Assembly (NCBI RefSeq): GCF_900109145.1
Contig: NZ_FNYY01000025.1
Coordinates: 1-61,288 of the forward strand
Reading direction: 5' to 3'
DNA from: Marinovum algicola
GTDB lineage: Bacteria; Pseudomonadota; Alphaproteobacteria; Rhodobacterales; Rhodobacteraceae
DNA length: 61,288 nucleotides
The notes under the pieces were generated by a model that was given only the letters and a program-made list of their open reading frames with translations, did not search any database and was not told where the DNA came from. A program made the translations under genes and the position numbers. Shown here one piece after another: positions 1-61,288 of this stretch (its first letter is position 1; every line of letters starts with the position of its first letter).

Positions 1-107
1 GCTCGGTCTGCCCGCACTTTCGTGCTCCCGGCGCCCCAAATCCCGGATGGTGCTACCCTATCTCCGATCTGCACAGACTGGCAGGGTTTCGAAGCGCCGA
101 TTCTATC

Positions 108-893
108 ATGCCGGATAAGGCGAAGGTCGAGGTCGCCGTTCAGGTCTCGCAGCGCTGGATCCTGGCGCGGCTGCGGAACCGGCGGTTCTTCTCTCTGGCT
201 GAGTTGAACGCGGCGATCCGGCCCTTGCTCGACGATCTGAACACGCGGATCATGCGCGACTACGGGGCCAGCCGCGCCGATCTCTTTGCCACGCTGGATC
301 GCCCGAACCTGATACCCCTCCCGGCGGCCCCATACGTCTTTGCCCGCTGGAAACGGGCCCGTGTCGCGCCGGACTATCACATCGAGGCGGATGGCTGCTG
401 GTACTCGGTCCCCTTCGGCCTGATCCGGCAGCTGGTGGATCTGCGCATGACCCAGACGACCGTGGAAATCTTCCATCGCGGCAAGCGCGTGGCCAGCCAT
501 GCCCGCAATCCCGGACGGCGCAGTCATGTCACGGTGCCCGATCACATGCCGTCCTCGCATCGCCGTTATGCCGAATGGACTCCGTCCCGCATCCTGGCCA
601 GCGCCGAAAAGCTCGGCCCATCGGTCGCCGCGTTTTGCCAGATCGTCATGGAGAACCGACCGCATCCGGAACAGGGGTTCCGCACCTGTCTGGGCGTGTT
701 GTCATTGGCAAAGAGTTATGAGCCGGAACGGCTCGACGCTGCCTGCCGCCGTGGCGTCACGATCAAGGCGCGTTCGGTGTCCTCAATCCGGTCGATCCTG
801 AAGACCGGTTTGGATCAGGCCTTTCTGGAGCCCGAACCCGAAGAGCTTCCGCTGCAGCACCCCAATATCCGGGGTCGAAATTACTACCACTGA
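108..893 (+). pseudogene. istA: IS21-family transposase IstA, C-terminal fragment
   Basis: About 260 codons match the C-terminal half of an IS21 transposase, starting at the conserved [10 protein letters not shown] stretch and running through the [18 protein letters not shown] segment to the stop. The N-terminal HTH and most of the DDE catalytic core are absent. The frame stays open to the left edge, but the residues upstream of about position 110 do not look like IstA, so the gene appears cut by a rearrangement rather than just by the window edge. The ATG at 108 is simply the first in frame. IstA normally does the strand transfer of the element together with IstB, whose fragment follows 13 nt downstream. 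This copy should be inactive. Confidence 0.85.
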
Positions 894-906
894 GAAGGAG
901 ACAACA

Positions 907-1467
907 TTGCTGACACATCCCACATCCGACCGGCTCGAAGCCCTTGGCTTTACCGGCATGGCCAAGGCACTGGACGAACAGCGCCGCGCCAGTGACGCGT
1001 TCGAAAACCTCAGTTTTGAAGAGCGGTTGGGCTTGCTCGTGGATCGAGAGGCGACCGAGCGCGATGCCAAAAGGCTGGCGACACGGCTGAGGTTCGCCGC
1101 GCTCCGGCAGGCCGCATGCGTCGAGGACATCGACATGCGCAGCCCGCGCGGCATCGACAAATCGGTCATGGCCCATCTCATCGATGGCGGTTGGATCAAT
1201 CGACACGAGAACTTGCTGGTTACCGGCCCAACAGGCCTGGGGAAGAGTTGGATTGCCTGCGCGCTCGGTCACAAGGCCTGCCGTGACGATCGCCGGGTCA
1301 TGTATCACCGCGTGCCTCGGCTCTTCCAGGCGCTGGCCATCGCCCGGGGCGACGGGCGCCATGCCCGCGTCCTGAAATCCATCGAACGCACCGAGCTTCT
1401 GATCCTGGACGATTGGGGCCTGTCGGTGCTCACCGCCGCGTTTTGGACGGGCCATCGCGGGGCGTAG
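907..1467 (+). pseudogene. istB: IS21-family helper ATPase IstB, 3'-truncated
   Basis: This is an AAA+ helper ATPase of IS21 elements, which normally loads and activates IstA on target DNA. The TTG start at 907 has GAGAAGGAG close upstream and gives the usual MLTHP N-terminus. Walker A (GPTGLGKSW) and Walker B (LLILDDWGL) are present. Homology stops after the LSVLTAA residues near 1440. The next residues (FWTGHRGA) and stop are unlike IstB, so roughly the last 60-70 residues of a protein of about 250 are missing. Both arms of the element are therefore gone and no terminal inverted repeats were found. It is an immobile relic. Confidence 0.85.
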
Positions 1468-1497
1468 TTCCTCTTCGGTTCAACCGAAGGAGACCCA

Positions 1498-2286
1498 ATG
1501 TCCAGACCATCCGAATACCGCTGCGAAGAGAAGGTAGTGACGCTACTCGAGCAGGCCAAGCTGAGCTTGAATGCGCTCCGCTTCGTCCATGCGACCTATC
1601 ACCATCTCGATAATAATCCTGGGTGGACTCCCTCCCACATGTCCCTCAAGCCAACCCCCACAGATGACCGCATCTGCACAGTGCTCGCGGCAGAGCTCTG
1701 CGCCGCCACGGCCACCCCCGGTGCCAACGATATCTCGATGATACATGAGGGGATCAATGGCGTGGCGGAGCACAACCTGTTTCAGCACCTACAGCTCGAT
1801 GGAAGGAAGGTCCGATTCCGCTATTCGAAGCATATGGCCGAGGCAGCGCAGCCCCTCATGAAGAGCAGGTTCGTCTTTCTCGATTGCGACCTTATCGCCA
1901 GGATGCGGAGTCCATGGCAGGTGTTGTTTTACACTCGGGCCGCCATGGTCACCCGACAGGATCGTCCGATCTTCTACATTCCTCGAGTATGTCCGGTCTC
2001 TGAACCATGGAGCGATACAAAAAGAACCTGGCTCGCGGCCGCAGCTCGTGTCGGGCAGATGCTGGACCAGAAATACGTTATCATCCCGGAGTTGGATGCT
2101 CGCCGGGAGAAAGTGACTGGCGTGCGCGTGAAGATCGTCCATGGAGCCACCAAGTGGTCCAAGGGCAAGTTGTTCCCGCGCTATGCCACCGAGCCAGTCT
2201 GCGTGGTGGCGCACGGAAAGGCGTGCACCCTTTCTCGCGGAGAGCTGAAACAGCGCATTGACTGGACCAGAGCGACAGGGCCATGA
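1498..2286 (+). CDS. Hypothetical protein, 262 aa, accessory region
   Basis: I do not recognise this gene with confidence. The ATG at 1498 follows GAAGGAGA at good spacing. The protein is soluble, without signal peptide or membrane segment, basic towards the C-terminus, and richer in Cys, His and Lys than the core genes nearby. Its middle part (FVFLDCDLIARMRSPWQVLF, residues about 123-142, followed by IFYIPRV) loosely recalls winged-helix domains of plasmid replication initiators, where a strand-helix motif precedes an arginine-rich segment. That is inference only. It sits directly behind the cut istB and ends before a symmetric hairpin, in a stretch with accessory character beside tRNA-Leu. 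Confidence 0.6.
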   Translation: MSRPSEYRCEEKVVTLLEQAKLSLNALRFVHATYHHLDNNPGWTPSHMSLKPTPTDDRICTVLAAELCAATATPGANDISMIHEGINGVAEHNLFQHLQLDGRKVRFRYSKHMAEAAQPLMKSRFVFLDCDLIARMRSPWQVLFYTRAAMVTRQDRPIFYIPRVCPVSEPWSDTKRTWLAAAARVGQMLDQKYVIIPELDARREKVTGVRVKIVHGATKWSKGKLFPRYATEPVCVVAHGKACTLSRGELKQRIDWTRATGP

Positions 2287-2368
2287 CCCCGCGTCTCACG
2301 CTGGAGCGCGGGAGCCGGGAGGCAGATCGTCCTGATCGGACGTCCGATCTGATTCCAACGACAGAGTG

Positions 2369-2391
2369 GCCCGGGAACATGCCTCCCGGGC
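2369..2391. terminator. Symmetric hairpin between convergent genes
   Basis: GCCCGGGA (2369-2376) and TCCCGGGC (2384-2391) form a perfect 8-bp stem with a 7-nt loop. It lies between the convergent genes ending at 2286 and 2402. There is no T-run, so termination on either strand is an inference from stem strength and placement. Confidence 0.4.
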
Positions 2392-2401
2392 GGAAGTCCT
2401 A

Positions 2402-2587
2402 CTACGCGGCTTCCGACATGATGCGGGCAAGCTCGCTGTTCATGTTCGCGCCGGCCGCGATCTGCCTCTCGAGCTCAAGCACAATGGGGAGGAAGTCGGC
2501 CCCATCCGTCCTGGTCTGCACGATGCGAACCATGGCCTTCCGGGCCGCCTGAAGCTTTTCGATCGATCCTTCCATGTCCTTCTCCAT
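2402..2587 (-). CDS. Small hypothetical protein, 61 aa
   Basis: This is a short leftward ORF whose composition looks like a real protein: an amphipathic, almost fully helical sequence with charged N-terminal heptads (MEKDMEGSIEKLQAARKAM) and a second helix (FLPIVLELERQIAAG). It has no signal peptide and no known motif. The ribosome binding site is weak, and an in-frame ATG four codons downstream (2575) is an alternative start. It lies alone between the hairpin at 2369-2391 and tRNA-Leu, in the accessory segment. Possible roles include a small regulator or a helical partner protein, but nothing in the sequence decides this. Confidence 0.45.
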   Translation of the reverse strand: MEKDMEGSIEKLQAARKAMVRIVQTRTDGADFLPIVLELERQIAAGANMNSELARIMSEAA

Positions 2588-2745
2588 CGAGGATTGCGAT
2601 GGAGGGGACTTCGGTCCGAATGAATCGGTCCGGAAATCATGCTGGGGAACGAGATGCTGGGAGCGCTACCCGCGATCAGGACGGGCACGGTGAGGTGTGG
2701 GGCACTTTGTGGGGCAGATTTCGGCCAAAAGGCCCGTAAAAACGC

Positions 2746-2772
2746 AAAAAACCCAGCCAGGCTGGGTTTTTT
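2746..2772 (-). terminator. Intrinsic terminator behind tRNA-Leu
   Basis: AAAAAACCCAGCC (2746-2758) and GGCTGGGTTTTTT (2760-2772) are perfectly complementary. Read leftward it is a GC stem followed by a T-run 11 nt past the CCA end of tRNA-Leu. Because of its symmetry it can work on both strands. Confidence 0.8.
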
Positions 2773-2782
2773 AGCTTGATAT

Positions 2783-2868
2783 TGGTGCCCAGGAGAGGAC
2801 TCGAACCTCCACGTCCATACGGACACTAGCACCTGAAGCTAGCGCGTCTACCATTCCGCCACCTGGGC
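2783..2868 (-). tRNA. tRNA-Leu, anticodon CAG
   Basis: Read on the minus strand it starts GCCCAGGTGGCGGAATGG and ends CCTGGGCACCA, so acceptor arms 2862-2868 and 2787-2793 pair over 7 bp. The anticodon stem CTAGC/GCTAG encloses the loop TTCAGGT with anticodon CAG, reading CUG. A long variable arm of class II type (about 12 nt) is present, as expected for tRNA-Leu, and the T-arm contains GTTCGAGTC. The CCA end is encoded in DNA (2783-2785). Its 3' end faces the accessory segment at 1-2780, so it could be an integration site. Confidence 0.95.
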
Positions 2869-3016
2869 AGGTGTCGTGAGGCAGGCGTTTAAATCGAGCC
2901 AGGGGGAGTGTCAACGCGGAATCTGAAAGAAATGCCACAGACGCGACCGCATATCGTCTTGTCACACCAAAGAGCCGGTTATATTCCCTGTAAGCATCGA
3001 AAAACGCGAGGCTCCG

Positions 3017-4003
3017 ATGTCCAGACTGGTGACGATCTACGGCGGCTCCGGCTTTCTCGGCCGGTACATTGCACGGCACATGGCCAAGGAAGGCTGGCGC
3101 GTGCGTGTCGCCTGTCGGCGCCCGAACGAGGCCCATTTCGTGCGCACCTATGGCGTTGTCGGTCAGGTCGAACCGGTGTTCTGCAACATCCGCGACGACA
3201 ACAGCGTGCGGCAGGTGATGCAGGGCGCAGCGGCGGTGATCAACTGCGTCGGCACCTTCGACGCCCGCGGCAAGAACAACTTTGATGCCGTGCAGGCCGA
3301 AGGCGCGGGCCGCGTGGCCCGGATTGCCGCGGAAAGCGGCGTGGCGCGCATGGTGCAGATCTCGGCGATCGGGGCCGATGCCGCATCGGACAGCGATTAC
3401 CAGCGGACCAAGGCCGAGGGCGAAGCCAATGTGCTGGCGCATATGCCGGACGCGATGATCCTGCGACCCTCGGTGATTTTTGGCCCCGAAGACAATTTCT
3501 TCAACCGGTTCGCCGGGATGTCGCGGATGGGACCGGTGCTTCCCGTGGTCGGCGCGGATACGAAATTCCAACCGGTCTATGTTAACGACGTCGCCCGGGC
3601 CGCCGCGATGGGCGCCATGGGCACCGCCCCGGGGGGTGTCTATGAACTGGGTGGGCCCGATGTCGGCAGCTTCCGCGAGCTGATGCAGGACATGCTCAAG
3701 GTGATCCGCCGCCGCCGGCTGGTGTTGAACATGCCGTTCTGGGCCGCCGGCCTGATGGCGCGCGGTTTCGATCTTTTGTCGACGCTGACCTTCGGGTTGT
3801 TCAGCAATGGCATCCTGACCCGCGATCAGGTGCGCTCGCTCGGCCGCGACAACGTGGTGAGCGACGGCGCGCGCGGGTTGGCCGACCTCGGCATTCGCCC
3901 GACCGCGATGGAAGCGGTGCTGCCGGATTACCTCTGGCGTTTCCGCCCCGCCGGACAATACGACGCGATCAAGGAATCCGCCGGCCGTCTGGGGGCCAAA
4001 TAG
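3017..4003 (+). CDS. Complex I NDUFA9-family NAD(P)-binding protein
   Basis: This 328-aa atypical short-chain dehydrogenase resembles the 39-kDa accessory subunit (NDUFA9) of respiratory complex I, which binds NADPH tightly and stabilises the enzyme. The N-terminal Rossmann motif [19 protein letters not shown] (residues 8-26) is clear, the dinucleotide loop CVGTFD follows near residue 77, and the sugar-epimerase-like body continues to the end. The YxxxK pair is degenerate, arguing for a structural rather than catalytic role. It has no signal peptide and is cytoplasmic or membrane-associated. It is transcribed alone; the next operon begins after a promoter and terminator at 4099-4204. The family call is strong, while the precise function is by family analogy. 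Confidence 0.88.
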
Positions 4004-4098
4004 GCCCGAATCGCCCGACCGGACGCAGGCGCCCCGCCAGAGGAGAGCGCGGTTGACGAGGAAAACCTGCCCCGGACAAGAAGCTGCGCGCTGCCCCC

Positions 4099-4127
4099 TT
4101 GCGTCAGCGGGCGGCAGCGCGTATATC
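4099..4127 (+). promoter_or_regulatory. Candidate promoter of the rimP-nusA-infB operon
   Basis: TTGCGT (4099-4104) and TATATC (4122-4127) are separated by 17 nt, a good match to a housekeeping sigma-70 promoter with the TTG-type -35 of alphaproteobacteria. Transcription would start near 4134 and yield a leader of about 107 nt before rimP that contains the hairpin at 4182-4204. Confidence 0.5.
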
Positions 4128-4181
4128 GCCCTTCAACAGCGGCGCGCCGGGCCTCACCCGAAGCTCCACCGGATAAGTTCG

Positions 4182-4204
4182 ACGGGCCGCGCGCCCGTTT
4201 TTTT
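4182..4204 (+). terminator. Intrinsic terminator or attenuator in the rimP leader
   Basis: ACGGGC (4182-4187) and GCCCGT (4193-4198) enclose a 5-nt loop and are followed directly by seven T residues (4198-4204). It lies 36 nt before the rimP start and downstream of the candidate promoter. It may end read-through from the gene at 3017-4003, or attenuate the rimP operon. Confidence 0.75.
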
Positions 4205-4240
4205 GTGCCCGTCCGCCGGGCCGAACCCGCAGGAAGCCGT

Positions 4241-4855
4241 ATGAGTGATATTCTGTCAAATACCCTGATTGCCAAAGCCGCGATCGACCGTCGTCTGGCC
4301 GAAATTATCGGTCCCGTGATTGAGGATATGGGTTTTGAACTGGTCCGCATCCGGCTGATGAGCGGCAAGACCCAGACGCTTCAGATCATGGCCGAGCGCC
4401 CCGGCGGCGGCATCGAGGTCGACGAATGCGCCGCCATCTCCAACGCGGTGAGCGCCACGCTGGACGTCGAAGACCCGATTCTCGACACCTATACGCTCGA
4501 AGTCTCCAGCCCCGGCATCGATCGGCCGCTGACCCGGCTCAAGGATTTCGAGACATTCGAGGGATATGAGGCCAAGATCGAGACCACCGAGCTGATCGAC
4601 GGCCGCCGGCGCTTCAAGGGCGTGCTGGCCGGCATCGAGGGCGAGGAGGTGCTGATCAACGTCGATGGCTCCAGCCAAGGCGAGGAAACCGTGACCCTGG
4701 GCCTGAACTTTGACTGGCTGAGCGATGCCAAGCTGGTCATGACCGACGAGTTGATCCGAGAAATGCTGCGCCAGCGCAAGGCGGCGGACGTGGACGAAAC
4801 CAAGTTTGACGAGATCGAGACCGAAGAAGCGGCGTCTCAAGAGGAGAAAGAATAA
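4241..4855 (+). CDS. rimP: Ribosome maturation factor RimP
   Basis: This 204-aa protein is needed for assembly of the 30S subunit. The N-terminal domain carries the conserved [17 protein letters not shown] strand region and the middle has the family signature [11 protein letters not shown] (about residues 87-97), followed by the Sm-like C-terminal domain and an acidic Glu-rich tail. An in-frame start exists upstream at 4205, but the ATG at 4241 has AGGA at proper spacing and gives the usual [17 protein letters not shown]-terminus. The stop overlaps the nusA ATG by one base (TAATG), so translation is coupled. It is the first gene of the conserved rimP-nusA-ylxR-infB operon, behind a leader with a terminator-like hairpin. 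Confidence 0.95.
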
Positions 4856-6507
4856 TGGCAATCACCTCAGCCAACCAGCTTGAGCTTTTGCAGACCGCCG
4901 AGGCGGTGGCGCGCGAAAAGATGATCGACCCCGGTCTCGTGGTCGAAGCGATGGAGGAATCCCTCGCCCGCGCCGCCAAGTCGCGTTACGGCTCCGAGAT
5001 GGACATCCGGGTCTCGATCGACCGCCGCACCGGCCGCGCCACCTTTACCCGCGTGCGCACCGTGGTCGAGGAGGAAGAGCTCGAGAACTATCAGGCCGAG
5101 ATGACCGTCGAGCAGGCCAAACAATACATGGCCGAGCCCAAGGTGGGCGATCAATATGTCGAGGAAGTGCCGCCGGTGGAAATGGGCCGGATCGCGGCAC
5201 AATCGGCCAAACAGGTGATCCTGCAAAAGGTCCGCGAAGCCGAGCGCGACCGCCAGTACGAAGAATTCAAGGACCGCGCCGGCACCATCATCAACGGCCA
5301 GGTCAAGCGCGAGGAATATGGCAACGTCATCGTCGACGTGGGCCGGGGCGAGGCGATCCTGCGCCGCAACGAAAAGATCGGCCGCGAGAGCTATCGCCCC
5401 AACGACCGCATCCGCTGCTACATCAAGGATGTACGCCGCGAGGCCCGTGGCCCGCAGATTTTCCTGTCGCGCACCGCACCGGAATTCATGGCCGAGCTGT
5501 TCAAGATGGAAGTGCCCGAGATCTACGACGGCATCATCGAAATCAAGGCCGTCGCTCGCGACCCCGGCTCGCGCGCCAAGATCGCCGTGATTTCCTATGA
5601 CGGCTCGATCGACCCCGTGGGCGCCTGCGTCGGTATGCGCGGCAGCCGCGTGCAGGCAGTGGTCAACGAGTTGCAAGGCGAAAAGATCGACATCATCCCG
5701 TGGAACGAGGACCAGCCCACCTTCCTGGTGAACGCGCTGCAACCGGCCGAGGTCACCAAGGTGGTTCTCGACGAGGAAGCCGAGCGCATCGAGGTTGTGG
5801 TGCCGGAAGAGCAACTGTCGCTGGCCATCGGCCGTCGCGGTCAGAACGTGCGGCTGGCGTCGCAGCTCACCGGGCTCGATATCGACATCATGACCGAGGC
5901 CGAGGAATCGGCGCGCCGCCAGAAGGAATTCGAAGAGCGCACCCAGCTCTTCATGGACACGCTCGACCTTGACGAATTCTTCGCCCAGTTGCTGGTGTCG
6001 GAAGGGTTCACCAATCTCGAAGAGGTGGCCTATGTCGAGCAGGACGAGCTGCTGGTGATCGACGGCGTCGACGAAGGCACCGCCGAAGAGCTTCAAACCC
6101 GGGCCCGCGAGCACCTGGAAGAGCAGGCCAAGAAGGCGCTGGCCAATGCCCGCGAGCTGGGCGCCGAGGACAGCCTTATTGACTTTGACGGCCTGACACC
6201 CCAAATGATCGAGGTTCTCGCCAAGGATGGCATCAAGACCCTCGAGGATTTCGCCACCTGCGCCGATTGGGAACTGGCCGGCGGCTGGACCACCGCGAAT
6301 GGCGAACGCGTCAAGGACGACGGCCTGCTCGAGCCCTTTGAAGTCTCGCTCGAGGAAGCACAGGGCCTGGTGATGACCGCACGGGTCGAGCTTGGCTGGG
6401 TGGATCCGGCCGATCTGGAAACCGCGGAAGACGACAGCGAAGACGAAGACGGTGACGACCTCATTGCCGAAGAGGACGCGGAAGCGGCCGAAGAGGCACG
6501 GGACTGA
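4855..6507 (+). CDS. nusA: Transcription termination/antitermination factor NusA
   Basis: This 550-aa protein binds RNA polymerase and nascent RNA to modulate pausing, termination and rRNA antitermination. The order is the RNAP-binding N-terminal domain (1-130), an S1 domain (about 135-200, with [16 protein letters not shown]), and two KH domains, the second with [18 protein letters not shown] near residues 323-340. Two C-terminal helix-hairpin-helix repeats (about 365-420 and 440-500) and a strongly acidic tail follow. The C-terminal repeats fit the alphaproteobacterial form. The ATG overlaps the rimP stop, and ylxR follows after 20 nt. Confidence 0.96.
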
Positions 6508-6527
6508 ACGGTCGCGGAGGCGAGGCA

Positions 6528-7157
6528 ATGACACGCGGCGGCAAGGACAAGGACCGGGGCGACACCGGACCGGAGCGCAAATGCATCGCCACCGGAGAGG
6601 TGTTGCCGGTGGCGCGGATGATCCGCTTTGTGGTCGGCCCCGAGGGTCAGGCGGTGCCGGATGTCCTGGGCAAGCTGCCCGGGCGCGGCATCTGGGTGTC
6701 GTCGGATCGCGCGGCGCTGGACAAGGCGGTGTCGAAAAAGCTGTTTGCCCGCAGCGCCAAGCAACCGGTCACCGTCCCCGATGGGCTGGTGGCCGAGATC
6801 GAAAGGCAAATCGCGCGCCGCGTGGTGGATCTGATTTCGCTCGCCCGCAAGGGCGGGCAGGCGGTCGCCGGCTATGAAAAGGTCAAGGACTGGCTTCAGA
6901 AGGAAGAGGCCCGCGTCCTGATCCAGGCCAGCGATGGCTCCGAAAGGGGCAAGTCGAAACTGAGCACGCCGTATGGCGGATCATTCATCGGCTGGCTGAC
7001 CGCAGACGAGTTAGGATTGGCATTCGGCCGACAAACTGTGATACATGGCGCGCTGGCGTCTGGTGGACTCACGGAACGTGTAGTAGAGGAAGCCGCAAGA
7101 TTGAAAAATCTGCGCGCGCATGACGACGGCGGCAACGGTCGCCGGAAAGGAAAATAG
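6528..7157 (+). CDS. ylxR: YlxR-type RNA-binding protein (DUF448)
   Basis: This 209-aa protein has the YlxR fold at the N-terminus, with the signature [11 protein letters not shown] (about residues 17-27) and [10 protein letters not shown] near residue 52. A second domain from about residue 85 ([18 protein letters not shown]) resembles L7Ae/L30e-like RNA-binding proteins. The YlxR plus L7Ae-like fusion is typical of alphaproteobacteria. The role is presumed to be in translation or transcription through RNA binding, inferred from its invariant place between nusA and infB. The start ATG follows GCGGAGGCGAGGCA. It ends four bases before the infB start. Confidence 0.9.
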
Positions 7158-7161
7158 AGCT

Positions 7162-9642
7162 TTGAGCGATAATGACGGCAAAAAGACCCTTGGTTTACGT
7201 GGCGGCGCCCGTCCGGGCAATGTGAAGCAGAGCTTCAGCCATGGGCGGACCAAGAACGTCGTGGTGGAAACCAAACGCAAACGCGTGGTCGTGCCCAAGC
7301 CGGGCGGGGCCAAGTCCGGCTCCGGCGGGGCTGGCGGTGGCGTGGGCGGTGCTGGCAAACGGCCCGCCGGGATCACTGATGCCGAGATGGAACGCCGGCT
7401 GAAGGCGGTTCAGGCCGCCAAGGCGCGCGAAGCCGAAGAGGCGGCGAACCGCAAGGCCGAGGAAGAGGCGCGCGCCGAGGAGCGCGAGCGCCGCCGGGCC
7501 GAGATGGAGGCCAAGGAGCGCGAACAGCGCGAGGCCGAAGAGAAAGCCAAGGCCAAGGCCGAGGAAGAAGAGCGCAAGCGTCGCGCCGCCGAGGACAAGG
7601 CCAAGGCCGCAGCCGCCAAGGCCGCAGCCCCCGCCGCCGAGGCCGATCAGCCGCGCGGCGGTGCCAAGCAGGCGCCGGCCAAGAAGCCCGACCGCGAACA
7701 GGATCGTCAGAACCGTGGCAAGGGTGGGCGCGACGGCGGCCGCCGCTCCGGCAAGCTGACCGTGAACCAGGCGCTGACCGGCGGCGAAGGCGGGCGGCAA
7801 CGCTCGATGGCCGCGATGAAGCGCAAGCAGGAACGCGCCCGGCAGAAAGCCATGGGTGGCCCGGTCGAACGGGAAAAGGTTGTCCGCGAGGTCAAGCTGC
7901 CCGAGGCGATCGTCGTCTCCGAGCTGGCCAACCGGATGGCGGAACGCGTGGCTGACGTGGTCAAATCGCTCATGCAGATGGGCATGATGGTCACCCAGAA
8001 CCAGACGATCGACGCCGACACCGCCGAACTCATCATCGAGGAATTCGGCCACAAGGTGACGCGCGTGTCCGACTCCGACGTCGAGGACGTCATCAAGGAG
8101 GTCGAGGACAAGGAAGAGGATCTGCAACCGCGTCCGCCGGTCATCACCATCATGGGCCACGTCGACCACGGCAAGACCTCGCTCCTGGATGCGATCCGCG
8201 ATGCCAAGGTTGTCGCCGGCGAAGCCGGCGGGATCACCCAGCACATCGGCGCCTATCAGGTGGAGACCGACAGCGGTGCGGTCCTGTCCTTCCTCGACAC
8301 GCCGGGCCACGCCGCCTTTACCTCGATGCGCTCGCGCGGGGCACAGGTGACGGATATCGTCGTGCTCGTGGTTGCCGCCGATGACGCGGTGATGCCGCAG
8401 ACCATCGAGGCGATTGCCCATGCCAAGGCGGCCGAGGTGCCGATGATCGTGGCGATCAACAAATGCGACAAGCCCGCCGCCAACCCCGACAAGGTGCGGA
8501 CCGACCTGCTTCAGCACGAAGTCATCGTCGAGAAGCTCTCGGGCGATGTGCAGGATATCGAAGTGTCGGCGATCACCGGCAAGGGCCTCGACGAGCTGCT
8601 TGAAGCGATTGCGCTTCAGGCCGAGATCCTCGAGCTCAAGGCCAACCCCGACCGCGCCGCCCATGGCGCCGTGATCGAGGCTCAGCTCGACGTCGGCCGC
8701 GGCCCGGTGGCCACGGTTCTGGTGCAGAACGGCACGCTGAAACAGGGCGATATCTTCGTCGTGGGCGAGCAATGGGGCAAGGTGCGGGCGCTGATCTCGG
8801 ACACCGGTGAACGGGTCGAAGAGGCCGGGCCGTCGGTGCCGGTCGAGGTGCTGGGCCTGAACGGCACGCCGGAAGCCGGTGACGTGCTCAACGTGGTGTC
8901 GACCGAGGCGCAGGCGCGCGAGATCGCGGAATACCGCGAGCAGGCCGCCAAGGACAAACGCGCCGCCGCCGGTGCCGCCACCACGCTCGATCAGCTTCTG
9001 GCCAAGGCCAAGGAAGACGAGAACGTCGCCGAGCTGCCGATCCTGGTCAAGGCCGACGTGCAGGGCTCTGCCGAGGCCATCGTCCAGGCGATGGAGAAGA
9101 TCGGCAACGAAGAGGTGCGCGTGCGCGTGCTGCATTACGGTGTCGGCGCGATCACCGAGACCGACGTGGGCCTGGCGGAGGCGTCCAATGCGCCGATCCT
9201 CGGCTTCAACGTCCGGGCCAATGCCTCGGCGCGGAACTCGGCCAACCAGAAAGGCGTGGAAATCCGCTATTACAGCGTGATCTACGACCTGGTGGATGAC
9301 GTGAAAGCCGCGGCCTCGGGCCTGCTGTCCGCCGAAGTGCGCGAAAACTTCATCGGCTATGCCGAGATCAAGGAGGTCTTCAAGGTCTCCAACGTCGGCA
9401 AGGTCGCCGGCTGTCTGGTCACCGAAGGGGTGGCGCGCCGCTCCGCCGGTGTCCGCCTGCTGCGTGACGACGTGGTGATCCACGAAGGCACGCTGAAGAC
9501 GCTCAAGCGCTTCAAGGACGAGGTCTCCGAGGTGCAATCCGGCCAGGAATGCGGCATGGCCTTCGAGAACTACGACGATATCCGCCCCGGCGATGTCATC
9601 GAGATCTTCGAGCGCACGGAAGTCGAGCGCAAGCTCGACTGA
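7162..9642 (+). CDS. infB: Translation initiation factor IF-2
   Basis: This 826-aa GTPase places initiator tRNA on the 30S subunit and promotes subunit joining. I chose the TTG at 7162 because GGAAAGGA lies just upstream and it gives the family N-terminus (L/M)[14 protein letters not shown]; the in-frame ATG at 7120 would overlap ylxR. A long Lys/Glu/Ala-rich coiled linker (about 75-180) precedes the IF2-N element and the G domain. Its motifs are G1 GHVDHGKTS (about 332-340), G3 DTPGHAAF, G4 NKCD and G5 SAITGKG, followed by domains II-IV. It is the last gene of the operon and is closed by the terminator at 9669-9697. Confidence 0.95.
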
Positions 9643-9668
9643 TCCGGCGCCGGATACAGAATCGACAC

Positions 9669-9697
9669 AGGGGACAGAGCGATCTGTCCCCTTTTTT
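9669..9697 (+). terminator. Intrinsic terminator of the infB operon
   Basis: AGGGGACAG (9669-9677) pairs perfectly with CTGTCCCCT (9684-9692) over a 6-nt loop, and a T-run extends to 9697. It starts 27 nt behind the infB stop. Confidence 0.92.
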
Positions 9698-9754
9698 GTG
9701 CTTGGGAATTGCTTGGGAATTGGAAGGCGAAGCCCCGGCGCCGGTGTCTGCGGC

Positions 9755-10156
9755 TCAGAGCCAGTCGCGCAGGATCGGGATCAGCGGGATATCGGCGGGC
9801 GGCATCGGGTAATCGCGCAGCCGGTTGGGCTTGACCCAGGCCAGGGTCTGGCCCTCCTGCGCCTGCGGCACCCCCTGCCATTTGCGGCAGGCAAAGAGCG
9901 GCATCAGCAGATGGAAATTCTCGTAGGCGTGGCTGGCGAAAGTCAGCGGCGCCAGACAGGAGGCCCAGGTGTCGATGCCCAGCTCTTCCTGCAACTCCCG
10001 GATCAGCGCCGCTTCCGGTGTCTCGCGCGGCTCGACCTTGCCGCCGGGAAATTCCCAGAGGCCGGCCATGCTCTTGCCCTCGGGCCGCTGGGCCAGCAGA
10101 ACGCGGCCGTCACGGTCGATCAGGGCAACGGCGGAGACAAGGATCACTTTGGTCAT
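9755..10156 (-). CDS. mutT: 8-oxo-dGTP diphosphatase, Nudix family
   Basis: This 133-aa Nudix hydrolase is expected to clear oxidised dGTP from the nucleotide pool. The Nudix box GX5EX7REXXEEXG is intact, starting at GGKVEPRETPEAALIRELQE (about residues 38-57) and followed by ELGI. The N-terminus VSAVALIDRDGRVLLAQRP and the WEFPGG motif are typical of MutT. The ATG at 10156 gives the usual MTKVILV start; the upstream in-frame start at 10216 adds 20 unrelated residues. It is leftward, downstream of argJ by 120 nt, in the standard Rhodobacteraceae order. Confidence 0.92.
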   Translation of the reverse strand: MTKVILVSAVALIDRDGRVLLAQRPEGKSMAGLWEFPGGKVEPRETPEAALIRELQEELGIDTWASCLAPLTFASHAYENFHLLMPLFACRKWQGVPQAQEGQTLAWVKPNRLRDYPMPPADIPLIPILRDWL

Positions 10157-10276
10157 GGCATCGGTGTGGCTGCGGAAAGATGGGGCGGATTTGGCCCAGG
10201 GATCGGCGGAGTGCAATACCCCGCCGTCGGGTTGCCGGTGGGTCGGTCTCAGCCAGGCACCGGGTGTTCATGATCC

Positions 10277-11503
10277 TCAGGAGCGGTAATCGGCGTTGAT
10301 GTCGATGTAGCCGTGGGTCAGATCGCAGGTCCAGACGCGTTTCTTGCCATCGCCGATGCCAAGATCGACCGCGATGGCGATGTGGTCGCCTTCCATGTGG
10401 GCGGCGGCGTCGGCCTCCTGATAGTCGGGATGCACCCAGCCGTTTTCGGCCACCAGCGTGTCACCGAAACGGATGGTGATACGGTCGCGGTCGGCCTGGG
10501 CCCCGCTCTTGCCGATCGCCATGACCACGCGGCCCCAGTTCGGATCTTCGCCGGCGATGGCGGTCTTGACCAGCGGCGAATTGGCGATTGCCATGGCATG
10601 GGTATGCGCTTCGGCATCGCTGGCGGCGCCGGTGACGTCGATCTGGACGAACTTGGTGGCGCCTTCGCCGTCGCGGACGACCTGATGGGCGAGATCCATC
10701 ATCACCTCGAACAGCGCCTCTTCGAACGCCGCATTGTCGGCGACGTCGACGCCAGAGGCGCCGGTGGCGACCAGCAGCAGGGTATCCGAGGTCGAGGTGT
10801 CGCTGTCGACGGTGATGCAGTTGAAGGTCAGGTCGGTGAGATCAGCAAGCATCGCCTGCAACTTAGGTTGGGCGCAGGCGGCATCGGTAAAGATATAGAC
10901 CAGCATCGTTGCCATGTCCGGCGCGATCATGCCCGAGCCCTTGGCGAAACCGGCGATCTGCACCGTCCTGCCGTCGATCTCGAGGCTGCGGGCAGCGCCC
11001 TTGGGATAGGTGTCGGTGGTCATGATGGCACGGGCGGCATCGTTGATGGCGCCCGCGTCCTGGCCCGCGATCAGCTGGTCGATCACGTCGATGATCCGGT
11101 CATGCGGCAGCGGTTCGCCGATCACTCCGGTGGAGGAGGTGAAGACCCGATCCTGCGGCAGCCCGGCGGCGCGGGCCACGGCCTCGGTGATCGCCGCGAC
11201 CGAAGCATCGCCACGCTTGCCGGTGAAGGCGTTGGAATTGCCGGCGTTGACCAGGATCGCCGCGGCCTCGTCCCCGGCGCCGCCGAGTTTCTTCTGGCAG
11301 TCGAGCACCGGCGCCGAGCGGGTTGCCGACCGGGTGAAGACCCCTGCCACGGCGCTGCCCGGAGCGAGCAGCGCCAGCATCACGTCCTTGCGGCCCGCAT
11401 AGCGCACCCCCGCCTCGACCGAGGCAAAGGTGACACCCTCGATCACCGGCATCTCGGGGAATTGCGCGGGCGCCAGAGGCGAAACAGGCAGGGGTTTGGC
11501 CAT
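10277..11503 (-). CDS. argJ: Bifunctional glutamate N-acetyltransferase/N-acetylglutamate synthase ArgJ
   Basis: This 408-aa enzyme transfers acetyl from N-acetylornithine to glutamate, and can also use acetyl-CoA, in the cyclic arginine pathway. The self-cleavage site that creates the alpha and beta chains is visible as KGSGMIAPDMATMLVYIFTD, where the Thr of DMATM becomes the N-terminal nucleophile of the beta chain. The oxyanion-hole region SSTGVIGEPLP is also present. Its start lies one base after the stop of ppiC, indicating co-transcription. Length and motifs are normal. Confidence 0.95.
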   Translation of the reverse strand: MAKPLPVSPLAPAQFPEMPVIEGVTFASVEAGVRYAGRKDVMLALLAPGSAVAGVFTRSATRSAPVLDCQKKLGGAGDEAAAILVNAGNSNAFTGKRGDASVAAITEAVARAAGLPQDRVFTSSTGVIGEPLPHDRIIDVIDQLIAGQDAGAINDAARAIMTTDTYPKGAARSLEIDGRTVQIAGFAKGSGMIAPDMATMLVYIFTDAACAQPKLQAMLADLTDLTFNCITVDSDTSTSDTLLLVATGASGVDVADNAAFEEALFEVMMDLAHQVVRDGEGATKFVQIDVTGAASDAEAHTHAMAIANSPLVKTAIAGEDPNWGRVVMAIGKSGAQADRDRITIRFGDTLVAENGWVHPDYQEADAAAHMEGDHIAIAVDLGIGDGKKRVWTCDLTHGYIDINADYRS

Positions 11504-11504
11504 G

Positions 11505-12353
11505 TTATTGTCCGATCAGGTCGATGTTTTGCAGGACCGAGGTGTCGACATCGGCCTTGTCGGTGCGGGTGATCTCGGCCGATTCGGTCAGCTCGCCGAG
11601 CACGCCTTCGAGCGCCGCATTGCGAACCGCCTGTTCCAGCTCGGGGCGGACTTCCTCCATCTCGGGCGCTTCGGCGACGCGGGTCTCATTGAGCTTGATC
11701 ACGTGCCAGCCGAACTGGGTCTGCACCGGATCGGAGATCTCGCCTTCGCCCAGCTCCTGCACCGCCGCCTCGAATTCGGCAACCATCATGCCGGCACCGA
11801 ACCAGCCCAGCTCGCCGCCATTGGGGCCGGAGGGACCGGTCGAGTTTTCCTTGGCCAGCTCGGCGAAATCCTCGCCTTCGCGGGCGCGTTCGGCCAGGGC
11901 CGCGGCCTTTTCCTCGGTCTCGACGAGGATATGCGAGGCATTGAATTCCATGCCGCGATTCTCGCTTTCGTAAGCCTCGGCATAGGCGTCGGTCAGCGCC
12001 GCTTCGGTCACCGCTTCATCCATCGCCGACTGCGCCTGCTCGGCGGCGCGCAGGGCGCGCTCTTCGTTGTCGAGCGACAGTGCCACACGTTGCGACACCT
12101 CGTCGGGGCCGGCCTGCACCAGCAGGGTCTGCTGGATCAGCTGGTCCATGATGCCGTCCCAGAGCACGTCGTCGGGCAGTTGACGCAGCTGATCGGGCAG
12201 CGAAGCGCGGATCATGATCATGTGGCCGAGGGTGATCTCGGTGCCGTTGACCGTGGCCACAACCTCGTTCACATCCACCTGCTCATGCTGTTCAGCCAGG
12301 GCGGGGACGGCCAGAAAGGCCATGAGAGCGGCGGTTTTCACGCTTTTCAACAT
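11505..12353 (-). CDS. Exported parvulin-type peptidyl-prolyl isomerase
   Basis: This 282-aa protein has a signal peptide (MLKSVKTAALMAFLAVPALA) and a PpiC-type rotamase domain, with the signature from SHILVETEEKAAALAE through GELGWFGAGMMVAEFE to FGWHVIKLNE (about residues 137-230). It should assist folding of exported proteins in the periplasm, like PrsA, SurA or PpiC. I chose the ATG at 12353 since GAAGGA lies 7 nt upstream; a start five codons earlier (12368) includes that site. It is divergent from secA, so protein export and folding genes share this intergenic region. Confidence 0.9.
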   Translation of the reverse strand: MLKSVKTAALMAFLAVPALAEQHEQVDVNEVVATVNGTEITLGHMIMIRASLPDQLRQLPDDVLWDGIMDQLIQQTLLVQAGPDEVSQRVALSLDNEERALRAAEQAQSAMDEAVTEAALTDAYAEAYESENRGMEFNASHILVETEEKAAALAERAREGEDFAELAKENSTGPSGPNGGELGWFGAGMMVAEFEAAVQELGEGEISDPVQTQFGWHVIKLNETRVAEAPEMEEVRPELEQAVRNAALEGVLGELTESAEITRTDKADVDTSVLQNIDLIGQ

Positions 12354-12525
12354 CAAGTGTTCCTTCATTCATTGCCGCGCACGAGGGCGGCGTTGACACT
12401 GGTAGGGGCGACCCTTACATCGCTTTTGTCCCGTTGGGCGCCCCGTTCCCGAAAGGCATATGGGTTGCGATGCGGACGGGCAAGGCGCGGACACAAAGAT
12501 GTGCGCATTATTCGACGGAGAGAGT

Positions 12526-15240
12526 ATGCTGGGCTTTGGAAAAATCGCCAGATCGGTGTTCGGAACACCGAACGACCGAAAGATCAAGGCGACGCGCCCG
12601 CTGGTCGAACAGATCAATGCCCTGGAAACCGAGTTCGAAGCGCTCAGCGACGAAGGGTTGAAGGACAAGACCAAGGCGCTGGCCGACCGCGCCAAGGGCG
12701 GCGAGAGCCTGGACGCGATTCTGCCGGAAGCCTTTGCCAACTGCCGCGAGGCCGCCAAGCGGGCGCTGGGCCTGCGCGCCTTCGACGTGCAGCTGATGGG
12801 CGGGATCTTCCTGCACCAGGGCAATATCGCCGAGATGAAGACCGGCGAGGGCAAGACGCTTGTCGCCACCTTCCCGGCCTATCTGAACGCGCTGACCGGC
12901 AAGGGCGTGCATATCGTCACGGTCAACGACTACCTGGCGAAACGCGACGCCGAGTGGATGAGCAAGGTCTACGGCGCCCTGGGGCTGACCACCGGCGTGG
13001 TCTATCCCTGGCAATCCGAGCAGGAAAAGCACGACGCCTACAATTGCGACATCACCTATGCGACGAACAACGAGCTGGGTTTCGACTATCTGCGCGACAA
13101 CATGAAATCCGAGCTCAAGGACATGTTCCAGCGCGGCCACAACTTCGCGATCGTCGACGAGGTCGACAGCATCCTGATCGATGAGGCGCGGACGCCACTG
13201 ATCATCTCCGGCCCAGCCGAGGACCGCTCGGATCTCTACCAGACCATCGACAAGCTGATCCCGCATTTGCAGGAAGATCACTACACGCTCGATGAGAAAA
13301 CCCGCAACGTCACCTTTACCGACGACGGCAACGAATTTCTCGAAGCGCAGCTGCGGGCGCATGATCTGCTGCCCGAGGGCCAATCGCTTTACGACCCCGA
13401 AAGCACCACCGTGGTGCACCACGTCAACCAGGGTCTGCGGGCGCACAAGCTGTTCCTCAAGGACAAGGATTATATCGTCCGCGACAACGAGGTTGTCCTG
13501 ATCGACGAATTCACCGGGCGGATGATGGCCGGCCGGCGCCTGTCCGACGGGCTGCACCAGGCGATCGAGGCCAAGGAAGGCTGCGAGATCAAGCCCGAGA
13601 ACGTGACGCTGGCGTCGGTCACCTTCCAGAACTACTTCCGCCTGTATGACAAGCTGGGCGGAATGACCGGCACCGCGGCAACCGAGGCCGAGGAATTCCA
13701 GGAGATCTACGGGCTGGGCGTGGTCGAAGTGCCGACCAACAAGCCGATCGAGCGGATCGACGACGATGACAAGGTGTTCCGCACCAACGACGAGAAGTAC
13801 AAGGCGATCATCGACGAGATCCAGAAGGCGCATGACAAGGGCCAACCGGTGCTTGTCGGCACCACCTCGATCGAGAAATCCGAAATGCTCAGCCAGGCGC
13901 TGACCCAGGCCAAGCTGCCGCATAACGTCCTGAACGCGCGCCAGCACGAGCAGGAGGCACAGATTGTCGCCGATGCCGGCAAGCTGGGTGCGGTGACCAT
14001 CGCCACCAACATGGCCGGCCGCGGCACCGACATCAAACTGGGCGGCAACGTCGACTTTCAGATCATGGAAGCCATCGCCGCCGCCCCCGACAGCGACCCC
14101 GAGGAGATCCGCAAACGGATCGAGGCGGAACATGCCGCCGACGAAGAGGCAGTCAAAAAGGCCGGCGGGCTCTACGTGCTGGCCACCGAACGCCACGAGA
14201 GCCGCCGGATCGACAACCAGCTGCGCGGCCGCTCGGGCCGTCAGGGCGACCCGGGGCGGTCCTCGTTCTTCCTGTCGCTCGACGATGACCTGATGCGCAT
14301 TTTCGGCTCCGAACGGCTCGACAAGGTGCTCAACACGCTGGGCATGAAGGAAGGCGAAGCGATCGAGCACCCTTGGGTCAACAAGTCGCTGGAACGCGCT
14401 CAGGCCAAAGTCGAGGGCCGCAACTTCGACATTCGGAAACAATTGCTGAAGTTCGACGACGTGATGAACGATCAGCGGAAGGTGATCTTCAGCCAGCGGC
14501 GCGAGATCATGGAAGCCGAGGATCTGTCCGAAATCGTCCAGGATATGCGCCATGAGGTGATCGACGAGCTGGTCGATCAATATCTGCCGCCGAAATCCTA
14601 TGCCGATCAATGGGATGCCGAGGGTCTTCAGGGCGCGGTGATCAAGTATCTCGGCCTCGACCTGCCGATCCGTGACTGGGCCGAGGAAGAGGGCGTCGAT
14701 CAGGAGGTCGTGCGCGAACGTCTCGAGGACGAGAGCGACAAATACATGGCCCAGAAGGCCAGCGCCTTTGGCCCCGAGACCATGCGCAACATCGAAAAGC
14801 AGATTCTGCTTCAGACCATCGATGCCAAGTGGCGCGAGCACCTGCTGACGCTCGAGCACCTGCGTTCGGTGGTGGCCTTCCGCGGCTATGCCCAGCGCGA
14901 CCCGCTCAACGAGTACAAGAACGAGGCCTTCCAGCTCTTCGAATCGATGCTCGAGAGCCTGCGCGAGGACGTCAGCGAGAAGCTGTCGCAGATTCGCCCG
15001 ATGACCGAAGAGGAGCAGGCCGCTTTGATGCGCCAGATCCAGGAGCAGCAGGCGGCGCAGAAGAAGCTGACCGAACAGGCGCAACCTGTGGGGGAAAACG
15101 CTCCGCCGCAGCAAACGGCGGAAGGCGCCGCGCCGGGCTTTGACGAAAGCAAGCCCGAGACTTGGGCCAACACCGGCCGCAACGAGCTCTGCCCCTGCGG
15201 ATCGGGCAAGAAATTCAAACATTGCCACGGCCGCGTGTAA
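12526..15240 (+). CDS. secA: Preprotein translocase ATPase SecA
   Basis: This 904-aa motor drives proteins through SecYEG. Nucleotide-binding domain 1 has Walker [12 protein letters not shown] (about 103-113) and the DEAD-type box [20 protein letters not shown] (about 207-226). The preprotein-crosslinking domain, NBD2 ([14 protein letters not shown]) and the helical scaffold follow. The C-terminal zinc motif [14 protein letters not shown] (about 887-900) binds SecB and lipids. Start codons exist upstream, but the ATG at 12526 has GGAGAG at correct spacing and gives [14 protein letters not shown] terminator follows at 15276. Confidence 0.97.
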
Positions 15241-15275
15241 ACGCGCCAGCGCGCCGAGAGGCTGCCAGAGGATCA

Positions 15276-15303
15276 AAGGCCGGGCCCGACGCCCGGCCTT
15301 TTT
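15276..15303 (+). terminator. Intrinsic terminator of secA
   Basis: AAGGCCGGGC (15276-15285) and GCCCGGCCTT (15291-15300) form a 10-bp stem with a 5-nt loop and a T-run to 15303, starting 35 nt behind the secA stop. Confidence 0.9.
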
Positions 15304-15485
15304 CGTTGTCGGGCGCCCGCCGGACCGGGCAGGACAATGCCTGAACACCACCCTGAATTGTGTCGCAAATGCGGACAATCTCGGGCAGAGGGCCAAAAAG
15401 ACTCCGCTAGCCCGCCCCATCTCCGCCGCCTTCCCCAGCGATATCTGAGCCTAGGAAAAGCCCGGTTCCGGGCAAGGAGGCAGAG

Positions 15486-16661
15486 ATGAAGGCCAAACGA
15501 TCGATCAGGCGCGGGGCATCCGGGTCAGGGGCCGCGGCACCGGCGGCCAAGGGCACCGCGAAGACCAAGAGAAAATTCGCCATGCCACGGCGTATCCCGC
15601 TGACCAAATCGACGCTCGCCTTCGGCAGCGGCGTGATCATCTTCTCGGTCGGCTTCGTGCTTCAGAATTTCGGCACCCACCCGGCCTCTTCGCTCCAGGA
15701 TGCAAAGCGGCCCGATGTGCAGACCGCCGAATTGCCCGACACGCTTGTCGAAAGCGCCGATCTCAGCGCCATCACCCCGACCTCGGCCGGCGTCCTGCCG
15801 GTGGACCGGCCGCTGCCCCCCCTGCCGCGCGAGTCGGTCTCCGTTCCGGCCACCGAAACCGAGCCCGGCCGGGGCGTCACCGCTCTGGCCGCGCTTCAGG
15901 ACACCGCCGTGCCGGAGCCGCTTGACCCTGCGGCGCTGGAGATCGCGCCCGGCGGCGCGGCCCTGAACACGCCGGTCCTGCCCTGCGAGGTGACAATGAC
16001 CGCCGATCCGGCACCGGCGGCAATGGTCGATCTGATCGTCGAGGCGGCCTGCCTGTCCGACGCCCGGTTTACCCTGCATCACAGTGGCATGATGTTTCAT
16101 GCGCTCACCGATGAAAACGGCCGGAGCAGCTTGCGCGTCCCGGCGCTGGCCGAAAACGCCGTCTTTATCGCCTCCTTCGACAATTCCCAAGGCGCGGTGG
16201 CTCAGATCGAAGTGCCGACGCTGGAATTCTATGACCGCGTGGTGGCCCAATGGCGCGGTGATGCCGGACTTGGCCTGCATGCGCTGGAATTCGACGCCAC
16301 CTATTTCGGTGTGGGTCACGTGTATTCCGCCAGCCCCGGCGACATGAGCGCGGCGGCCAGCGGCAGCTCCGGCTTCCTCACCCGCTTTGGCGAGAATGCC
16401 GGCGCCGATGCGCTGATGGCCGAGGTCTACACCTTCCCCACGCTGACCTCGGACAGCGCCGGGCGCATCGGGCTTTCGGTCGAGGCGGAAGTGACGGCGG
16501 CCAATTGCGGCAGGCAGATCGCGGCCCAGACTCTGCAACTCAAGCCCGGCGAAACCCTGCGCAGCCGAGATGTGACGCTCGATATGCCGGCCTGCGAGGC
16601 CAACGGAGACTTTCTGGTGTTGAAAAATCTCTTTGAAGACCTGAAAGTCGCCGCCAACTGA
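15486..16661 (+). CDS. Membrane-anchored protein of unknown function
   Basis: This is a 391-aa protein without a recognised family. A basic N-terminus (residues 1-37) is followed by one hydrophobic segment (STLAFGSGVIIFSVGFVLQN, about 42-61) and a Pro/Ala-rich linker, so it should be anchored in the inner membrane with a periplasmic body. The body has Cys residues near 162, 182, 342 and 368 that could form disulfides. A strong AAGGAGG precedes the ATG. It lies 23 nt before the PstS/OmpA-like gene and behind secA, which probably explains annotations of relatives as translocase; nothing in the sequence supports that. A role with its neighbour in the envelope is inferred. Confidence 0.75.
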   Translation: MKAKRSIRRGASGSGAAAPAAKGTAKTKRKFAMPRRIPLTKSTLAFGSGVIIFSVGFVLQNFGTHPASSLQDAKRPDVQTAELPDTLVESADLSAITPTSAGVLPVDRPLPPLPRESVSVPATETEPGRGVTALAALQDTAVPEPLDPAALEIAPGGAALNTPVLPCEVTMTADPAPAAMVDLIVEAACLSDARFTLHHSGMMFHALTDENGRSSLRVPALAENAVFIASFDNSQGAVAQIEVPTLEFYDRVVAQWRGDAGLGLHALEFDATYFGVGHVYSASPGDMSAAASGSSGFLTRFGENAGADALMAEVYTFPTLTSDSAGRIGLSVEAEVTAANCGRQIAAQTLQLKPGETLRSRDVTLDMPACEANGDFLVLKNLFEDLKVAAN

Positions 16662-16684
16662 ACGCGACAAAAGGCCTGGCCTGA

Positions 16685-18250
16685 ATGTACAAGTTGTGTG
16701 CGGCGTTCTGCGCCGCACTATTCCTTTTTGCGGTGGCCCTGCCGTCGCCGGCGCTGGCCCAGGATGTGGTGCTCACTTCGCTTGATGGCGCGGTCGAGAT
16801 CGAAGGCACGCTCAAGGGCTTCGACGGGGAGTTCTATCGCCTCGATACCGTCTATGGCGAGATCACCGTCGATGCCTCGGGCGTGAATTGCGCCGGTCCG
16901 GGCTGCCCCAATCTCGAGGCCTTCGTGGCCGAGATGCGGGTCTCCGGCTCGGCCACCATGGGCCGGGTGCTGATGCCGGCACTGATCGAGGCCTTCGCGC
17001 TGCGCAACGGGCTCCTCGCCAGCCGCAGCGAGGTGGGCGAGAACCGTTTCGACTATGCCCTGCGCGACCGCGAAACCGGGGTCGAGAAAGGCCTGTTCCG
17101 GTTTCACACCACCAACACCGACGAGGGCTTTGCCGATCTTCTGGCCGATGACAGCGATATCGTCATGTCGCTGCGCGAAGTCCGGCCCTCCGAGGTGCGC
17201 GCGGCGCGCGAGGCCGGGCTGGGCGATCTGACCGGCCCGAACCGCTCGCGCGTGCTGGCGCTTGATGCCATGGTGCCGATCGTTTCGCCGCGGAACCCGC
17301 TCAATGCGATCAGCCCGGCGCAACTGGCGCGGCTCTTCAGCGGCGAAATCTCGAACTGGCTGCAAATGGGCGGACCCGATGCGCCAGTGGTGCTGCATCT
17401 GCCGCAAGAGACCTCGGGCCTGGCGCAATCGGTGCAGGACAAGTTGATGGCGCCGGCCCGCGCCGATCTTGCGGCCGGGGTCGAACGCCATGCCGACAAC
17501 ACCGAGCTGGCCGAGGCGGTGGCAGGCGACGTGCTGGCCATCGGCATCACCAGTCATTCCGAGATCGGCAATGCCAAGCCGGTGGTGCTGACCGGGCGCT
17601 GCGGCTTTCAGCTCCGCGCCTCGCGGCTGGCGATCAAGACCGAGGATTATCCGCTGACGGCGCCGATGTTCCTCTATCTCCCGGCCCGCCGCCTGCCCAA
17701 GCTGGCGCGCGATTTCCTCACCTTCACCCGCTCCGACCCGGCGCAGATCGTCATTCGCCGCGCCGGTTTTGTCGATCAGGCCCCCGAGGAGGTGGCGATC
17801 AACGCCCAGGGCGACCGTTTCGCCAATGCGATCACCGCCGCCGGCGAAGAAACCTCGCTGGACGAGCTGAAGCGGCTGGTCGGCACGCTGGGCACCCGGC
17901 ACCGGCTGTCCACCTCTTTCCGCTTCCGGGCCGGCTCGACCCTGCTGGACGCGCAGTCTCTGTCGAACGTGCAACAGCTGGCGCGCGCGCTGGAGGCCGG
18001 AAAATACGACACCCGCTCGGTGCTCTTCGTCGGATTCTCCGACGGCCAGGGCGCGGCATCGGCCAACCGCGCCATCGCCACGCGCCGGGCCGAGGCGGTA
18101 CGCGATGCGGTGGTGTCCGCGGCGGAAACCGCCAATCTCGAGCGCGTGCATGTCGACATCGCGGCCTTTGGCGAGGCGCTGCCTCTGGCCTGCGACGAGA
18201 CCGCCTGGGGCCGGCAGGCCAACCGCCGGGTCGAGGTCTGGGTGCGCTGA
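16685..18250 (+). CDS. Periplasmic PstS-like binding domain fused to an OmpA-like domain
   Basis: This 521-aa exported protein has a signal peptide (MYKLCAAFCAALFLFAVALP, then SPALAQ). The body from about residue 75 to 350 resembles phosphate-type substrate-binding proteins (GSATMGRVLMPALIEAFA; VPIVSPRNPLNAISPAQLAR). The C-terminus (about 410-521) is an OmpA/MotB-like peptidoglycan-binding domain: an FRAGSTLLDAQS start, FVGFSDGQGAASANRAIATR, and the closing ANRRVEVWV. This architecture suggests a ligand-sensing protein tethered to the cell wall. It is co-directional with the membrane-anchored gene 23 nt upstream. The ligand is unknown; phosphate is only a family guess. Confidence 0.85.
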   Translation: MYKLCAAFCAALFLFAVALPSPALAQDVVLTSLDGAVEIEGTLKGFDGEFYRLDTVYGEITVDASGVNCAGPGCPNLEAFVAEMRVSGSATMGRVLMPALIEAFALRNGLLASRSEVGENRFDYALRDRETGVEKGLFRFHTTNTDEGFADLLADDSDIVMSLREVRPSEVRAAREAGLGDLTGPNRSRVLALDAMVPIVSPRNPLNAISPAQLARLFSGEISNWLQMGGPDAPVVLHLPQETSGLAQSVQDKLMAPARADLAAGVERHADNTELAEAVAGDVLAIGITSHSEIGNAKPVVLTGRCGFQLRASRLAIKTEDYPLTAPMFLYLPARRLPKLARDFLTFTRSDPAQIVIRRAGFVDQAPEEVAINAQGDRFANAITAAGEETSLDELKRLVGTLGTRHRLSTSFRFRAGSTLLDAQSLSNVQQLARALEAGKYDTRSVLFVGFSDGQGAASANRAIATRRAEAVRDAVVSAAETANLERVHVDIAAFGEALPLACDETAWGRQANRRVEVWVR

Positions 18251-18409
18251 GCCGCGCCTGGCGGACTTCCGGTACGGCAGTCAAACGCCCGCCCCTGTCC
18301 CGGCCCCGTACCGCGCGCCTCCGCTGGCCCCGCCTTGCCGCCAAGGGACCTCTTGCCGCCTGACGCCGCCCATGGCACGGTTTCCCGAAAGCGACCGGAG
18401 GCACGGCCC

Positions 18410-19405
18410 ATGGCCACCAAGACCAAAGCCAAAGACGACACCACGCATCTGCCCCAGACCTTCGAGCCGAGAAACCCCGGCATGGCGCTGGATCTCGACT
18501 GGGTGCTGGGCGTTCATGCCAACCGCTCGGCGATCGAGCGGCGCGCGGCCACCCTGCCGGGCCGCCGGAGCGTGAAAAAGGACCATCAGGCCGCCTGGCT
18601 GTGCCGGGCGATTTCCTGCATCGATCTGACGACGCTGTCCGGCGACGACACCGAAGGCCGGGTTCGCCGGCTCTGCGCCAAGGCGCGCCAGCCGGTGCGC
18701 GCCGATATCCTTCAGGAGCTGGGGATGGAGGGGCTGACCACCGGCGCGGTCTGTGTCTATCACGACATGGTGCCCACCGCCGTGCGCGCGCTCGAGGGCA
18801 GCAATATCCCGGTTGCCGCCGTCTCCACCGGCTTTCCGGCCGGGCTGTCGCCGTTCAACCTCCGGGTCGCCGAAATTCATGCCAGCGTCGAGGCCGGCGC
18901 GCGCGAGATCGATATCGTGATCTCCCGTCGCCATGTGCTGCAAGGCAACTGGCAGGCGCTTTATGACGAGATGCGGGCCTTTCGCGCCGCCTGTGGCGAA
19001 GCCCACGTCAAGGCGATCCTGGCCACCGGCGAGCTTGGCACGCTCAAGAACGTCGCCCGCGCCTCGCTGGTCTGCATGATGGCCGGCGCCGATTTCATCA
19101 AGACCTCGACCGGCAAGGAAAGCGTGAACGCCACCCTGCCGGTCTCGCTGGTGATGATCCGCGCGATCCGCGACTATCACCAGCGCACCGGCGTGCGGGT
19201 CGGCTACAAGCCGGCCGGCGGGATTTCCAAGGCCAAGGATTCGTTGACCTACCTGGCGCTGATGAAGGACGAGTTGGGCGACCGCTGGTTGCAGCCCGAC
19301 CTGTTCCGCTTTGGCGCCTCGTCGCTGCTGGGCGATATCGAACGCCAGCTCGAACACCATGTCACCGGCCGCTATTCGGCCAGCCACCGGCATGCGATCG
19401 GCTGA
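18410..19405 (+). CDS. deoC: Deoxyribose-phosphate aldolase
   Basis: This 331-aa class I aldolase splits 2-deoxyribose-5-phosphate into glyceraldehyde-3-phosphate and acetaldehyde. The Schiff-base lysine lies in the motif ADFIKTSTGKESVNATLP, and the second lysine in RVGYKPAGGI. It belongs to the longer DeoC type. Start codons occur upstream at 18335, but the ATG at 18410 has GGAGG at good spacing. It is followed by a small membrane protein and an aldehyde dehydrogenase in one operon, so the acetaldehyde made here is probably oxidised to acetate by the latter. This is a deoxynucleoside-salvage unit. Confidence 0.93.
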   Translation: MATKTKAKDDTTHLPQTFEPRNPGMALDLDWVLGVHANRSAIERRAATLPGRRSVKKDHQAAWLCRAISCIDLTTLSGDDTEGRVRRLCAKARQPVRADILQELGMEGLTTGAVCVYHDMVPTAVRALEGSNIPVAAVSTGFPAGLSPFNLRVAEIHASVEAGAREIDIVISRRHVLQGNWQALYDEMRAFRAACGEAHVKAILATGELGTLKNVARASLVCMMAGADFIKTSTGKESVNATLPVSLVMIRAIRDYHQRTGVRVGYKPAGGISKAKDSLTYLALMKDELGDRWLQPDLFRFGASSLLGDIERQLEHHVTGRYSASHRHAIG

Positions 19406-19409
19406 CCGC

Positions 19410-19709
19410 ATGCAGCTGTCCCCGCAAACCGCGGCCTTCGCCTTCTTTGCCCTGCTTGTCATGGGCAGCGCGCAGTGGCGCCGGGGCCGCATCCGGCGGG
19501 CCGTGCGCGACCTGCCGACCCGCATGCAGCGCCTGCTGGGGCCCGAGCCGCTGTTTACGCCGCCCTCGGAAGGCGAATTGCCCGAGGGTCTGCGCCGTTA
19601 TGCCGCCCTGCACCACCGCACCCGCTGGGTGCAGCGGGCGATCTGGGCGCTGGCGTTTCTCTGGCTGGGCTACACCCTCTATTCTGTTCTGAAAGGAACG
19701 CCGCAATGA
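19410..19709 (+). CDS. Small inner-membrane protein between deoC and ALDH
   Basis: This 99-aa protein has two predicted membrane helices, at the N-terminus (FAFFALLVMGSAQW, about 10-23) and at the C-terminus (AIWALAFLWLGYTLYSVLKG, about 77-96), with a basic cytoplasmic stretch between. The family is not recognised. An ATG at 19392 overlapping deoC would add six residues and is the alternative start. The stop overlaps the next ATG in an ATGA arrangement, so it is translationally coupled to the aldehyde dehydrogenase. Its function is unknown; the coupling suggests a role in the same operon. Confidence 0.7.
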   Translation: MQLSPQTAAFAFFALLVMGSAQWRRGRIRRAVRDLPTRMQRLLGPEPLFTPPSEGELPEGLRRYAALHHRTRWVQRAIWALAFLWLGYTLYSVLKGTPQ

Positions 19710-22051
19710 CCGTGAAAGAGATCTTCGACACCATGGATTACGGCCCCGCCCCCGAAAGCGCCGGCGATGCTCTGGCCTGGATTGTCGATCAGGGCAGCCG
19801 CTTCGGCATGTACATCAACGGCGACTGGACCGCGGCGCGCGGCGAGTTCCACTCCAGAAACCCTGCCAATGGCGAAACCCTGGCCGATCTGACCCAGGCG
19901 ATCCCCTCGGAGATCGACGACGCCGTCGCCGCCGCCCGCGCCGCCCAGCCGGGCTGGGCCGGTCTCGGGGGCCACGGGCGGGCGCGCTATCTCTATGCCA
20001 TTGCGCGGCTGTTGCAGAAACATTCCCGGCTCTTCGCGGTGCTCGAGACGCTGGACAACGGCAAGCCGATCCGCGAGAGCCGCGACATCGACATTCCCCT
20101 GGCGCAGCGGCATTTCTACTATCACGCCGGCATGGCGCAGCTGATGGCGGCCGAGCTTCCGGGCCGCGAAGCGCATGGTGTCTGCGGCCAGATCATCCCG
20201 TGGAACTTCCCGCTCCTGATGCTGGCGTGGAAGATCGCCCCGGCGCTGGCGGCGGGCAATACCGTGGTACTGAAACCCGCCGAATACACCTCGTTGACCG
20301 CCCTTCTGTTTGCCGACATCTGCACCCAGGCCGGCCTGCCCCGCGGCGTGGTCAACATTGTCACCGGCGATGGCGAGGTCGGTGAAGCCCTCGTCAGCCA
20401 CCCCGGCATCGACAAGGTGGCCTTTACCGGCTCGACCCCGGTGGGCCGTGCGATCCGCACCGCGACCGCCGGATCGGGCAAGGCGCTGACGCTCGAACTG
20501 GGCGGCAAGTCGCCTTACATCGTCTTTGAGGATGCCGATATCGACAGCGCCATCGAGGGGCTGGTGGATGCGATCTGGTTCAACCAGGGCCAGGTCTGCT
20601 GCGCCGGCTCGCGGCTGATCGTGCAGGAGGGCATCGCCGAGACCTTCCACAGCCGGCTGCGCGCGCGGATGGACAAGCTGCGCATGGGCAACCCGCTCGA
20701 CAAATGCATCGACGTCGGCGCCATCGTCGATCCGGTGCAATTGCAGACCATCTCGAAGATGGTCGACAGCAACACCTCGGGCGAAATCTATCGCGCCAAT
20801 GTCGAGCTGCCGTCAGAGGGCTGTTTCTATCCGCCGACCTTGATCACCGGGCTGCACCCGTCCGACGCGCTGATGCAGGACGAGATCTTCGGCCCGGTGC
20901 TTGTCGGCACCACCTTCCGCACCCCGGAAGAGGCGGTGCAGATCGCCAACAACACCCGCTATGGCCTGGCCGCGACGCTGTGGAGCGAGAACATCAATGT
21001 CGCGCTCGACATCGCGCCCAAGCTGGCCGCCGGAGTGGTCTGGATCAACGGCACCAACATGTTCGACGCCGCCGCCGGCTTTGGCGGCGTGCGCGAGAGC
21101 GGTTTCGGCCGCGAAGGTGGCTGGGAAGGCATGAGCGCCTATACCCGGCCGGGCGGCAAAGCGGACAAGCTGGAAGAGGTCATCGCCTTCAAGGGCGACG
21201 CCGGCCCCAGCGATCCGCTCGACCGCACCGCCAAGCTCTATGTCGGCGGCAAGCAGGCGCGGCCCGACGGCGGCTATTCGCGCGGCGTCCATGGCCCCGA
21301 GGGCGCGCTCTTGGGGCATGTCAGCCTGGCCAATCGCAAGGATGTCAGGAACGCCGTCGAGGCCGCCAAGGGCGCGGCCTCCTGGGGGGCGACGACCGGC
21401 CATCTCAGGGCGCAGATCCTCTATTACATCGCCGAGAACCTCTCGGCCCGGGCGGATGAATTTGCCAACCGGATCGAGGCGCTGACCGGGCGCAAGGATG
21501 GCGCCAGGGAGGTGCAGGCGGCGATCAGCCGGCTCTTTACCTACGGCGCCTGGGCCGACAAGTTCGACGGTCAGGTGCACAATGTGCCGATCCGCGCCGT
21601 GGCGCTCGCCATGCGCGAGCCCGTGGGCGTGATCGGCGCGCTCTGCGACGATGCGCAGCCGCTTCTGGGGCTGGTCTCGGTGATCGGGCCGGCGATGGCG
21701 ATGGGCAACCGCACGGTGATGGTGGCCTCCGAGGCCTTTCCGCTGGCGGCCACCGATTTCTACCAGATCCTCGAGACATCGGATGTGCCCGGCGGGGTAG
21801 TCAATATCCTCACCGGCAGCCATGGCGAGCTGGCCAAGACGCTGGCCGATCACATGGATGTCGATGCGGTCTGGAGCTTCTCCTCCAGCGATCTTTCGGG
21901 CGCGATCGAGCGGGGCGCGGCGGCGAACCTCAAGCGCACCTGGGTCAACAACGGCCGCAAGCGCGATTGGTTCGGCGCCGAGGGCGAAGGCCGGGCGTTT
22001 CTCGATGCGGCGACCGAAGTCAAGAACATCTGGGTGCCCTACGGCGCGTGA
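19706..22051 (+). CDS. Double-domain aldehyde dehydrogenase, ALDH16 type
   Basis: This 781-aa protein is a tandem ALDH. The first domain (about 30-485) is complete: PWNFPLLMLAWKIAPALAAG for NAD binding, LELGGKSP with the general-base Glu, and the nucleophile in NQGQVCCAGSRL. The second domain (about 510-781) repeats the NAD-binding half (REPVGVIGALCDDAQPLLGL) but lacks a catalytic cysteine region, as known for ALDH16 enzymes, including a characterised bacterial one from Loktanella. It likely oxidises acetaldehyde or related aldehydes with NAD. The ATG has GAAAGGAA upstream and overlaps the preceding stop by four bases. The gene ends before a pair of inverted palindromes. Confidence 0.88.
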   Translation: MTVKEIFDTMDYGPAPESAGDALAWIVDQGSRFGMYINGDWTAARGEFHSRNPANGETLADLTQAIPSEIDDAVAAARAAQPGWAGLGGHGRARYLYAIARLLQKHSRLFAVLETLDNGKPIRESRDIDIPLAQRHFYYHAGMAQLMAAELPGREAHGVCGQIIPWNFPLLMLAWKIAPALAAGNTVVLKPAEYTSLTALLFADICTQAGLPRGVVNIVTGDGEVGEALVSHPGIDKVAFTGSTPVGRAIRTATAGSGKALTLELGGKSPYIVFEDADIDSAIEGLVDAIWFNQGQVCCAGSRLIVQEGIAETFHSRLRARMDKLRMGNPLDKCIDVGAIVDPVQLQTISKMVDSNTSGEIYRANVELPSEGCFYPPTLITGLHPSDALMQDEIFGPVLVGTTFRTPEEAVQIANNTRYGLAATLWSENINVALDIAPKLAAGVVWINGTNMFDAAAGFGGVRESGFGREGGWEGMSAYTRPGGKADKLEEVIAFKGDAGPSDPLDRTAKLYVGGKQARPDGGYSRGVHGPEGALLGHVSLANRKDVRNAVEAAKGAASWGATTGHLRAQILYYIAENLSARADEFANRIEALTGRKDGAREVQAAISRLFTYGAWADKFDGQVHNVPIRAVALAMREPVGVIGALCDDAQPLLGLVSVIGPAMAMGNRTVMVASEAFPLAATDFYQILETSDVPGGVVNILTGSHGELAKTLADHMDVDAVWSFSSSDLSGAIERGAAANLKRTWVNNGRKRDWFGAEGEGRAFLDAATEVKNIWVPYGA

Positions 22052-22075
22052 AGTCCGGCGCGGGTGTGGGGCGTG

Positions 22076-22157
22076 AGGGTGGGTTGCAAACCCACCCTAC
22101 CCCTCAGCGCATGGCGGGGCTGATGAACGGGCGGTAGGGTGGGTTTGCAACCCACCT
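22076..22157. repeat. Pair of inverted palindromes between convergent operons
   Basis: Two copies of a palindromic unit of the form AGGGTGGGTT-TGCAACCCACC lie at 22076-22098 and 22136-22157. Each can form its own hairpin, and because the copies are in opposite orientation they can also pair with each other. They sit between the ALDH gene (rightward) and tdh (leftward). They look like a dispersed REP-type element and may act as a bidirectional terminator. Confidence 0.7.
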
Positions 22158-22175
22158 GCCCGGGCGCTCCGGCCC

Positions 22176-23210
22176 CTACCACTCCAGCACGACCTTGCCG
22201 GAGTTGCCAGAGCGCATGGCGGCAAACCCCTCCTGGAACTCTGCCGCCTTGAAGCGATGGGTGATCACCCCGCGCACGTCGAGCCCGTTCTCCAGCATGG
22301 CGATCATTTTGTACCAGGTTTCAAAGATCTCGCGGCCATAGACCCCCTTGATGGTGATCGCCTTGAAGACGATGCGGCTCCAGTCGACCGGCGATTTGCC
22401 CGGCGGAATGCCCAAGAGCGCGATCCGCCCGCCCATCACCAGCGCCTCGACCATCTGGTCCAAGGCGCGCTGATTGCCGGACATCTCGAGCCCCACATCA
22501 AAGCCTTCCTTCATCTTCAGGCCCGCTTTCACGTCGTTGAGGTCATGCTCGGCCACGTTCACCGGCACCACATCGGCAACCTTTTCGGCCAGCGCCAGCC
22601 GCTCGGGGTTCACATCGGTAATCACCACATGCCGCGCACCGACATGGCGCGCCACCGCCGCCGCCATGATACCGATCGGGCCGGCGCCGGTGATCAGCAC
22701 GTCCTCGCCCACCAGATCAAAGCTCAGCGCGGTGTGCACCGCATTGCCCAGCGGATCGAGAATGGCGCCGATCTCGTCGTCGATCTCGTCCGGCAGCGGC
22801 ACCACGTTAAACGCGGGCAGCCGCAGGTATTGTGCAAAGGCGCCCTGCTCGTTGACGCCGATGCCGCGGGTTTCCGGGTCCAGATGAAACTTGCCGGCGC
22901 GCGATTGCCGCGAATGCTTGCCGATCAGATGGCCCTCGCCGGAACAGCGCTGGCCGATGGCCAGGTCTTCCACTCGGTGGCCGATCTCAACGATCTCGCC
23001 GGCGAATTCATGGCCGGTCACCAGCGGCACCGGCACCGTCTTTTGCGCCCAGTCGTCCCAGTTCCAGATATGCACGTCAGTGCCGCAGATGCCGGTCTTG
23101 TGCACCTTGATCAGCACGTCGTCGGGGCCGATTTCCGGCACCGGCACATCCTGCATCCAGAGCCCTTCGCGCGCCTCGGCCTTCACCAGCGCTTTCATGT
23201 CGTTTCTCAT
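22176..23210 (-). CDS. tdh: L-threonine 3-dehydrogenase
   Basis: This 344-aa medium-chain zinc dehydrogenase oxidises threonine to 2-amino-3-ketobutyrate with NAD. Catalytic-zinc residues are present: C42 in [10 protein letters not shown], and H67 and E68 in GHEFAGE. The Rossmann motif [20 protein letters not shown] is clear. Unusually, the structural-zinc lobe that holds four cysteines in E. coli Tdh reads [16 protein letters not shown] here, with Gly, Ser, Ser and Asp at those positions (G97, S100, S103, D111). The ATG at 23210 has AAGGAGC upstream and overlaps the methyltransferase stop by four bases. Kbl, two genes upstream, uses its product. Confidence 0.93.
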
Positions 23211-23812
23211 GTCCGTGCTCCTTCCAGGATCAGCCAGGTCCAGGTGATGCCGGCCGAGGCAGGCTCACCCGCCCTGGCGCCGGTGTCGATGCGGTCCAGG
23301 GTCTCGAACCCGGCCGCCGCCGCCCGCGCGGCTTCCGTCTCGGTGTCCAGGGCCGCGACCCCCTGCCCCTCCGCGCCATGTCGCAGGGCCACGACGGCCC
23401 GGCCGCCGGGGCGGAGGATCTCGGTCACCCGCCGCAGGGCCGCATCGCGATCCGCCGGATCAAGATGATGCCAGACCGCGTTGAGCAGCACCACGTCAAA
23501 GCCCCGCGTCGCCAGGCCGGCCAGCTTCGGAAGCTGCGCGTCGCGCCAGCTCAGCCCCGGGTGTAGCGCTTGGCCGGCACTGCGCAGGCTCTCGGTCGGC
23601 TCCACCGCCGTCACGGCATAGCCCTGCGCCGCCAGCCAGGCGGCATCGCGCCCGGTGCCGGCACCGATGTCGGCCACCGGCGCCGGGGGCCCGGGGAAAT
23701 GCGCCATCACCGGCGCCAGCACCGTGGCGCTGTCGACCCTGTCGTAGCGGTCGATCAGCGCCGCCCCGTGCGCGGCATAAAGCGCCAGGGCCTCTCCGGC
23801 CAATCCGCTCAT
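23207..23812 (-). CDS. Class I SAM-dependent methyltransferase
   Basis: This 201-aa soluble enzyme has the SAM-binding motif [20 protein letters not shown] (about 42-60), the acidic end of strand 2 in [10 protein letters not shown], and motif IV region [14 protein letters not shown]. The substrate cannot be read from the sequence. The gene is wedged between kbl and tdh with four-base overlaps on both sides, which indicates tight translational coupling in a threonine-degradation operon. It might act on a metabolite or protein of that pathway, but this is inference. Confidence 0.85.
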
Positions 23813-24996
23813 GGCAGCACCCCCACCGCCCGGCCGGCGCGCTCGAAGGCGCCCAGCGCCTCATCCAGATCGGCGCGGGTCAGCGCAGCGTTCATCTGTG
23901 TCCGGATCCGGGCCTGCCCCTTGGGCACCACCGGAAAGAAGAAGCCCGAGACATAGACCCCCTCGTCGAACAGCCGCGCCGCCATCTCCTGCGCCAGACG
24001 GGCCTCGCCCAGCATCACCGGCACGATGGGATGTTCGCCGGGCAAGAGGTCAAACCCCAGCCGCTCCAGCCCGGCGCGCCAATAGGCCGTGTTCTCGAAC
24101 AGCCGCGCCCGCAGGTCGTCACCCTGCGCCACCAGATCGAGCGCGGTGATCCCGGCGGCCACCACCGCCGGCGGCAGCGCGTTGGAAAAGAGATATGGCC
24201 GGCCGCGTTGGCGCAGCAGGTCCACCACCGGTTGCGACGCCGCGACATAGCCGCCGATCGCCCCGCCCAGCGCCTTGCCCAGCGTGCCGGTGAGGATATC
24301 GGCAGAAACCCCGGCATGGGCCGGGGTGCCAGCGCCCCCGGGACCCATGAAGCCGGTGGCGTGACAATCGTCGACCATCAGCACCGCGTCATAGCGGTCG
24401 GCCAGCGCGCGAATCTCGCCCAGCTTCGCCAGGTATCCATCCATCGAGAACACGCCATCGGTGGCGATCATCACATGCCGCGCGCCGCCCTCGCGGGCCT
24501 CTTTCAGCTTGGCCTCGAGATCCGCCATGTCGGAATTGGCGTAGCGGAACCGCCGCGCCTTGCACAGGCGGATGCCGTCGATGATGCTGGCATGGTTGAG
24601 CGCGTCCGAGATCACCGCGTCTTCCGGCCCCAGCAGCGGCTCGAAGACCGCGCCATTGGCATCGAAACAGGCGGCAAAGAGGATCGCGTCGTCCTGGCCG
24701 AGAAAGCTGGCGAGCTTCTGCTCCAGTGCACGGTGCAGTTCCTGCGTGCCGCAGATGAAGCGCACCGAGGCCATGCCGTACCCGTGGCTGTCGAGCGCCT
24801 GTTTCGCCGTCTCGATCAGCGCCGGGTGATCGGCCAGCCCGAGGTAATTGTTGGCGCAGAGATTGATCATCTCACGGCCCTGCACCTGCATTCGGGCACC
24901 CTGCGGGCCGGAAATCGGCCGTTCGACCTTTTTCAGCCCGTCTGCCTCGATCTGTGACAGCGTGTCGGTGAGATGTTCCAGAAATGCCTGCGCCAT
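23809..24996 (-). CDS. kbl: Glycine C-acetyltransferase (2-amino-3-ketobutyrate CoA ligase)
   Basis: This 395-aa PLP enzyme converts 2-amino-3-ketobutyrate and CoA into glycine and acetyl-CoA, completing the Tdh/Kbl route of threonine breakdown. It belongs to the alpha-oxoamine synthase family: [13 protein letters not shown] near residue 47, the PLP aspartate in [11 protein letters not shown], and the Schiff-base lysine K241 in [15 protein letters not shown]. It is the first gene of the kbl-methyltransferase-tdh operon. Its upstream region carries a cluster of ATCCG/CGGAT repeats, behind a gene for a cupin XRE regulator. Confidence 0.95.
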
Positions 24997-25039
24997 GGTG
25001 CGACTCCTTTCGTCACCCCTTCTAGCACAACAGACGACT

Positions 25040-25090
25040 ATCCGAAATAGCGGATTTTCGGATTAGCGGAATAAATCCAGTATACCGGAT
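25040..25090 (-). promoter_or_regulatory. Candidate operator cluster of the kbl-tdh operon
   Basis: Between the regulator gene and kbl lies ATCCG (25040-25044) with CGGAT (25051-25055) as an inverted repeat, then CGGATTAGCGGA (about 25059-25070), and ATCC (25075-25078) with GGAT (25087-25090). The region is AT-richer than its surroundings. The repeats are spaced 11-12 nt apart, about one helical turn. They are probably binding sites for the adjacent XRE-cupin protein. Confidence 0.5.
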
Positions 25091-25113
25091 ATCGCCGACG
25101 GGGGTTGCACCCC

Positions 25114-25683
25114 CTACCCGCTGTCCTGCACCACCAGGAACACCTTGGCATCCCCATCCACCGCGCGGATGCAATGGCGCAGATCGGCGGCGTAGCGCGC
25201 GCTGTCGCCGCAGGCGAGCCGCGCGCTTGCCTCGTCAGAGGTGATCTCGACCGTGCCGCTGATCACGCTCAGGATCTCGACCGTGCCACGTTTGTGCGGC
25301 TGGCTGTCAAGCCGGCCGCCCTCGTCAAAGCGCAGCTCGTAAAGCTCGTTGCGCCCGGCCTCCTCGGGCGGCGAGAGGATGCGGATGCGACAGCCCGCGC
25401 CCATATTGTCGATTGTCGGGATCTGGTCTGCGCGCAGCACCTCGATGCGGTTGGCCTGCGCCTCTTCTTCCAGCAGCCCGGCAAAATCCACCTGGAGCGC
25501 GCGGGTCAGGTTCCACAGGGTGGCGATGGTGGGCGAGCTTTCGCCGCGTTCGATCTGGCTCACCATCGACCGCGACACGCCCGAAAGCTTCGACACCGCG
25601 TCGAGCGACAGGCCCTGCGCCCGGCGGGCCTCCTTGAGCCGTGCCGGCAGCAGCGCCAGAATATCGTCTGATGTATCCGTCAT
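25114..25683 (-). CDS. XRE-family transcriptional regulator with C-terminal cupin domain
   Basis: This 189-aa protein has an N-terminal HTH of the Cro/CI type (LKEARRAQGLSLDAVSKLSG, then VSRSMVSQIERGESSPTIAT, about residues 14-57) and a C-terminal single-stranded beta-helix (cupin) that senses a small molecule (HKRGTVEILSVISGTVEI, about 130-147). It is leftward, 117 nt before kbl, so it most likely controls the threonine operon; many relatives regulate amino-acid or amine metabolism. The ATG at 25683 is chosen; the frame is open upstream only by chance. Confidence 0.9.
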   Translation of the reverse strand: MTDTSDDILALLPARLKEARRAQGLSLDAVSKLSGVSRSMVSQIERGESSPTIATLWNLTRALQVDFAGLLEEEAQANRIEVLRADQIPTIDNMGAGCRIRILSPPEEAGRNELYELRFDEGGRLDSQPHKRGTVEILSVISGTVEITSDEASARLACGDSARYAADLRHCIRAVDGDAKVFLVVQDSG

Positions 25684-25798
25684 GGCGGAATAGTGGGGCG
25701 AAACCTGTGGCAGTTCAAGCGGGCAGTGACCCCACGTTCTGCTGACAGCGGCGGCGGCGGCCGACATACTCCGGCCAGAATCGGAGAGAGGAAAGCAC

Positions 25799-26977
25799 AT
25801 GTCTGAAGATATCGTCATTCTCGGCGGCGCCCGCACCGCCATCGGCACCTTCGGCGGCGCGCTGGCCGCCACCCCGCCCATCGCCCTGGCCACCCAGGTC
25901 ACCAAAGCGGCGATGGCGCGCGCCGGGGTCGAGCCCGGCCAGATCGGCAACGTGGTCTTTGGCCATGTCATCAACACCGAGCCGCGCGACATGTACCTCA
26001 GCCGCGCCGCCGCCATCGAGGCCGGTATCCCCGAGACCACCCCGGCGATGAACGTCAACCGGCTATGCGGCTCGGGCGCCCAGGCGGTGGCCTCGGCCAC
26101 GCAATCCTTGATGCTGGGCGATGCCGATTTCGCCGTTGCCGGCGGCGCCGAGAGCATGAGCCGGTCGCCTTTCATCAACCCGTCGCAGCGTTTCGGCCAG
26201 AAAATGGGCGATATCCGCACGCTCGACATGATGCTCGGTGCCCTGCATTGCCCCTTCGGCACCGGCCACATGGGGGTGACGGCGGAAAACGTTGCCGCCG
26301 AGCACCAGATCAGCCGCGAGGATCAGGACGCCTTTGCGCTGGAAAGCCAGCAGCGGGCCGCACGGGCCATCGCCGAAGGCCGCTTTGCCGAGCAGATCAC
26401 CCCGGTCGAGGTGCGGGTCAAACGCGACATGGTGGCCTTTGAAGTGGACGAACACCCCAAGAGCACCACCGCCGAGGCCTTGGCCGGGCTGCGCGCAGTG
26501 TTCCAGAAGGATGGCAGCGTCACTGCGGGCAACGCCTCGGGCATCAACGACGGCGCGGCGGCAGTGGTTCTGGCGCGGAGCGCGGCGGCCGAAAAGGCCG
26601 GGCTGCGCCCCAAGGCCCGGGTTCTGGGATATGCCCATGCCGGGGTGCGGCCCGAGGTCATGGGCATTGGCCCGGTGCCGGCGGTGCGCAACCTGCTGGA
26701 GCGCACCGGCCTCACGCTCGACGCCTTTGACGTGATCGAATCGAACGAGGCTTTTGCCGCGCAGGCGCTGGCGGTGAACAACGAGCTTGGGCTCGATGCC
26801 GCCAAGGTGAACCCCAATGGTGGCGCCATCGCGCTGGGCCATCCGGTGGGGGCGACCGGGGCGATCCTGGTGGTCAAGGCGCTCTACGAGCTGGAGCGGA
26901 CCGGCGGCAAGACCGCGCTGATCACCATGTGCATCGGCGGCGGCCAGGGCATCGCGCTCGCCATCGAACGCGTCTGA
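25799..26977 (+). CDS. Acetyl-CoA acetyltransferase / beta-ketothiolase, BktB-like
   Basis: This 392-aa thiolase condenses or cleaves acyl-CoA units. The nucleophilic cysteine C90 lies in NVNRLCGSGAQAV, the histidine H348 in ALGHPVGATG, and the second cysteine C378 in MCIGGGQG; all three are intact. The sequence is of the BktB type, which often accepts longer 3-ketoacyl-CoAs than PhaA. An AGGAAAG ribosome site precedes the ATG. It stands alone, divergent from the XRE regulator. Possible roles are fatty-acid or amino-acid breakdown or polyhydroxyalkanoate supply; no phaB or phaC is in the window. Confidence 0.9.
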   Translation: MSEDIVILGGARTAIGTFGGALAATPPIALATQVTKAAMARAGVEPGQIGNVVFGHVINTEPRDMYLSRAAAIEAGIPETTPAMNVNRLCGSGAQAVASATQSLMLGDADFAVAGGAESMSRSPFINPSQRFGQKMGDIRTLDMMLGALHCPFGTGHMGVTAENVAAEHQISREDQDAFALESQQRAARAIAEGRFAEQITPVEVRVKRDMVAFEVDEHPKSTTAEALAGLRAVFQKDGSVTAGNASGINDGAAAVVLARSAAAEKAGLRPKARVLGYAHAGVRPEVMGIGPVPAVRNLLERTGLTLDAFDVIESNEAFAAQALAVNNELGLDAAKVNPNGGAIALGHPVGATGAILVVKALYELERTGGKTALITMCIGGGQGIALAIERV

Positions 26978-26987
26978 AGCGGGGACC

Positions 26988-27006
26988 GGCGGGGGAAACC
27001 CCCGCC
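26988..27006. terminator. Hairpin between convergent thiolase and pbpC
   Basis: GGCGGGGG (26988-26995) and CCCCCGCC (26999-27006) form an 8-bp stem around AAA. It lies between the convergent thiolase and pbpC genes. It lacks a T-run, so a terminator role is inferred from position. Confidence 0.4.
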
Positions 27007-27026
27007 CTCCGCCTGGCGACACCGCG

Positions 27027-29063
27027 CTACGGCCGCCGCACCGTCGCCGCCACCGAGGCCCCCGCCCCGTCGATCACCGACAGGCGCGAGAATCCGGCCG
27101 AGGGCAGCATCACCGGCAACACCCGGTCGCGGGTGGCGGTGACGCGCGGCGCGCCATCCACCAGCAGGGTAAAGGGCGGCGTACCGTGGCGCAGCTTGAT
27201 CGTCACCTCCGCCCCGCCCAGGACCGCGCCATCGGGCGGATAGGCCAGCTCCAGCCGACTTGCGCCGCTGCGATACTGCCCGTCGCGGGCGCGAAAGCGC
27301 CGCAGCGGCTGCGGCAGATCGGCATTGCGGACCAACAGCGTCGCCGCCGGCGGCGGCGGCAGATCGGCCGGCGCGGGCTTCAAGAGCTGGAAGGCTTCGA
27401 ACAGCACCGGCGCCGCGATCTCGCCGCCAAAGGCACCGGGCACCGGCGTGCCATCGGGCCGGCCCAGCCAGACGCCCGCCACATGCCGCCCGTCATAGCC
27501 CAGCGCCCAGGCGTCGCGGTGGCCATACGAGGTGCCGGTCTTGTAGGCCAGCCAGTCGCGCGGCGCGCCGGGGGGCGGCGCGATCTCCGACAGGATTTGC
27601 CCCACCTGCCAGGCCGCGACCGCGCCGGTGACATCCGCTCCCGGGGCGGCGGCGGCGCCCTGGCGCCAATGCAGAGGCCGCGCCGCCCCGCCCCGCGCCA
27701 GCGCCGCGTAAAGCTGCACCAGATCCTCCAGCGTCAGCCCGAGCCCGCCCAGCGCGATGGCCAGCCCCGGCCGTCCACCTTGCAAGGCCGGTTCCGCGCC
27801 GGAACGGCGCAGGGCAGCCATCAGATGCGCCGGACCCAAGGCTTCGGTGATGCGGACAACCGGGATGTTGAGCGACATCTGCAAGGCGCGCGCCACCGTC
27901 ACCTCGCCACGAAACCGACCGTCGAAATTCTGCGGCACATAAGGCCCGAAGCGCACCGGGCTGTCGTCTATCAGCGTTTGCGGATGAGCCAGCCCGCGAT
28001 CAAAGGCCAGCGCATAGACCAGCGGTTTCAGCGTCGAGCCGGGCGAGCGCAGGGCGCGGGTCATGTCGACAAAGCCATCGCGCGTCTCGGCCGCGCCCAG
28101 CCCGGCCGATCCAACCGAAGCCAGCACCTCGCCGGTCGCGTGATCGGCCACCACCAGCGCGGTGGAGAGGTGATCGCCCTTGCCCTGCACCGCCCGCGCC
28201 GCCAGCGCCTCGAGCCGCGCCTGCACGGCGCGGTCCACCGTCAGTTCATGCACCGGGGCAAAGGGCGCGGCCTCGCGCGCGCGGTCGGCCAGATGCGCCG
28301 CCAGCACCGGGAAATCGCGGCGCGCGGCCGGCACCGGCTCGCGCCGGGCGGCCGCTGCGGTCTCGGCGTCGATCACCGCAAAGCGCCGCATCCGCGCCAG
28401 CACCCGATCGCGCGCCGCCAGCGCGCGGGCCGGGCGTTTGTCCGGGCGGCGGCCTTCGGGGCTTTGCGGCAGTGCCACCAGCAGCGCGGCCTCGGCCGGG
28501 GTCAGCCGGCGCGGTTCCTTGCCGAAATAGCCCAGCGTCGCGGCGCGGACCCCCTCGAGGTTGCCGCCATAGGGCGCATGGGTGAAATAGAGCGTCAGGA
28601 TCTCGCGCTTGGTCAGCCGCCGCTCCAGCGCCAGCGCCAGTCGCGCCTGGCGCAGCTTGCCCGAAAGCGCGCCGGTGCCGCTATCTTCCAGCAGCCGGGC
28701 CACCTGCATCGTCAGGGTCGAGCCCCCCGAGACCACCCTGCCATGGCTCAGCGCCTGCCAGACAGCGCGGGCCACCGCCCTGACATCGACGCCGGGATGC
28801 CGCCAGAACCGCTTGTCCTCATAGGCGATCAGCATGGCGACCAGCTTCGGATCGATCTGGTCCAGGGTCACCGAAAACCGCCAGCGCCCGTCCTCGACCG
28901 TATAGCCGCGCAGCAGCCGCCCGTCGCGGTCGCGGACCTCGACCGAGGTCTCGGCCAGCACCGGCGGCAGCACGGTGGCGGCCACCCAATCTTCGAAACC
29001 GTCCCGCGCAGCGGCCCCGCCCCAGAGCAGCAGCACCAGCGCAAAGAGGCCGAAGCGCCTCAT
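27027..29063 (-). CDS. pbpC: Penicillin-binding protein 1C
   Basis: This 678-aa bifunctional peptidoglycan synthase is anchored by an N-terminal signal/TM segment. The GT51 glycosyltransferase domain shows the catalytic Glu in YEDKRFWRHPGVD (E82) and GGSTLTMQVARLL. The transpeptidase domain shows SxxK as S343-T-L-K346 in PGSTLKPLVYAL and KTG in YKTGTSYGHRD. A BiPBP_C-type beta domain ends the protein (about 595-678). The start overlaps the stop of the alpha-2-macroglobulin gene by four bases, the well-known yfhM-pbpC pairing in which the macroglobulin is thought to trap proteases while PbpC repairs the wall. Confidence 0.95.
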   Translation of the reverse strand: MRRFGLFALVLLLWGGAAARDGFEDWVAATVLPPVLAETSVEVRDRDGRLLRGYTVEDGRWRFSVTLDQIDPKLVAMLIAYEDKRFWRHPGVDVRAVARAVWQALSHGRVVSGGSTLTMQVARLLEDSGTGALSGKLRQARLALALERRLTKREILTLYFTHAPYGGNLEGVRAATLGYFGKEPRRLTPAEAALLVALPQSPEGRRPDKRPARALAARDRVLARMRRFAVIDAETAAAARREPVPAARRDFPVLAAHLADRAREAAPFAPVHELTVDRAVQARLEALAARAVQGKGDHLSTALVVADHATGEVLASVGSAGLGAAETRDGFVDMTRALRSPGSTLKPLVYALAFDRGLAHPQTLIDDSPVRFGPYVPQNFDGRFRGEVTVARALQMSLNIPVVRITEALGPAHLMAALRRSGAEPALQGGRPGLAIALGGLGLTLEDLVQLYAALARGGAARPLHWRQGAAAAPGADVTGAVAAWQVGQILSEIAPPPGAPRDWLAYKTGTSYGHRDAWALGYDGRHVAGVWLGRPDGTPVPGAFGGEIAAPVLFEAFQLLKPAPADLPPPPAATLLVRNADLPQPLRRFRARDGQYRSGASRLELAYPPDGAVLGGAEVTIKLRHGTPPFTLLVDGAPRVTATRDRVLPVMLPSAGFSRLSVIDGAGASVAATVRRP

Positions 29064-32000
29064 TCCGTCACCGTCAGCCGCCCGGATGCCGTGCGCGCAC
29101 GGTATTGCGGGCGGTACATGTCCTCGACCACCGCCGCCGGGTGGTGGAAATCGCCGGGCGAGATGGCGCGGACGACATAGGCCAGCTCGAAGGCCTGCGC
29201 GCCGTCATGTTCGACCGCCGCAAGAAAGCGGTCGGCCCGGAATTCGGCATGTCGCGCGGGAACCGGATCGAGCCAGTCGAGGGCGCGAATGTCGCCCGAG
29301 CGCAGCAGGTTCGGATTGTCGATCTCGAAGCCCGCCGGCAGCGGGTCGTCGATCATCAGCCGCGCGCCGGTCTCTTCCGCCGGGATCACCCGCAGCACCG
29401 TCACCAGCCGCGTGCCCATGGCCACCGGACCGGTGACCGGCGCGCCCTCCATGGTGAAATAGCGCCGCTCGAGCCGGTAGCCGTAACCGCCCGCCGCGAC
29501 CGCACCGGCAGGGGTGCCAAAGGTGGTAAGGGTGACATCGGTGGGCTGATCGCCGCCGTTGGTGATGCTGCGTGGCGCCGCACCGCCGTCGAACCGGCGC
29601 ACCAGCGGGCCGGTGACCGGCTCGCCGTCCAGCAGGATGCCGGAGACCGCGGGCTCGGTCACCATGGCATGGGCGGCCAGCAGCGACCAGGCCTGCTCCT
29701 GGGTCGAAAGCTCCGGCCGGGCGGTCGCGATCCGCTGTACCAGCGCGGCGCGATCCACCGCCGAAGAGCCGGCGGCCACCGCCAGCGACAACAGCCCCGC
29801 CGCATCGCGCAACCCGGTGCCGTAATCGGCCCGGTAGAGCGGCGGCTCGGCTTCGGAGGGCGGGGTCAGCTTGTCCATCGCGATGCGGAACATGGCATCG
29901 GCGCGGGTCTGATCACCATACATCGCCAGCGCCGCGCCCAATTGCGCGGCGGCCAGCGGCGTGGCGAAATCTCGGCCTTTCACATCGGCGTAATAGCGCA
30001 GGTCGCCCATTGCCGCGCTGCCTTCGCGTGCCAGCACCATCAGCGCATAGGCGATATCCTCGCCCCCGGTGTCAAAATCGGGGGCGTAGTTCACCCGGTT
30101 GCCCAGATTGTCCATCGCCTGGCGAAAGGCCTGATCGGGCACGGCAAACCCCTGCGCCCGCGCGCGGCTCAGGAAATCGGTGACATAGGCGTCGAGCCAG
30201 AAATCGCCCGACTCGGCCTGCCAGAGACCGAAAGCGCCATTCGGCGCCTGCCGCGTCAGGATGCGGGCAACGGTCGAATCGATGCGCGTCTGAATGCGGG
30301 TCGTTTCGGTCAGGCCCATCGCCTCGGCCACCGAGGACATGTAAAGCAACGGCATCGCCTGGCTGGTGATCTGTTCGGTGCAGCCATAGGGATAGCGGTC
30401 GAGCGCAGCGAGCATGCGCGGCGCATCGAACCGCGCCAGCGGCCCGGCGGAGACCAGCGCCGAGGCACCGCGCGGGCGCAGCCCGGCAAAGACATTGTCG
30501 TCAAAGCTGAAGGTCTCGCCGGGGGCCAGGCTGAAGCGGCGGGTTTCCGAGATCTCGGGATCGTTGTTGCGCACCGCCACGGTCAACCGCTTGCGCAGCA
30601 CCTGCCCCGCCGGGGTGGTCAGCGCGACGGTGATCGCGTGGTCACCCGCGGCCTGCGCGGTGAGTGGCACGACAACCCGCGCCTTGGCCTGTTCGCCCAG
30701 CATCAGGCTTTCGGGAATCGCCCCGGTGTCGAGGCCGAGGCCCGCACCGGTGACCGCGAGGTCGATCCGCCCGGCCGGCCCCTCGGCGTGGGTGATTTCC
30801 AGCAGCATCCGGCTGCTGTCACCTGGGGCCAGGAAGCGCGGCAGGCTGGCACTGACCACCACCGGATCGCGCACCAGCACATCGCGTTCGGCCTGCCCCA
30901 CCCCGGTGGGCGACCAGGCCACGGCAGCCAGCCGGACGGTGCCGTTGAACTCGGGGATGTCAAAGGTCAGCTCGGCCCGGCCTTCGGGCCCGACCTGCAC
31001 CGGTCCGGAGAACAGCGCCACCAGCTCTTCGGTCGGCGGCGGGCTGTCATAACGGCCGGCCTCGCCGGCATCGCCGCCGGAGCGGACCCGCCCCATGGCG
31101 CCGTCGAGCCCGTTGATCAGCCGGCCGTAGAGGTCGCGCATCTCGACGCCGAGCTTGCGCTGACCGAAGTAATGGCCTCGGGGATCGGGGCTTTGGAACC
31201 CGGTGATGTTGAGAATGCCCAGGTCGGTCGCGGCAACGGTCACATAGGCGGTTTCGCCCTCGGCGATGCCATCGACCTGCACCTGTGCCCTCAGCGGCCC
31301 GCGTGGCGCCGAGGTCTCGCCGGTGATCAGCGAGACATCGAGTGCCCGCGCGCCGGGATCGATGCCGGCATGGGCCAGGCCGAGCGCCCGGGCCGGGGCC
31401 TGCCCGGAGGGGGCATCCATCGGCCGGATCACCGTGGCCGTGACATAGGCACCGGCGCCCCAGTCGTCGGTCACCGGCAGGGCGACGGTGTTCTCGCCCT
31501 CGCTGACCGCGATGCTCTGCATGTCGATCACCCGGTGCGACATCACGGTAATCAGCGCCGTGCCGGCATACCGCGGCACCAGCCGCAGGGTGGCCGTCTC
31601 GCCCGGGCGATAGGCCGGCTTGTCGAGCGACAGCTCCAGCATATCCGGCGTTTCGGTGGCATCGGCGGGCGCATACCAGCCGGCCCAGAAATCGGTCGAG
31701 GCGGCGACATAGCCGTCGTCGCCCTGACGTTCGACCACCAGCTCGTAATTGCCCCAGTCGACATCCGCACCGATCTCGACCGGGATGGCGCCCAGCGTGA
31801 CCTCGCCGCTGGCGGCCTCGGTGCGGGTGACCACCGGCTCCCAGTTCCATTCGCCGTGCAGGCGATACCATTCATAGCGCGTGCGCACCCGGTTCAGCGT
31901 CCATTTCACCGGCAGCGCGGCAGGTTGGCCCCGGGCATCCAGCCCGATCAGCCGGAATCGCGCCTCGCCGCCCTCCTGAACCACACCGTCGAATTGCGGC

Positions 32001-34495
32001 TTGATGCCGATCACCGGGCCGGCGGCGGCCAGGGCGCGGGTCAGCCGGCGTTCCACCGGCCGGCCGGAGCCTTCGGAGAGGGAGACGACGACCTGCGCCT
32101 GCATCGGCAGGTCTGCCGCCGCGCCGTCGATCTCGGGAAAGCTCAGCGGCGTGGTCAGCCGCCCCGCCGCATCGGTGCGCAGATCGCCCTCAAGGTAGCG
32201 CGTGCGCGGATCGAACGCCACATCATGCCGGCCAAAGCGGTAGCCCTCCCAGCCGTCGATGGCCTCGGCGCGCGAGAGCCGCACCCGGACCTCGGCCGGC
32301 AGATCGGCCCCCGGCGCGCCAAAGAGATAGCGCGCATCGATGGTCAGCTCCGGGCTGTCGGCCAGGGTGACCCGGCCTTCCGGCAGCGAGAGGTCGAAAT
32401 CGATCCGCTCGGGCAGGAAATCCTCGACCAGCACGCTCCGCGTCGCCAGGGCGGGCGCTTCGGGGTCGGAATGCAGCGCGATCCGCCAGGTGCCGCGCGG
32501 CACGGTGGTGCCCAGCGGCATCTCGAAGACATGGCCGCCGGCCCGGGGGGCCTGCGACAGGTGGCGGGCGTATTCCACCCCGTCAGGACGGGTCAGCACC
32601 GCCACCAGCGGCAGGCCCTCGATGGCCCTGGCCCGGGCATCGCGTGCCAGCGCGGTGGCATAGATCACCTCGCCGGCGCGATAGGCGCCCCGGTCGGTGG
32701 CCAGAAAGACATCGACCGGGCCGGCCGGAGCACGCCCTTCGACGCCGCGGTCCGAGAGATCGAAGGCCGGATCCGTCAGCGACAGAAAGGCGATGTCGTC
32801 GGCGGTCTTGGCCACCAGCAGCGCCGGGGCGGCGCCCTGGGTGCCGCGGGTCAGCCCGGGGTCGAAGCGCACATGACCGGCCGCGTCGGTCCGGGCTTCG
32901 GCCAGCACCCGGTTGGCCTGGGAAACCAGCTGCACCGCCACGCCGTCGCGCGCGCGCGCATCGCCGAGACCGCGAATGAAGACATGCAGCCCGTCGGTGC
33001 CGGACAGGCTTGCCAGCCCCAGATCGGAGAGCACGAACCATTGCGTCGCCGAATTGTCGGAATATTCATCCTCGCCCGGCACCCGCGCGGTAAGCGCATA
33101 GATCCCCGGCGGCTGATCGGCCAGCACCGCGCCCATCGGCAAGCGGGTGGTCACATCGCGATTGAGCTGCTGGTCGACCTCGCCGGTGCCCTGCCAGATG
33201 GTTTCGCCCACCTCCCGCTCGAACCGCCGCTCGGTGTAATAGCCCATGGGCGCGCCGAAATAGCTGTCCTGGATGGCGCGCAGGAGGTTGCGGTCCGACA
33301 CCCGTCGCAGCGTGAGATCGACCTCGGAGAGATTGACCGTCTCGATCGGCAGCCCGGCATCCTGCGACCGTGGCAGCACATAGGCCCGGCCCTTGAAGGT
33401 GACGGCCGGCGCGCGGTCGCGGATATATTGCGTGAGGGTCACATCTCTGGTCAGCCGTTCGCCGGACGCGGCCGGAAGCCCGGCGCGCAGGGTGATCGCA
33501 TAGCGCGTGCCATGCGCCACGCCGCCGACACAGATTTCCCGCTCGGTGGCGCTGACCACGAGGCCGGGATCGGGCAGCCGGACATATGGCGTGTAATCCA
33601 GCCCCGCGCGCAGCAGATCTTCGGAAAAGGCGGCGCAGATGCGCGGCTCGGCGCGGTCGCTTTCGACCCGGTGATCGGTGACGCGAAAGCCGTATTTTCC
33701 AATCGCGTCATCCAGCGCGGCCACCACGTCGGCGCGCGGCAGCAGGGCCTCGGCCAGCCGCAATGTCGGCACCATCTCTTTCCCGCGCCCGGCCGCTTCC
33801 AGCGCCTCGGCCAGCACCAGCAGCGCCGCGACGCGGCCCGCCTCGGCCGGCGCGCGCAGATAGCCGTTGACGCCGGCCGCCACCGCGCTGTCGGCCAGCT
33901 GCCGCTGCTCCGAACTGCGGTCCGCGGCCGCGCCAATGGCCAGCGCCAGGCGGGCATATTCGACCCAGAGATCGGCGGCATCGCTCTGCGCCAGTGCCGC
34001 GCCGGTCCAGTGCAGCGCATTGCCGAGATCGCCTTCGGCCTCTTTCTCGCGGGCGGCGGTCAGCAGCACCTCGACCGTCCACTTGCCGCCCATGTGCCTC
34101 TGGCCCAGGCCCTCGGCCTGCGCCAGCGCCGCATCGAGATCGGCTCTCGGCAGAAAGGCCAGATCGCCCGCGCGCGGTTCGGCCCGCGCCATAACCTCGG
34201 GATCGGTCGGCACCACAATGGCGGAAATCGCCCCTTCATAGGCCTGCCGCTCGCTTACCGAAGTCTTGGGGAAACAGGCGTTGGAGCGGCTGTTGAAGGT
34301 AAAGGCGGCGCAGGCGCTGTCGGACAGGCAAATCCGCTGGCAGGCCTCCAGCGAGGTATCGAAAAGCGCCTGAAGATCGGAGCCGAAGAAATCGATGTCG
34401 CGCGATACGACCACACGCCGGTCAGGCAGGATATCCTCGGCCAGCGCCGGCACGGCAAGGGTTACAAGCGACAGAGCAAAGAGAAAGCGGCGCAT
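29060..34495 (-). CDS. yfhM: Bacterial alpha-2-macroglobulin with N-terminal PAN-like domain
   Basis: This 1811-aa exported protein starts with the signal peptide MRRFLFALSLVTLAVPALA. A short Cys-rich domain follows (about 25-90; CQRICLSDSACAAFTFNSRS, then CFP) that looks like a PAN/apple module, as seen in some family members. The macroglobulin domains fill the middle. The thioester motif is intact as YGCTEQ (C1372), so covalent trapping of attacking proteases is plausible. The mature N-terminus does not begin with a lipobox cysteine, so it seems periplasmic rather than lipid-anchored, unlike E. coli YfhM. It is translated upstream of, and coupled to, pbpC. Confidence 0.93.
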   Translation of the reverse strand: MRRFLFALSLVTLAVPALAEDILPDRRVVVSRDIDFFGSDLQALFDTSLEACQRICLSDSACAAFTFNSRSNACFPKTSVSERQAYEGAISAIVVPTDPEVMARAEPRAGDLAFLPRADLDAALAQAEGLGQRHMGGKWTVEVLLTAAREKEAEGDLGNALHWTGAALAQSDAADLWVEYARLALAIGAAADRSSEQRQLADSAVAAGVNGYLRAPAEAGRVAALLVLAEALEAAGRGKEMVPTLRLAEALLPRADVVAALDDAIGKYGFRVTDHRVESDRAEPRICAAFSEDLLRAGLDYTPYVRLPDPGLVVSATEREICVGGVAHGTRYAITLRAGLPAASGERLTRDVTLTQYIRDRAPAVTFKGRAYVLPRSQDAGLPIETVNLSEVDLTLRRVSDRNLLRAIQDSYFGAPMGYYTERRFEREVGETIWQGTGEVDQQLNRDVTTRLPMGAVLADQPPGIYALTARVPGEDEYSDNSATQWFVLSDLGLASLSGTDGLHVFIRGLGDARARDGVAVQLVSQANRVLAEARTDAAGHVRFDPGLTRGTQGAAPALLVAKTADDIAFLSLTDPAFDLSDRGVEGRAPAGPVDVFLATDRGAYRAGEVIYATALARDARARAIEGLPLVAVLTRPDGVEYARHLSQAPRAGGHVFEMPLGTTVPRGTWRIALHSDPEAPALATRSVLVEDFLPERIDFDLSLPEGRVTLADSPELTIDARYLFGAPGADLPAEVRVRLSRAEAIDGWEGYRFGRHDVAFDPRTRYLEGDLRTDAAGRLTTPLSFPEIDGAAADLPMQAQVVVSLSEGSGRPVERRLTRALAAAGPVIGIKPQFDGVVQEGGEARFRLIGLDARGQPAALPVKWTLNRVRTRYEWYRLHGEWNWEPVVTRTEAASGEVTLGAIPVEIGADVDWGNYELVVERQGDDGYVAASTDFWAGWYAPADATETPDMLELSLDKPAYRPGETATLRLVPRYAGTALITVMSHRVIDMQSIAVSEGENTVALPVTDDWGAGAYVTATVIRPMDAPSGQAPARALGLAHAGIDPGARALDVSLITGETSAPRGPLRAQVQVDGIAEGETAYVTVAATDLGILNITGFQSPDPRGHYFGQRKLGVEMRDLYGRLINGLDGAMGRVRSGGDAGEAGRYDSPPPTEELVALFSGPVQVGPEGRAELTFDIPEFNGTVRLAAVAWSPTGVGQAERDVLVRDPVVVSASLPRFLAPGDSSRMLLEITHAEGPAGRIDLAVTGAGLGLDTGAIPESLMLGEQAKARVVVPLTAQAAGDHAITVALTTPAGQVLRKRLTVAVRNNDPEISETRRFSLAPGETFSFDDNVFAGLRPRGASALVSAGPLARFDAPRMLAALDRYPYGCTEQITSQAMPLLYMSSVAEAMGLTETTRIQTRIDSTVARILTRQAPNGAFGLWQAESGDFWLDAYVTDFLSRARAQGFAVPDQAFRQAMDNLGNRVNYAPDFDTGGEDIAYALMVLAREGSAAMGDLRYYADVKGRDFATPLAAAQLGAALAMYGDQTRADAMFRIAMDKLTPPSEAEPPLYRADYGTGLRDAAGLLSLAVAAGSSAVDRAALVQRIATARPELSTQEQAWSLLAAHAMVTEPAVSGILLDGEPVTGPLVRRFDGGAAPRSITNGGDQPTDVTLTTFGTPAGAVAAGGYGYRLERRYFTMEGAPVTGPVAMGTRLVTVLRVIPAEETGARLMIDDPLPAGFEIDNPNLLRSGDIRALDWLDPVPARHAEFRADRFLAAVEHDGAQAFELAYVVRAISPGDFHHPAAVVEDMYRPQYRARTASGRLTVTE

Positions 34496-34671
34496 GAAAA
34501 GACCTCCGGGCTAAATGCCACCAGTGTCTCATGTGCCGGCTCGACCTGGCAACGATTCCCGCCCTGGCGTCAATGCTGCGTCAATTGCCGCTCCCGGCGC
34601 GGCTTAAACAGATCTTCACCCCTTGCCGCCAAGGTGCCGCCAATGAGCCGAAGAACGACCGGAGCCGGGCG

Positions 34672-36879
34672 ATGACTCTCGCCAGCAAACTTGCCGAGGA
34701 ACGCCGCGCCCGCCTTGCGGCGGAGCGCCTGCTCGAGCTCAAGCAGGCCGAGCTTTTTGCCGCCAATCGCAAGCTTGGCCATCATGCCCGCGCGCTGAGC
34801 GAGGAGATCGTCGAAAAGCGCGCCGAAATGGCCACGGTGCGCGACGAGAACCAGCGGGTGAAATCCGACCTCACCCGCGCCACCGAAAACCTCGAGGTCG
34901 CCGAACGCCGGCTGGGTCAGGCGGTGGAAACCATCGAGGACGGATTTGCCTTCTTCGACGCCAATCACTGTCTGATCTTTGCCAATTCCGCCTATCTCTC
35001 GGTGTTCGACGGGATCGAGGAAATCCAGCCCGGCATCTCCTTTGCCCGTGTCCTGCAATTGCTGACCGAAGAGGGCATCGTCGACACCGACGACCTTGCC
35101 CCGGCCGACTGGCGCGCGATGATGCTGGGGCGCTGGCAATCGCCCAGTCCCGAACCGGTGACCCTCAGGCTCTGGAATGACAATTACATCCGCGTGCATG
35201 ACCGGCGCGGAGAGGCCGGCGACGTGGTGAGCCTTGTGCTCAATATCACCGACACCATCCGCTATGAAAAAGACCTGCGCCGGGCGCGCAACCGGGCCGA
35301 GGCGGCGAACCGCGCCAAATCGGCCTTTCTCGCCAATATGAGCCACGAGATCCGCACTCCGATGAACGGCGTGATCGGCATGGCCGAACTGTTGACCGAT
35401 ACCGAGCTGAGCGAAGAACAGCGGCTTTACGTCAACACCATGCGCAGCTCTGGCGAGGCGCTTCTGGTGATCATCAACGACGTGCTCGATTATTCCAAGA
35501 TCGAGGCTGACAAGCTCGAGCTGCACCCCGAAACCTTCGATCTCGAACGCGCGATCCACGAGATCGTCATGCTGCTGCAACCCACGGCCCGCGACAAGGG
35601 GATCGACCTGCTGGTCGATTACGACATCTTCCTGCCGACGCAATTTTTCGGCGATCCCGGGCGCATCCGCCAGGTGCTGACCAATATCATCGGCAATGCG
35701 GTGAAATTCACCCTCAGGGGCCATGTGCTCACCCGCGTGGTGGGGGTGCCGCGCGACGATGGCACATCGGCCATCCATGTCACGGTCGAGGATACCGGCA
35801 TCGGCATTCCGCCCGACCAGCTTGGCCATGTGTTCGGCGAATTCAACCAGGTCGAGAGCGAGCGCAACCGGAAATTCGAAGGCACCGGGCTGGGGCTGGC
35901 CATCACCAAGCGGCTGATCGGCCTGATGGGCGGCGAAGTCTGGGTCGACAGCGTGCAGGGCCAGGGCTCTAGCTTCGGCTTTACCCTCACCTTGCCCTGC
36001 CCCTCGGGCGAGACCGTGCAACCGCCGGTGATGCCGCGCCATCTGCGCCGGGTGCTGATCGTCGATGACAAACCGGTCAACCGGCTGATCCTGGAAAAGC
36101 AGCTTCAGGTCATGCTGGTGGAAACCGCGAGCTGCGCCAATGGTCGCGAGGCACTTGACCTGGTCAGCCAGGGGGGCGGGTTCGACCTCGTGCTGACCGA
36201 TCACAACATGCCCGAACTTGACGGGCTCGAGCTTGCCGAGGCGCTGCGCGCGGCCGGGCAGGAGGCGCCGATCGTGATGCTCAGCTCGAACACCGGCTTT
36301 GCCGAGCAGGATCCGGCCGCCAGGCATTTGCATGCCATCCTGCAAAAACCGGTGCCGCGTGCCCGGCTATTCGAGGTGCTCAGCGGTGTCACCGAGGCGC
36401 CGCTAGTCGCCGCACCTCCGTCCTTACCAAAACTGCCGCCGCCGCCGGCCGCGGAAAAGTCGGAACCGGAGCCGCCCGAGGCGGTCAGGCTGCGAGTCCT
36501 CGCCGCCGAGGACAACCGGACCAATCAGTTCGTTTTCCGCAAGATGGTCAAATCCCTGCCGGTCGATCTGCATTTCGCCAACAATGGCGTCGAGGCGGTG
36601 GCGCTTTTTCGCGAGCTTCGGCCCGATATCGTCTTTATGGATATTTCGATGCCCGAGATGGACGGCAAGGCGGCCACCCTGGAAATCCGCAAGCTCGAGG
36701 AGGGCGGCGGGCACCGCACCCCGATCATCGCCTGCACCGCCCATGCGATGACCGGCGACCGCGAGGCGCTGATCGCGGCGGGGCTCGACGATTACATCAC
36801 CAAGCCGCTGAAACGCGCCGCCATCGAGGATATGCTGACAAAATACACGCCCCGGAAGGCGACGATGCGCGCCGGCTGA
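34672..36879 (+). CDS. Soluble hybrid histidine kinase with two receiver domains
   Basis: This 735-aa sensor kinase has no membrane segment. The order is an N-terminal coiled coil (about 1-75), a PAS domain (about 80-195, [20 protein letters not shown]), and a dimerisation/phosphoacceptor domain with H225 in [10 protein letters not shown]. An ATPase domain follows ([34 protein letters not shown]), then two receivers with phosphoacceptors D510 ([11 protein letters not shown]) and D657 ([11 protein letters not shown]). The ATG at 34672 has GGAG upstream; an in-frame start at 34531 exists but adds a low-quality leader. No partner regulator gene is adjacent. The signal is probably cytoplasmic and unknown. 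It diverges from the macroglobulin gene. Confidence 0.92.
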
Positions 36880-36880
36880 G

Positions 36881-36913
36881 GGGTGTCGGCCGCGCAGGGG
36901 CGGGCCGACACCC
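36881..36913. terminator. Symmetric hairpin between the kinase gene and yaaA
   Basis: GGGTGTCGGCC (36881-36891) pairs perfectly with GGCCGACACCC (36903-36913) over an 11-nt loop. It lies two bases after the kinase stop and eight before the yaaA stop, so it probably ends both convergent genes. No T-run is present. Confidence 0.55.
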
Positions 36914-36920
36914 GCCCGGC

Positions 36921-37691
36921 CTAGCCCCTGTCGTCGTGCAGGAACGCAGGGCGATCCGGTTCCGACAGCTCTTCGTTGTAACGATAGCCGCCGAGATCGA
37001 AGCCGAGCAGGTCGTCAGGCGCGGTGAGCCTGGTCTGCACCACATAACGCGCCATCGCGCCGCGCGCTTTCTTGGCAAAGAAGCTGATGATCTTGGGCTG
37101 GCCGTTCTTCATGTCATAGAACTGCGGCGTCACCACCCGCGGCTTCAGCGCCTTGAGATCAACCGCGCCGAAATATTCCTGGCTGGCGCAATTGACCAGC
37201 ACCGCGCTGCCGGTGGCCTCGGCCTGGGCGTTCAGCGCCCGGGCGATCCGGTCGCCCCAGTAGTGATAAAGATTGCTGCCGCGCCGCGTCTTGAGTCGCG
37301 ACCCCATTTCAAGCCGGTAGGGCTGGATCGCATCGAGCGGGCGCAGCACGCCGTAGAGCCCCGACAGCACCCGCAGATGATCCTGGGCATAACGCAGCTC
37401 GTACGGCTCGAGCGACCGCGCCTCGAGCCCCTGATAGGTGTCGCCGGCAAATCCGAAGACCGCCGGGCGGGTGGCCTCCGGCGCGGGCTCGGCGGCGAAG
37501 GCCTTGAATCGGTCGCGGTTGAGCCGGGCCAGATCGTCGCTGAGGCCCATCAGCCCCTTGAGGTCGCCCAGGGTCAGGTTGCGCGCGGTCTTGGCCAGCC
37601 GCAGCGCCTCCTCCTGCATCGCAGGCGCGGTCGTCTCGACATCGACCTCTGACCAATCCAGCCGCTTGGCCGGGGAAATCACCACAAGCAT
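36921..37691 (-). CDS. yaaA: Peroxide stress protein YaaA (DUF328)
   Basis: This 256-aa YaaA/UPF0246 protein is known in E. coli to lower free iron and so limit Fenton damage during peroxide stress. It has the signature start MLVVISPAKRLDW, the central RVLSGLYGVLRPLDAIQPYR, and the NCASQEYF and KARGAMARYV segments. It is cytoplasmic, with normal length. It is leftward, 24 nt behind recQ, and probably co-transcribed with that repair helicase. Confidence 0.95.
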   Translation of the reverse strand: MLVVISPAKRLDWSEVDVETTAPAMQEEALRLAKTARNLTLGDLKGLMGLSDDLARLNRDRFKAFAAEPAPEATRPAVFGFAGDTYQGLEARSLEPYELRYAQDHLRVLSGLYGVLRPLDAIQPYRLEMGSRLKTRRGSNLYHYWGDRIARALNAQAEATGSAVLVNCASQEYFGAVDLKALKPRVVTPQFYDMKNGQPKIISFFAKKARGAMARYVVQTRLTAPDDLLGFDLGGYRYNEELSEPDRPAFLHDDRG

Positions 37692-37715
37692 CGCATCCCT
37701 CCGTTTCGCCCGGAC

Positions 37716-39761
37716 TTAGGATGCTTCGCGCAAAACGTCCAGAAAGGCCGCGCCAAAACGTTCGCTGCGCCGTTCGCCCAAGAGCCGCTCGAGCTCTTCG
37801 GGCAGCGAGGGCCGCCGTTCGGCCACCTTGGCCAGCAGCGAAGCCGAGCAAGACAGCGGTTTTTCGGTGCCACAGGCGCCGCGCGCCAGATCGGCCTGGA
37901 CCTGCATCAGCCGGTCATAGACCGCGCCGGCGTCGCGCCCGGCCAGCTTGCGCCGGGTCGGGTGCATCTCTTCCGCCGCGCCGGTGATGACGGCGAGGAA
38001 ATCGGCGCCGTAGCTGTCGAGCTTCTTGGCGCCGACGCCCGAGATCCGCGCCATCTGGTCGAGGTTCGACGGCTTGGTCTCGGCCATCTCGATCAGGGTG
38101 CGGTCGTTGAAGATGATATAGGCCGGCACGCTTGCCGCCTCGGCCAGCGCGCGTCGTTTGGCCTTGAGCGCCGACAGGAGCGGCGCATCCTCTTCGCTGA
38201 CCATCGCCTTGACCGCCGGGCGGCGTTTCGCCTGGGCCCTGGCAATCGTGTCGCGGCGCAGGGTGATCGCGGCCTCGCCACGCAGGATCGGCCGCGCGGC
38301 CTCGGTCATCCGCAACGCGCCGTGGCGTTCGGGATCGGGGCGCATCAGGTCATGGCCCATCATCTGCCGGAACACCGCCTGCCAGCCGCGCTTGTCAAAC
38401 TCGCGCCCGACGCCGAAGGTGGGCAGCTGCTCGTGGCCCTTCTGGCGCACCTTGTCGGTCTCGTTGCCCATGACGATATCGATCAGATGGCCGGCGCCGA
38501 ACCATTCGCCGGTCCGCAGCGCCGCGGAGAGCGCCTTGCGGACCGCTTCGGTGGCATCAAAGGTCTCGACCGGGGTCTGGCACAGGTCGCAGTGGCCGCA
38601 GGTTTCGGCGTCTTCGCCGAAATAGCCCAGCAGGGTCTTGCGGCGGCACTCCAGCGCTTCGGCCAGACCCAGAAGCGCGTTGAGCCGGCCGTGATCGGCG
38701 GCGCGGCGTTCCGGCGGGGCAAGGCCCTCGTCGATCTGGGTGCGGCGCAGGCGGATGTCGTCGGGGCCGAAAAGGGTCAGCGTCTCGGCCGGGCCACCAT
38801 CGCGGCCGGCGCGGCCGATCTCCTGGTAATAGGCCTCGATGGATTTCGGCAGGTCGGCATGGGCCACCCAGCGGATGTCGGGCTTGTCGACCCCCATGCC
38901 AAAGGCCACGGTGGCCACCACGATCAACCCGTCCTCGCGGGCAAAGCGGCTCTCGACGATGCGCCGGTCCTCGGCCTCCATGCCGCCATGGTAGAAACAG
39001 GCGGTGTGGCCATCCTCGGACAATGCGCGGGCCAGCCCCTCGGTCTTGGCGCGGGTGCCGCAATAGACGATGCCCGACTGGCCGCGGCGGGCGGCGGCAA
39101 AATCGAGGATCTGGCGGCGCGGGCTGTCCTTGGGCTGAAACGCCAAGTGGATGTTGGGCCGGTCGAAGCCGCGCAGGAAACGCGCCGGCTCCTCGCCGTC
39201 GAACAGCCTTGTGACGATCTCGTCCTGGGTCTCGCGGTCGGCGGTGGCGGTGAAGGCGGCCAGCGGCACGTCGAGCGCGCGGCGCAGCTCGCCGATGCGC
39301 AGATAGTCGGGGCGGAAATCATGGCCCCACTGGCTGACGCAATGCGCCTCGTCGACGGCGATCAGACCGACACCGATGCGGCGCAGCATCTGCATGGTGC
39401 CGCCGGCGGCCAGACGTTCCGGGGCGAGGTAGAGCAACTTCAGCGTGCCGGCTTCGAGCGCTTGCCAGACCGCCTCGGTCTCCTCGGGGGTGTTGCCCGA
39501 GGTCAGCGCGCCGGCCGCGACGCCGGCCTCGCGCAATCCGCGCACCTGGTCGCGCATGAGCGCGATCAGCGGCGAGATCACCACGGTCACGCCTGGGCGG
39601 AGCAGCGCCGGAAGCTGGAAACAGAGCGATTTGCCGCCGCCGGTGGGCATGATCGCCAGCACATTCTGGCCGGCCGCCACAGCCTCGACGATCTCCCCCT
39701 GACCGGGGCGGAATCCGTCGAATCCGAACACGTCCCGCAATAGCGTGGCGGCGTCGTCCAT
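37716..39761 (-). CDS. recQ: ATP-dependent DNA helicase RecQ
   Basis: This 681-aa 3'-5' helicase acts in recombination and fork repair. It has the Q-motif/Walker A region MPTGGGKSLCFQLPA, the DEAH box VDEAHCVSQWGHDFRPDY, and the motif VI-like QEIGRAGRDG. Its zinc site runs from CRRKTLLGYFGED to CGHCDLC. A winged helix and one HRDC domain (about 525-600, ISGVGAKKLDSYG) follow, and a further C-terminal extension of about 75 residues ends the protein. The start is the first ATG and agrees with family N-termini. The downstream neighbour is yaaA. Confidence 0.95.
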   Translation of the reverse strand: MDDAATLLRDVFGFDGFRPGQGEIVEAVAAGQNVLAIMPTGGGKSLCFQLPALLRPGVTVVISPLIALMRDQVRGLREAGVAAGALTSGNTPEETEAVWQALEAGTLKLLYLAPERLAAGGTMQMLRRIGVGLIAVDEAHCVSQWGHDFRPDYLRIGELRRALDVPLAAFTATADRETQDEIVTRLFDGEEPARFLRGFDRPNIHLAFQPKDSPRRQILDFAAARRGQSGIVYCGTRAKTEGLARALSEDGHTACFYHGGMEAEDRRIVESRFAREDGLIVVATVAFGMGVDKPDIRWVAHADLPKSIEAYYQEIGRAGRDGGPAETLTLFGPDDIRLRRTQIDEGLAPPERRAADHGRLNALLGLAEALECRRKTLLGYFGEDAETCGHCDLCQTPVETFDATEAVRKALSAALRTGEWFGAGHLIDIVMGNETDKVRQKGHEQLPTFGVGREFDKRGWQAVFRQMMGHDLMRPDPERHGALRMTEAARPILRGEAAITLRRDTIARAQAKRRPAVKAMVSEEDAPLLSALKAKRRALAEAASVPAYIIFNDRTLIEMAETKPSNLDQMARISGVGAKKLDSYGADFLAVITGAAEEMHPTRRKLAGRDAGAVYDRLMQVQADLARGACGTEKPLSCSASLLAKVAERRPSLPEELERLLGERRSERFGAAFLDVLREAS

Positions 39762-39845
39762 GGGGCAAAACCTGCTAGATTTGTGTCAAACTGCTCTTAT
39801 CCCAACAATCACACATTGAGATTCGGTGAACAAGGCCCCGACACC

Positions 39846-39866
39846 GCCCCGGACGTGATCCGGGGC
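39846..39866. repeat. Dispersed GCCCCGGA/TCCGGGGC palindrome, copy 1
   Basis: GCCCCGGA (39846-39853) and TCCGGGGC (39859-39866) form an inverted repeat just behind yggT. Related units lie at 44161-44182 and 45231-45251, all intergenic, consistent with a REP-like family. Confidence 0.6.
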
Positions 39867-39882
39867 GCGCCGCGATCGGGTC

Positions 39883-40170
39883 TCAGATCAGGCCGAACAT
39901 CTCGGGCAGGATGAAATCGCGCAGCGAGATCAGGATGATGAAAGCCACCAGCGGCGCCAGGTCAAGCGGGCTGGTGTCCGGCAGGATGTTGCGGATCGGG
40001 CGATAGATCGGCTCGAGCAGGCGGTTCAGCCCGTACCAGATCTGCGAGACCAGCGGCTGACGCAGGTTCAGCACCTGGAAATTGATCAGCCAACTCATGA
40101 TGATATGGGCAATCATGATAAAGAACGCCACATCGAGGATGAGCTTCAGGGGCCCGTAAATCGCGTACAT
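39883..40170 (-). CDS. yggT: YggT family membrane protein
   Basis: This 95-aa inner-membrane protein has two hydrophobic segments (FFIMIAHIIMSWLINF, about 16-31, and LVAFIILISLRDFILP, about 74-89) separated by the family signature region YGLNRLLEPIYRPIRNILP. Homologues occur near cell-division and membrane-protein genes and are linked to osmotic or potassium stress, but the molecular role is not settled. It is leftward and divergent from the thioesterase gene; a REP-like palindrome follows. Confidence 0.92.
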   Translation of the reverse strand: MYAIYGPLKLILDVAFFIMIAHIIMSWLINFQVLNLRQPLVSQIWYGLNRLLEPIYRPIRNILPDTSPLDLAPLVAFIILISLRDFILPEMFGLI

Positions 40171-40297
40171 CTGCTTTATGTCTCCGCCTTTTCGCGCAAT
40201 CTAGGTAAGGCCGGCACGATCAAAGCACAAGTGTCGCCGCGTCACGGCTTGCCGCCCGTCGCGCCGCGGCGCACACCTGCGGCTGGAGGTGGCCCGC

Positions 40298-40834
40298 ATG
40301 TATCCGTTCATCCGCATGTTCAAAGAGTTGTACCTGTTCCGCAAGGCGCCGCGCCTGCCGGTGACCGGCACCCATGTGTCGCGCCACCGCTGCTGGCCCT
40401 GGGACATCGACTTCTGGATGGAGCTGAACAACGGCCGCACGCTGACGCTCTACGACCTCGGGCGTATCCCGCTGGCCCAGCGGACCGGCTTCATGGCGGT
40501 GCTGCGACGGCGCAAATGGGGGCTGACCGTGGCCGGCTCCTGCACCCGCTACCGCCGGCGCATCCGGCCGTTTGAGAGCTTCGAGATGCGGTCGCAGGCG
40601 GTGGGGGTGGATCACCGCTTTGTCTACCTCGAACAGTCGATGTGGAAAAACAACGGCGAATGCGCCAGCCATGCGATGTACCGCACCGCGGTGACCGGCC
40701 CCAAGGGGATCGTGCCGCCGGCCGAGCTTCTGGCCGAGATCGGAGCGGAGGGGATGCCGGAGCTGCCGGATCATATCAAGGCCTGGATCGCGGCCGAGGA
40801 TGCCCGCCCCTGGCCACCGATGTCCGAGGGCTGA
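40298..40834 (+). CDS. Acyl-CoA thioesterase-like hotdog protein
   Basis: This 178-aa protein resembles the 4HBT/Them6 group of hotdog-fold thioesterases: WPWDIDFWMELNNGRTLTLY (the usual D-hN-yl region near residue 36) and a second strand set from RRRIRPFESFEMRSQ. It could hydrolyse acyl-CoA esters; the substrate is unknown. It has no signal peptide. The ATG at 40298 has GGAGG eight bases upstream; a GTG three codons earlier is possible but overlaps that site. Transcribed alone. Confidence 0.8.
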   Translation: MYPFIRMFKELYLFRKAPRLPVTGTHVSRHRCWPWDIDFWMELNNGRTLTLYDLGRIPLAQRTGFMAVLRRRKWGLTVAGSCTRYRRRIRPFESFEMRSQAVGVDHRFVYLEQSMWKNNGECASHAMYRTAVTGPKGIVPPAELLAEIGAEGMPELPDHIKAWIAAEDARPWPPMSEG

Positions 40835-40942
40835 GCCGGGATGGCGGCGGTGTTTCCGGGCGGTGACTGCCGTGGCCGGAGCAAGTAAATCTTGCGCCAC
40901 GCCGCGCAGTCGGGCTTAACCGCCGCAAACCACGGGGGCATC

Positions 40943-42298
40943 ATGGACGCGACGAAACGCAAACGGATTTGGGGCTGGTTCTTTTTCGACTGGGCGAGCC
41001 AGCCGTTCAACACCCTGCTGCTCACCTTCATCTTTGCCCCCTACGTCAAGGAACTGATGGGTGACGGCAGCGCCGCACAGGCGGCCTGGGGCTACGGCAT
41101 CGGCGGTGCCGGGCTGGTCATCGCGCTGCTGGCGCCGGTTCTGGGCGCATTGGCCGACACCTCGGGCCAGCGGATGCGCTTCATCTGGCTGTTTTCGCTG
41201 ATGTATGTGCTGGGCTCGGCCGCGCTCTGGTTTGCCGCGCCGGGGGATTTCAACCTCGTGCTGATCCTGCTGGCCTTTGCCATCGGGCTGATCGGGATGG
41301 AATTTGCCACGATCTTCACCAATTCCATGCTGCCGGATCTGGGCAGCCCGCAAGAGATCGGCCGGATTTCGGGCAACGGCTGGGCCTTCGGCTATTGCGG
41401 CGGGCTGGTGGCGCTGGTGCTGATGCTGGCCTTCTTTGCCGAAAGCGCCGAGACCGGCCGCACCATGCTGGGCCTCGCCCCGCCCTTCGGTCTCGACGGC
41501 GAGGCGCGCGAAGGCACCCGGTTTGTCGGGCCGCTGACGGCGCTGTGGTACGTGGTCTTCATGATCCCGTTTTTCGCCTGGGTGCGCGACCCGAAGCCCA
41601 CGGCGCGGCACCCCGGCGCCCTGCGCCGCGCGCTGCATGACCTCGGGCGGACGCTGCGGCGGCTGCCGCAAACGCCGTCGCTCTTTGCCTATCTGGCCAG
41701 CTCGATGTTCTACCGCGACGCGCTCAACGGGATGTATGTCTTTGGCGGCATCTATGCCGCCGGCGTGCTGGGCTGGAGCGTGGTCGACGTCGGCATCTTC
41801 GGCATCCTCGCAATCATCTCGGGTGCGCTGTTTGCCTGGCTCGGCGGCAAGTGGGATGCGCGCTTCGGCCCCCGGCCGGTGATCACCGCCGCCATCCTGG
41901 CGCTGACCTGTGCCGCGGTCTCGACGGTGCTGGTCTCGCGCCAGTCGATCTATGGCGTGGCGCTGGCCGAGGGCTCGGCCCTGCCCGACATCGCCTTCTA
42001 CGTGATCGGCGCGGTGATCGGCGCGGCGGGCGGGGTGATCCAGTCGGCCAGCCGCACGATGATGGTGCGCCAGGCCGACCCGGCGCGGATGACCGAAGCC
42101 TTCGGGCTCTATGCGCTGGCGGGCAAGGCGACCTCCTTTCTCGCGCCGCTTCTGATCGGCGTGACAACCCAGATCACCGGCTCGCAGCAATTGGGCGTGA
42201 CCCCGCTCATCGGGCTTTTCCTGATCGGACTTTTGTTGCTACGCTGGGTAAAACCAGAGGGAGACCGAGCAGCATGGTCCGACATCCGTTCCGCCTAG
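40943..42298 (+). CDS. MFS transporter, UMF1/Atg22-like
   Basis: This 451-aa polytopic protein of about 12 helices has the family start IWGWFFFDWASQPFNTLLLT and resembles Atg22-type permeases, whose fungal members export amino acids from vacuoles; bacterial substrates are unknown. The signature loop LADTSGQRMRFIW follows the second helix pair. The ATG at 40943 has a GGGGG run upstream. The gene overlaps the start of mepA by 25 bases in another frame, implying a shared transcript. Confidence 0.9.
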   Translation: MDATKRKRIWGWFFFDWASQPFNTLLLTFIFAPYVKELMGDGSAAQAAWGYGIGGAGLVIALLAPVLGALADTSGQRMRFIWLFSLMYVLGSAALWFAAPGDFNLVLILLAFAIGLIGMEFATIFTNSMLPDLGSPQEIGRISGNGWAFGYCGGLVALVLMLAFFAESAETGRTMLGLAPPFGLDGEAREGTRFVGPLTALWYVVFMIPFFAWVRDPKPTARHPGALRRALHDLGRTLRRLPQTPSLFAYLASSMFYRDALNGMYVFGGIYAAGVLGWSVVDVGIFGILAIISGALFAWLGGKWDARFGPRPVITAAILALTCAAVSTVLVSRQSIYGVALAEGSALPDIAFYVIGAVIGAAGGVIQSASRTMMVRQADPARMTEAFGLYALAGKATSFLAPLLIGVTTQITGSQQLGVTPLIGLFLIGLLLLRWVKPEGDRAAWSDIRSA

Positions 42299-43221
42299 CC
42301 GGCGCCACGATTTTATGTGCTCTCCTCGCCGCTTGCGGCGGCTCTGACGGCACAAGGACCAAGGCGACGCTGGCCAGCGCCCCGCAGCCGACGATCGGCG
42401 ATTCCCTCGGCGTGCTGTCGAGCAAGCAGGCCAAACAGCTGTTTGGCGCGCAGCGCGCCGGATCGGATCAGCGCACGGCAGCTTATGGCAGCTATGCCAA
42501 GGGCTGCCTGGCGGGGGGCGTGCAATTGCCGGAAACCGGCCCGACCTGGCAGGCGATGCGCCTGTCGCGCAACCGCAACTGGGCCCACCCGGAGATGATC
42601 GATTACGTCCGCAAGCTCTCGGCCCGCGCCGCGCAGTTTCCGGGCTGGAACGGGATTTACGTCGGCGACATGTCGCAGCCCCGCGGCGGGCCGATGCTGA
42701 CCGGCCACACCAGCCACCAGATTGGCCTCGACGCCGATATCTGGCTGCGCCCCGCCGCCAATCTCGGCTTGTCCCAGCAGGCGCGCGAACAGATCTCGTC
42801 GATCTCGCTGCGCCGCTCGAATGGCGCCTTTACCAATGACGACTGGACGCCCGAGCATCACGCCCTGCTGAAAGCCGCCGCCTCGGATCCGCGGGTGGCG
42901 CGGATCTTCATCTTTCCCGGCGCCAAGGTGCGGATGTGCAACGACGAAACCGGCGACCGCGCCTGGCTGCGCAAGATCCGGCCGTGGTGGGGGCATCACT
43001 ATCATTTCCACGTGCGCCTCTCCTGCCCGCCCGGCGCCAGCGGCTGCGTGAACCAGAACCCGCCCCCCCCCGGCGACGGCTGTCAGGAGGCGCAGGGCTG
43101 GGTTGATCGTATCCTCAACCCGCCGCCGCCGGACCCGAACGCCCCGCCGCCCAAGCCCAAACGCGAATTGGTGCTCGCGGATCTGCCCTTGCAATGCGCC
43201 AGCGTGCTGGAGGCGAAGTAA
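42274..43221 (+). CDS. mepA: Penicillin-insensitive murein endopeptidase, lipoprotein form
   Basis: This 315-aa M74 zinc peptidase cuts cross-links in peptidoglycan. The N-terminus has a lipobox (LLAACGGS), so it is probably membrane-anchored, unlike the soluble E. coli enzyme. Metal-binding motifs are visible: HTSHQIGLDADIWL near residue 147 and WWGHHYHFHVRLSC near residue 240. The C-terminal part is Pro-rich (NPPPPG; NPPPPDPNAPPPKPK), probably a flexible linker. The ATG at 42274 has GAGGGAGA upstream and lies inside the end of the MFS gene. The esterase-like gene follows after 5 nt. Confidence 0.93.
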   Translation: MVRHPFRLAGATILCALLAACGGSDGTRTKATLASAPQPTIGDSLGVLSSKQAKQLFGAQRAGSDQRTAAYGSYAKGCLAGGVQLPETGPTWQAMRLSRNRNWAHPEMIDYVRKLSARAAQFPGWNGIYVGDMSQPRGGPMLTGHTSHQIGLDADIWLRPAANLGLSQQAREQISSISLRRSNGAFTNDDWTPEHHALLKAAASDPRVARIFIFPGAKVRMCNDETGDRAWLRKIRPWWGHHYHFHVRLSCPPGASGCVNQNPPPPGDGCQEAQGWVDRILNPPPPDPNAPPPKPKRELVLADLPLQCASVLEAK

Positions 43222-43226
43222 CCCCG

Positions 43227-44111
43227 ATGACACGATTTCTCAGGGCGGCCTGCCTCGGACTGGCAGGGCTCGCCAGCGGCTGCATCGCGGCCGAAACCCC
43301 GCCCACGGCGCGGCATCTTCAGAGCTTTTCCTGGCAAAGCGACGCCGAAGGCTTTGGCGGGATGTCGGGGTTCGAGCTGGCCGAGGATGGCGAAAGCTTC
43401 GTCGCGATCTCGGACCGGGGCCGCTTTGTCGAAGGCCGGCTGATCCGCGAAAACGGCCGCATCACCCGGGTCGAGGGCACCGCCCCCCAGCCGCTGATGA
43501 ACACCGGCGGCAACCCGATGCACCGCAAGGTGGCGCAGGATGCCGAGGGGCTGGCCATTGCCGCCGACGGCCGGCGCTACATCTCTTTCGAGGGCCGGGC
43601 CCGGGTCTGGGCCTATCCGACGATGGCGCGGGCGCAGGCGCTGCCCAGCCACCCCGATTTCGACGGCATGCAGAACAATTCCGCGCTCGAGGCGCTGGCG
43701 GTGGACAGCCGGGGCTGGCTTTACACGATGCCGGAACGTTCGGGCCAGTTGACCCGCCCCTTCCCGGTCTATCGTTTCAACGGCACCCGCTGGGATCAGC
43801 CCTTTGCGATCCCCCGGATCGGCGGCTTTCAACCCACCGGCGCCGATATCGGCCCCGACGGCATGTTCTATCTGCTCGAGCGCGAATTCACCGGCCTCGG
43901 CTTTCGCTCGCGGGTCCGGCGCTTTCCGCTTTCGGAAACGGCGCTCGGCCCGGGCGAGGTGCTGCTGGTGAGCCATCTCGCGCGGCACGACAATCTCGAA
44001 GGCCTCGCCGTCACCCGCGCCGCCACCGGCCAGATCAGGCTGACCATGATCTCGGACGACAATTTCAACCCGTTCCAACGCAGCGAGATCGTCGAATACC
44101 TGCTGCCCTGA
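43227..44111 (+). CDS. Esterase-like activity of phytase family lipoprotein
   Basis: This 294-aa exported protein has a lipobox-like signal end (GLASGC). The body is a beta-propeller of the phytase-like/SdiA-regulated type: GGMSGFELAEDGESFVAISD, DAEGLAIAADGRRYISFEG and ADIGPDGMFYLLERE repeats with acidic loops. Members of the family are annotated as phytase-like esterases, but activity is mostly unproven. It lies five bases behind mepA and so is in the same transcript. A periplasmic or outer-membrane location is likely. Confidence 0.85.
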   Translation: MTRFLRAACLGLAGLASGCIAAETPPTARHLQSFSWQSDAEGFGGMSGFELAEDGESFVAISDRGRFVEGRLIRENGRITRVEGTAPQPLMNTGGNPMHRKVAQDAEGLAIAADGRRYISFEGRARVWAYPTMARAQALPSHPDFDGMQNNSALEALAVDSRGWLYTMPERSGQLTRPFPVYRFNGTRWDQPFAIPRIGGFQPTGADIGPDGMFYLLEREFTGLGFRSRVRRFPLSETALGPGEVLLVSHLARHDNLEGLAVTRAATGQIRLTMISDDNFNPFQRSEIVEYLLP

Positions 44112-44160
44112 GGCAATCGCCCGGATCCGACCCGGCATTCCCCGCGCCCGAAGACCACCC

Positions 44161-44182
44161 GCCCCGGACCCCGATCCGGGGC
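44161..44182. repeat. Dispersed GCCCCGGA/TCCGGGGC palindrome, copy 2
   Basis: GCCCCGGA (44161-44168) and TCCGGGGC (44175-44182) have the same arms as the copy at 39846-39866. The unit lies 49 nt behind the esterase-like gene and before the promoter of the queuosine transporter. Confidence 0.6.
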
Positions 44183-44221
44183 CCCCTGGCCCGCGGCGCG
44201 CCCCGCCTGCCCGGCTTCCCC

Positions 44222-44248
44222 TTGACCGAGGCGCAGCACCTCTATATG
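44222..44248 (+). promoter_or_regulatory. Candidate promoter of the queuosine-precursor transporter
   Basis: TTGACC (44222-44227) and TATATG (44243-44248) lie 15 nt apart, slightly short for sigma-70. The leader that follows can fold: GCCCGTT (44253-44259) pairs with AACGGGC (44296-44302), with CCCG/CGGG (44260-44270) as an inner hairpin, and ends eight bases before the ATG. Confidence 0.4.
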
Positions 44249-44309
44249 CCCCGCCCGTTCCCGTTTCGGGAGCCAAGTCGCCGCAACCTTGCAAAAACGG
44301 GCATCAGAC

Positions 44310-44960
44310 ATGAACCGCACCCATCTTCCCGGCATTCTTGCCATGGCCGCGATCGTCGTGGCTTCGAACATTCTCGTTCAATTCCTCATTCTCGACGGGC
44401 TCCTCACCTGGGGCGCCTTCACCTATCCGCTGGCCTTTCTCGTCACCGATGTGATGAACCGGGTCTATGGCGTCCGCGCCGCGCGCAAGGTCGTGCTGGC
44501 AGGCTTCGTCACCGGCGTGATCTGTTCGCTTGTGGGCAGCCAGATCATGTTGCAGGGCGACGGCTACACCTATGCCGCCGTGCCGCTGCGCATCGCCGTG
44601 GCCTCGGGCCTTGCCTTCCTCGTGGCGCAGCTCACCGATATCGCCGTCTTCAACCGCTTTCGCGCAGGCCGCTGGTGGCGCGCGCCACTGGTCTCGACGC
44701 TGGTCGGCTCGGCGCTGGACACCGCGCTGTTCTTTACCATCGCCTTTTCCGCCTCTGTCAGCCTGTTCGACGCCGAGGCCGATGCCGCGATCAACTGGGC
44801 CTGGGAGGCTGTGCCCTTCCTGAACACCGGCCCGCTGGCACCGCTCTGGGTGACGCTGGCCTTTGCCGACTGGCTGGTGAAGCTCTCGCTGGCGCTGATC
44901 GCATTGATCCCGTTTCGGGCAATCGTCGCACGGCTTGGGCAAAATCGCGCTCTGGCCTGA
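44310..44960 (+). CDS. yhhQ: Queuosine precursor transporter, VUT/YhhQ family
   Basis: This 216-aa inner-membrane protein of about six helices has the family motif YPLAFLVTDVMNRVYGVRAA near residue 40 and RWWRAPLVSTLVGSALDTAL near residue 123. YhhQ in E. coli imports preQ0 and preQ1 for queuosine modification of tRNA. The ATG at 44310 is seven codons inside an open frame. The leader can form a stem immediately upstream, so translation may be controlled, possibly by a queuosine precursor. Confidence 0.9.
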   Translation: MNRTHLPGILAMAAIVVASNILVQFLILDGLLTWGAFTYPLAFLVTDVMNRVYGVRAARKVVLAGFVTGVICSLVGSQIMLQGDGYTYAAVPLRIAVASGLAFLVAQLTDIAVFNRFRAGRWWRAPLVSTLVGSALDTALFFTIAFSASVSLFDAEADAAINWAWEAVPFLNTGPLAPLWVTLAFADWLVKLSLALIALIPFRAIVARLGQNRALA

Positions 44961-44969
44961 AAAAACCTT

Positions 44970-44997
44970 TTGCGATTTGGCCTGTCCGTGCCATGAT
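44970..44997 (+). promoter_or_regulatory. Candidate promoter of the small transcription unit at 45004-45188
   Basis: TTGCGA (44970-44975) and CATGAT (44992-44997) are separated by 16 nt. Transcription would start near 45004, 30 nt before the 18-codon ORF. The -10 is only a moderate match. Confidence 0.4.
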
Positions 44998-45033
44998 TCG
45001 AGTACGGACAACAAACAGAAAGGAGGTGCTTCA

Positions 45034-45090
45034 GTGTCTAGAGAGGTATTGGAGAAAGGTGTCGGAACAGTTCGGGGAGAGGCCCTCTGA
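45034..45090 (+). CDS. 18-aa small ORF with a perfect Shine-Dalgarno
   Basis: A GTG start at 45034 follows AGGAGG with 7-nt spacing, the strongest ribosome site in this area, and encodes MSREVLEKGVGTVRGEAL before TGA. The peptide is charged and amphipathic, with no membrane segment. It could be a leader peptide or a small protein. Its SD can pair with the CACCTCCT element 113 nt downstream, which would hide it. No family is recognised. Confidence 0.4.
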   Translation: MSREVLEKGVGTVRGEAL

Positions 45091-45158
45091 GGCAGCCCTT
45101 GGGGGAGTTTCACCCCGAATTGGTAGGACCTAACCGGCCCCACCTCCTGACATTCTCG

Positions 45159-45188
45159 AAGGGCCATGCCGCCGGGCATGGCCCTTTT
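45159..45188 (+). terminator. Intrinsic terminator of the small transcription unit
   Basis: AAGGGCCATGCC (45159-45170) and GGCATGGCCCTT (45175-45186) form a 12-bp stem with a 4-nt loop followed by TTTT (45185-45188). Confidence 0.9.
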
Positions 45189-45230
45189 CGATTCAAATGA
45201 CTGGCGGGACCGGCGCGCGACCCCGGGGAG

Positions 45231-45251
45231 GTCCCGGACCAGGTCCGGGGC
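45231..45251. repeat. Dispersed CCCGGACC/GGTCCGGG palindrome, copy 3
   Basis: CCCGGACC and GGTCCGGG face each other around one base within 45231-45251. The core is shared with the palindromes at 39846-39866 and 44161-44182. It lies between the small-RNA terminator and arfB. Confidence 0.55.
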
Positions 45252-45322
45252 GTACTCGGCTCGCGAGGCCCCGCGCCGCTTGCGACCTTGCCGTTCGCCC
45301 TCAGCCTGCCATATTCACCCGC

Positions 45323-45742
45323 ATGACCCTGCACATCAACGATCAGATCGAAATCGCCGACTGGGAGCTGACGGAGCAATTCATCCGCGCCTCGGGCCCC
45401 GGCGGGCAGAATGTGAACAAGGTCTCGACGGCGGTGGAACTCCGCTTCGAGGCCGCCCGCTCGCCCGCCCTGCCCGATCCGGTCAAACGCCGGCTGCAAC
45501 GCATCGCCGGCCGCAAATGGACCCGCGACGGCGCGCTGATCATCCAGGTCGACGAAACCCGCTCCCAGGCCCGCAACCGCGAGATCGCCCGCGAACGGCT
45601 GGCCGAGATGGTGCGCAAGGCGCTGGAACGCCCGAAACGGCGCATCCCGACGCGGGTGTCGCAGAACCAGAAACGCAAACGCGTGGATGCGAAAAAGAAG
45701 CGCGGCGAAGTCAAGGCGCTCAGGGGGAAGGTCGAGGAATAG
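45323..45742 (+). CDS. arfB: Alternative ribosome-rescue factor ArfB (peptidyl-tRNA hydrolase)
   Basis: This 139-aa protein has one RF-1-type catalytic domain with the GGQ motif in ASGPGGQNVNKVST (about residues 23-36) and a basic C-terminal tail rich in Lys and Arg (QNQKRKRVDAKKKRGEVKAL) that enters the empty mRNA channel of stalled ribosomes. It releases peptides from non-stop complexes. The codon-recognition domain of normal release factors is absent, as expected for ArfB. The ATG at 45323 gives MTLHINDQIEI. Confidence 0.94.
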   Translation: MTLHINDQIEIADWELTEQFIRASGPGGQNVNKVSTAVELRFEAARSPALPDPVKRRLQRIAGRKWTRDGALIIQVDETRSQARNREIARERLAEMVRKALERPKRRIPTRVSQNQKRKRVDAKKKRGEVKALRGKVEE

Positions 45743-45748
45743 CCCGGC

Positions 45749-47041
45749 CTACACCACCACCTCGATCCGCTCCTGCTCGCCCACGCCGAACACCCGCTTG
45801 TAGCGCTGGATCTCCGTCTCCGGCCCCATCGCCTTTTCCGGGTTGTCCGAGAGCTTGACCGTCGGCCGCCCCTCGGCCGAGACCGCCTTGCAGACCAGCG
45901 AAAAGGCGTCGAGCCCGCCGTCCGGCACCAACCCGCGGAAATCATTGGTCAAATTCGTGCCCCAACCAAAGGACACCCGCACCCGACCCGAAAATTGCGC
46001 GTGCAATGCCGCGATGTTCTCCACGTCGAGCCCGTCGGAAAAGATCACCAGCTTGTTGCGCGGGTCCTCGCCGCGGGCGGTCCACCAGGCGATCGCCGCC
46101 TCGGCGGCCTTGGCCGGATCGCCGCTGTCGATGCGGATGCCGGTCCAGCCGGCCAGCCAATCCGGCGCCTTGTCGAGGAAACCTTGGGTGCCATAGGTGT
46201 CGGGCAGGATGATGCGCAGGTTGCCGTCGTGCTCTTCGTGCCAGTCGGCCAGCACGTCGTAAGGCGCCCGCGCCAGGGCCGCGTCATCCTCGGCCAGCGC
46301 GGCATAGACCATCGGCAGCTCATGGGCATTGGTGCCGATCGCCTCGAGATCGCGGTTCTTGGCGATCAGGCAGTTCGAGGTGCCGACAAAGCTCTGCCCC
46401 AGCCCTTCGGTCATCGCCTGCACACACCAATCCTGCCACAGAAAGGAATGCCGCCGTCTTGTGCCGAAATCGGCGATCCGCAGATTGTCGATGGCGCGCA
46501 GGCCTTCGACCTTTTCCCAGAGCTTGGTCATCGCCCGTGCATAGAGCACCTGCAATTCGAACCGCCCCATGTCATTGAGCACCGCCCGCCCGCGCAGCTC
46601 CATCAGCACGGCAAGCGCCGGGATCTCCCAGAGCATGACCTCGGGCCAGGCGCCTTCGAAGGTCAGCTCGTACTGGCCGTCGCGCTTTTCCAGGTGATAG
46701 GGCGGCAGGCGCAGGTTTTCGAACCATTCCATGAAATCCGAACGGAACATCGACCGCTTGCCATAGAACATGTTGCCGCGCAGCCAGGTGCTCTCGCCGC
46801 GCGACAAGGACAGCGAGCGGATGTGATCGAGCTGTTCGCGCAATTCGCCCTCGTCGATCAGCTCGGCCAGGCGCACCGATTTCGTCCGGTTGATCAGCGA
46901 AAAGCTGACCTGCGTGTCGCGCTTGTTGCGAAACACCGACTGGCACATCAGCAGCTTGTAGAAATCGGTGTCGATCAGCGAGCGGACGATCGGGTCGATC
47001 TTCCATTTGTGATTCCACACGCGGGTGGCGATATCGACCAT
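45749..47041 (-). CDS. pncB: Nicotinate phosphoribosyltransferase
   Basis: This 430-aa enzyme makes nicotinate mononucleotide from nicotinate and PRPP in NAD salvage. It has the N-terminal signature [16 protein letters not shown], the central [14 protein letters not shown] and [10 protein letters not shown] segments, and the C-terminal WGTNLTNDF phosphate-binding region. The ATG at 47041 gives [13 protein letters not shown]. It lies 16 nt behind pncA, which supplies nicotinate from nicotinamide, so the two form a salvage operon. Confidence 0.95.
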
Positions 47042-47057
47042 CTCGACCGTCCTTCCC

Positions 47058-47651
47058 TCAGCGCAGCGTGACGCCGGCGTTCTGCATGTTGGTTGTCGCC
47101 GCCGCCAGCGACCCATCCAGATCGATGGCGCGGCAGTGATCGCCCACCACCGTGACGCCAAAGCCGAGATTGGCCGCATCCACCGCCGAAAAGCCGACGC
47201 AGAAATCCAGCGCCAGCCCCACCATCACCAGCTCGCTGATCCCGCGCGTGCGCAGATAGCCTTCGAGCCCGGTTGGCGTCGCGTGATCGTTCTCGAAAAA
47301 CGCCGAATAGCTGTCGATCGCCGGCCGGAACCCCTTGCGAATGATCAGATCGGCGCGCGTCGTTTCGAGTTTCGGGTGAAACTGCGCCCCCTCCGAGCCC
47401 TGAACGCAATGATCCGGCCAGAGCACCTGCGGCCCATAGTCCATCTCGGTCATCGCGAAGGGCGCCTTGCCCGGATGCTGGCTGGCAAAGGAGGAATGCC
47501 CCGCCGGATGCCAGTCCTGGGTCAGCACCACCGCCTCGAAGTCCGCCATCAGGGCATTGATCGGCGCCACGATCTCGTCGCCGTCCCCGACCGCCAGCGC
47601 CCCGCCGGGGCAGAAATCGTTTTGCACGTCGATCACGATAAGAGCGCGCAT
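47058..47651 (-). CDS. pncA: Nicotinamidase
   Basis: This 197-aa isochorismatase-like hydrolase deaminates nicotinamide to nicotinate. The catalytic Asp is in [15 protein letters not shown] (D8), metal ligands lie in [13 protein letters not shown], the [16 protein letters not shown] segment is typical, and the nucleophilic Cys is in [13 protein letters not shown]. The ATG at 47651 gives MRALIVID; the open frame upstream is not coding. It is the first gene of the pncA-pncB operon and divergent from the Hsp70-like gene. Confidence 0.95.
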
Positions 47652-47764
47652 CAGGCGGCCTCCTGTAGTCCCGGTTTCGCCGCAGCTTAGAATCGGCATT
47701 GCGGAATTGCCATGGCCCATCCTTGCCGCTATAGCCGCCGCTTCGCGATGGATCGGAGGTGCGG

Positions 47765-48982
47765 ATGGCACGGCTTGGCATAGATTTCGGAACCTCCAAC
47801 ACCGGCGCCGGCATCCTGCGGGATGGTCGCCCCGCCGCCCTGCCGCTCGAAGCGGGCGCGCAGACCCTGCCGACGGCGGTCTTTGTCGATTTCACCGACA
47901 AGCGCTTTGTCTATGGCGAGGCCGCGGCGCGGGCGATGATGGAGGGGCAGGACGGCCGCTTCATGCGTGGGTTGAAAAGCATCCTCGGCACGCCGCTGGC
48001 ACGCGAAAAACGGCGGTTTCTCAACGAGCGGATGACGCTGATCGAGGTGATCGGCCGGTTCCTGGCCGAGATTCGGTGCCGTTCGGAACGGATCACCGGT
48101 CAGAGCTTCGAGGCCGCGATCTCCGGCCGGCCGGTCAGGTTCCACTCCGAATCCGAGGACAAGGACGCCCAGGCGGAGATCGACCTGCGCGAAGCCTATG
48201 CGCTGGCGGGCTTTCGCGCGGTCGATTTCCTGCCCGAACCGGAAGCGGCGGCGCTGGCGGTGGCCGGCGAGGGCCGCATGCTGATCGTCGATATCGGCGG
48301 CGGCACCTCGGATTTCACCCTCTGCGAACGCGCGCGCGGCCAGACCCGGGTGATCGCCAGCCGCGGGCTGCGGCTCGGCGGCACCGATTTCGACCGCAGC
48401 CTGAGCCTCGCCCATGTCATGCCGCTGCTGGGCCACGGGGCCGAAATCGGCGCCGAGCTGGGCGCCAAGACCCATGCCGCCCCGCGCGCATTGTTCCACG
48501 ATCTGGCCAGCTGGGAAAAGATCGCCTTTGTCTATGATGCGGCACTGCTGCGCGAGGTGAAACGCTGGATCCGGCTGGCCCGCGACCCCGTGCTCTTCGA
48601 GCGACTGGCCGAGGTGCTCGAAATGCATCTGGGCCATGACATCGCCTATGCGGTCGAGGCAGGAAAAATCGCCGCCAATGACTCCGAGCGCGGCGAAATC
48701 GCGCTCGACGTGGTGCAACGCGGGCTACGGATCGATCTCTGGGGGGTGCAGTTGCAGCACGAACTCTCCTCCGCTGCCGCGCGCATTGGCGACATGGCGC
48801 TGGCGACGCTCAAGGACGGCGGTTGCCGGCCCGACCAGGTCGACATGGTGGTCTTTGTCGGCGGCTCCAGCCAGCTGTCCGGCGTCCGGCAGGCGCTGGC
48901 AAGGCGGCTGCCGGAGGCGCGGCAGGAAACCGCCGAGGTCTTTACCGCGGTGGTGCACGGCCTGGCCTTCGCGGCGCGGTAA
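47765..48982 (+). CDS. Hsp70-family protein, YegD-like
   Basis: This 405-aa protein contains the actin-like ATPase fold of Hsp70: phosphate 1 motif GIDFGTSNTGAG (about 5-16), phosphate 2 LIVDIGGGTSDFTL (about 174-187) and the adenosine motif VVFVGGSSQLSGVR (about 360-373). The substrate-binding domain and lid of DnaK are absent, as in E. coli YegD, whose function is unresolved. The ATG at 47765 has GGAGG upstream. No co-chaperone gene is adjacent. Confidence 0.9.
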   Translation: MARLGIDFGTSNTGAGILRDGRPAALPLEAGAQTLPTAVFVDFTDKRFVYGEAAARAMMEGQDGRFMRGLKSILGTPLAREKRRFLNERMTLIEVIGRFLAEIRCRSERITGQSFEAAISGRPVRFHSESEDKDAQAEIDLREAYALAGFRAVDFLPEPEAAALAVAGEGRMLIVDIGGGTSDFTLCERARGQTRVIASRGLRLGGTDFDRSLSLAHVMPLLGHGAEIGAELGAKTHAAPRALFHDLASWEKIAFVYDAALLREVKRWIRLARDPVLFERLAEVLEMHLGHDIAYAVEAGKIAANDSERGEIALDVVQRGLRIDLWGVQLQHELSSAAARIGDMALATLKDGGCRPDQVDMVVFVGGSSQLSGVRQALARRLPEARQETAEVFTAVVHGLAFAAR

Positions 48983-49032
48983 TCGCAGGACCGGGCGCCG
49001 GCGATCTTGCCTGCGCCGCCCGGTCTGCGTAC

Positions 49033-49956
49033 ATGCAGCCCATGTACACCGTTGCCGCGCTCTATCACTTCACCCGCTTCGAGGATCCCGCCGCCGTACA
49101 GGGCCCGCTCCGGATGCTCTGTCAAGATCAGGGCATCACCGGCACGCTCTTGCTGGCGCAGGAGGGGATCAACGGGACCATCGCGGGCCCGCGCGCCGGC
49201 ATCGACGCGGTGCTGGCGCATATCCGCGCCCTGCCCGGCTGCGCTGATCTCGCGCATAAGGAAAGCCGCGCCAGCGCCCCGCCCTTTGCCCGGATGAAGG
49301 TGCGGCTCAAGCGCGAGATCGTCACCATGGGCCAGCCCGACGTCGATCCGCGCGCCCGCACCGGCCATTACGTCGATCCCGCCGACTGGAACGAGTTGAT
49401 CCAGAGCCCGGATGTGGCGGTGATCGACACGCGCAACGATTACGAGGTCGCCATCGGCACCTTTGACGGCGCCATCGATCCCGGAACCGCCAGTTTCCGT
49501 GACTTTCCCAAGTGGTGGCAAGACAACAAGCACCGCTTTCACAACAAGAAGGTGGCAATGTTCTGCACCGGCGGCATCCGCTGCGAGAAATCCACCAATT
49601 ACCTGCTCGGCCAGGGGGTCGAGGATGTGTTCCACCTCAGGGGCGGCATCCTGAAATATCTCGAAGAGGTGCCCGAAGCGCAGAGCAGCTGGCAAGGCGA
49701 GTGTTTCGTCTTCGACGGCCGGGTCTCGGTGGGTCACGGTCTCAGGGAAGGCCCGCATCTGCTCTGCCATGCCTGCCGCCGCCCGATCCTTCCCCAAGAC
49801 CGCGCCCGCCCGGAGTACGAACACGGCGTGGCCTGCCACCATTGCGTGCGCGAGACCTCCGACGCCGACAAGACCCGCTTTCGCGAGCGCCAGAAACAGA
49901 TCGAACTGTCCCGCAAACGGGGCGAGAAACACCTCGGCGGCGATCACGGCGTCTGA
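49033..49956 (+). CDS. trhO: tRNA uridine-34 hydroxylase TrhO (YceA-type rhodanese)
   Basis: This 307-aa protein has an N-terminal acylphosphatase-like domain (ITGTLLLAQEGINGTIAG, about 35-52) and a rhodanese domain with the active-site Cys in AMFCTGGIRCEKST (about residue 179). A C-terminal Cys-rich segment (CHACRRPILP; ACHHC) probably binds zinc. Members hydroxylate U34 of tRNA using oxygen. The start is either 49033 (MQPMYTV) or 49042 (MYTV); the ribosome site is weak for both. Confidence 0.92.
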   Translation: MQPMYTVAALYHFTRFEDPAAVQGPLRMLCQDQGITGTLLLAQEGINGTIAGPRAGIDAVLAHIRALPGCADLAHKESRASAPPFARMKVRLKREIVTMGQPDVDPRARTGHYVDPADWNELIQSPDVAVIDTRNDYEVAIGTFDGAIDPGTASFRDFPKWWQDNKHRFHNKKVAMFCTGGIRCEKSTNYLLGQGVEDVFHLRGGILKYLEEVPEAQSSWQGECFVFDGRVSVGHGLREGPHLLCHACRRPILPQDRARPEYEHGVACHHCVRETSDADKTRFRERQKQIELSRKRGEKHLGGDHGV

Positions 49957-50023
49957 TCCTTTTTCTGTTGGCAGATACCGCGGGTGAATCGCCGCGCGCG
50001 GCGATGGGACAGCGCCCCCGTCC

Positions 50024-50062
50024 TTGCCATCCACCAAACGAACGGTCATATTCGCATATGAC
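50024..50062 (+). promoter_or_regulatory. Candidate promoter with operator palindrome before the MBL gene pair
   Basis: TTGCCA (50024-50029) and CATATT (50047-50052) lie 17 nt apart. Overlapping the -10 is the perfect palindrome GTCATATTCGCATATGAC (50045-50062; arms of 7 bp around TCGC). Its minus-strand core ATATGCGAATATGA matches the core in front of soxB at 12 of 14 positions, so the genes are probably under the same repressor. Confidence 0.6.
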
Positions 50063-50085
50063 ATTATGTTTGGGAGGACGTCGTC

Positions 50086-50988
50086 ATGGCACTCACCCGC
50101 AGAGAGATGCTGGCCGGTCTCGGCGCCGGTCTGGCCCTGGCCGGCCCGGTCTGGTCGGGCACCACCCTTGGCGCAATGCGGATCGACACGCTCAGCGATG
50201 GCAACCTGGCGCTGCCCGGCGATTTCATCTTCGGCCCGATGCCGCAACAGGCGCTGACGCCGATCCTGCGCAAATACGATCTCGATCGCGACAGCCTGAC
50301 GCCGGGCTGCAACCTGACGCTGCTGCGCGATGACGAGAGAACCGTGCTCTTCGACGCTGGCGCCGGTCCGGATTTCCAGCCCTCGGCCGGCAAGCTGCAA
50401 GCTGCCTTTGATGCCCTCGGCCTGTCGCCGGACGACATCACCCATGTCGTGGTTACCCATGGCCACCCAGACCACATCTGGGGGCTGCTCGACGATTTCG
50501 GCGATCCGCTGTTTGCCGAGGCCACCCATCTGATCGGCGCGACCGAGCTGGATTACTGGCTGGACGACACCACCGTCGACACCATCGGCCCGGCGCGGCA
50601 GGCCTTTGCCGTCGGCGCGAAACGGCGGCTCGAGGCCCTGGGTGACCGGATCACCACCTTCACCGATGGCGCCGAAATCCTGCCCGGCGTTTTGGCCCAT
50701 GCCAGCTTCGGCCACACCCCGGGCCATATGTCCTTCGAGCTGCGCAGCGGCACTGACGCGATGATGGTCGTCGGAGATGCCATCGGCAATCACCATGTCG
50801 CCTTCGAACGACCGAGCTGGCCCTCCGGCTCGGACCAGGACGTTGACACCGCCGCCGCCACCCGCCTGCGCCTGCTCGATCGGCTTTCCACCGAGCAGAT
50901 GCGGCTGATCGGCTTTCACCTGCCCGGCGGGCTCGGCCGGGCCGAGGCCCATGGCGACGGCTATGTCTTCCTGCCGGAGGCGACGTGA
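50086..50988 (+). CDS. Exported metallo-beta-lactamase-fold hydrolase, Sox-associated
   Basis: This 300-aa protein has a Tat-like N-terminus (MALTRREMLAGLGAGLALAG) and an intact MBL zinc motif THGHPDHIWG (about residues 125-134), further metal ligands in ASFGHTPGHMSFEL and MVVGDAIGNHH, and a late His near residue 283. It is probably periplasmic. MBL-fold genes (soxG/soxH) accompany sox clusters in Paracoccus, and this position suggests such a role, perhaps in sulfur-compound or persulfide hydrolysis. GGGAGGA precedes the ATG. The next gene starts on its stop codon. Confidence 0.88.
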   Translation: MALTRREMLAGLGAGLALAGPVWSGTTLGAMRIDTLSDGNLALPGDFIFGPMPQQALTPILRKYDLDRDSLTPGCNLTLLRDDERTVLFDAGAGPDFQPSAGKLQAAFDALGLSPDDITHVVVTHGHPDHIWGLLDDFGDPLFAEATHLIGATELDYWLDDTTVDTIGPARQAFAVGAKRRLEALGDRITTFTDGAEILPGVLAHASFGHTPGHMSFELRSGTDAMMVVGDAIGNHHVAFERPSWPSGSDQDVDTAAATRLRLLDRLSTEQMRLIGFHLPGGLGRAEAHGDGYVFLPEAT

Positions 50989-51929
50989 TGCGGATCGCCC
51001 TGGCCTTGGCCCTGCTCGCCGCGCCCGCCCTTGCCAACGAGGAGATCGCCGATCAATACCCCGGCTCGCTGCTCTATTCCAAACCGGTCGAGTTCATTCC
51101 CGGGGTCTGGTCCGCCATCGGCGCCACCGCCCCACCGACCTATGAAAACGCCGGCCACAACAACAATCTGAGCTTTATCGTCACCGGCGCGGGGGTGGTC
51201 GTCATCAACAGCGGCGCGGCGCACCAGCTGGCTCGGGCGCTGCATGACGAGATCAGGAAAGTGACCAACCAGCCGGTCATCGCGGTCTTCAACGAGAACG
51301 GCCAGGGGCATGCGGCGCTGGGCAATTCCTACTGGGCGGCGCAGGGCGTGCCGATCATTGCCCACGAAGATGCGGCGCGGGAGCTGGAGCACTCCGGCGG
51401 CCAGATCCTGAGCGGCATGATGCGCTACAACCGCGACCGCGGCGAGGGGACGGAGATCACCCTGCCGACCGAGACCTTCGCCGAGACATACATCCTCGAA
51501 AAAGGCGATTTCCGCATCGAAGCGCGCTATCTCGGCCCGGCCCACAGCCCCGGCGACATCGTGATCTGGCTGCCCGAGCAATCGCTGGTGATCTCGGGCG
51601 ATATGGCGTTTCACGAACGCCTGCTGCCGATCTTCGAACATACGATCACCGCCGATTGGCTGGACACCTGGGACAGGGCGTTTGAACCGCTGGGCGCGAC
51701 CTATGTGATCCCCGGCCACGGCCATCCCACCAACATGGCTCAGGTGCGGCGCTACACGCGCGACTACTTGGAATTCCTGCGCGGGCAGATCGGCGCCCAT
51801 ATCGACGCCGGCGGCGGGCTGGCCGAGGCTTATTACGTCGACCAGTCGCCCTTTGCCCATCTCGACACCTTCGAAGAACTGGCGACCAAGAACGCCGGCC
51901 GGGTCTACGAGCAGATGGAGTGGGAGTGA
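50988..51929 (+). CDS. Periplasmic MBL-fold protein with degenerate HxHxDH motif, SoxH-like
   Basis: This 313-aa exported protein (signal MRIALALALLAAPALA) has the MBL fold of quinoprotein-relay/SoxH-type hydrolases: NNNLSFIVTGAGVVVINSG near residue 50, YLGPAHSPGDIVIWLPEQSL near residue 181, and IPGHGHPTN near residue 238. The expected HxHxDH site reads FNENGQGHAALGN, so several zinc ligands are missing while the later His and Asp residues remain. The ATG overlaps the previous stop (TGATG). It forms an operon with the intact MBL gene upstream and converges on the sox genes. Confidence 0.85.
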   Translation: MRIALALALLAAPALANEEIADQYPGSLLYSKPVEFIPGVWSAIGATAPPTYENAGHNNNLSFIVTGAGVVVINSGAAHQLARALHDEIRKVTNQPVIAVFNENGQGHAALGNSYWAAQGVPIIAHEDAARELEHSGGQILSGMMRYNRDRGEGTEITLPTETFAETYILEKGDFRIEARYLGPAHSPGDIVIWLPEQSLVISGDMAFHERLLPIFEHTITADWLDTWDRAFEPLGATYVIPGHGHPTNMAQVRRYTRDYLEFLRGQIGAHIDAGGGLAEAYYVDQSPFAHLDTFEELATKNAGRVYEQMEWE

Positions 51930-51935
51930 GCCGGC

Positions 51936-52367
51936 TCAGAACGCCAGCGCTTCTGCGACGATCTCGCCCAGAAGCGTCTCGACCGCGTCCATCGGGCCGG
52001 CGGGATAGCTGCGATAGCCGATCTCGACCTTGCCGGCGCGGTCGGTGACAAAGACGCTGTAGGGACAATAGGCGATATTGGCGGGATCGGCCTCCATCAC
52101 CTGCCGCGAGACCTGCGCCGAACAGAACAGAAAGGCATCCGCCGCATCAAACAGCGGCGCGCCGCCCACGTCCTGACGGGTGCGCGCCAGCATCTCGCCG
52201 ATGTGGCTGCGGTAATCCACCACCAACCCCTGATTGACGATGGCGTTTTCGACGCTGAACAGCGCATCCTCGTAGCTGCCGTCATAGACATGGGTGATCA
52301 CTGGCGCTTCGGCCATGGCGGCGCCGGCCAGGCTGGCGGCAAAGGCCAGCGGAATCAGGCGGATCAT
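51936..52367 (-). CDS. DUF302 domain protein, exported
   Basis: This 143-aa protein has a signal peptide (MIRLIPLAFAASLAGAAMA) and a DUF302-like body (VYDGSYEDALFSVENAIVNQ, then the GEMLARTRQDVGG helix, then FCSAQVSRQVMEADP and IAYCPYSVFVTD). The family is small and of unknown function, often found beside sulfur or metal genes. Two Cys residues near 87 and 106 may be functional. It is the last gene of the leftward sox transcript, 60 nt behind soxF. The ATG at 52367 is preferred over a TTG at 52385 that overlaps the GAGGAG ribosome site. Confidence 0.8.
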   Translation of the reverse strand: MIRLIPLAFAASLAGAAMAEAPVITHVYDGSYEDALFSVENAIVNQGLVVDYRSHIGEMLARTRQDVGGAPLFDAADAFLFCSAQVSRQVMEADPANIAYCPYSVFVTDRAGKVEIGYRSYPAGPMDAVETLLGEIVAEALAF

Positions 52368-52427
52368 CTGTAGTGCTCTCCTCAAAGTCGGGCCCCGCCC
52401 CGGGGCAGAGCCCGCCCCGGTCCGGTT

Positions 52428-53693
52428 TCAGCCGAACATGTCACTGGTGATCGCGTCATACCAGCCGAGACTTTCCTCGTAGGTCGCCTTGCGCGTCGCC
52501 GCGTCTTCACCGGTCTGGCTGACAAAGCCGTCGATCCGGGCGATCTTTTCTTCGGTCGCCTCATAGGTGGCGCCGACCTTGACGCCATCGTCCGCATCGA
52601 TCAGCGACCAGCAGGTATTGGAGAACCGCGCCGGAAAGACGCGGCTTCCGGTCAGCGCGCCGCGCACCGCATTGGCACAGACCTTGGCCTGCGAATTGGC
52701 GGAAAAGCCCGATTTCGGCATGTCGCCCTGCGCCGCCGAATCGCCCAGAACGTGGATCTCGGGATCGACCTTGGACGACATGTCGACGGCATTCACCGGC
52801 GCCCAGTTGCCCTCGGTCACCCCCGCCAGATCGGCGATATGGCCGGCCTTCTGCGCCGGGATCACGTTGCAGGCCGCCGCCTCGATCACTTCGCCATCGA
52901 TGTCCACCGTCATCTCGGCCGGGTTCACGGTGACATTCTCGCCGCCGAAATCCGGGCCGATGCGGGTGATCATGCCCGGGTAATGCGCCTCCCAGCCGGC
53001 CTCGAACAGCCCCTGCTTGGAGAAATTGGCCTTGGAATCGGCGATGATGATCTTGGCGGTCGGATTGCTCTGCTTGAGCACATGCGCCACCATCGACACC
53101 CGCTCATAGGGCCCCGGCGGGCAGCGGTAGGGGTTGGGCGGCGCGACCATCACGAAGGTTCCGCCTTCGGGCATCGCAAGGATCTGCGCCTTCAGCAGCT
53201 CGGTCTGAGAGCCGCCCTTGTAGGCATGCGGCATGGCATTCTGCGACGTGAGGTCCCAGCCGGCCACCGAGCCCGCGACGAAATCGATGCCCGGCGAGAG
53301 GATCAGCCGGTCATACGGCACCCGGCCGCCGCCGGCGAGCGCGACGGATTTGGCGGCGCGGTCCACCCCGGTGGCCCAGTCGTGCACCACGTTGATCCCA
53401 TAGTCGCTGGCCAGGGTGCCATAGGAATGCGCGATGCTCTCGATCGTCCGAAAGCCGCCGATGTAGAGATTGGAGAAAAAGCAGGTGTAATAGCTTCGCG
53501 ATGGCTCGATCAGCGTGACGTCGATCTCGCCGGCGCTGTCCTTGGCGATGTAACGTGCCGCCGTGGCGCCGCCGGCGCCGCCGCCCACGACGACAACCCG
53601 AGGCTTGCCATGGCTCCCCGCCCGCACCATCGGCGCGCGAAGCGTCGCGGCCGCCGCGGCGGTGCCGATAAAGGCCCGTCTGTTGAATGACAT
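52428..53693 (-). CDS. soxF: Flavocytochrome c sulfide dehydrogenase flavoprotein SoxF
   Basis: This 421-aa periplasmic flavoprotein oxidises sulfide with SoxE as electron acceptor. A Tat signal (SFNRRAFIGTAAAAATLRA) is followed by a FAD Rossmann motif VVVVGGGAGGATAARYIAKD (about 33-52). The Cys that carries covalent FAD in FccB is conserved in YYTCFFSN (C71). The C-terminal FCSD-type domain includes NTCWSLIDADDGVKVGATYE. It is preceded by GGGAGGAG and lies 30 nt behind soxE. Confidence 0.94.
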   Translation of the reverse strand: MSFNRRAFIGTAAAAATLRAPMVRAGSHGKPRVVVVGGGAGGATAARYIAKDSAGEIDVTLIEPSRSYYTCFFSNLYIGGFRTIESIAHSYGTLASDYGINVVHDWATGVDRAAKSVALAGGGRVPYDRLILSPGIDFVAGSVAGWDLTSQNAMPHAYKGGSQTELLKAQILAMPEGGTFVMVAPPNPYRCPPGPYERVSMVAHVLKQSNPTAKIIIADSKANFSKQGLFEAGWEAHYPGMITRIGPDFGGENVTVNPAEMTVDIDGEVIEAAACNVIPAQKAGHIADLAGVTEGNWAPVNAVDMSSKVDPEIHVLGDSAAQGDMPKSGFSANSQAKVCANAVRGALTGSRVFPARFSNTCWSLIDADDGVKVGATYEATEEKIARIDGFVSQTGEDAATRKATYEESLGWYDAITSDMFG

Positions 53694-53723
53694 GTCCGTC
53701 TCCTCCCATAAAGCAGGGCCGCC

Positions 53724-54068
53724 CTATGGTGCGAGCGTCCCGAAATATGCGGCCAGCGCCGCAATCTCCTCGTCGGACAGGCGCCCGGCGATCATCTGCA
53801 TGGCGGGATGGGATCTCTGGCCCGATTTATAGCCGTGCAGGGCGACGACGAAGGCCTCTTGCGGCCATCCGACGATCGCGGGAATGGCGTCGCTGCCAGA
53901 GGCCTGATGGCAGGTGGTGCATTCCGATGACAGGTATTCACCATACTCCGGGTCGCCCTCGATGGCGAGGATTTCGCCGATCTCCGTCTCCTCTTCGGCC
54001 GTCACCGCCGCCGCCCACCCGAGACAGAGCGCCAGGGCGACGGTCAGCGGGCGGGGGGCGACGGGCAT
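53724..54068 (-). CDS. soxE: Monoheme cytochrome c SoxE (flavocytochrome c subunit)
   Basis: This 114-aa periplasmic cytochrome has a signal peptide (ending AAAVTA), one heme site C50-TTC-H54 and a likely Met ligand in HPAMQMIAGRL. It should take electrons from SoxF. It is a single-heme form, shorter than the diheme SoxE predicted in Paracoccus. It starts four bases after the soxD stop with GAGGAG in front. Confidence 0.88.
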   Translation of the reverse strand: MPVAPRPLTVALALCLGWAAAVTAEEETEIGEILAIEGDPEYGEYLSSECTTCHQASGSDAIPAIVGWPQEAFVVALHGYKSGQRSHPAMQMIAGRLSDEEIAALAAYFGTLAP

Positions 54069-54072
54069 GACT

Positions 54073-55356
54073 TCACTCCTCGGCGAAGGATTTCAGGTAT
54101 TCGACCACCGCAGCCTGATCCGCCTCCTTGCGCAGGCCCGAGAAGGACATCTTGGTGCCTTGCAGATAGTCGCGCGGTTTGGCCAGAAAGGCTTTGAGGT
54201 CTTCCTCTGTCCATATCAGACCATCTTCGCCGGCCTGCTTCAACGCTTTCGAATACGAGAATCCGTCGATCGCGCCGGCCGGATGGCCGACAATGCCGTT
54301 CAGCGCGGGGCCGGTGCGGTTCTTGGCCCCTTCGCCGACCTGATGGCAGGACTTGCACTTCCGGAACACCCGTTCACCGGCCGCCACCAGTTCGGCATCA
54401 AGCGCGGCCGGCACCACGGCTTCGGCCTCTTCGACGGCTTCGGTCTCTTCGACCGTGGCCTTTTCGACCGCAGGCGGGTCTTCGGCCGCCCCGGCCTGAT
54501 CCGGCGTCACGTCCAGAACGGTGGCGCGCATGGTGATTTCGACGCTGTCCTTGCAGTTCTCCATGCAGGGCTCGGCCCGCCATTGCGCATATTCCGCCTC
54601 GGCCCGGTCATCGACGATGAAGCCCGCGGCGTTGGGCATCTCGACTTCGAGGAAGTTCTCGTGGCTGAGGGTGAAATCCTCGTCAACGATATCGTTGGAA
54701 TAGAGGATATAGGCGGTGATCGCATAGACCTCGTCATCGCTCAATGTCTGCGCCGCGCCAAAGGGCATGGAGCGGTGGACATAATCCCAGACCGTCGAGA
54801 GATAGGGCCAATAGCTGCCCACGGTCTTGACCGGGTCTTTCCGGTCCAGCGTGTCCCAGCCGCCGGCCAGCGTCGGCCAGTTGCCGACGCCCTCGGCAAA
54901 ATCGCCATGACAGGCGGCGCATTGCTCGGCAAAGACCTCTTCGCCGGTCCAGACATCGCCGGAACCTTCGGGCAAGCCGGTGCCATCGGGCAGGATATCG
55001 ACGTCCCAGGCGGCGATTTCCGCTTCCAATGCCGGGCGGCCGAGGCCGAGGCGGCTGTCTGTCAGGCCCTGGGCCGCTGCCATCTTCATCACCGGGGCCT
55101 CTGGCGCGCTGGCGGCGGCCCCGGCCTGCGGCACGTCCGCCGGCTCTGCCAGCCCGGCTTGCTCGGCCACTTCGGTCGCGGCCGGGATCACCTCGGCCGC
55201 CGGGGCGCCGCCACCGGGGATTTGAAAGGCGATCGTGGGCGCCGTGGCGGGCATCGGGGTGACAAAGCGGTCGGCCAGGGTGATGGCCAGACCGGCGGTC
55301 GCGGCAATGCCCGCGCCCGCGCCGACAAACAGAGCGGCTTTAGGAAACTTCGACAT
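54073..55356 (-). CDS. soxD: SoxD, diheme cytochrome c of sulfane dehydrogenase
   Basis: This 427-aa partner of SoxC in SoxCD removes six electrons from the SoxY-bound sulfane. A membrane-spanning or signal segment is at residues 7-30 (AALFVGAGAGIAATAGLAIT). It is followed by an Ala/Pro-rich linker, the first cytochrome domain with C146-AAC-H150, an acidic linker (about 290-320) and the second cytochrome domain with C334-KSC-H338. The ATG at 55356 lies inside the end of soxC, a 17-base overlap. Confidence 0.94.
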   Translation of the reverse strand: MSKFPKAALFVGAGAGIAATAGLAITLADRFVTPMPATAPTIAFQIPGGGAPAAEVIPAATEVAEQAGLAEPADVPQAGAAASAPEAPVMKMAAAQGLTDSRLGLGRPALEAEIAAWDVDILPDGTGLPEGSGDVWTGEEVFAEQCAACHGDFAEGVGNWPTLAGGWDTLDRKDPVKTVGSYWPYLSTVWDYVHRSMPFGAAQTLSDDEVYAITAYILYSNDIVDEDFTLSHENFLEVEMPNAAGFIVDDRAEAEYAQWRAEPCMENCKDSVEITMRATVLDVTPDQAGAAEDPPAVEKATVEETEAVEEAEAVVPAALDAELVAAGERVFRKCKSCHQVGEGAKNRTGPALNGIVGHPAGAIDGFSYSKALKQAGEDGLIWTEEDLKAFLAKPRDYLQGTKMSFSGLRKEADQAAVVEYLKSFAEE

Positions 55357-56608
55357 TTTCGGCCACCCCGTTGGATTTGACATGCCAGGTCTGAATGCAG
55401 TTGTTGTGATAGATCGAATTTTCGCCGCGCACGTCGCGCAGCTGGGACTTGGTCGGCTGGACATAGCCGGTCTCGTCCATCGCGCGGGCCTGCAACAGCA
55501 TCTCGCCACCGTCCCAGTCGGTATCGAGATAGAAGCGCACCAGCGCCTTGTTTCCGCCCTCCTGCGAAAGCCGTGCGGTCTCCCAGCTCTTGCCGCCGTC
55601 CCGGGAGACGTCGACGCGGGTGATCCGCCCGTGCCCCGTCCAGGCCATGCCAGTGACAACCAGCGGCCCGGGTCCGTGAGTGATGGGCATTTGCGGCGAG
55701 GGCGAGGTGATGACCGACTTGGCGTCCATCACCCATGTCCATTTGCGGCTGGTCCCGTCGGCCAGCGTGTCGGTGTATTTCGAGGTTTCTTCGCGGCTTT
55801 CGACCGGCTGATCGAGCACCTCGATCCGGCGCAGCCACTTGATCCACATGTTGCCTTCCCAGCCCGGCACCACCAGGCGCACCGGGTAGCCATGCTCCTT
55901 GCGCAGCGCTTCGCCATTGGCCTTGAACGCCACCAGAACGTCATCCAGCGCCTTCTCCAGCGGGATCGAGCGGCCGTTCGACGAGGCATCGGCGCCTTCG
56001 ACATAGACCCATTTGCCCGCCGTCTCGCCCGACAGCCCGGCCTCGTTCAGCAGGCTGCGCAGCGGCACGCCGGTGTATTCCATGTTGTGAATCATGCCAT
56101 GGGTGAACTGCGCGCCATTGAGCTGCGCGCCGGCCCATTCCATGCCGGTGTTGGCGGCGCATTCGCAGAAATAGACGTGGTTCTCGCGCGGAAAGCGCTC
56201 GAGATCGGCATAGGTGAAGACCAGCGGCCGATCGACCAGCCCGTTGATCATCAGGCGGTAATCCTCCTTTTTCAGCTCGATGGCGCCCGAGTGATGCCGT
56301 TCGAAGGCGCAGCCCTGCGGCGTGATCGTGCCGTCGAGCGCGTGGATCGGGGTGAAATTGATCGAGCTGATCGTATCGGCGGTGAGCCATTCGACATTGC
56401 GGCGGATCACGTCGCTCTCGAATTCGATGGGCAGGCCATAAGGCACCTCGTCGACGCCCTGGCCGAGCCCGGACGCCCAGTCCTGTACTTCGGTGATCAG
56501 CGGATCGGGGGTGGCGGCGCGGGCGGCCCCGGCGGTGACGGCACCGGCGGCGGCGGCCACGCTGCCGCGCAGGAAGGCACGGCGGGATGATTTCAGGATG
56601 TCAGACAT
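55340..56608 (-). CDS. soxC: SoxC, molybdenum sulfane dehydrogenase
   Basis: This 422-aa sulfite-oxidase-family molybdoprotein of SoxCD has a Tat signal (SSRRAFLRGSVAAAAGAV). The molybdenum-coordinating Cys is in YFCECAANTGMEW (C150 by alignment with CAGN). The C-terminal dimerisation domain contains VITSPSPQMPITHGPGPLVV. SoxCD allows full oxidation of thiosulfate to sulfate without stored sulfur. GGGAGAAGGG precedes the ATG. Confidence 0.95.
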   Translation of the reverse strand: MSDILKSSRRAFLRGSVAAAAGAVTAGAARAATPDPLITEVQDWASGLGQGVDEVPYGLPIEFESDVIRRNVEWLTADTISSINFTPIHALDGTITPQGCAFERHHSGAIELKKEDYRLMINGLVDRPLVFTYADLERFPRENHVYFCECAANTGMEWAGAQLNGAQFTHGMIHNMEYTGVPLRSLLNEAGLSGETAGKWVYVEGADASSNGRSIPLEKALDDVLVAFKANGEALRKEHGYPVRLVVPGWEGNMWIKWLRRIEVLDQPVESREETSKYTDTLADGTSRKWTWVMDAKSVITSPSPQMPITHGPGPLVVTGMAWTGHGRITRVDVSRDGGKSWETARLSQEGGNKALVRFYLDTDWDGGEMLLQARAMDETGYVQPTKSQLRDVRGENSIYHNNCIQTWHVKSNGVAENVEVS

Positions 56609-56733
56609 ATGGCCCTTCTCCCTTGGTTGCGGTTTGCCGCTTGGACGGCGCGATTGGAAAACGCACTGCCCGAGGGCAGTACGGCATGTTCTGTGCGCCC
56701 GGGGTCGGGCGGTCAGGCAGGTCTTCTGTGCCT

Positions 56734-58431
56734 TCAGACGCCGGTCACGGCGACGCTGGTATTCGGATCAAGCCGGACAGTTCCCAGCTTGGAGATATGG
56801 GCCTCGACCACATCCCAGATCGGCGGGCCTTCGGTGCCTTCGTTCACAGAGGCCCAGCCGGCGACAACGTAGTTGCGCGCCGGGTCGATGGCCTCGCCGG
56901 TCGAAAGCAGCGTCATCTCGGAGATGCGCTCGCCCTGCGGTTTCGAAATGTCGATCCGGTAGCCCATGCCGCCAACGCGCACCATATCGCCGCCCTGCTG
57001 GTAATAGGGATCCGGGTTGAAGATGTTGTCGGCCACGTCCTCGAGCACGATTTTCAGGAATTCGCCCGTCATTTCGGTGCGGTAGGCGTTGGGATAGGTC
57101 ATCGAGGTGACGTTCCAGATATCCTCGCGGGTGATCTTCTGGCCGGGGATCAGCGACGGCCCCCAGCGCACGCCCGGAGACAGCGCAATCTCGGCGTCGC
57201 GTTCCGACAGCAGCGCATCGCAGATCAGGTCGTCCCACGACCCGTTGAAATTGCCGCGGCGGTAAAGCAGGCTCTCGCTCTCGCCGATCACCTCTTGCAG
57301 CTCCGCCTCATAAGGCGCGCGCTCTGCGTCGATGACGGCGGCAACCTCCTTGTCGGGGGTGATCACGTCGGAAAAGATCGGGATCAGCTTGTGCCGAAAG
57401 CCCATCATCCGCCCATTCCGTACATCGAGATCCACGCGCGAGACGAACTTGCCGTTGGACCCGCTCGCCACGATGATCGTGTCGCCCACCAGCACCGGCT
57501 CGGGCAGCGCGTCATGGGTGTGGCCCGAGAGGATCACGTCGATGCCGGTGACGATGCCGGCCATCTTCTTGTCGACGTCGAACCCGTTGTGCGACAGGCA
57601 AACCACCAGCTCGGCGCCCTGCGCGCGCACCTCGTCGACCATTTCCTGCATGTTCTCGTCGCGGATGCCAAAGGCGTATTCCGGGAACATCCAGCCGGGG
57701 TTGGCGATCGGCATATAGGGGAAGGCCTGGCCGATGACGGCGATCTTGACGCCGCCGCGTTCAAAGAACTCGTAGGGCGGAAACAACTCGGCCGGCTCGT
57801 CCCATTCGGCGTCAAAGATGTTCTGCCCCAAGGCGGCGAAGGGCAGGCCCTCGACGATCTCGGCCACCCGGTCGGAGCCGAGGGTGAACTCCCAATGGAA
57901 GGTCATCGCATCCGGTTTCAGCGCATTCATCACGTTGACCATGTCCTGGCCCTGGGTGTGATAGCAGGTGTAGCTGCCGTGCCAGGTGTCACCGCCATCG
58001 AGCAGGAGCGCATCGGGCCGCGCGGCGCGGATCGCATTGATCACCGTGGCCACCCGGTCGAGCCCGCCAACCCGGCCATAGGCCTGCGCCAAGGCCGAGA
58101 AATCGCCCGAGGACAGCGCGTAATGCGCGGGCGAGCCGTCGTCGATGCCGTAGAGCCGGCGGAAATCGGCGCCGGTCACATGCGGCACCGCGCCCTTGTT
58201 GTCGCCGACGCCGATATTGATCGACGGCTCGCGAAAATAGATCGGCTTCATCTGGGCGTGGATGTCGGTGACATGGATCAGCGAGACATTGCCGAAGGTG
58301 TCGAACTCCAGAAGCTGGTCCTGGGTCAGCGCCTGCTGCGCGGCCAGGCGCGACCAGGTGCCGAAACCGGAGGCGCCAAGCATGGCCGAGGCGGCCATCG
58401 AGACCTGAAGGAAATCGCGGCGGGAGATCAT
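56734..58431 (-). CDS. soxB: SoxB, thiosulfohydrolase
   Basis: This 565-aa periplasmic dimanganese enzyme of the 5'-nucleotidase type hydrolyses sulfate from SoxY-bound cysteine S-thiosulfonate. It has a Tat signal (MISRRDFLQVSMAASAMLGA) and metal motifs VTDIHAQMKP, LLDGGDTWHGSYT, CLSHNGFDVDKK and LSGHTHDALPEP. AAGGAGCC precedes the ATG. It heads a second sox transcript (soxBCDEF), as a terminator follows soxA and a palindrome lies 42 nt before the soxB start. Confidence 0.96.
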   Translation of the reverse strand: MISRRDFLQVSMAASAMLGASGFGTWSRLAAQQALTQDQLLEFDTFGNVSLIHVTDIHAQMKPIYFREPSINIGVGDNKGAVPHVTGADFRRLYGIDDGSPAHYALSSGDFSALAQAYGRVGGLDRVATVINAIRAARPDALLLDGGDTWHGSYTCYHTQGQDMVNVMNALKPDAMTFHWEFTLGSDRVAEIVEGLPFAALGQNIFDAEWDEPAELFPPYEFFERGGVKIAVIGQAFPYMPIANPGWMFPEYAFGIRDENMQEMVDEVRAQGAELVVCLSHNGFDVDKKMAGIVTGIDVILSGHTHDALPEPVLVGDTIIVASGSNGKFVSRVDLDVRNGRMMGFRHKLIPIFSDVITPDKEVAAVIDAERAPYEAELQEVIGESESLLYRRGNFNGSWDDLICDALLSERDAEIALSPGVRWGPSLIPGQKITREDIWNVTSMTYPNAYRTEMTGEFLKIVLEDVADNIFNPDPYYQQGGDMVRVGGMGYRIDISKPQGERISEMTLLSTGEAIDPARNYVVAGWASVNEGTEGPPIWDVVEAHISKLGTVRLDPNTSVAVTGV

Positions 58432-58473
58432 CGGAGGCTCCTTGTATCACACAGGGCTTTTCTCACACACGGC

Positions 58474-58493
58474 TTCACATGCGCATATGTGAA
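58474..58493 (-). promoter_or_regulatory. Operator palindrome before soxB
   Basis: TTCACATGCGCATATGTGAA has 7-bp arms around GCGCAT. Its minus-strand core ATATGCGCATGTGA matches the site before the MBL genes at 12 of 14 positions. A TTGACT hexamer (58495-58500, minus strand) abuts it. A dimeric regulator such as SoxR (ArsR family) is the likely binder; the gene is not in the window. Confidence 0.65.
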
Positions 58494-58511
58494 TAAGTCA
58501 AGAACAGAAAA

Positions 58512-58538
58512 CCCCGCGCCAGAGAAACCGGCGCGGGG
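58512..58538 (-). terminator. Intrinsic terminator behind soxA
   Basis: CCCCGCGCC (58512-58520) and GGCGCGGGG (58530-58538) form a 9-bp stem. On the minus strand it is followed by TTTT. It lies seven bases after the soxA stop and separates soxXYZA from soxBCDEF. Confidence 0.8.
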
Positions 58539-58544
58539 CGTGGA

Positions 58545-59390
58545 TTACTGGCGAACCGCCGGTGTCTCGACCGAAAGGCCGTTGCCGCGCGAGGCGACAT
58601 AAAGCTCCAGTGCGCGGAACTCGTCGGAGCCCTCGGCAAAGGTCTCGGCGCGGGTGTCGCGGATACAGCCGCGGAAGCGGTTGTGCTTGGAGATTAGCTT
58701 GGCCTGTTTCAGACGATAGGTCGGAAAGCCGTTGATCTGGCCCTGGCTGAGGTGATCGGCGCGGATGTAGTTGCCGTTGTTGTCCTCATGGCAGGAGGCA
58801 CAGGACAGCTCGAGCTGGCCATAGCGGGTGTAATACATCTCCTTGCCCTGCTCCCAGTATTCCTGGGCCGGGCCGTCGATGGCCACGTTCATCGGCATGC
58901 CGCGCGACTGATGCGCGATTGCGGCGATCATGCCCTGCATCTCGGCGCCCGACCATTTCCACGGTTCGGCTTCCATGCGCTCGGTGCGGCAGGTGTTGAC
59001 CAGATCTTCCATCACCACCAGTTCGCCGGCCTCGTTGACCTTGGGCATTTCTGCGGTGAGCCCGGCAAAACTCTCGATGTCCTCGTGACAGGAGGCACAG
59101 CTCTTGCCGGCGGCGCCTTCGACCACCTCGAACTGATCCAGCGCCTGATCGACAAAGATCATGCCGGGGTTGTCGAAATCGTCGAGCTCAAGCGCCTGGG
59201 TCTCGTTGGTGCGGTAGTGCCAGCCCGAGATCACCTTGTCGCCCAGCGCACCGTCCAGATGGGCGGGGGCGTCGGCCTTGGAGACCATCTCGACGTCGCC
59301 GTTGATGACCAGCGCGTCATCGTCAGGACCGCCGGCAAAGGCCGGTGCCGCGGCCAACAATGCTGCGGCAGTGAGTGCGGTAAATTTCAT
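58545..59390 (-). CDS. soxA: SoxA, diheme cytochrome c of SoxXA
   Basis: This 281-aa subunit of SoxXA joins thiosulfate oxidatively to the SoxY cysteine. It has a signal peptide (MKFTALTAAALLAAAPAFA) and two heme sites, C98-ASC-H102 and C197-ASC-H201. The heme-ligating cysteine that carries the persulfide is probably C242 in RFRGCIRDTRAE. The two-heme form is like that of Paracoccus. GGGAGG precedes the ATG. Confidence 0.95.
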   Translation of the reverse strand: MKFTALTAAALLAAAPAFAGGPDDDALVINGDVEMVSKADAPAHLDGALGDKVISGWHYRTNETQALELDDFDNPGMIFVDQALDQFEVVEGAAGKSCASCHEDIESFAGLTAEMPKVNEAGELVVMEDLVNTCRTERMEAEPWKWSGAEMQGMIAAIAHQSRGMPMNVAIDGPAQEYWEQGKEMYYTRYGQLELSCASCHEDNNGNYIRADHLSQGQINGFPTYRLKQAKLISKHNRFRGCIRDTRAETFAEGSDEFRALELYVASRGNGLSVETPAVRQ

Positions 59391-59473
59391 ATCTTCCCTC
59401 CCTAAGCTGTCCTGCCCCGTTTTCGGGGTCAGATGGCGCGCCCGCCCCGGTCCATCCGGAGCAGGCAGGGGCC

Positions 59474-59803
59474 TCAGCCGACCGCGATTTCCTTGGCTTC
59501 CTCATAGACCGAGCCGTCATCGTCATACCAGGTGAACTTGAATTCACCCGATTCAGGCACCGTGGCCTGAAACTGAAAGTACGGGTTGGTCGAGATCGCC
59601 GGTTCCAGCGTGACATCGATCACGTTCTCGCCGTTGAAATCACAAGTGAACCGATTGATGATCGAGCGCGGGATGGTGTTGCCGTCCTTGTCCTTGCGCT
59701 GGCCGGATTCCATCGTGTGGCTGATCAGGGTCTTGATCGTGATCGCTTCGCCGGCCTGGGCCTTCTTGGGCACCTTGACGCGGGGTTTCACACCTTTTGC
59801 CAT
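59474..59803 (-). CDS. soxZ: SoxZ, sulfur-carrier scaffold subunit
   Basis: This 109-aa partner of SoxY has an immunoglobulin-like fold and no signal peptide; it is exported as a complex with SoxY. The start MAKGVKPRVKVPKKAQAGE and the segment ITIKTLISHTMESGQRKD are typical. AAGGAGA precedes the ATG. It is 15 nt behind soxY. Confidence 0.95.
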   Translation of the reverse strand: MAKGVKPRVKVPKKAQAGEAITIKTLISHTMESGQRKDKDGNTIPRSIINRFTCDFNGENVIDVTLEPAISTNPYFQFQATVPESGEFKFTWYDDDGSVYEEAKEIAVG

Positions 59804-59818
59804 TGTTCTGTCTCCTTG

Positions 59819-60238
59819 TTAGCCGCCGCAGCCGCCGATGGTGACCTTGACGGTCTTCGAGGCGCGGACAAAGCTGCCGTCGGCCATCTGTGCGACGGCA
59901 ATCACGTCCTGGGTTCCGGCAAGGCGAATCCGCGTGGCGGCCTCCTGCGCGGCGGCCAGCGGGCCGAAGTTGAACGTCGCGACCGGCGGCGCCGGGTTGC
60001 CGGCGGCAAAGACCGCGATGGCGGTGGCGCCGGGGGCCGAAACCTCGATCGGGACTGTGTTGCCGTTCTCGGCGATCTCGGGCGCGGTCAGCTCGAGCCC
60101 GCCCTCACCGGTTTCGGCTCCGCCGGTGAAATCATTGATAAGATCGTCCACCGACGCAAAGGCGCGGAACGGCAGGACGGTCAGAAGCGCGGCACCGGCA
60201 CCGAGAGCCAGCGTTTCGCGTCGCGTGAAATCCATCAT
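59819..60238 (-). CDS. soxY: SoxY, sulfur-compound carrier protein
   Basis: This 139-aa carrier holds intermediates on the Cys of its swinging C-terminal arm GGCGG (C137), which is intact. It has a Tat signal (MDFTRRETLALGAGAALLTV) that also exports SoxZ. There are two adjacent ATG codons; 60238 is chosen, 60235 is equally possible. AAGGAGA precedes them. Confidence 0.95.
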   Translation of the reverse strand: MMDFTRRETLALGAGAALLTVLPFRAFASVDDLINDFTGGAETGEGGLELTAPEIAENGNTVPIEVSAPGATAIAVFAAGNPAPPVATFNFGPLAAAQEAATRIRLAGTQDVIAVAQMADGSFVRASKTVKVTIGGCGG

Positions 60239-60266
60239 TTGTCTCCTTGTCTCGTCTGACGGGCGG

Positions 60267-60746
60267 TCACTCGTCTTTCAACGTCATCAGGAACGCCACC
60301 ACGTCTTCGATCTCCTGCGCCGTCAGCAGCGGCGGCAGCGGCTCTTCGCCCGCCTTGCCGGTAAAGCCGTTGCCGGGACGGATGAAACCGCTGGTCTTGT
60401 AGAATGCCGGCATCACCGTGCCGTCATAAGTCATCTTGGCATTGGCGACGATGCCGCGCAGCTCGGCCTCTTCCCAGCGCGAACCGACGCCATCGAGAAT
60501 CGGACCGACTTCGCCATGGAACGGCGCATCCTTGAGCTCGGTCACCGCGTGGCACGAGATGCAATTGCCCTTGGATTTGGTCTTCATGATCACCGCGCCG
60601 CTTTCCGGGTCGCCCGGTGCGCCCGACAGCGAAGTCGCAATGGCGCCGTAATCGTCGTAGGTCACATCCTGCGGGGCCACTTCTGCCGCGAGCGCGGCCT
60701 GCGCGCCCAGCGAGGCAACCGCCAGTGCTAGTGTCGTGAGCCTCAT
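60267..60746 (-). CDS. soxX: SoxX, monoheme cytochrome c of SoxXA
   Basis: This 159-aa periplasmic cytochrome accepts electrons from SoxA. It has a signal peptide (MRLTTLALAVASLGAQAALA) and one heme site, C62-ISC-H66, with a likely Met ligand in DGTVMPAFY. GGGAGGG precedes the ATG. It is the first intact gene of the leftward sox cluster; the fragment of soxW lies 118 nt upstream. Confidence 0.95.
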   Translation of the reverse strand: MRLTTLALAVASLGAQAALAAEVAPQDVTYDDYGAIATSLSGAPGDPESGAVIMKTKSKGNCISCHAVTELKDAPFHGEVGPILDGVGSRWEEAELRGIVANAKMTYDGTVMPAFYKTSGFIRPGNGFTGKAGEEPLPPLLTAQEIEDVVAFLMTLKDE

Positions 60747-60835
60747 ATTCCCTCCCTAAGTCGCTACCTTGTAATTTTTTGTATCAGGTTGCTTTGCGTA
60801 CCGTAGTCCACTGCGGCAGCCGGACGCAACAACAA

Positions 60836-60868
60836 ATTCATGAGTTTGAATTAGTTGATTTGAATCAA
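60836..60868 (-). promoter_or_regulatory. Two palindromes upstream of soxX
   Basis: ATTCA-TGAGTT-TGAAT (60836-60851) and TTGATT-TG-AATCAA (60855-60868) are adjacent inverted repeats, 90-122 nt before the soxX ATG; the second overlaps the soxW stop. They differ from the soxB-type operator and may bind another regulator or a second site of SoxR. Confidence 0.45.
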
Positions 60869-60972
60869 TCGGTGCTGCCATCGTCGCGTTCCTGGATCAT
60901 CCGCGCGTGGTATCGCTGAAAATCCTCGCCGTTATCAAGCAGATACCTCTTTTCCGCAACCCAAGTGAACCA
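60865..60972 (-). pseudogene. soxW: 3' fragment of soxW (thioredoxin), severed by IS200
   Basis: A leftward frame of 35 codons ends in TGA at 60865. It reads FTWVAEKRYL then DFQRYHARMIQERD, matching my memory of the C-terminal FTWV-EKRY---DFQ-YHAR region of SoxW, the periplasmic thioredoxin encoded directly before soxX in Paracoccus-type clusters. Upstream in the same frame comes the TAG of the IS200 transposase, so the gene is cut at about 60973. The rest of soxW is not in the window. SoxW is dispensable in Paracoccus, so loss could be tolerated. Confidence 0.6.
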
Positions 60973-60992
60973 CTACCGGCTGACGCCGGTAG
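60973..60992 (-). repeat. Right-end hairpin of the IS200 element
   Basis: CTACCGGC (60973-60980) and GCCGGTAG (60985-60992) form a perfect 8-bp stem around TGAC. It overlaps the last codons and the TAG stop of tnpA. IS200/IS605 elements carry such subterminal hairpins for TnpA recognition. Confidence 0.7.
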
Positions 60993-61288
60993 CATCATGT
61001 TTTCCATGTAGTTCGAGGTACTGAAGTATGATGTCGTCGGTCACGTTTCCCGAAGTGGTCGAGAAATACCCACGAGCCCAGAACCGGCGGCCCCAGTAGC
61101 GCTTTCGCAATTCGGGGAACTCCATCTGGACCCGGCGCGAAGAGCGACCCTTGATACGTTGCATGACCGTGGCGAGGGCCAGTTTCGGCGGCACACTGAT
61201 GAACATGTGGACATGGTCACGCGCCACGACGCCCTTGACGATGTGCACGTCGAGTTCTGCGCAGGTTTGGCGGATGATCTCGCGAAGA
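60973..61288 (-). mobile_element. tnpA: IS200-type Y1 transposase TnpA, partial at window edge
   Basis: Only the C-terminal part is in the window. The frame runs past 61288 (LREIIRQTCAELDVHIVKG). The HUH metal motif is VARDHVHMFISVPP and the nucleophilic Tyr is in DDIILQYLELHG. The motif YWGRRFWARGYFSTTSGNVT is typical of IS200/IS605 TnpA. The element moves as single-stranded DNA. Its stop codon forms part of a hairpin at its right end and abuts the soxW fragment. Confidence 0.9.

Follow-up and report, generated by a model that had tools for sequence, protein, structure and literature searches.

In Marinovum algicola, soxX, soxB and a pair of MBL-fold genes are most likely kept silent by the ArsR-family repressor SoxR until sulfane sulfur appears, as read from the sequence and from analogy with related repressors. 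All these targets lie in the window, the whole stretch of 61,288 nucleotides that was analysed. Here a SoxR dimer would occupy operators of the class ATTC-N8-GAAT before soxX, soxB and the MBL pair, and once bound it would cover the −10 element of the MBL promoter and a spot adjoining the likely −35 element of soxX. Sulfane sulfur would bridge SoxR's two cysteines and free the protein from DNA, and this release would bring about the joint induction of soxXYZA, soxBCDEF and MBL1-MBL2. Binding, repression and release are proposed by analogy with SqrR and with the SoxR proteins of other species. Two sequences singled out in a preliminary description of this DNA, one before soxB and the other before the MBL pair, would both be parts of such operators.

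Genes and candidate operators of the window

The sox operon is encoded on the minus strand. It includes soxX (60267..60746, minus strand, in a gene order common to relatives), followed downstream by soxY (59819-60238) and soxZ (59474-59803), then soxA (58545..59390, minus strand; TIGR04484, 225 bits, cut-off 110), soxB (56734..58431, minus strand; TIGR04486, 839 bits, cut-off 550) and soxC (55340..56608, minus strand; TIGR04555, 592 bits, cut-off 420). After soxC come soxD (54073-55359), a soxE-like cytochrome gene (53724-54068), a soxF-like gene (52428-53693) and a DUF302 gene (51936-52367). From position, we take soxX, soxY and soxZ, and likewise soxD, soxE and soxF, to be what their names say.

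The two MBL genes, which the preliminary description had called divergent, are in fact overlapping tandem genes on the plus strand, convergent with the sox operon. MBL1 (50086..50988, plus strand) is an MBL-fold hydrolase with an N-terminus that appears twin-arginine-like by eye, and its HxHxDH motif is also present in 36 of 38 relatives. Among AidB-type lactonases and organophosphorus hydrolases, too, the protein has relatives, and it scores 151.9 bits with the AidB N-acyl homoserine lactonase model, under the curated cut-off of 360. MBL2 (50985..51929, plus strand) is a SoxH-related MBL-fold protein in which the unusual motif ENGQGH replaces HxHxDH; with the quinoprotein relay zinc metallohydrolase models TIGR04558 and TIGR04559 it reaches 130.7 and 132.2 bits, both under the curated cut-offs (300 and 280).

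The predicted SoxR/SqrR-type operator of soxX, an exact ATTC-AAACTCAT-GAAT (60836..60851, minus strand), is the top-scoring position of the window and was absent from the preliminary description. It stands directly before TTGTTGTTGCGT and adjoins the conserved TTGTTGTTGCgt, with TAcggT farther on. The predicted operator of soxB, ATTC-ACATATGC-GCAT (58479..58494, minus strand), has one mismatch and ranks second; a search for a sigma-70-like promoter at the window's soxB found none. Just upstream of this operator, an intrinsic terminator separates soxA from soxB (58511..58539, minus strand), with a 12-pair stem of which 10 pairs are G-C, and a T-rich tail. It is one of four terminator-like matches in 58400-58620 (shuffles average 0.2), and an alignment of 55 relatives again shows a GGG run followed by T in its consensus. 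With this internal terminator ahead of it, soxB is likely the start of its own unit, and soxBCDEF would be transcribed from its own promoter.

The predicted operator of the MBL pair, ATTC-GCATATGA-CATT (50050..50065, plus strand), ranks third in the window, has two mismatches in its 8-base core relative to ATTC-N8-GAAT, and lies 20 bp upstream of the start codon. It is overlapped by the −10 element of a sigma-70-like promoter, TTGCCA-17-CATATT (50024..50052, plus strand). Two promoter-like sites are present in 49930-50130, the other being on the minus strand, for a mean of 0.0 in shuffles, and the 10 listed of 29 aligned relatives all carry CTTG at the place of the −35 element.

Conservation and scores of the operator

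Evidence beyond chance comes from comparison with relatives, namely 80 sox loci (1,608,843 bp) selected as nearest to the window's soxB. The exact ATTC/GAAT core occurs there 125 times with a spacer of 8, and 2-24 times with each other spacer from 0 to 20. Within 200 bp upstream and allowing at most one mismatch, it is found before soxX in 69/73 loci, soxB in 58/79 and MBL1 in 29/36, as well as before soxV (39/74) and soxS (34/74), which share one region, and before soxC (13/76). The counts are low for soxR (3/74), soxW (1/61), soxY (1/74), soxZ (1/75), soxA (6/75), soxD (0/22), soxE (2/56), soxF (0/54), the DUF302 gene (3/38) and MBL2 (2/24). Exact cores precede soxX in 58 of 73 relatives and MBL1 in 25 of 36; the right half of the relatives' soxB sites is mostly G(C/A)AT. 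Among the 73 loci with both soxX and soxB regions, four have no site at either gene and 14 have a soxX site yet none at soxB or MBL1. A second sample, of MBL1 orthologues with at least 50% identity, carries the core within one mismatch in 11 of 13 cases, eight of them exact (150 bp upstream); it partly overlaps the first sample, the site of locus L120 being that of L072. Finally, a leave-one-out scan of the 80 loci at a score of at least 9 gives upstream matches at soxX in 70 loci, soxB in 60, soxS-soxV in 36, MBL1 in 27 and soxC in 10. The scan's other matches are 15 in 10 loci: 13 intragenic, one before the DUF302 gene and one before soxY.

How well do the three sites of the window stand out? 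A weight matrix built from the soxX sites of 69 relatives alone, and therefore blind to the window's own sites, places soxX (30.3), soxB (17.6) and the MBL site (9.7) at the head of the window, the next position scoring 6.8. Only 4 of 500 column-permuted models rank all three sites as the top three. One locus, L082, may be included in a separate soxB matrix; it is absent from the soxX-only model. The whole genome was covered by IUPAC searches, and the matrix was applied to 71 stretches of it, about 271,000 distinct 24-mers. Exact cores occur at 35 places in the genome, and so the bare core was rejected as a specific marker; on the 16-base core alone the MBL site scores 3.6, under 29 of these 35 places. 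When 20 exact-core places are scored with their flanks, only soxX (30.2), C32:14776 (24.9) and C22:278621 (22.5) exceed 20, followed by 12.1, 11.0 and lower values, so that four places outside the sox cluster (24.9, 22.5, 12.1 and 11.0) beat the MBL site. In about 134 kb of the organism's own DNA chosen independently of the motif, one non-sox position (12.1) does so, which means that scores at the MBL level may recur some tens of times genome-wide.

Because its core is degenerate and its score is shared by other places in the genome, the MBL pair belongs to the predicted SoxR regulon less certainly than soxX and soxB. The assignment of these genes to the sulfur-oxidation regulon in the preliminary description is supported, at this lower degree of certainty. 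It is conceivable, if rather unlikely, that only soxX and soxB are SoxR targets, the MBL operator having decayed, with the MBL pair expressed independently and the match to soxB left as a remnant. The two mismatches would fit such decay, given the exact core in 25/36 relatives, as would the weakest score of the three, exceeded at some unrelated places, and the better cores of same-genus relatives (exact in G003 at the same 20-bp distance, one mismatch in G002). Against it speak the third rank of the site in a model that is blind to MBL sites, its conserved place before the start codon, its overlap with the sigma-70-like −10 element, and the agreement of one half, flank included, with that of soxB at 12/14 positions.

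The described repeats and the identity of the regulator

That 12/14 match, on which the preliminary description was built, is borne out at verified positions, between ATATGCGAATATGA before the MBL pair (minus strand, 50046-50059) and ATATGCGCATGTGA before soxB (minus strand, 58475-58488). The surrounding repeats, said to be near-identical palindromes, are indeed both perfect, with 7-bp arms, but their spacers are unequal (4 vs 6) and they cannot be superimposed. GTCATAT-4-ATATGAC (50045..50062) overlaps the MBL operator with its axis 4 bp from the operator centre, and TTCACAT-6-ATGTGAA (58474..58493) has its axis 3 bp away from the soxB operator's centre. Further perfect repeats are present, a GC-rich one upstream of the MBL gene and the terminator upstream of soxB. 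On its own, similarity between two sequences is a weak argument: when the two 130-bp upstream regions are compared, 82 of 1000 dinucleotide shuffles reach a 12/14 match, and a perfect repeat with 7-bp arms arises at least once in 88/1000 shuffles of the MBL region and 53/1000 of the soxB region. As judged from sequence, the element common to both sites is ATTC-N8-GAAT, of the SqrR type.

Could another dimeric regulator read these repeats (CAYATGC-GMATRTG) at both promoters, leaving SoxR to soxX only? A genome search with the joint pattern ATATGCGMATRTGA, of the kind the preliminary description had proposed, finds exact matches in the 5.4-Mb assembly only at these two promoters; the pattern was derived from these very sites, and two exact matches are hence given beforehand. 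With one mismatch, it additionally matches C32:84982 and the opposite strand of the MBL site. In the relatives' soxB sites, a second dyad 4 bp off centre is kept nearly as well as the central one (0.53 vs 0.55), which, like the confinement of the exact pattern to these promoters, favours such a regulator. This dyad is not kept at the relatives' MBL1 promoters, where the values are 0.39 at +4, 0.38 at −4 and 0.60 at the operator centre, in an alignment built on the core and thus biased toward the centre. ATTC-N8-GAAT, in contrast, is kept there, and the register of the described palindromes was rejected as the conserved one. With unequal spacers in the two repeats and the same core at soxX, a second regulator of this sort seems improbable.

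The presumed regulator is encoded on another contig, C48, where soxR is flanked by soxT-like and soxS-like genes (all three on the minus strand) and by soxV-like and soxW-like genes (plus strand), names given from position and homology to the relatives' loci. The protein has an ArsR-type helix-turn-helix (PF01022, 40.0 bits, cut-off 22; NF033788, 83.7, cut-off 55). It matches the ArsR-family chains 13ct and 6o8k of the PDB, which we take to be R. capsulatus SqrR, with E values of 3.5e-37 and 5.7e-37, and both its cysteine columns are in register with the PDB sequences u1067 and u107438. It is not filed as BigR, since it reaches about 95.7-95.9 bits with the BigR equivalog NF040642, under the curated cut-off of 155. 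Of the 80 relatives' loci, 74 contain an identified soxR; the other six (L035, L046, L054, L077, L082, L085) are stretches starting at soxY or later, so that no locus is demonstrated to be without it.

Three further BigR-like ArsR proteins of the genome score above 90 bits, two of them (107.8 and 100.3) above SoxR on the same model, and the C22 paralogue shares 57% identity with SoxR across 94 residues. One of these paralogues (C22, C36 or C26) might bind the sites, replacing or joining SoxR, and two related repressors can indeed have sites in common, as in Hyphomicrobium, where one set of four fragments is bound by both sHdrR and SoxR (PMC12423496). We hold this to be a poor candidate explanation, as the stretches scanned around the paralogue genes lack a high-scoring site (best scores −4.7 for C22, 4.3 for C36 and 3.5 for C26), the soxS-soxV region beside soxR has one (12.1), and soxR is the gene carried in the relatives' sox loci. 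Mere chance resemblance, although shuffles do reach the 12/14 match, is scarcely credible in view of the conservation in relatives, the spacer specificity and the model ranking, which permuted models so seldom reproduce. The proposal of one dimeric regulator, probably SoxR, is supported by the conservation of the operator, the soxR gene in the genome and the blind-model rank of the three window sites.

Known systems and biological meaning

Several sulfur-responsive repressors invite comparison. In Paracoccus pantotrophus and Pseudaminobacter salicylatoxidans, SoxR reportedly binds upstream of soxX too. These SoxR proteins are mentioned in PMC10451225, PMC5748708 and PMC11582611, and SoxR is described as a repressor of sox genes (PMC10451225, PMC5748708), with SoxR-regulated promoters between soxS and soxV (PMC5748708). 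The repressor gene lies within the sox cluster there as here; beyond what the cited portions hold, the present DNA has candidate sites at soxB and the MBL pair, and the soxB terminator. ATTC-N8-GAAT is the deduced site of SqrR, the persulfide sensor of Rhodobacter capsulatus (PMC9774250). Core sequence, spacing and a homologous regulator with two aligned cysteines are shared with that system; the predicted targets differ, being sox and MBL genes here, as does the mostly G(C/A)AT right half of the relatives' soxB sites. In Hyphomicrobium denitrificans, SoxR and sHdrR are likewise ArsR repressors that respond to sulfane sulfur and have several intergenic targets; this organism has a truncated Sox system and a cytoplasmic sHdr, and the available text gives repeat-bearing fragments without a consensus (PMC10451225, PMC12423496).

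The window's MBL2 falls under the cut-offs of the NCBIfam SoxH-related models. Sulfitobacter soxG and soxH are presumably MBL genes like the present pair. They lie near soxF and a DUF302 gene, as here, and the available account describes their gene content without a regulatory site (PMC11034169). The accessible parts of the open-access literature searched name no SoxR site at soxB or the MBL pair, and those of PMC9143464 give no operator site; ATTC-N8-GAAT as a string turned up in a single paper.

It is possible, though we put it forward tentatively, that the SoxR stimulon is wider than the Sox enzyme and takes in a split sox operon separately switched at soxB, a periplasmic MBL pair acting in the metabolism of thiosulfate or sulfane sulfur, and the supply of haem. 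In the genome, the one gene found for 5-aminolevulinate synthase has a SoxR-type site, as in two same-genus relatives. Such a site was rejected as a family-wide feature of this gene: 6 of 30 loci score at least 9 (the organism's own, its four nearest, L182-L186, and the distant L209), and 0 of 22 5-aminolevulinate synthase genes in the 80 sox loci score above −0.6.

The SqrR-type switch is already known, and its reach here would add two poorly understood enzymes. For the roseobacter relatives examined, the analysis offers a precise and testable SoxR operator; it would link a pair of orphan MBL hydrolases with sulfur oxidation through their regulation, and suggests that soxB, lying behind a terminator, begins a unit with a switch of its own. 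Such knowledge would aid in forecasting when these bacteria oxidise thiosulfate.

The two palindromes

The preliminary description had reported near-identical palindromes before soxB and before a divergent MBL pair. The minus-strand cores do lie where they were claimed to, with 12 of 14 positions identical. Around each of them a perfect inverted repeat can be drawn whose arms are 7 bp long; the spacers differ, being 4 on the MBL side (50045–50062) and 6 on the soxB side (58474–58493). The two overlapping MBL-fold hydrolase genes (MBL1, 50086–50988, and MBL2, 50985–51929) are in fact tandem on the plus strand and run towards the sox operon, which lies on the minus strand. Since a match this good between the two 130-bp upstream regions is found in 82 of 1000 shuffles, the two sequences by themselves are little proof. 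The joint IUPAC pattern built from both cores occurs exactly only at these two places in the genome assembly and once more with a single mismatch. This argues against a motif common genome-wide, which would have refuted the original proposal, subject to the proviso that the pattern was derived from the sites themselves.

A conserved site class in related sox loci

Our comparison covers 80 sox loci, the best 80 of at least 590 confirmed relatives and the closest among the matches listed. Upstream of the MBL1 orthologues, ATTC followed by eight bases and GAAT recurs, and among the matches listed a similar stretch recurs upstream of soxB, behind the soxA terminator, in many of the loci. One report quotes ATTC-N8-GAAT as the sequence that SqrR is deduced to recognise, and says that the katG site bound by the SqrR homologue YgaV did not show it (PMC9774250). 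With a spacer of 8, 125 exact cores are present in the 1,608,843 bp of the 80 loci, against 2–24 at each other spacer from 0 to 20. They lie upstream of soxX (59), MBL1 (25), soxB (22) and soxC (8), with one in the soxS-soxV region, one upstream of a DUF302 gene, five within genes and four elsewhere. When one mismatch is allowed within 200 bp upstream, the site precedes soxX in 69/73 cases, soxB in 58/79 and MBL1 in 29/36, as well as soxV (39/74), soxS (34/74) and soxC (13/76), while ten other gene sets have it in only 0 to 8%. It was found at neither soxX nor soxB in 4 of the 73 loci having both regions available. A second MBL1 sample (30 loci including our own, overlapping the first in part) gave a core within one mismatch for 11 of 13 orthologues of at least 50% identity; among 16 weaker homologues, the core is exact in loci L123 and L127 and has one mismatch in L125 and L135.

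Mean complementarity peaks at the ATTC-N8-GAAT centre for soxX (0.70), MBL1 (0.60) and soxB (0.55), in an alignment made on core columns, which favours this axis. The soxB set has a further axis at +4 (0.53), close to the originally described repeat, which may be a second register. Judged by sequence, the candidate sites at soxX, soxB and the MBL pair belong to a known kind of regulatory site; in the accessible parts of the open-access literature, no naming of soxB or the MBL pair as targets was found.

In MBL2, as in the 25 orthologues that the 80 loci contain, ENGQGH is kept in place of the canonical HxHxDH, which suggests an altered metal site. The DUF302 gene (51936–52367) comes next after soxF; homologues with an available upstream region occur in 38/80 loci.

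Candidate sites in the window and the genome

A symmetrised weight matrix built from 69 relatives' soxX sites, with the window unseen, ranks first among the window's positions the soxX site (60836–60851, minus strand; 30.3), then those of soxB (58479–58494, minus strand; 17.6) and the MBL pair (50050–50065, plus strand; 9.7). The fourth position (6.8) overlaps the soxX site. This order was repeated in a separate model run, and all three sites filled the top three for 4 of 500 column-permuted models. The MBL site, ATTC-GCATATGA-CATT, has two mismatches to ATTC-N8-GAAT and stands at the same 20-bp distance as the exact site of G003, a same-genus genome. Its score is not unique in its own genome: in about 134 kb chosen independently of the motif, scores of at least 9 are reached at soxX, soxB, the MBL site, the soxS-soxV region of contig C48 (12.1) and, at 12.1, one unrelated place. 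Among the 20 exact-core places with known flanks, 4 from outside the sox cluster outscore the MBL site. Its distinguishing marks are its position and its conservation in relatives.

Elsewhere in this genome, exact cores without evident sulfur-gene link occur at C54:40249–40264 (11.0, within a long open reading frame) and C22:114563–114578 (12.1), and the gene for a HupE/UreJ-like protein has a SoxR-type site (22.5 bits) at its start (C22:278621–278636, L145). Another, of 24.9 bits (C32:14776–14791; L152, L171), stands about 70 bp upstream of a 5-aminolevulinate synthase gene (TIGR01821, 674 bits, cut-off 339), the only one that a search of this genome at E up to 1e-50 brought up. It is at the same place in same-genus genomes G001 (26.9) and G002 (24.6), and missing in G003 (60% match) and most others examined. 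Such a gene is present in 22/80 relatives' sox loci, each time without its own site; its presence in sox loci also appears in the available part of PMC11034169.

SoxR and the layout of the sox operon

In other alphaproteobacteria, according to the portions available of two reports, sox genes are repressed by SoxR (PMC10451225, PMC5748708), whose binding in Hyphomicrobium is abolished by polysulfide (PMC10451225). Here, soxT-, soxR- and soxS-like genes share one strand of C48 (10.8 kb), and the opposite strand carries soxV- and soxW-like genes. Its SoxR matches the ArsR-family PDB chains 13ct (3.5e-37) and 6o8k (5.7e-37), with two cysteines aligned. Two of three other BigR-like ArsR genes outscore it with the BigR model; the stretches around these three hold no site score above 4.3. 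The soxR gene is present in 74/80 loci, the remaining six stretches starting at soxY or later. A transposase fragment, IS200/IS605-like by eye, ends the window's contig (60973–61287), and its sequence also opens C48 (L107). As relatives have soxV and soxW upstream of soxX, the element probably lies between soxW and soxX, leaving the soxX operator intact.

The MBL promoter is sigma-70-like (TTGCCA-17-CATATT), its -10 overlapped by the candidate operator, while that of soxX adjoins a conserved TTGTTGTTGCgt, with TAcggT further on; a consensus promoter was looked for upstream of soxB and none was found. What is directly visible is this anatomy, from which the regulatory steps at these genes are inferred. 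In the soxA/soxB gap, an intrinsic terminator (58511–58539) is followed by the soxB candidate operator, so that soxB is most likely the first gene of a separate unit. Relatives show a similar pattern, and the terminator implies that the sox operon is split.
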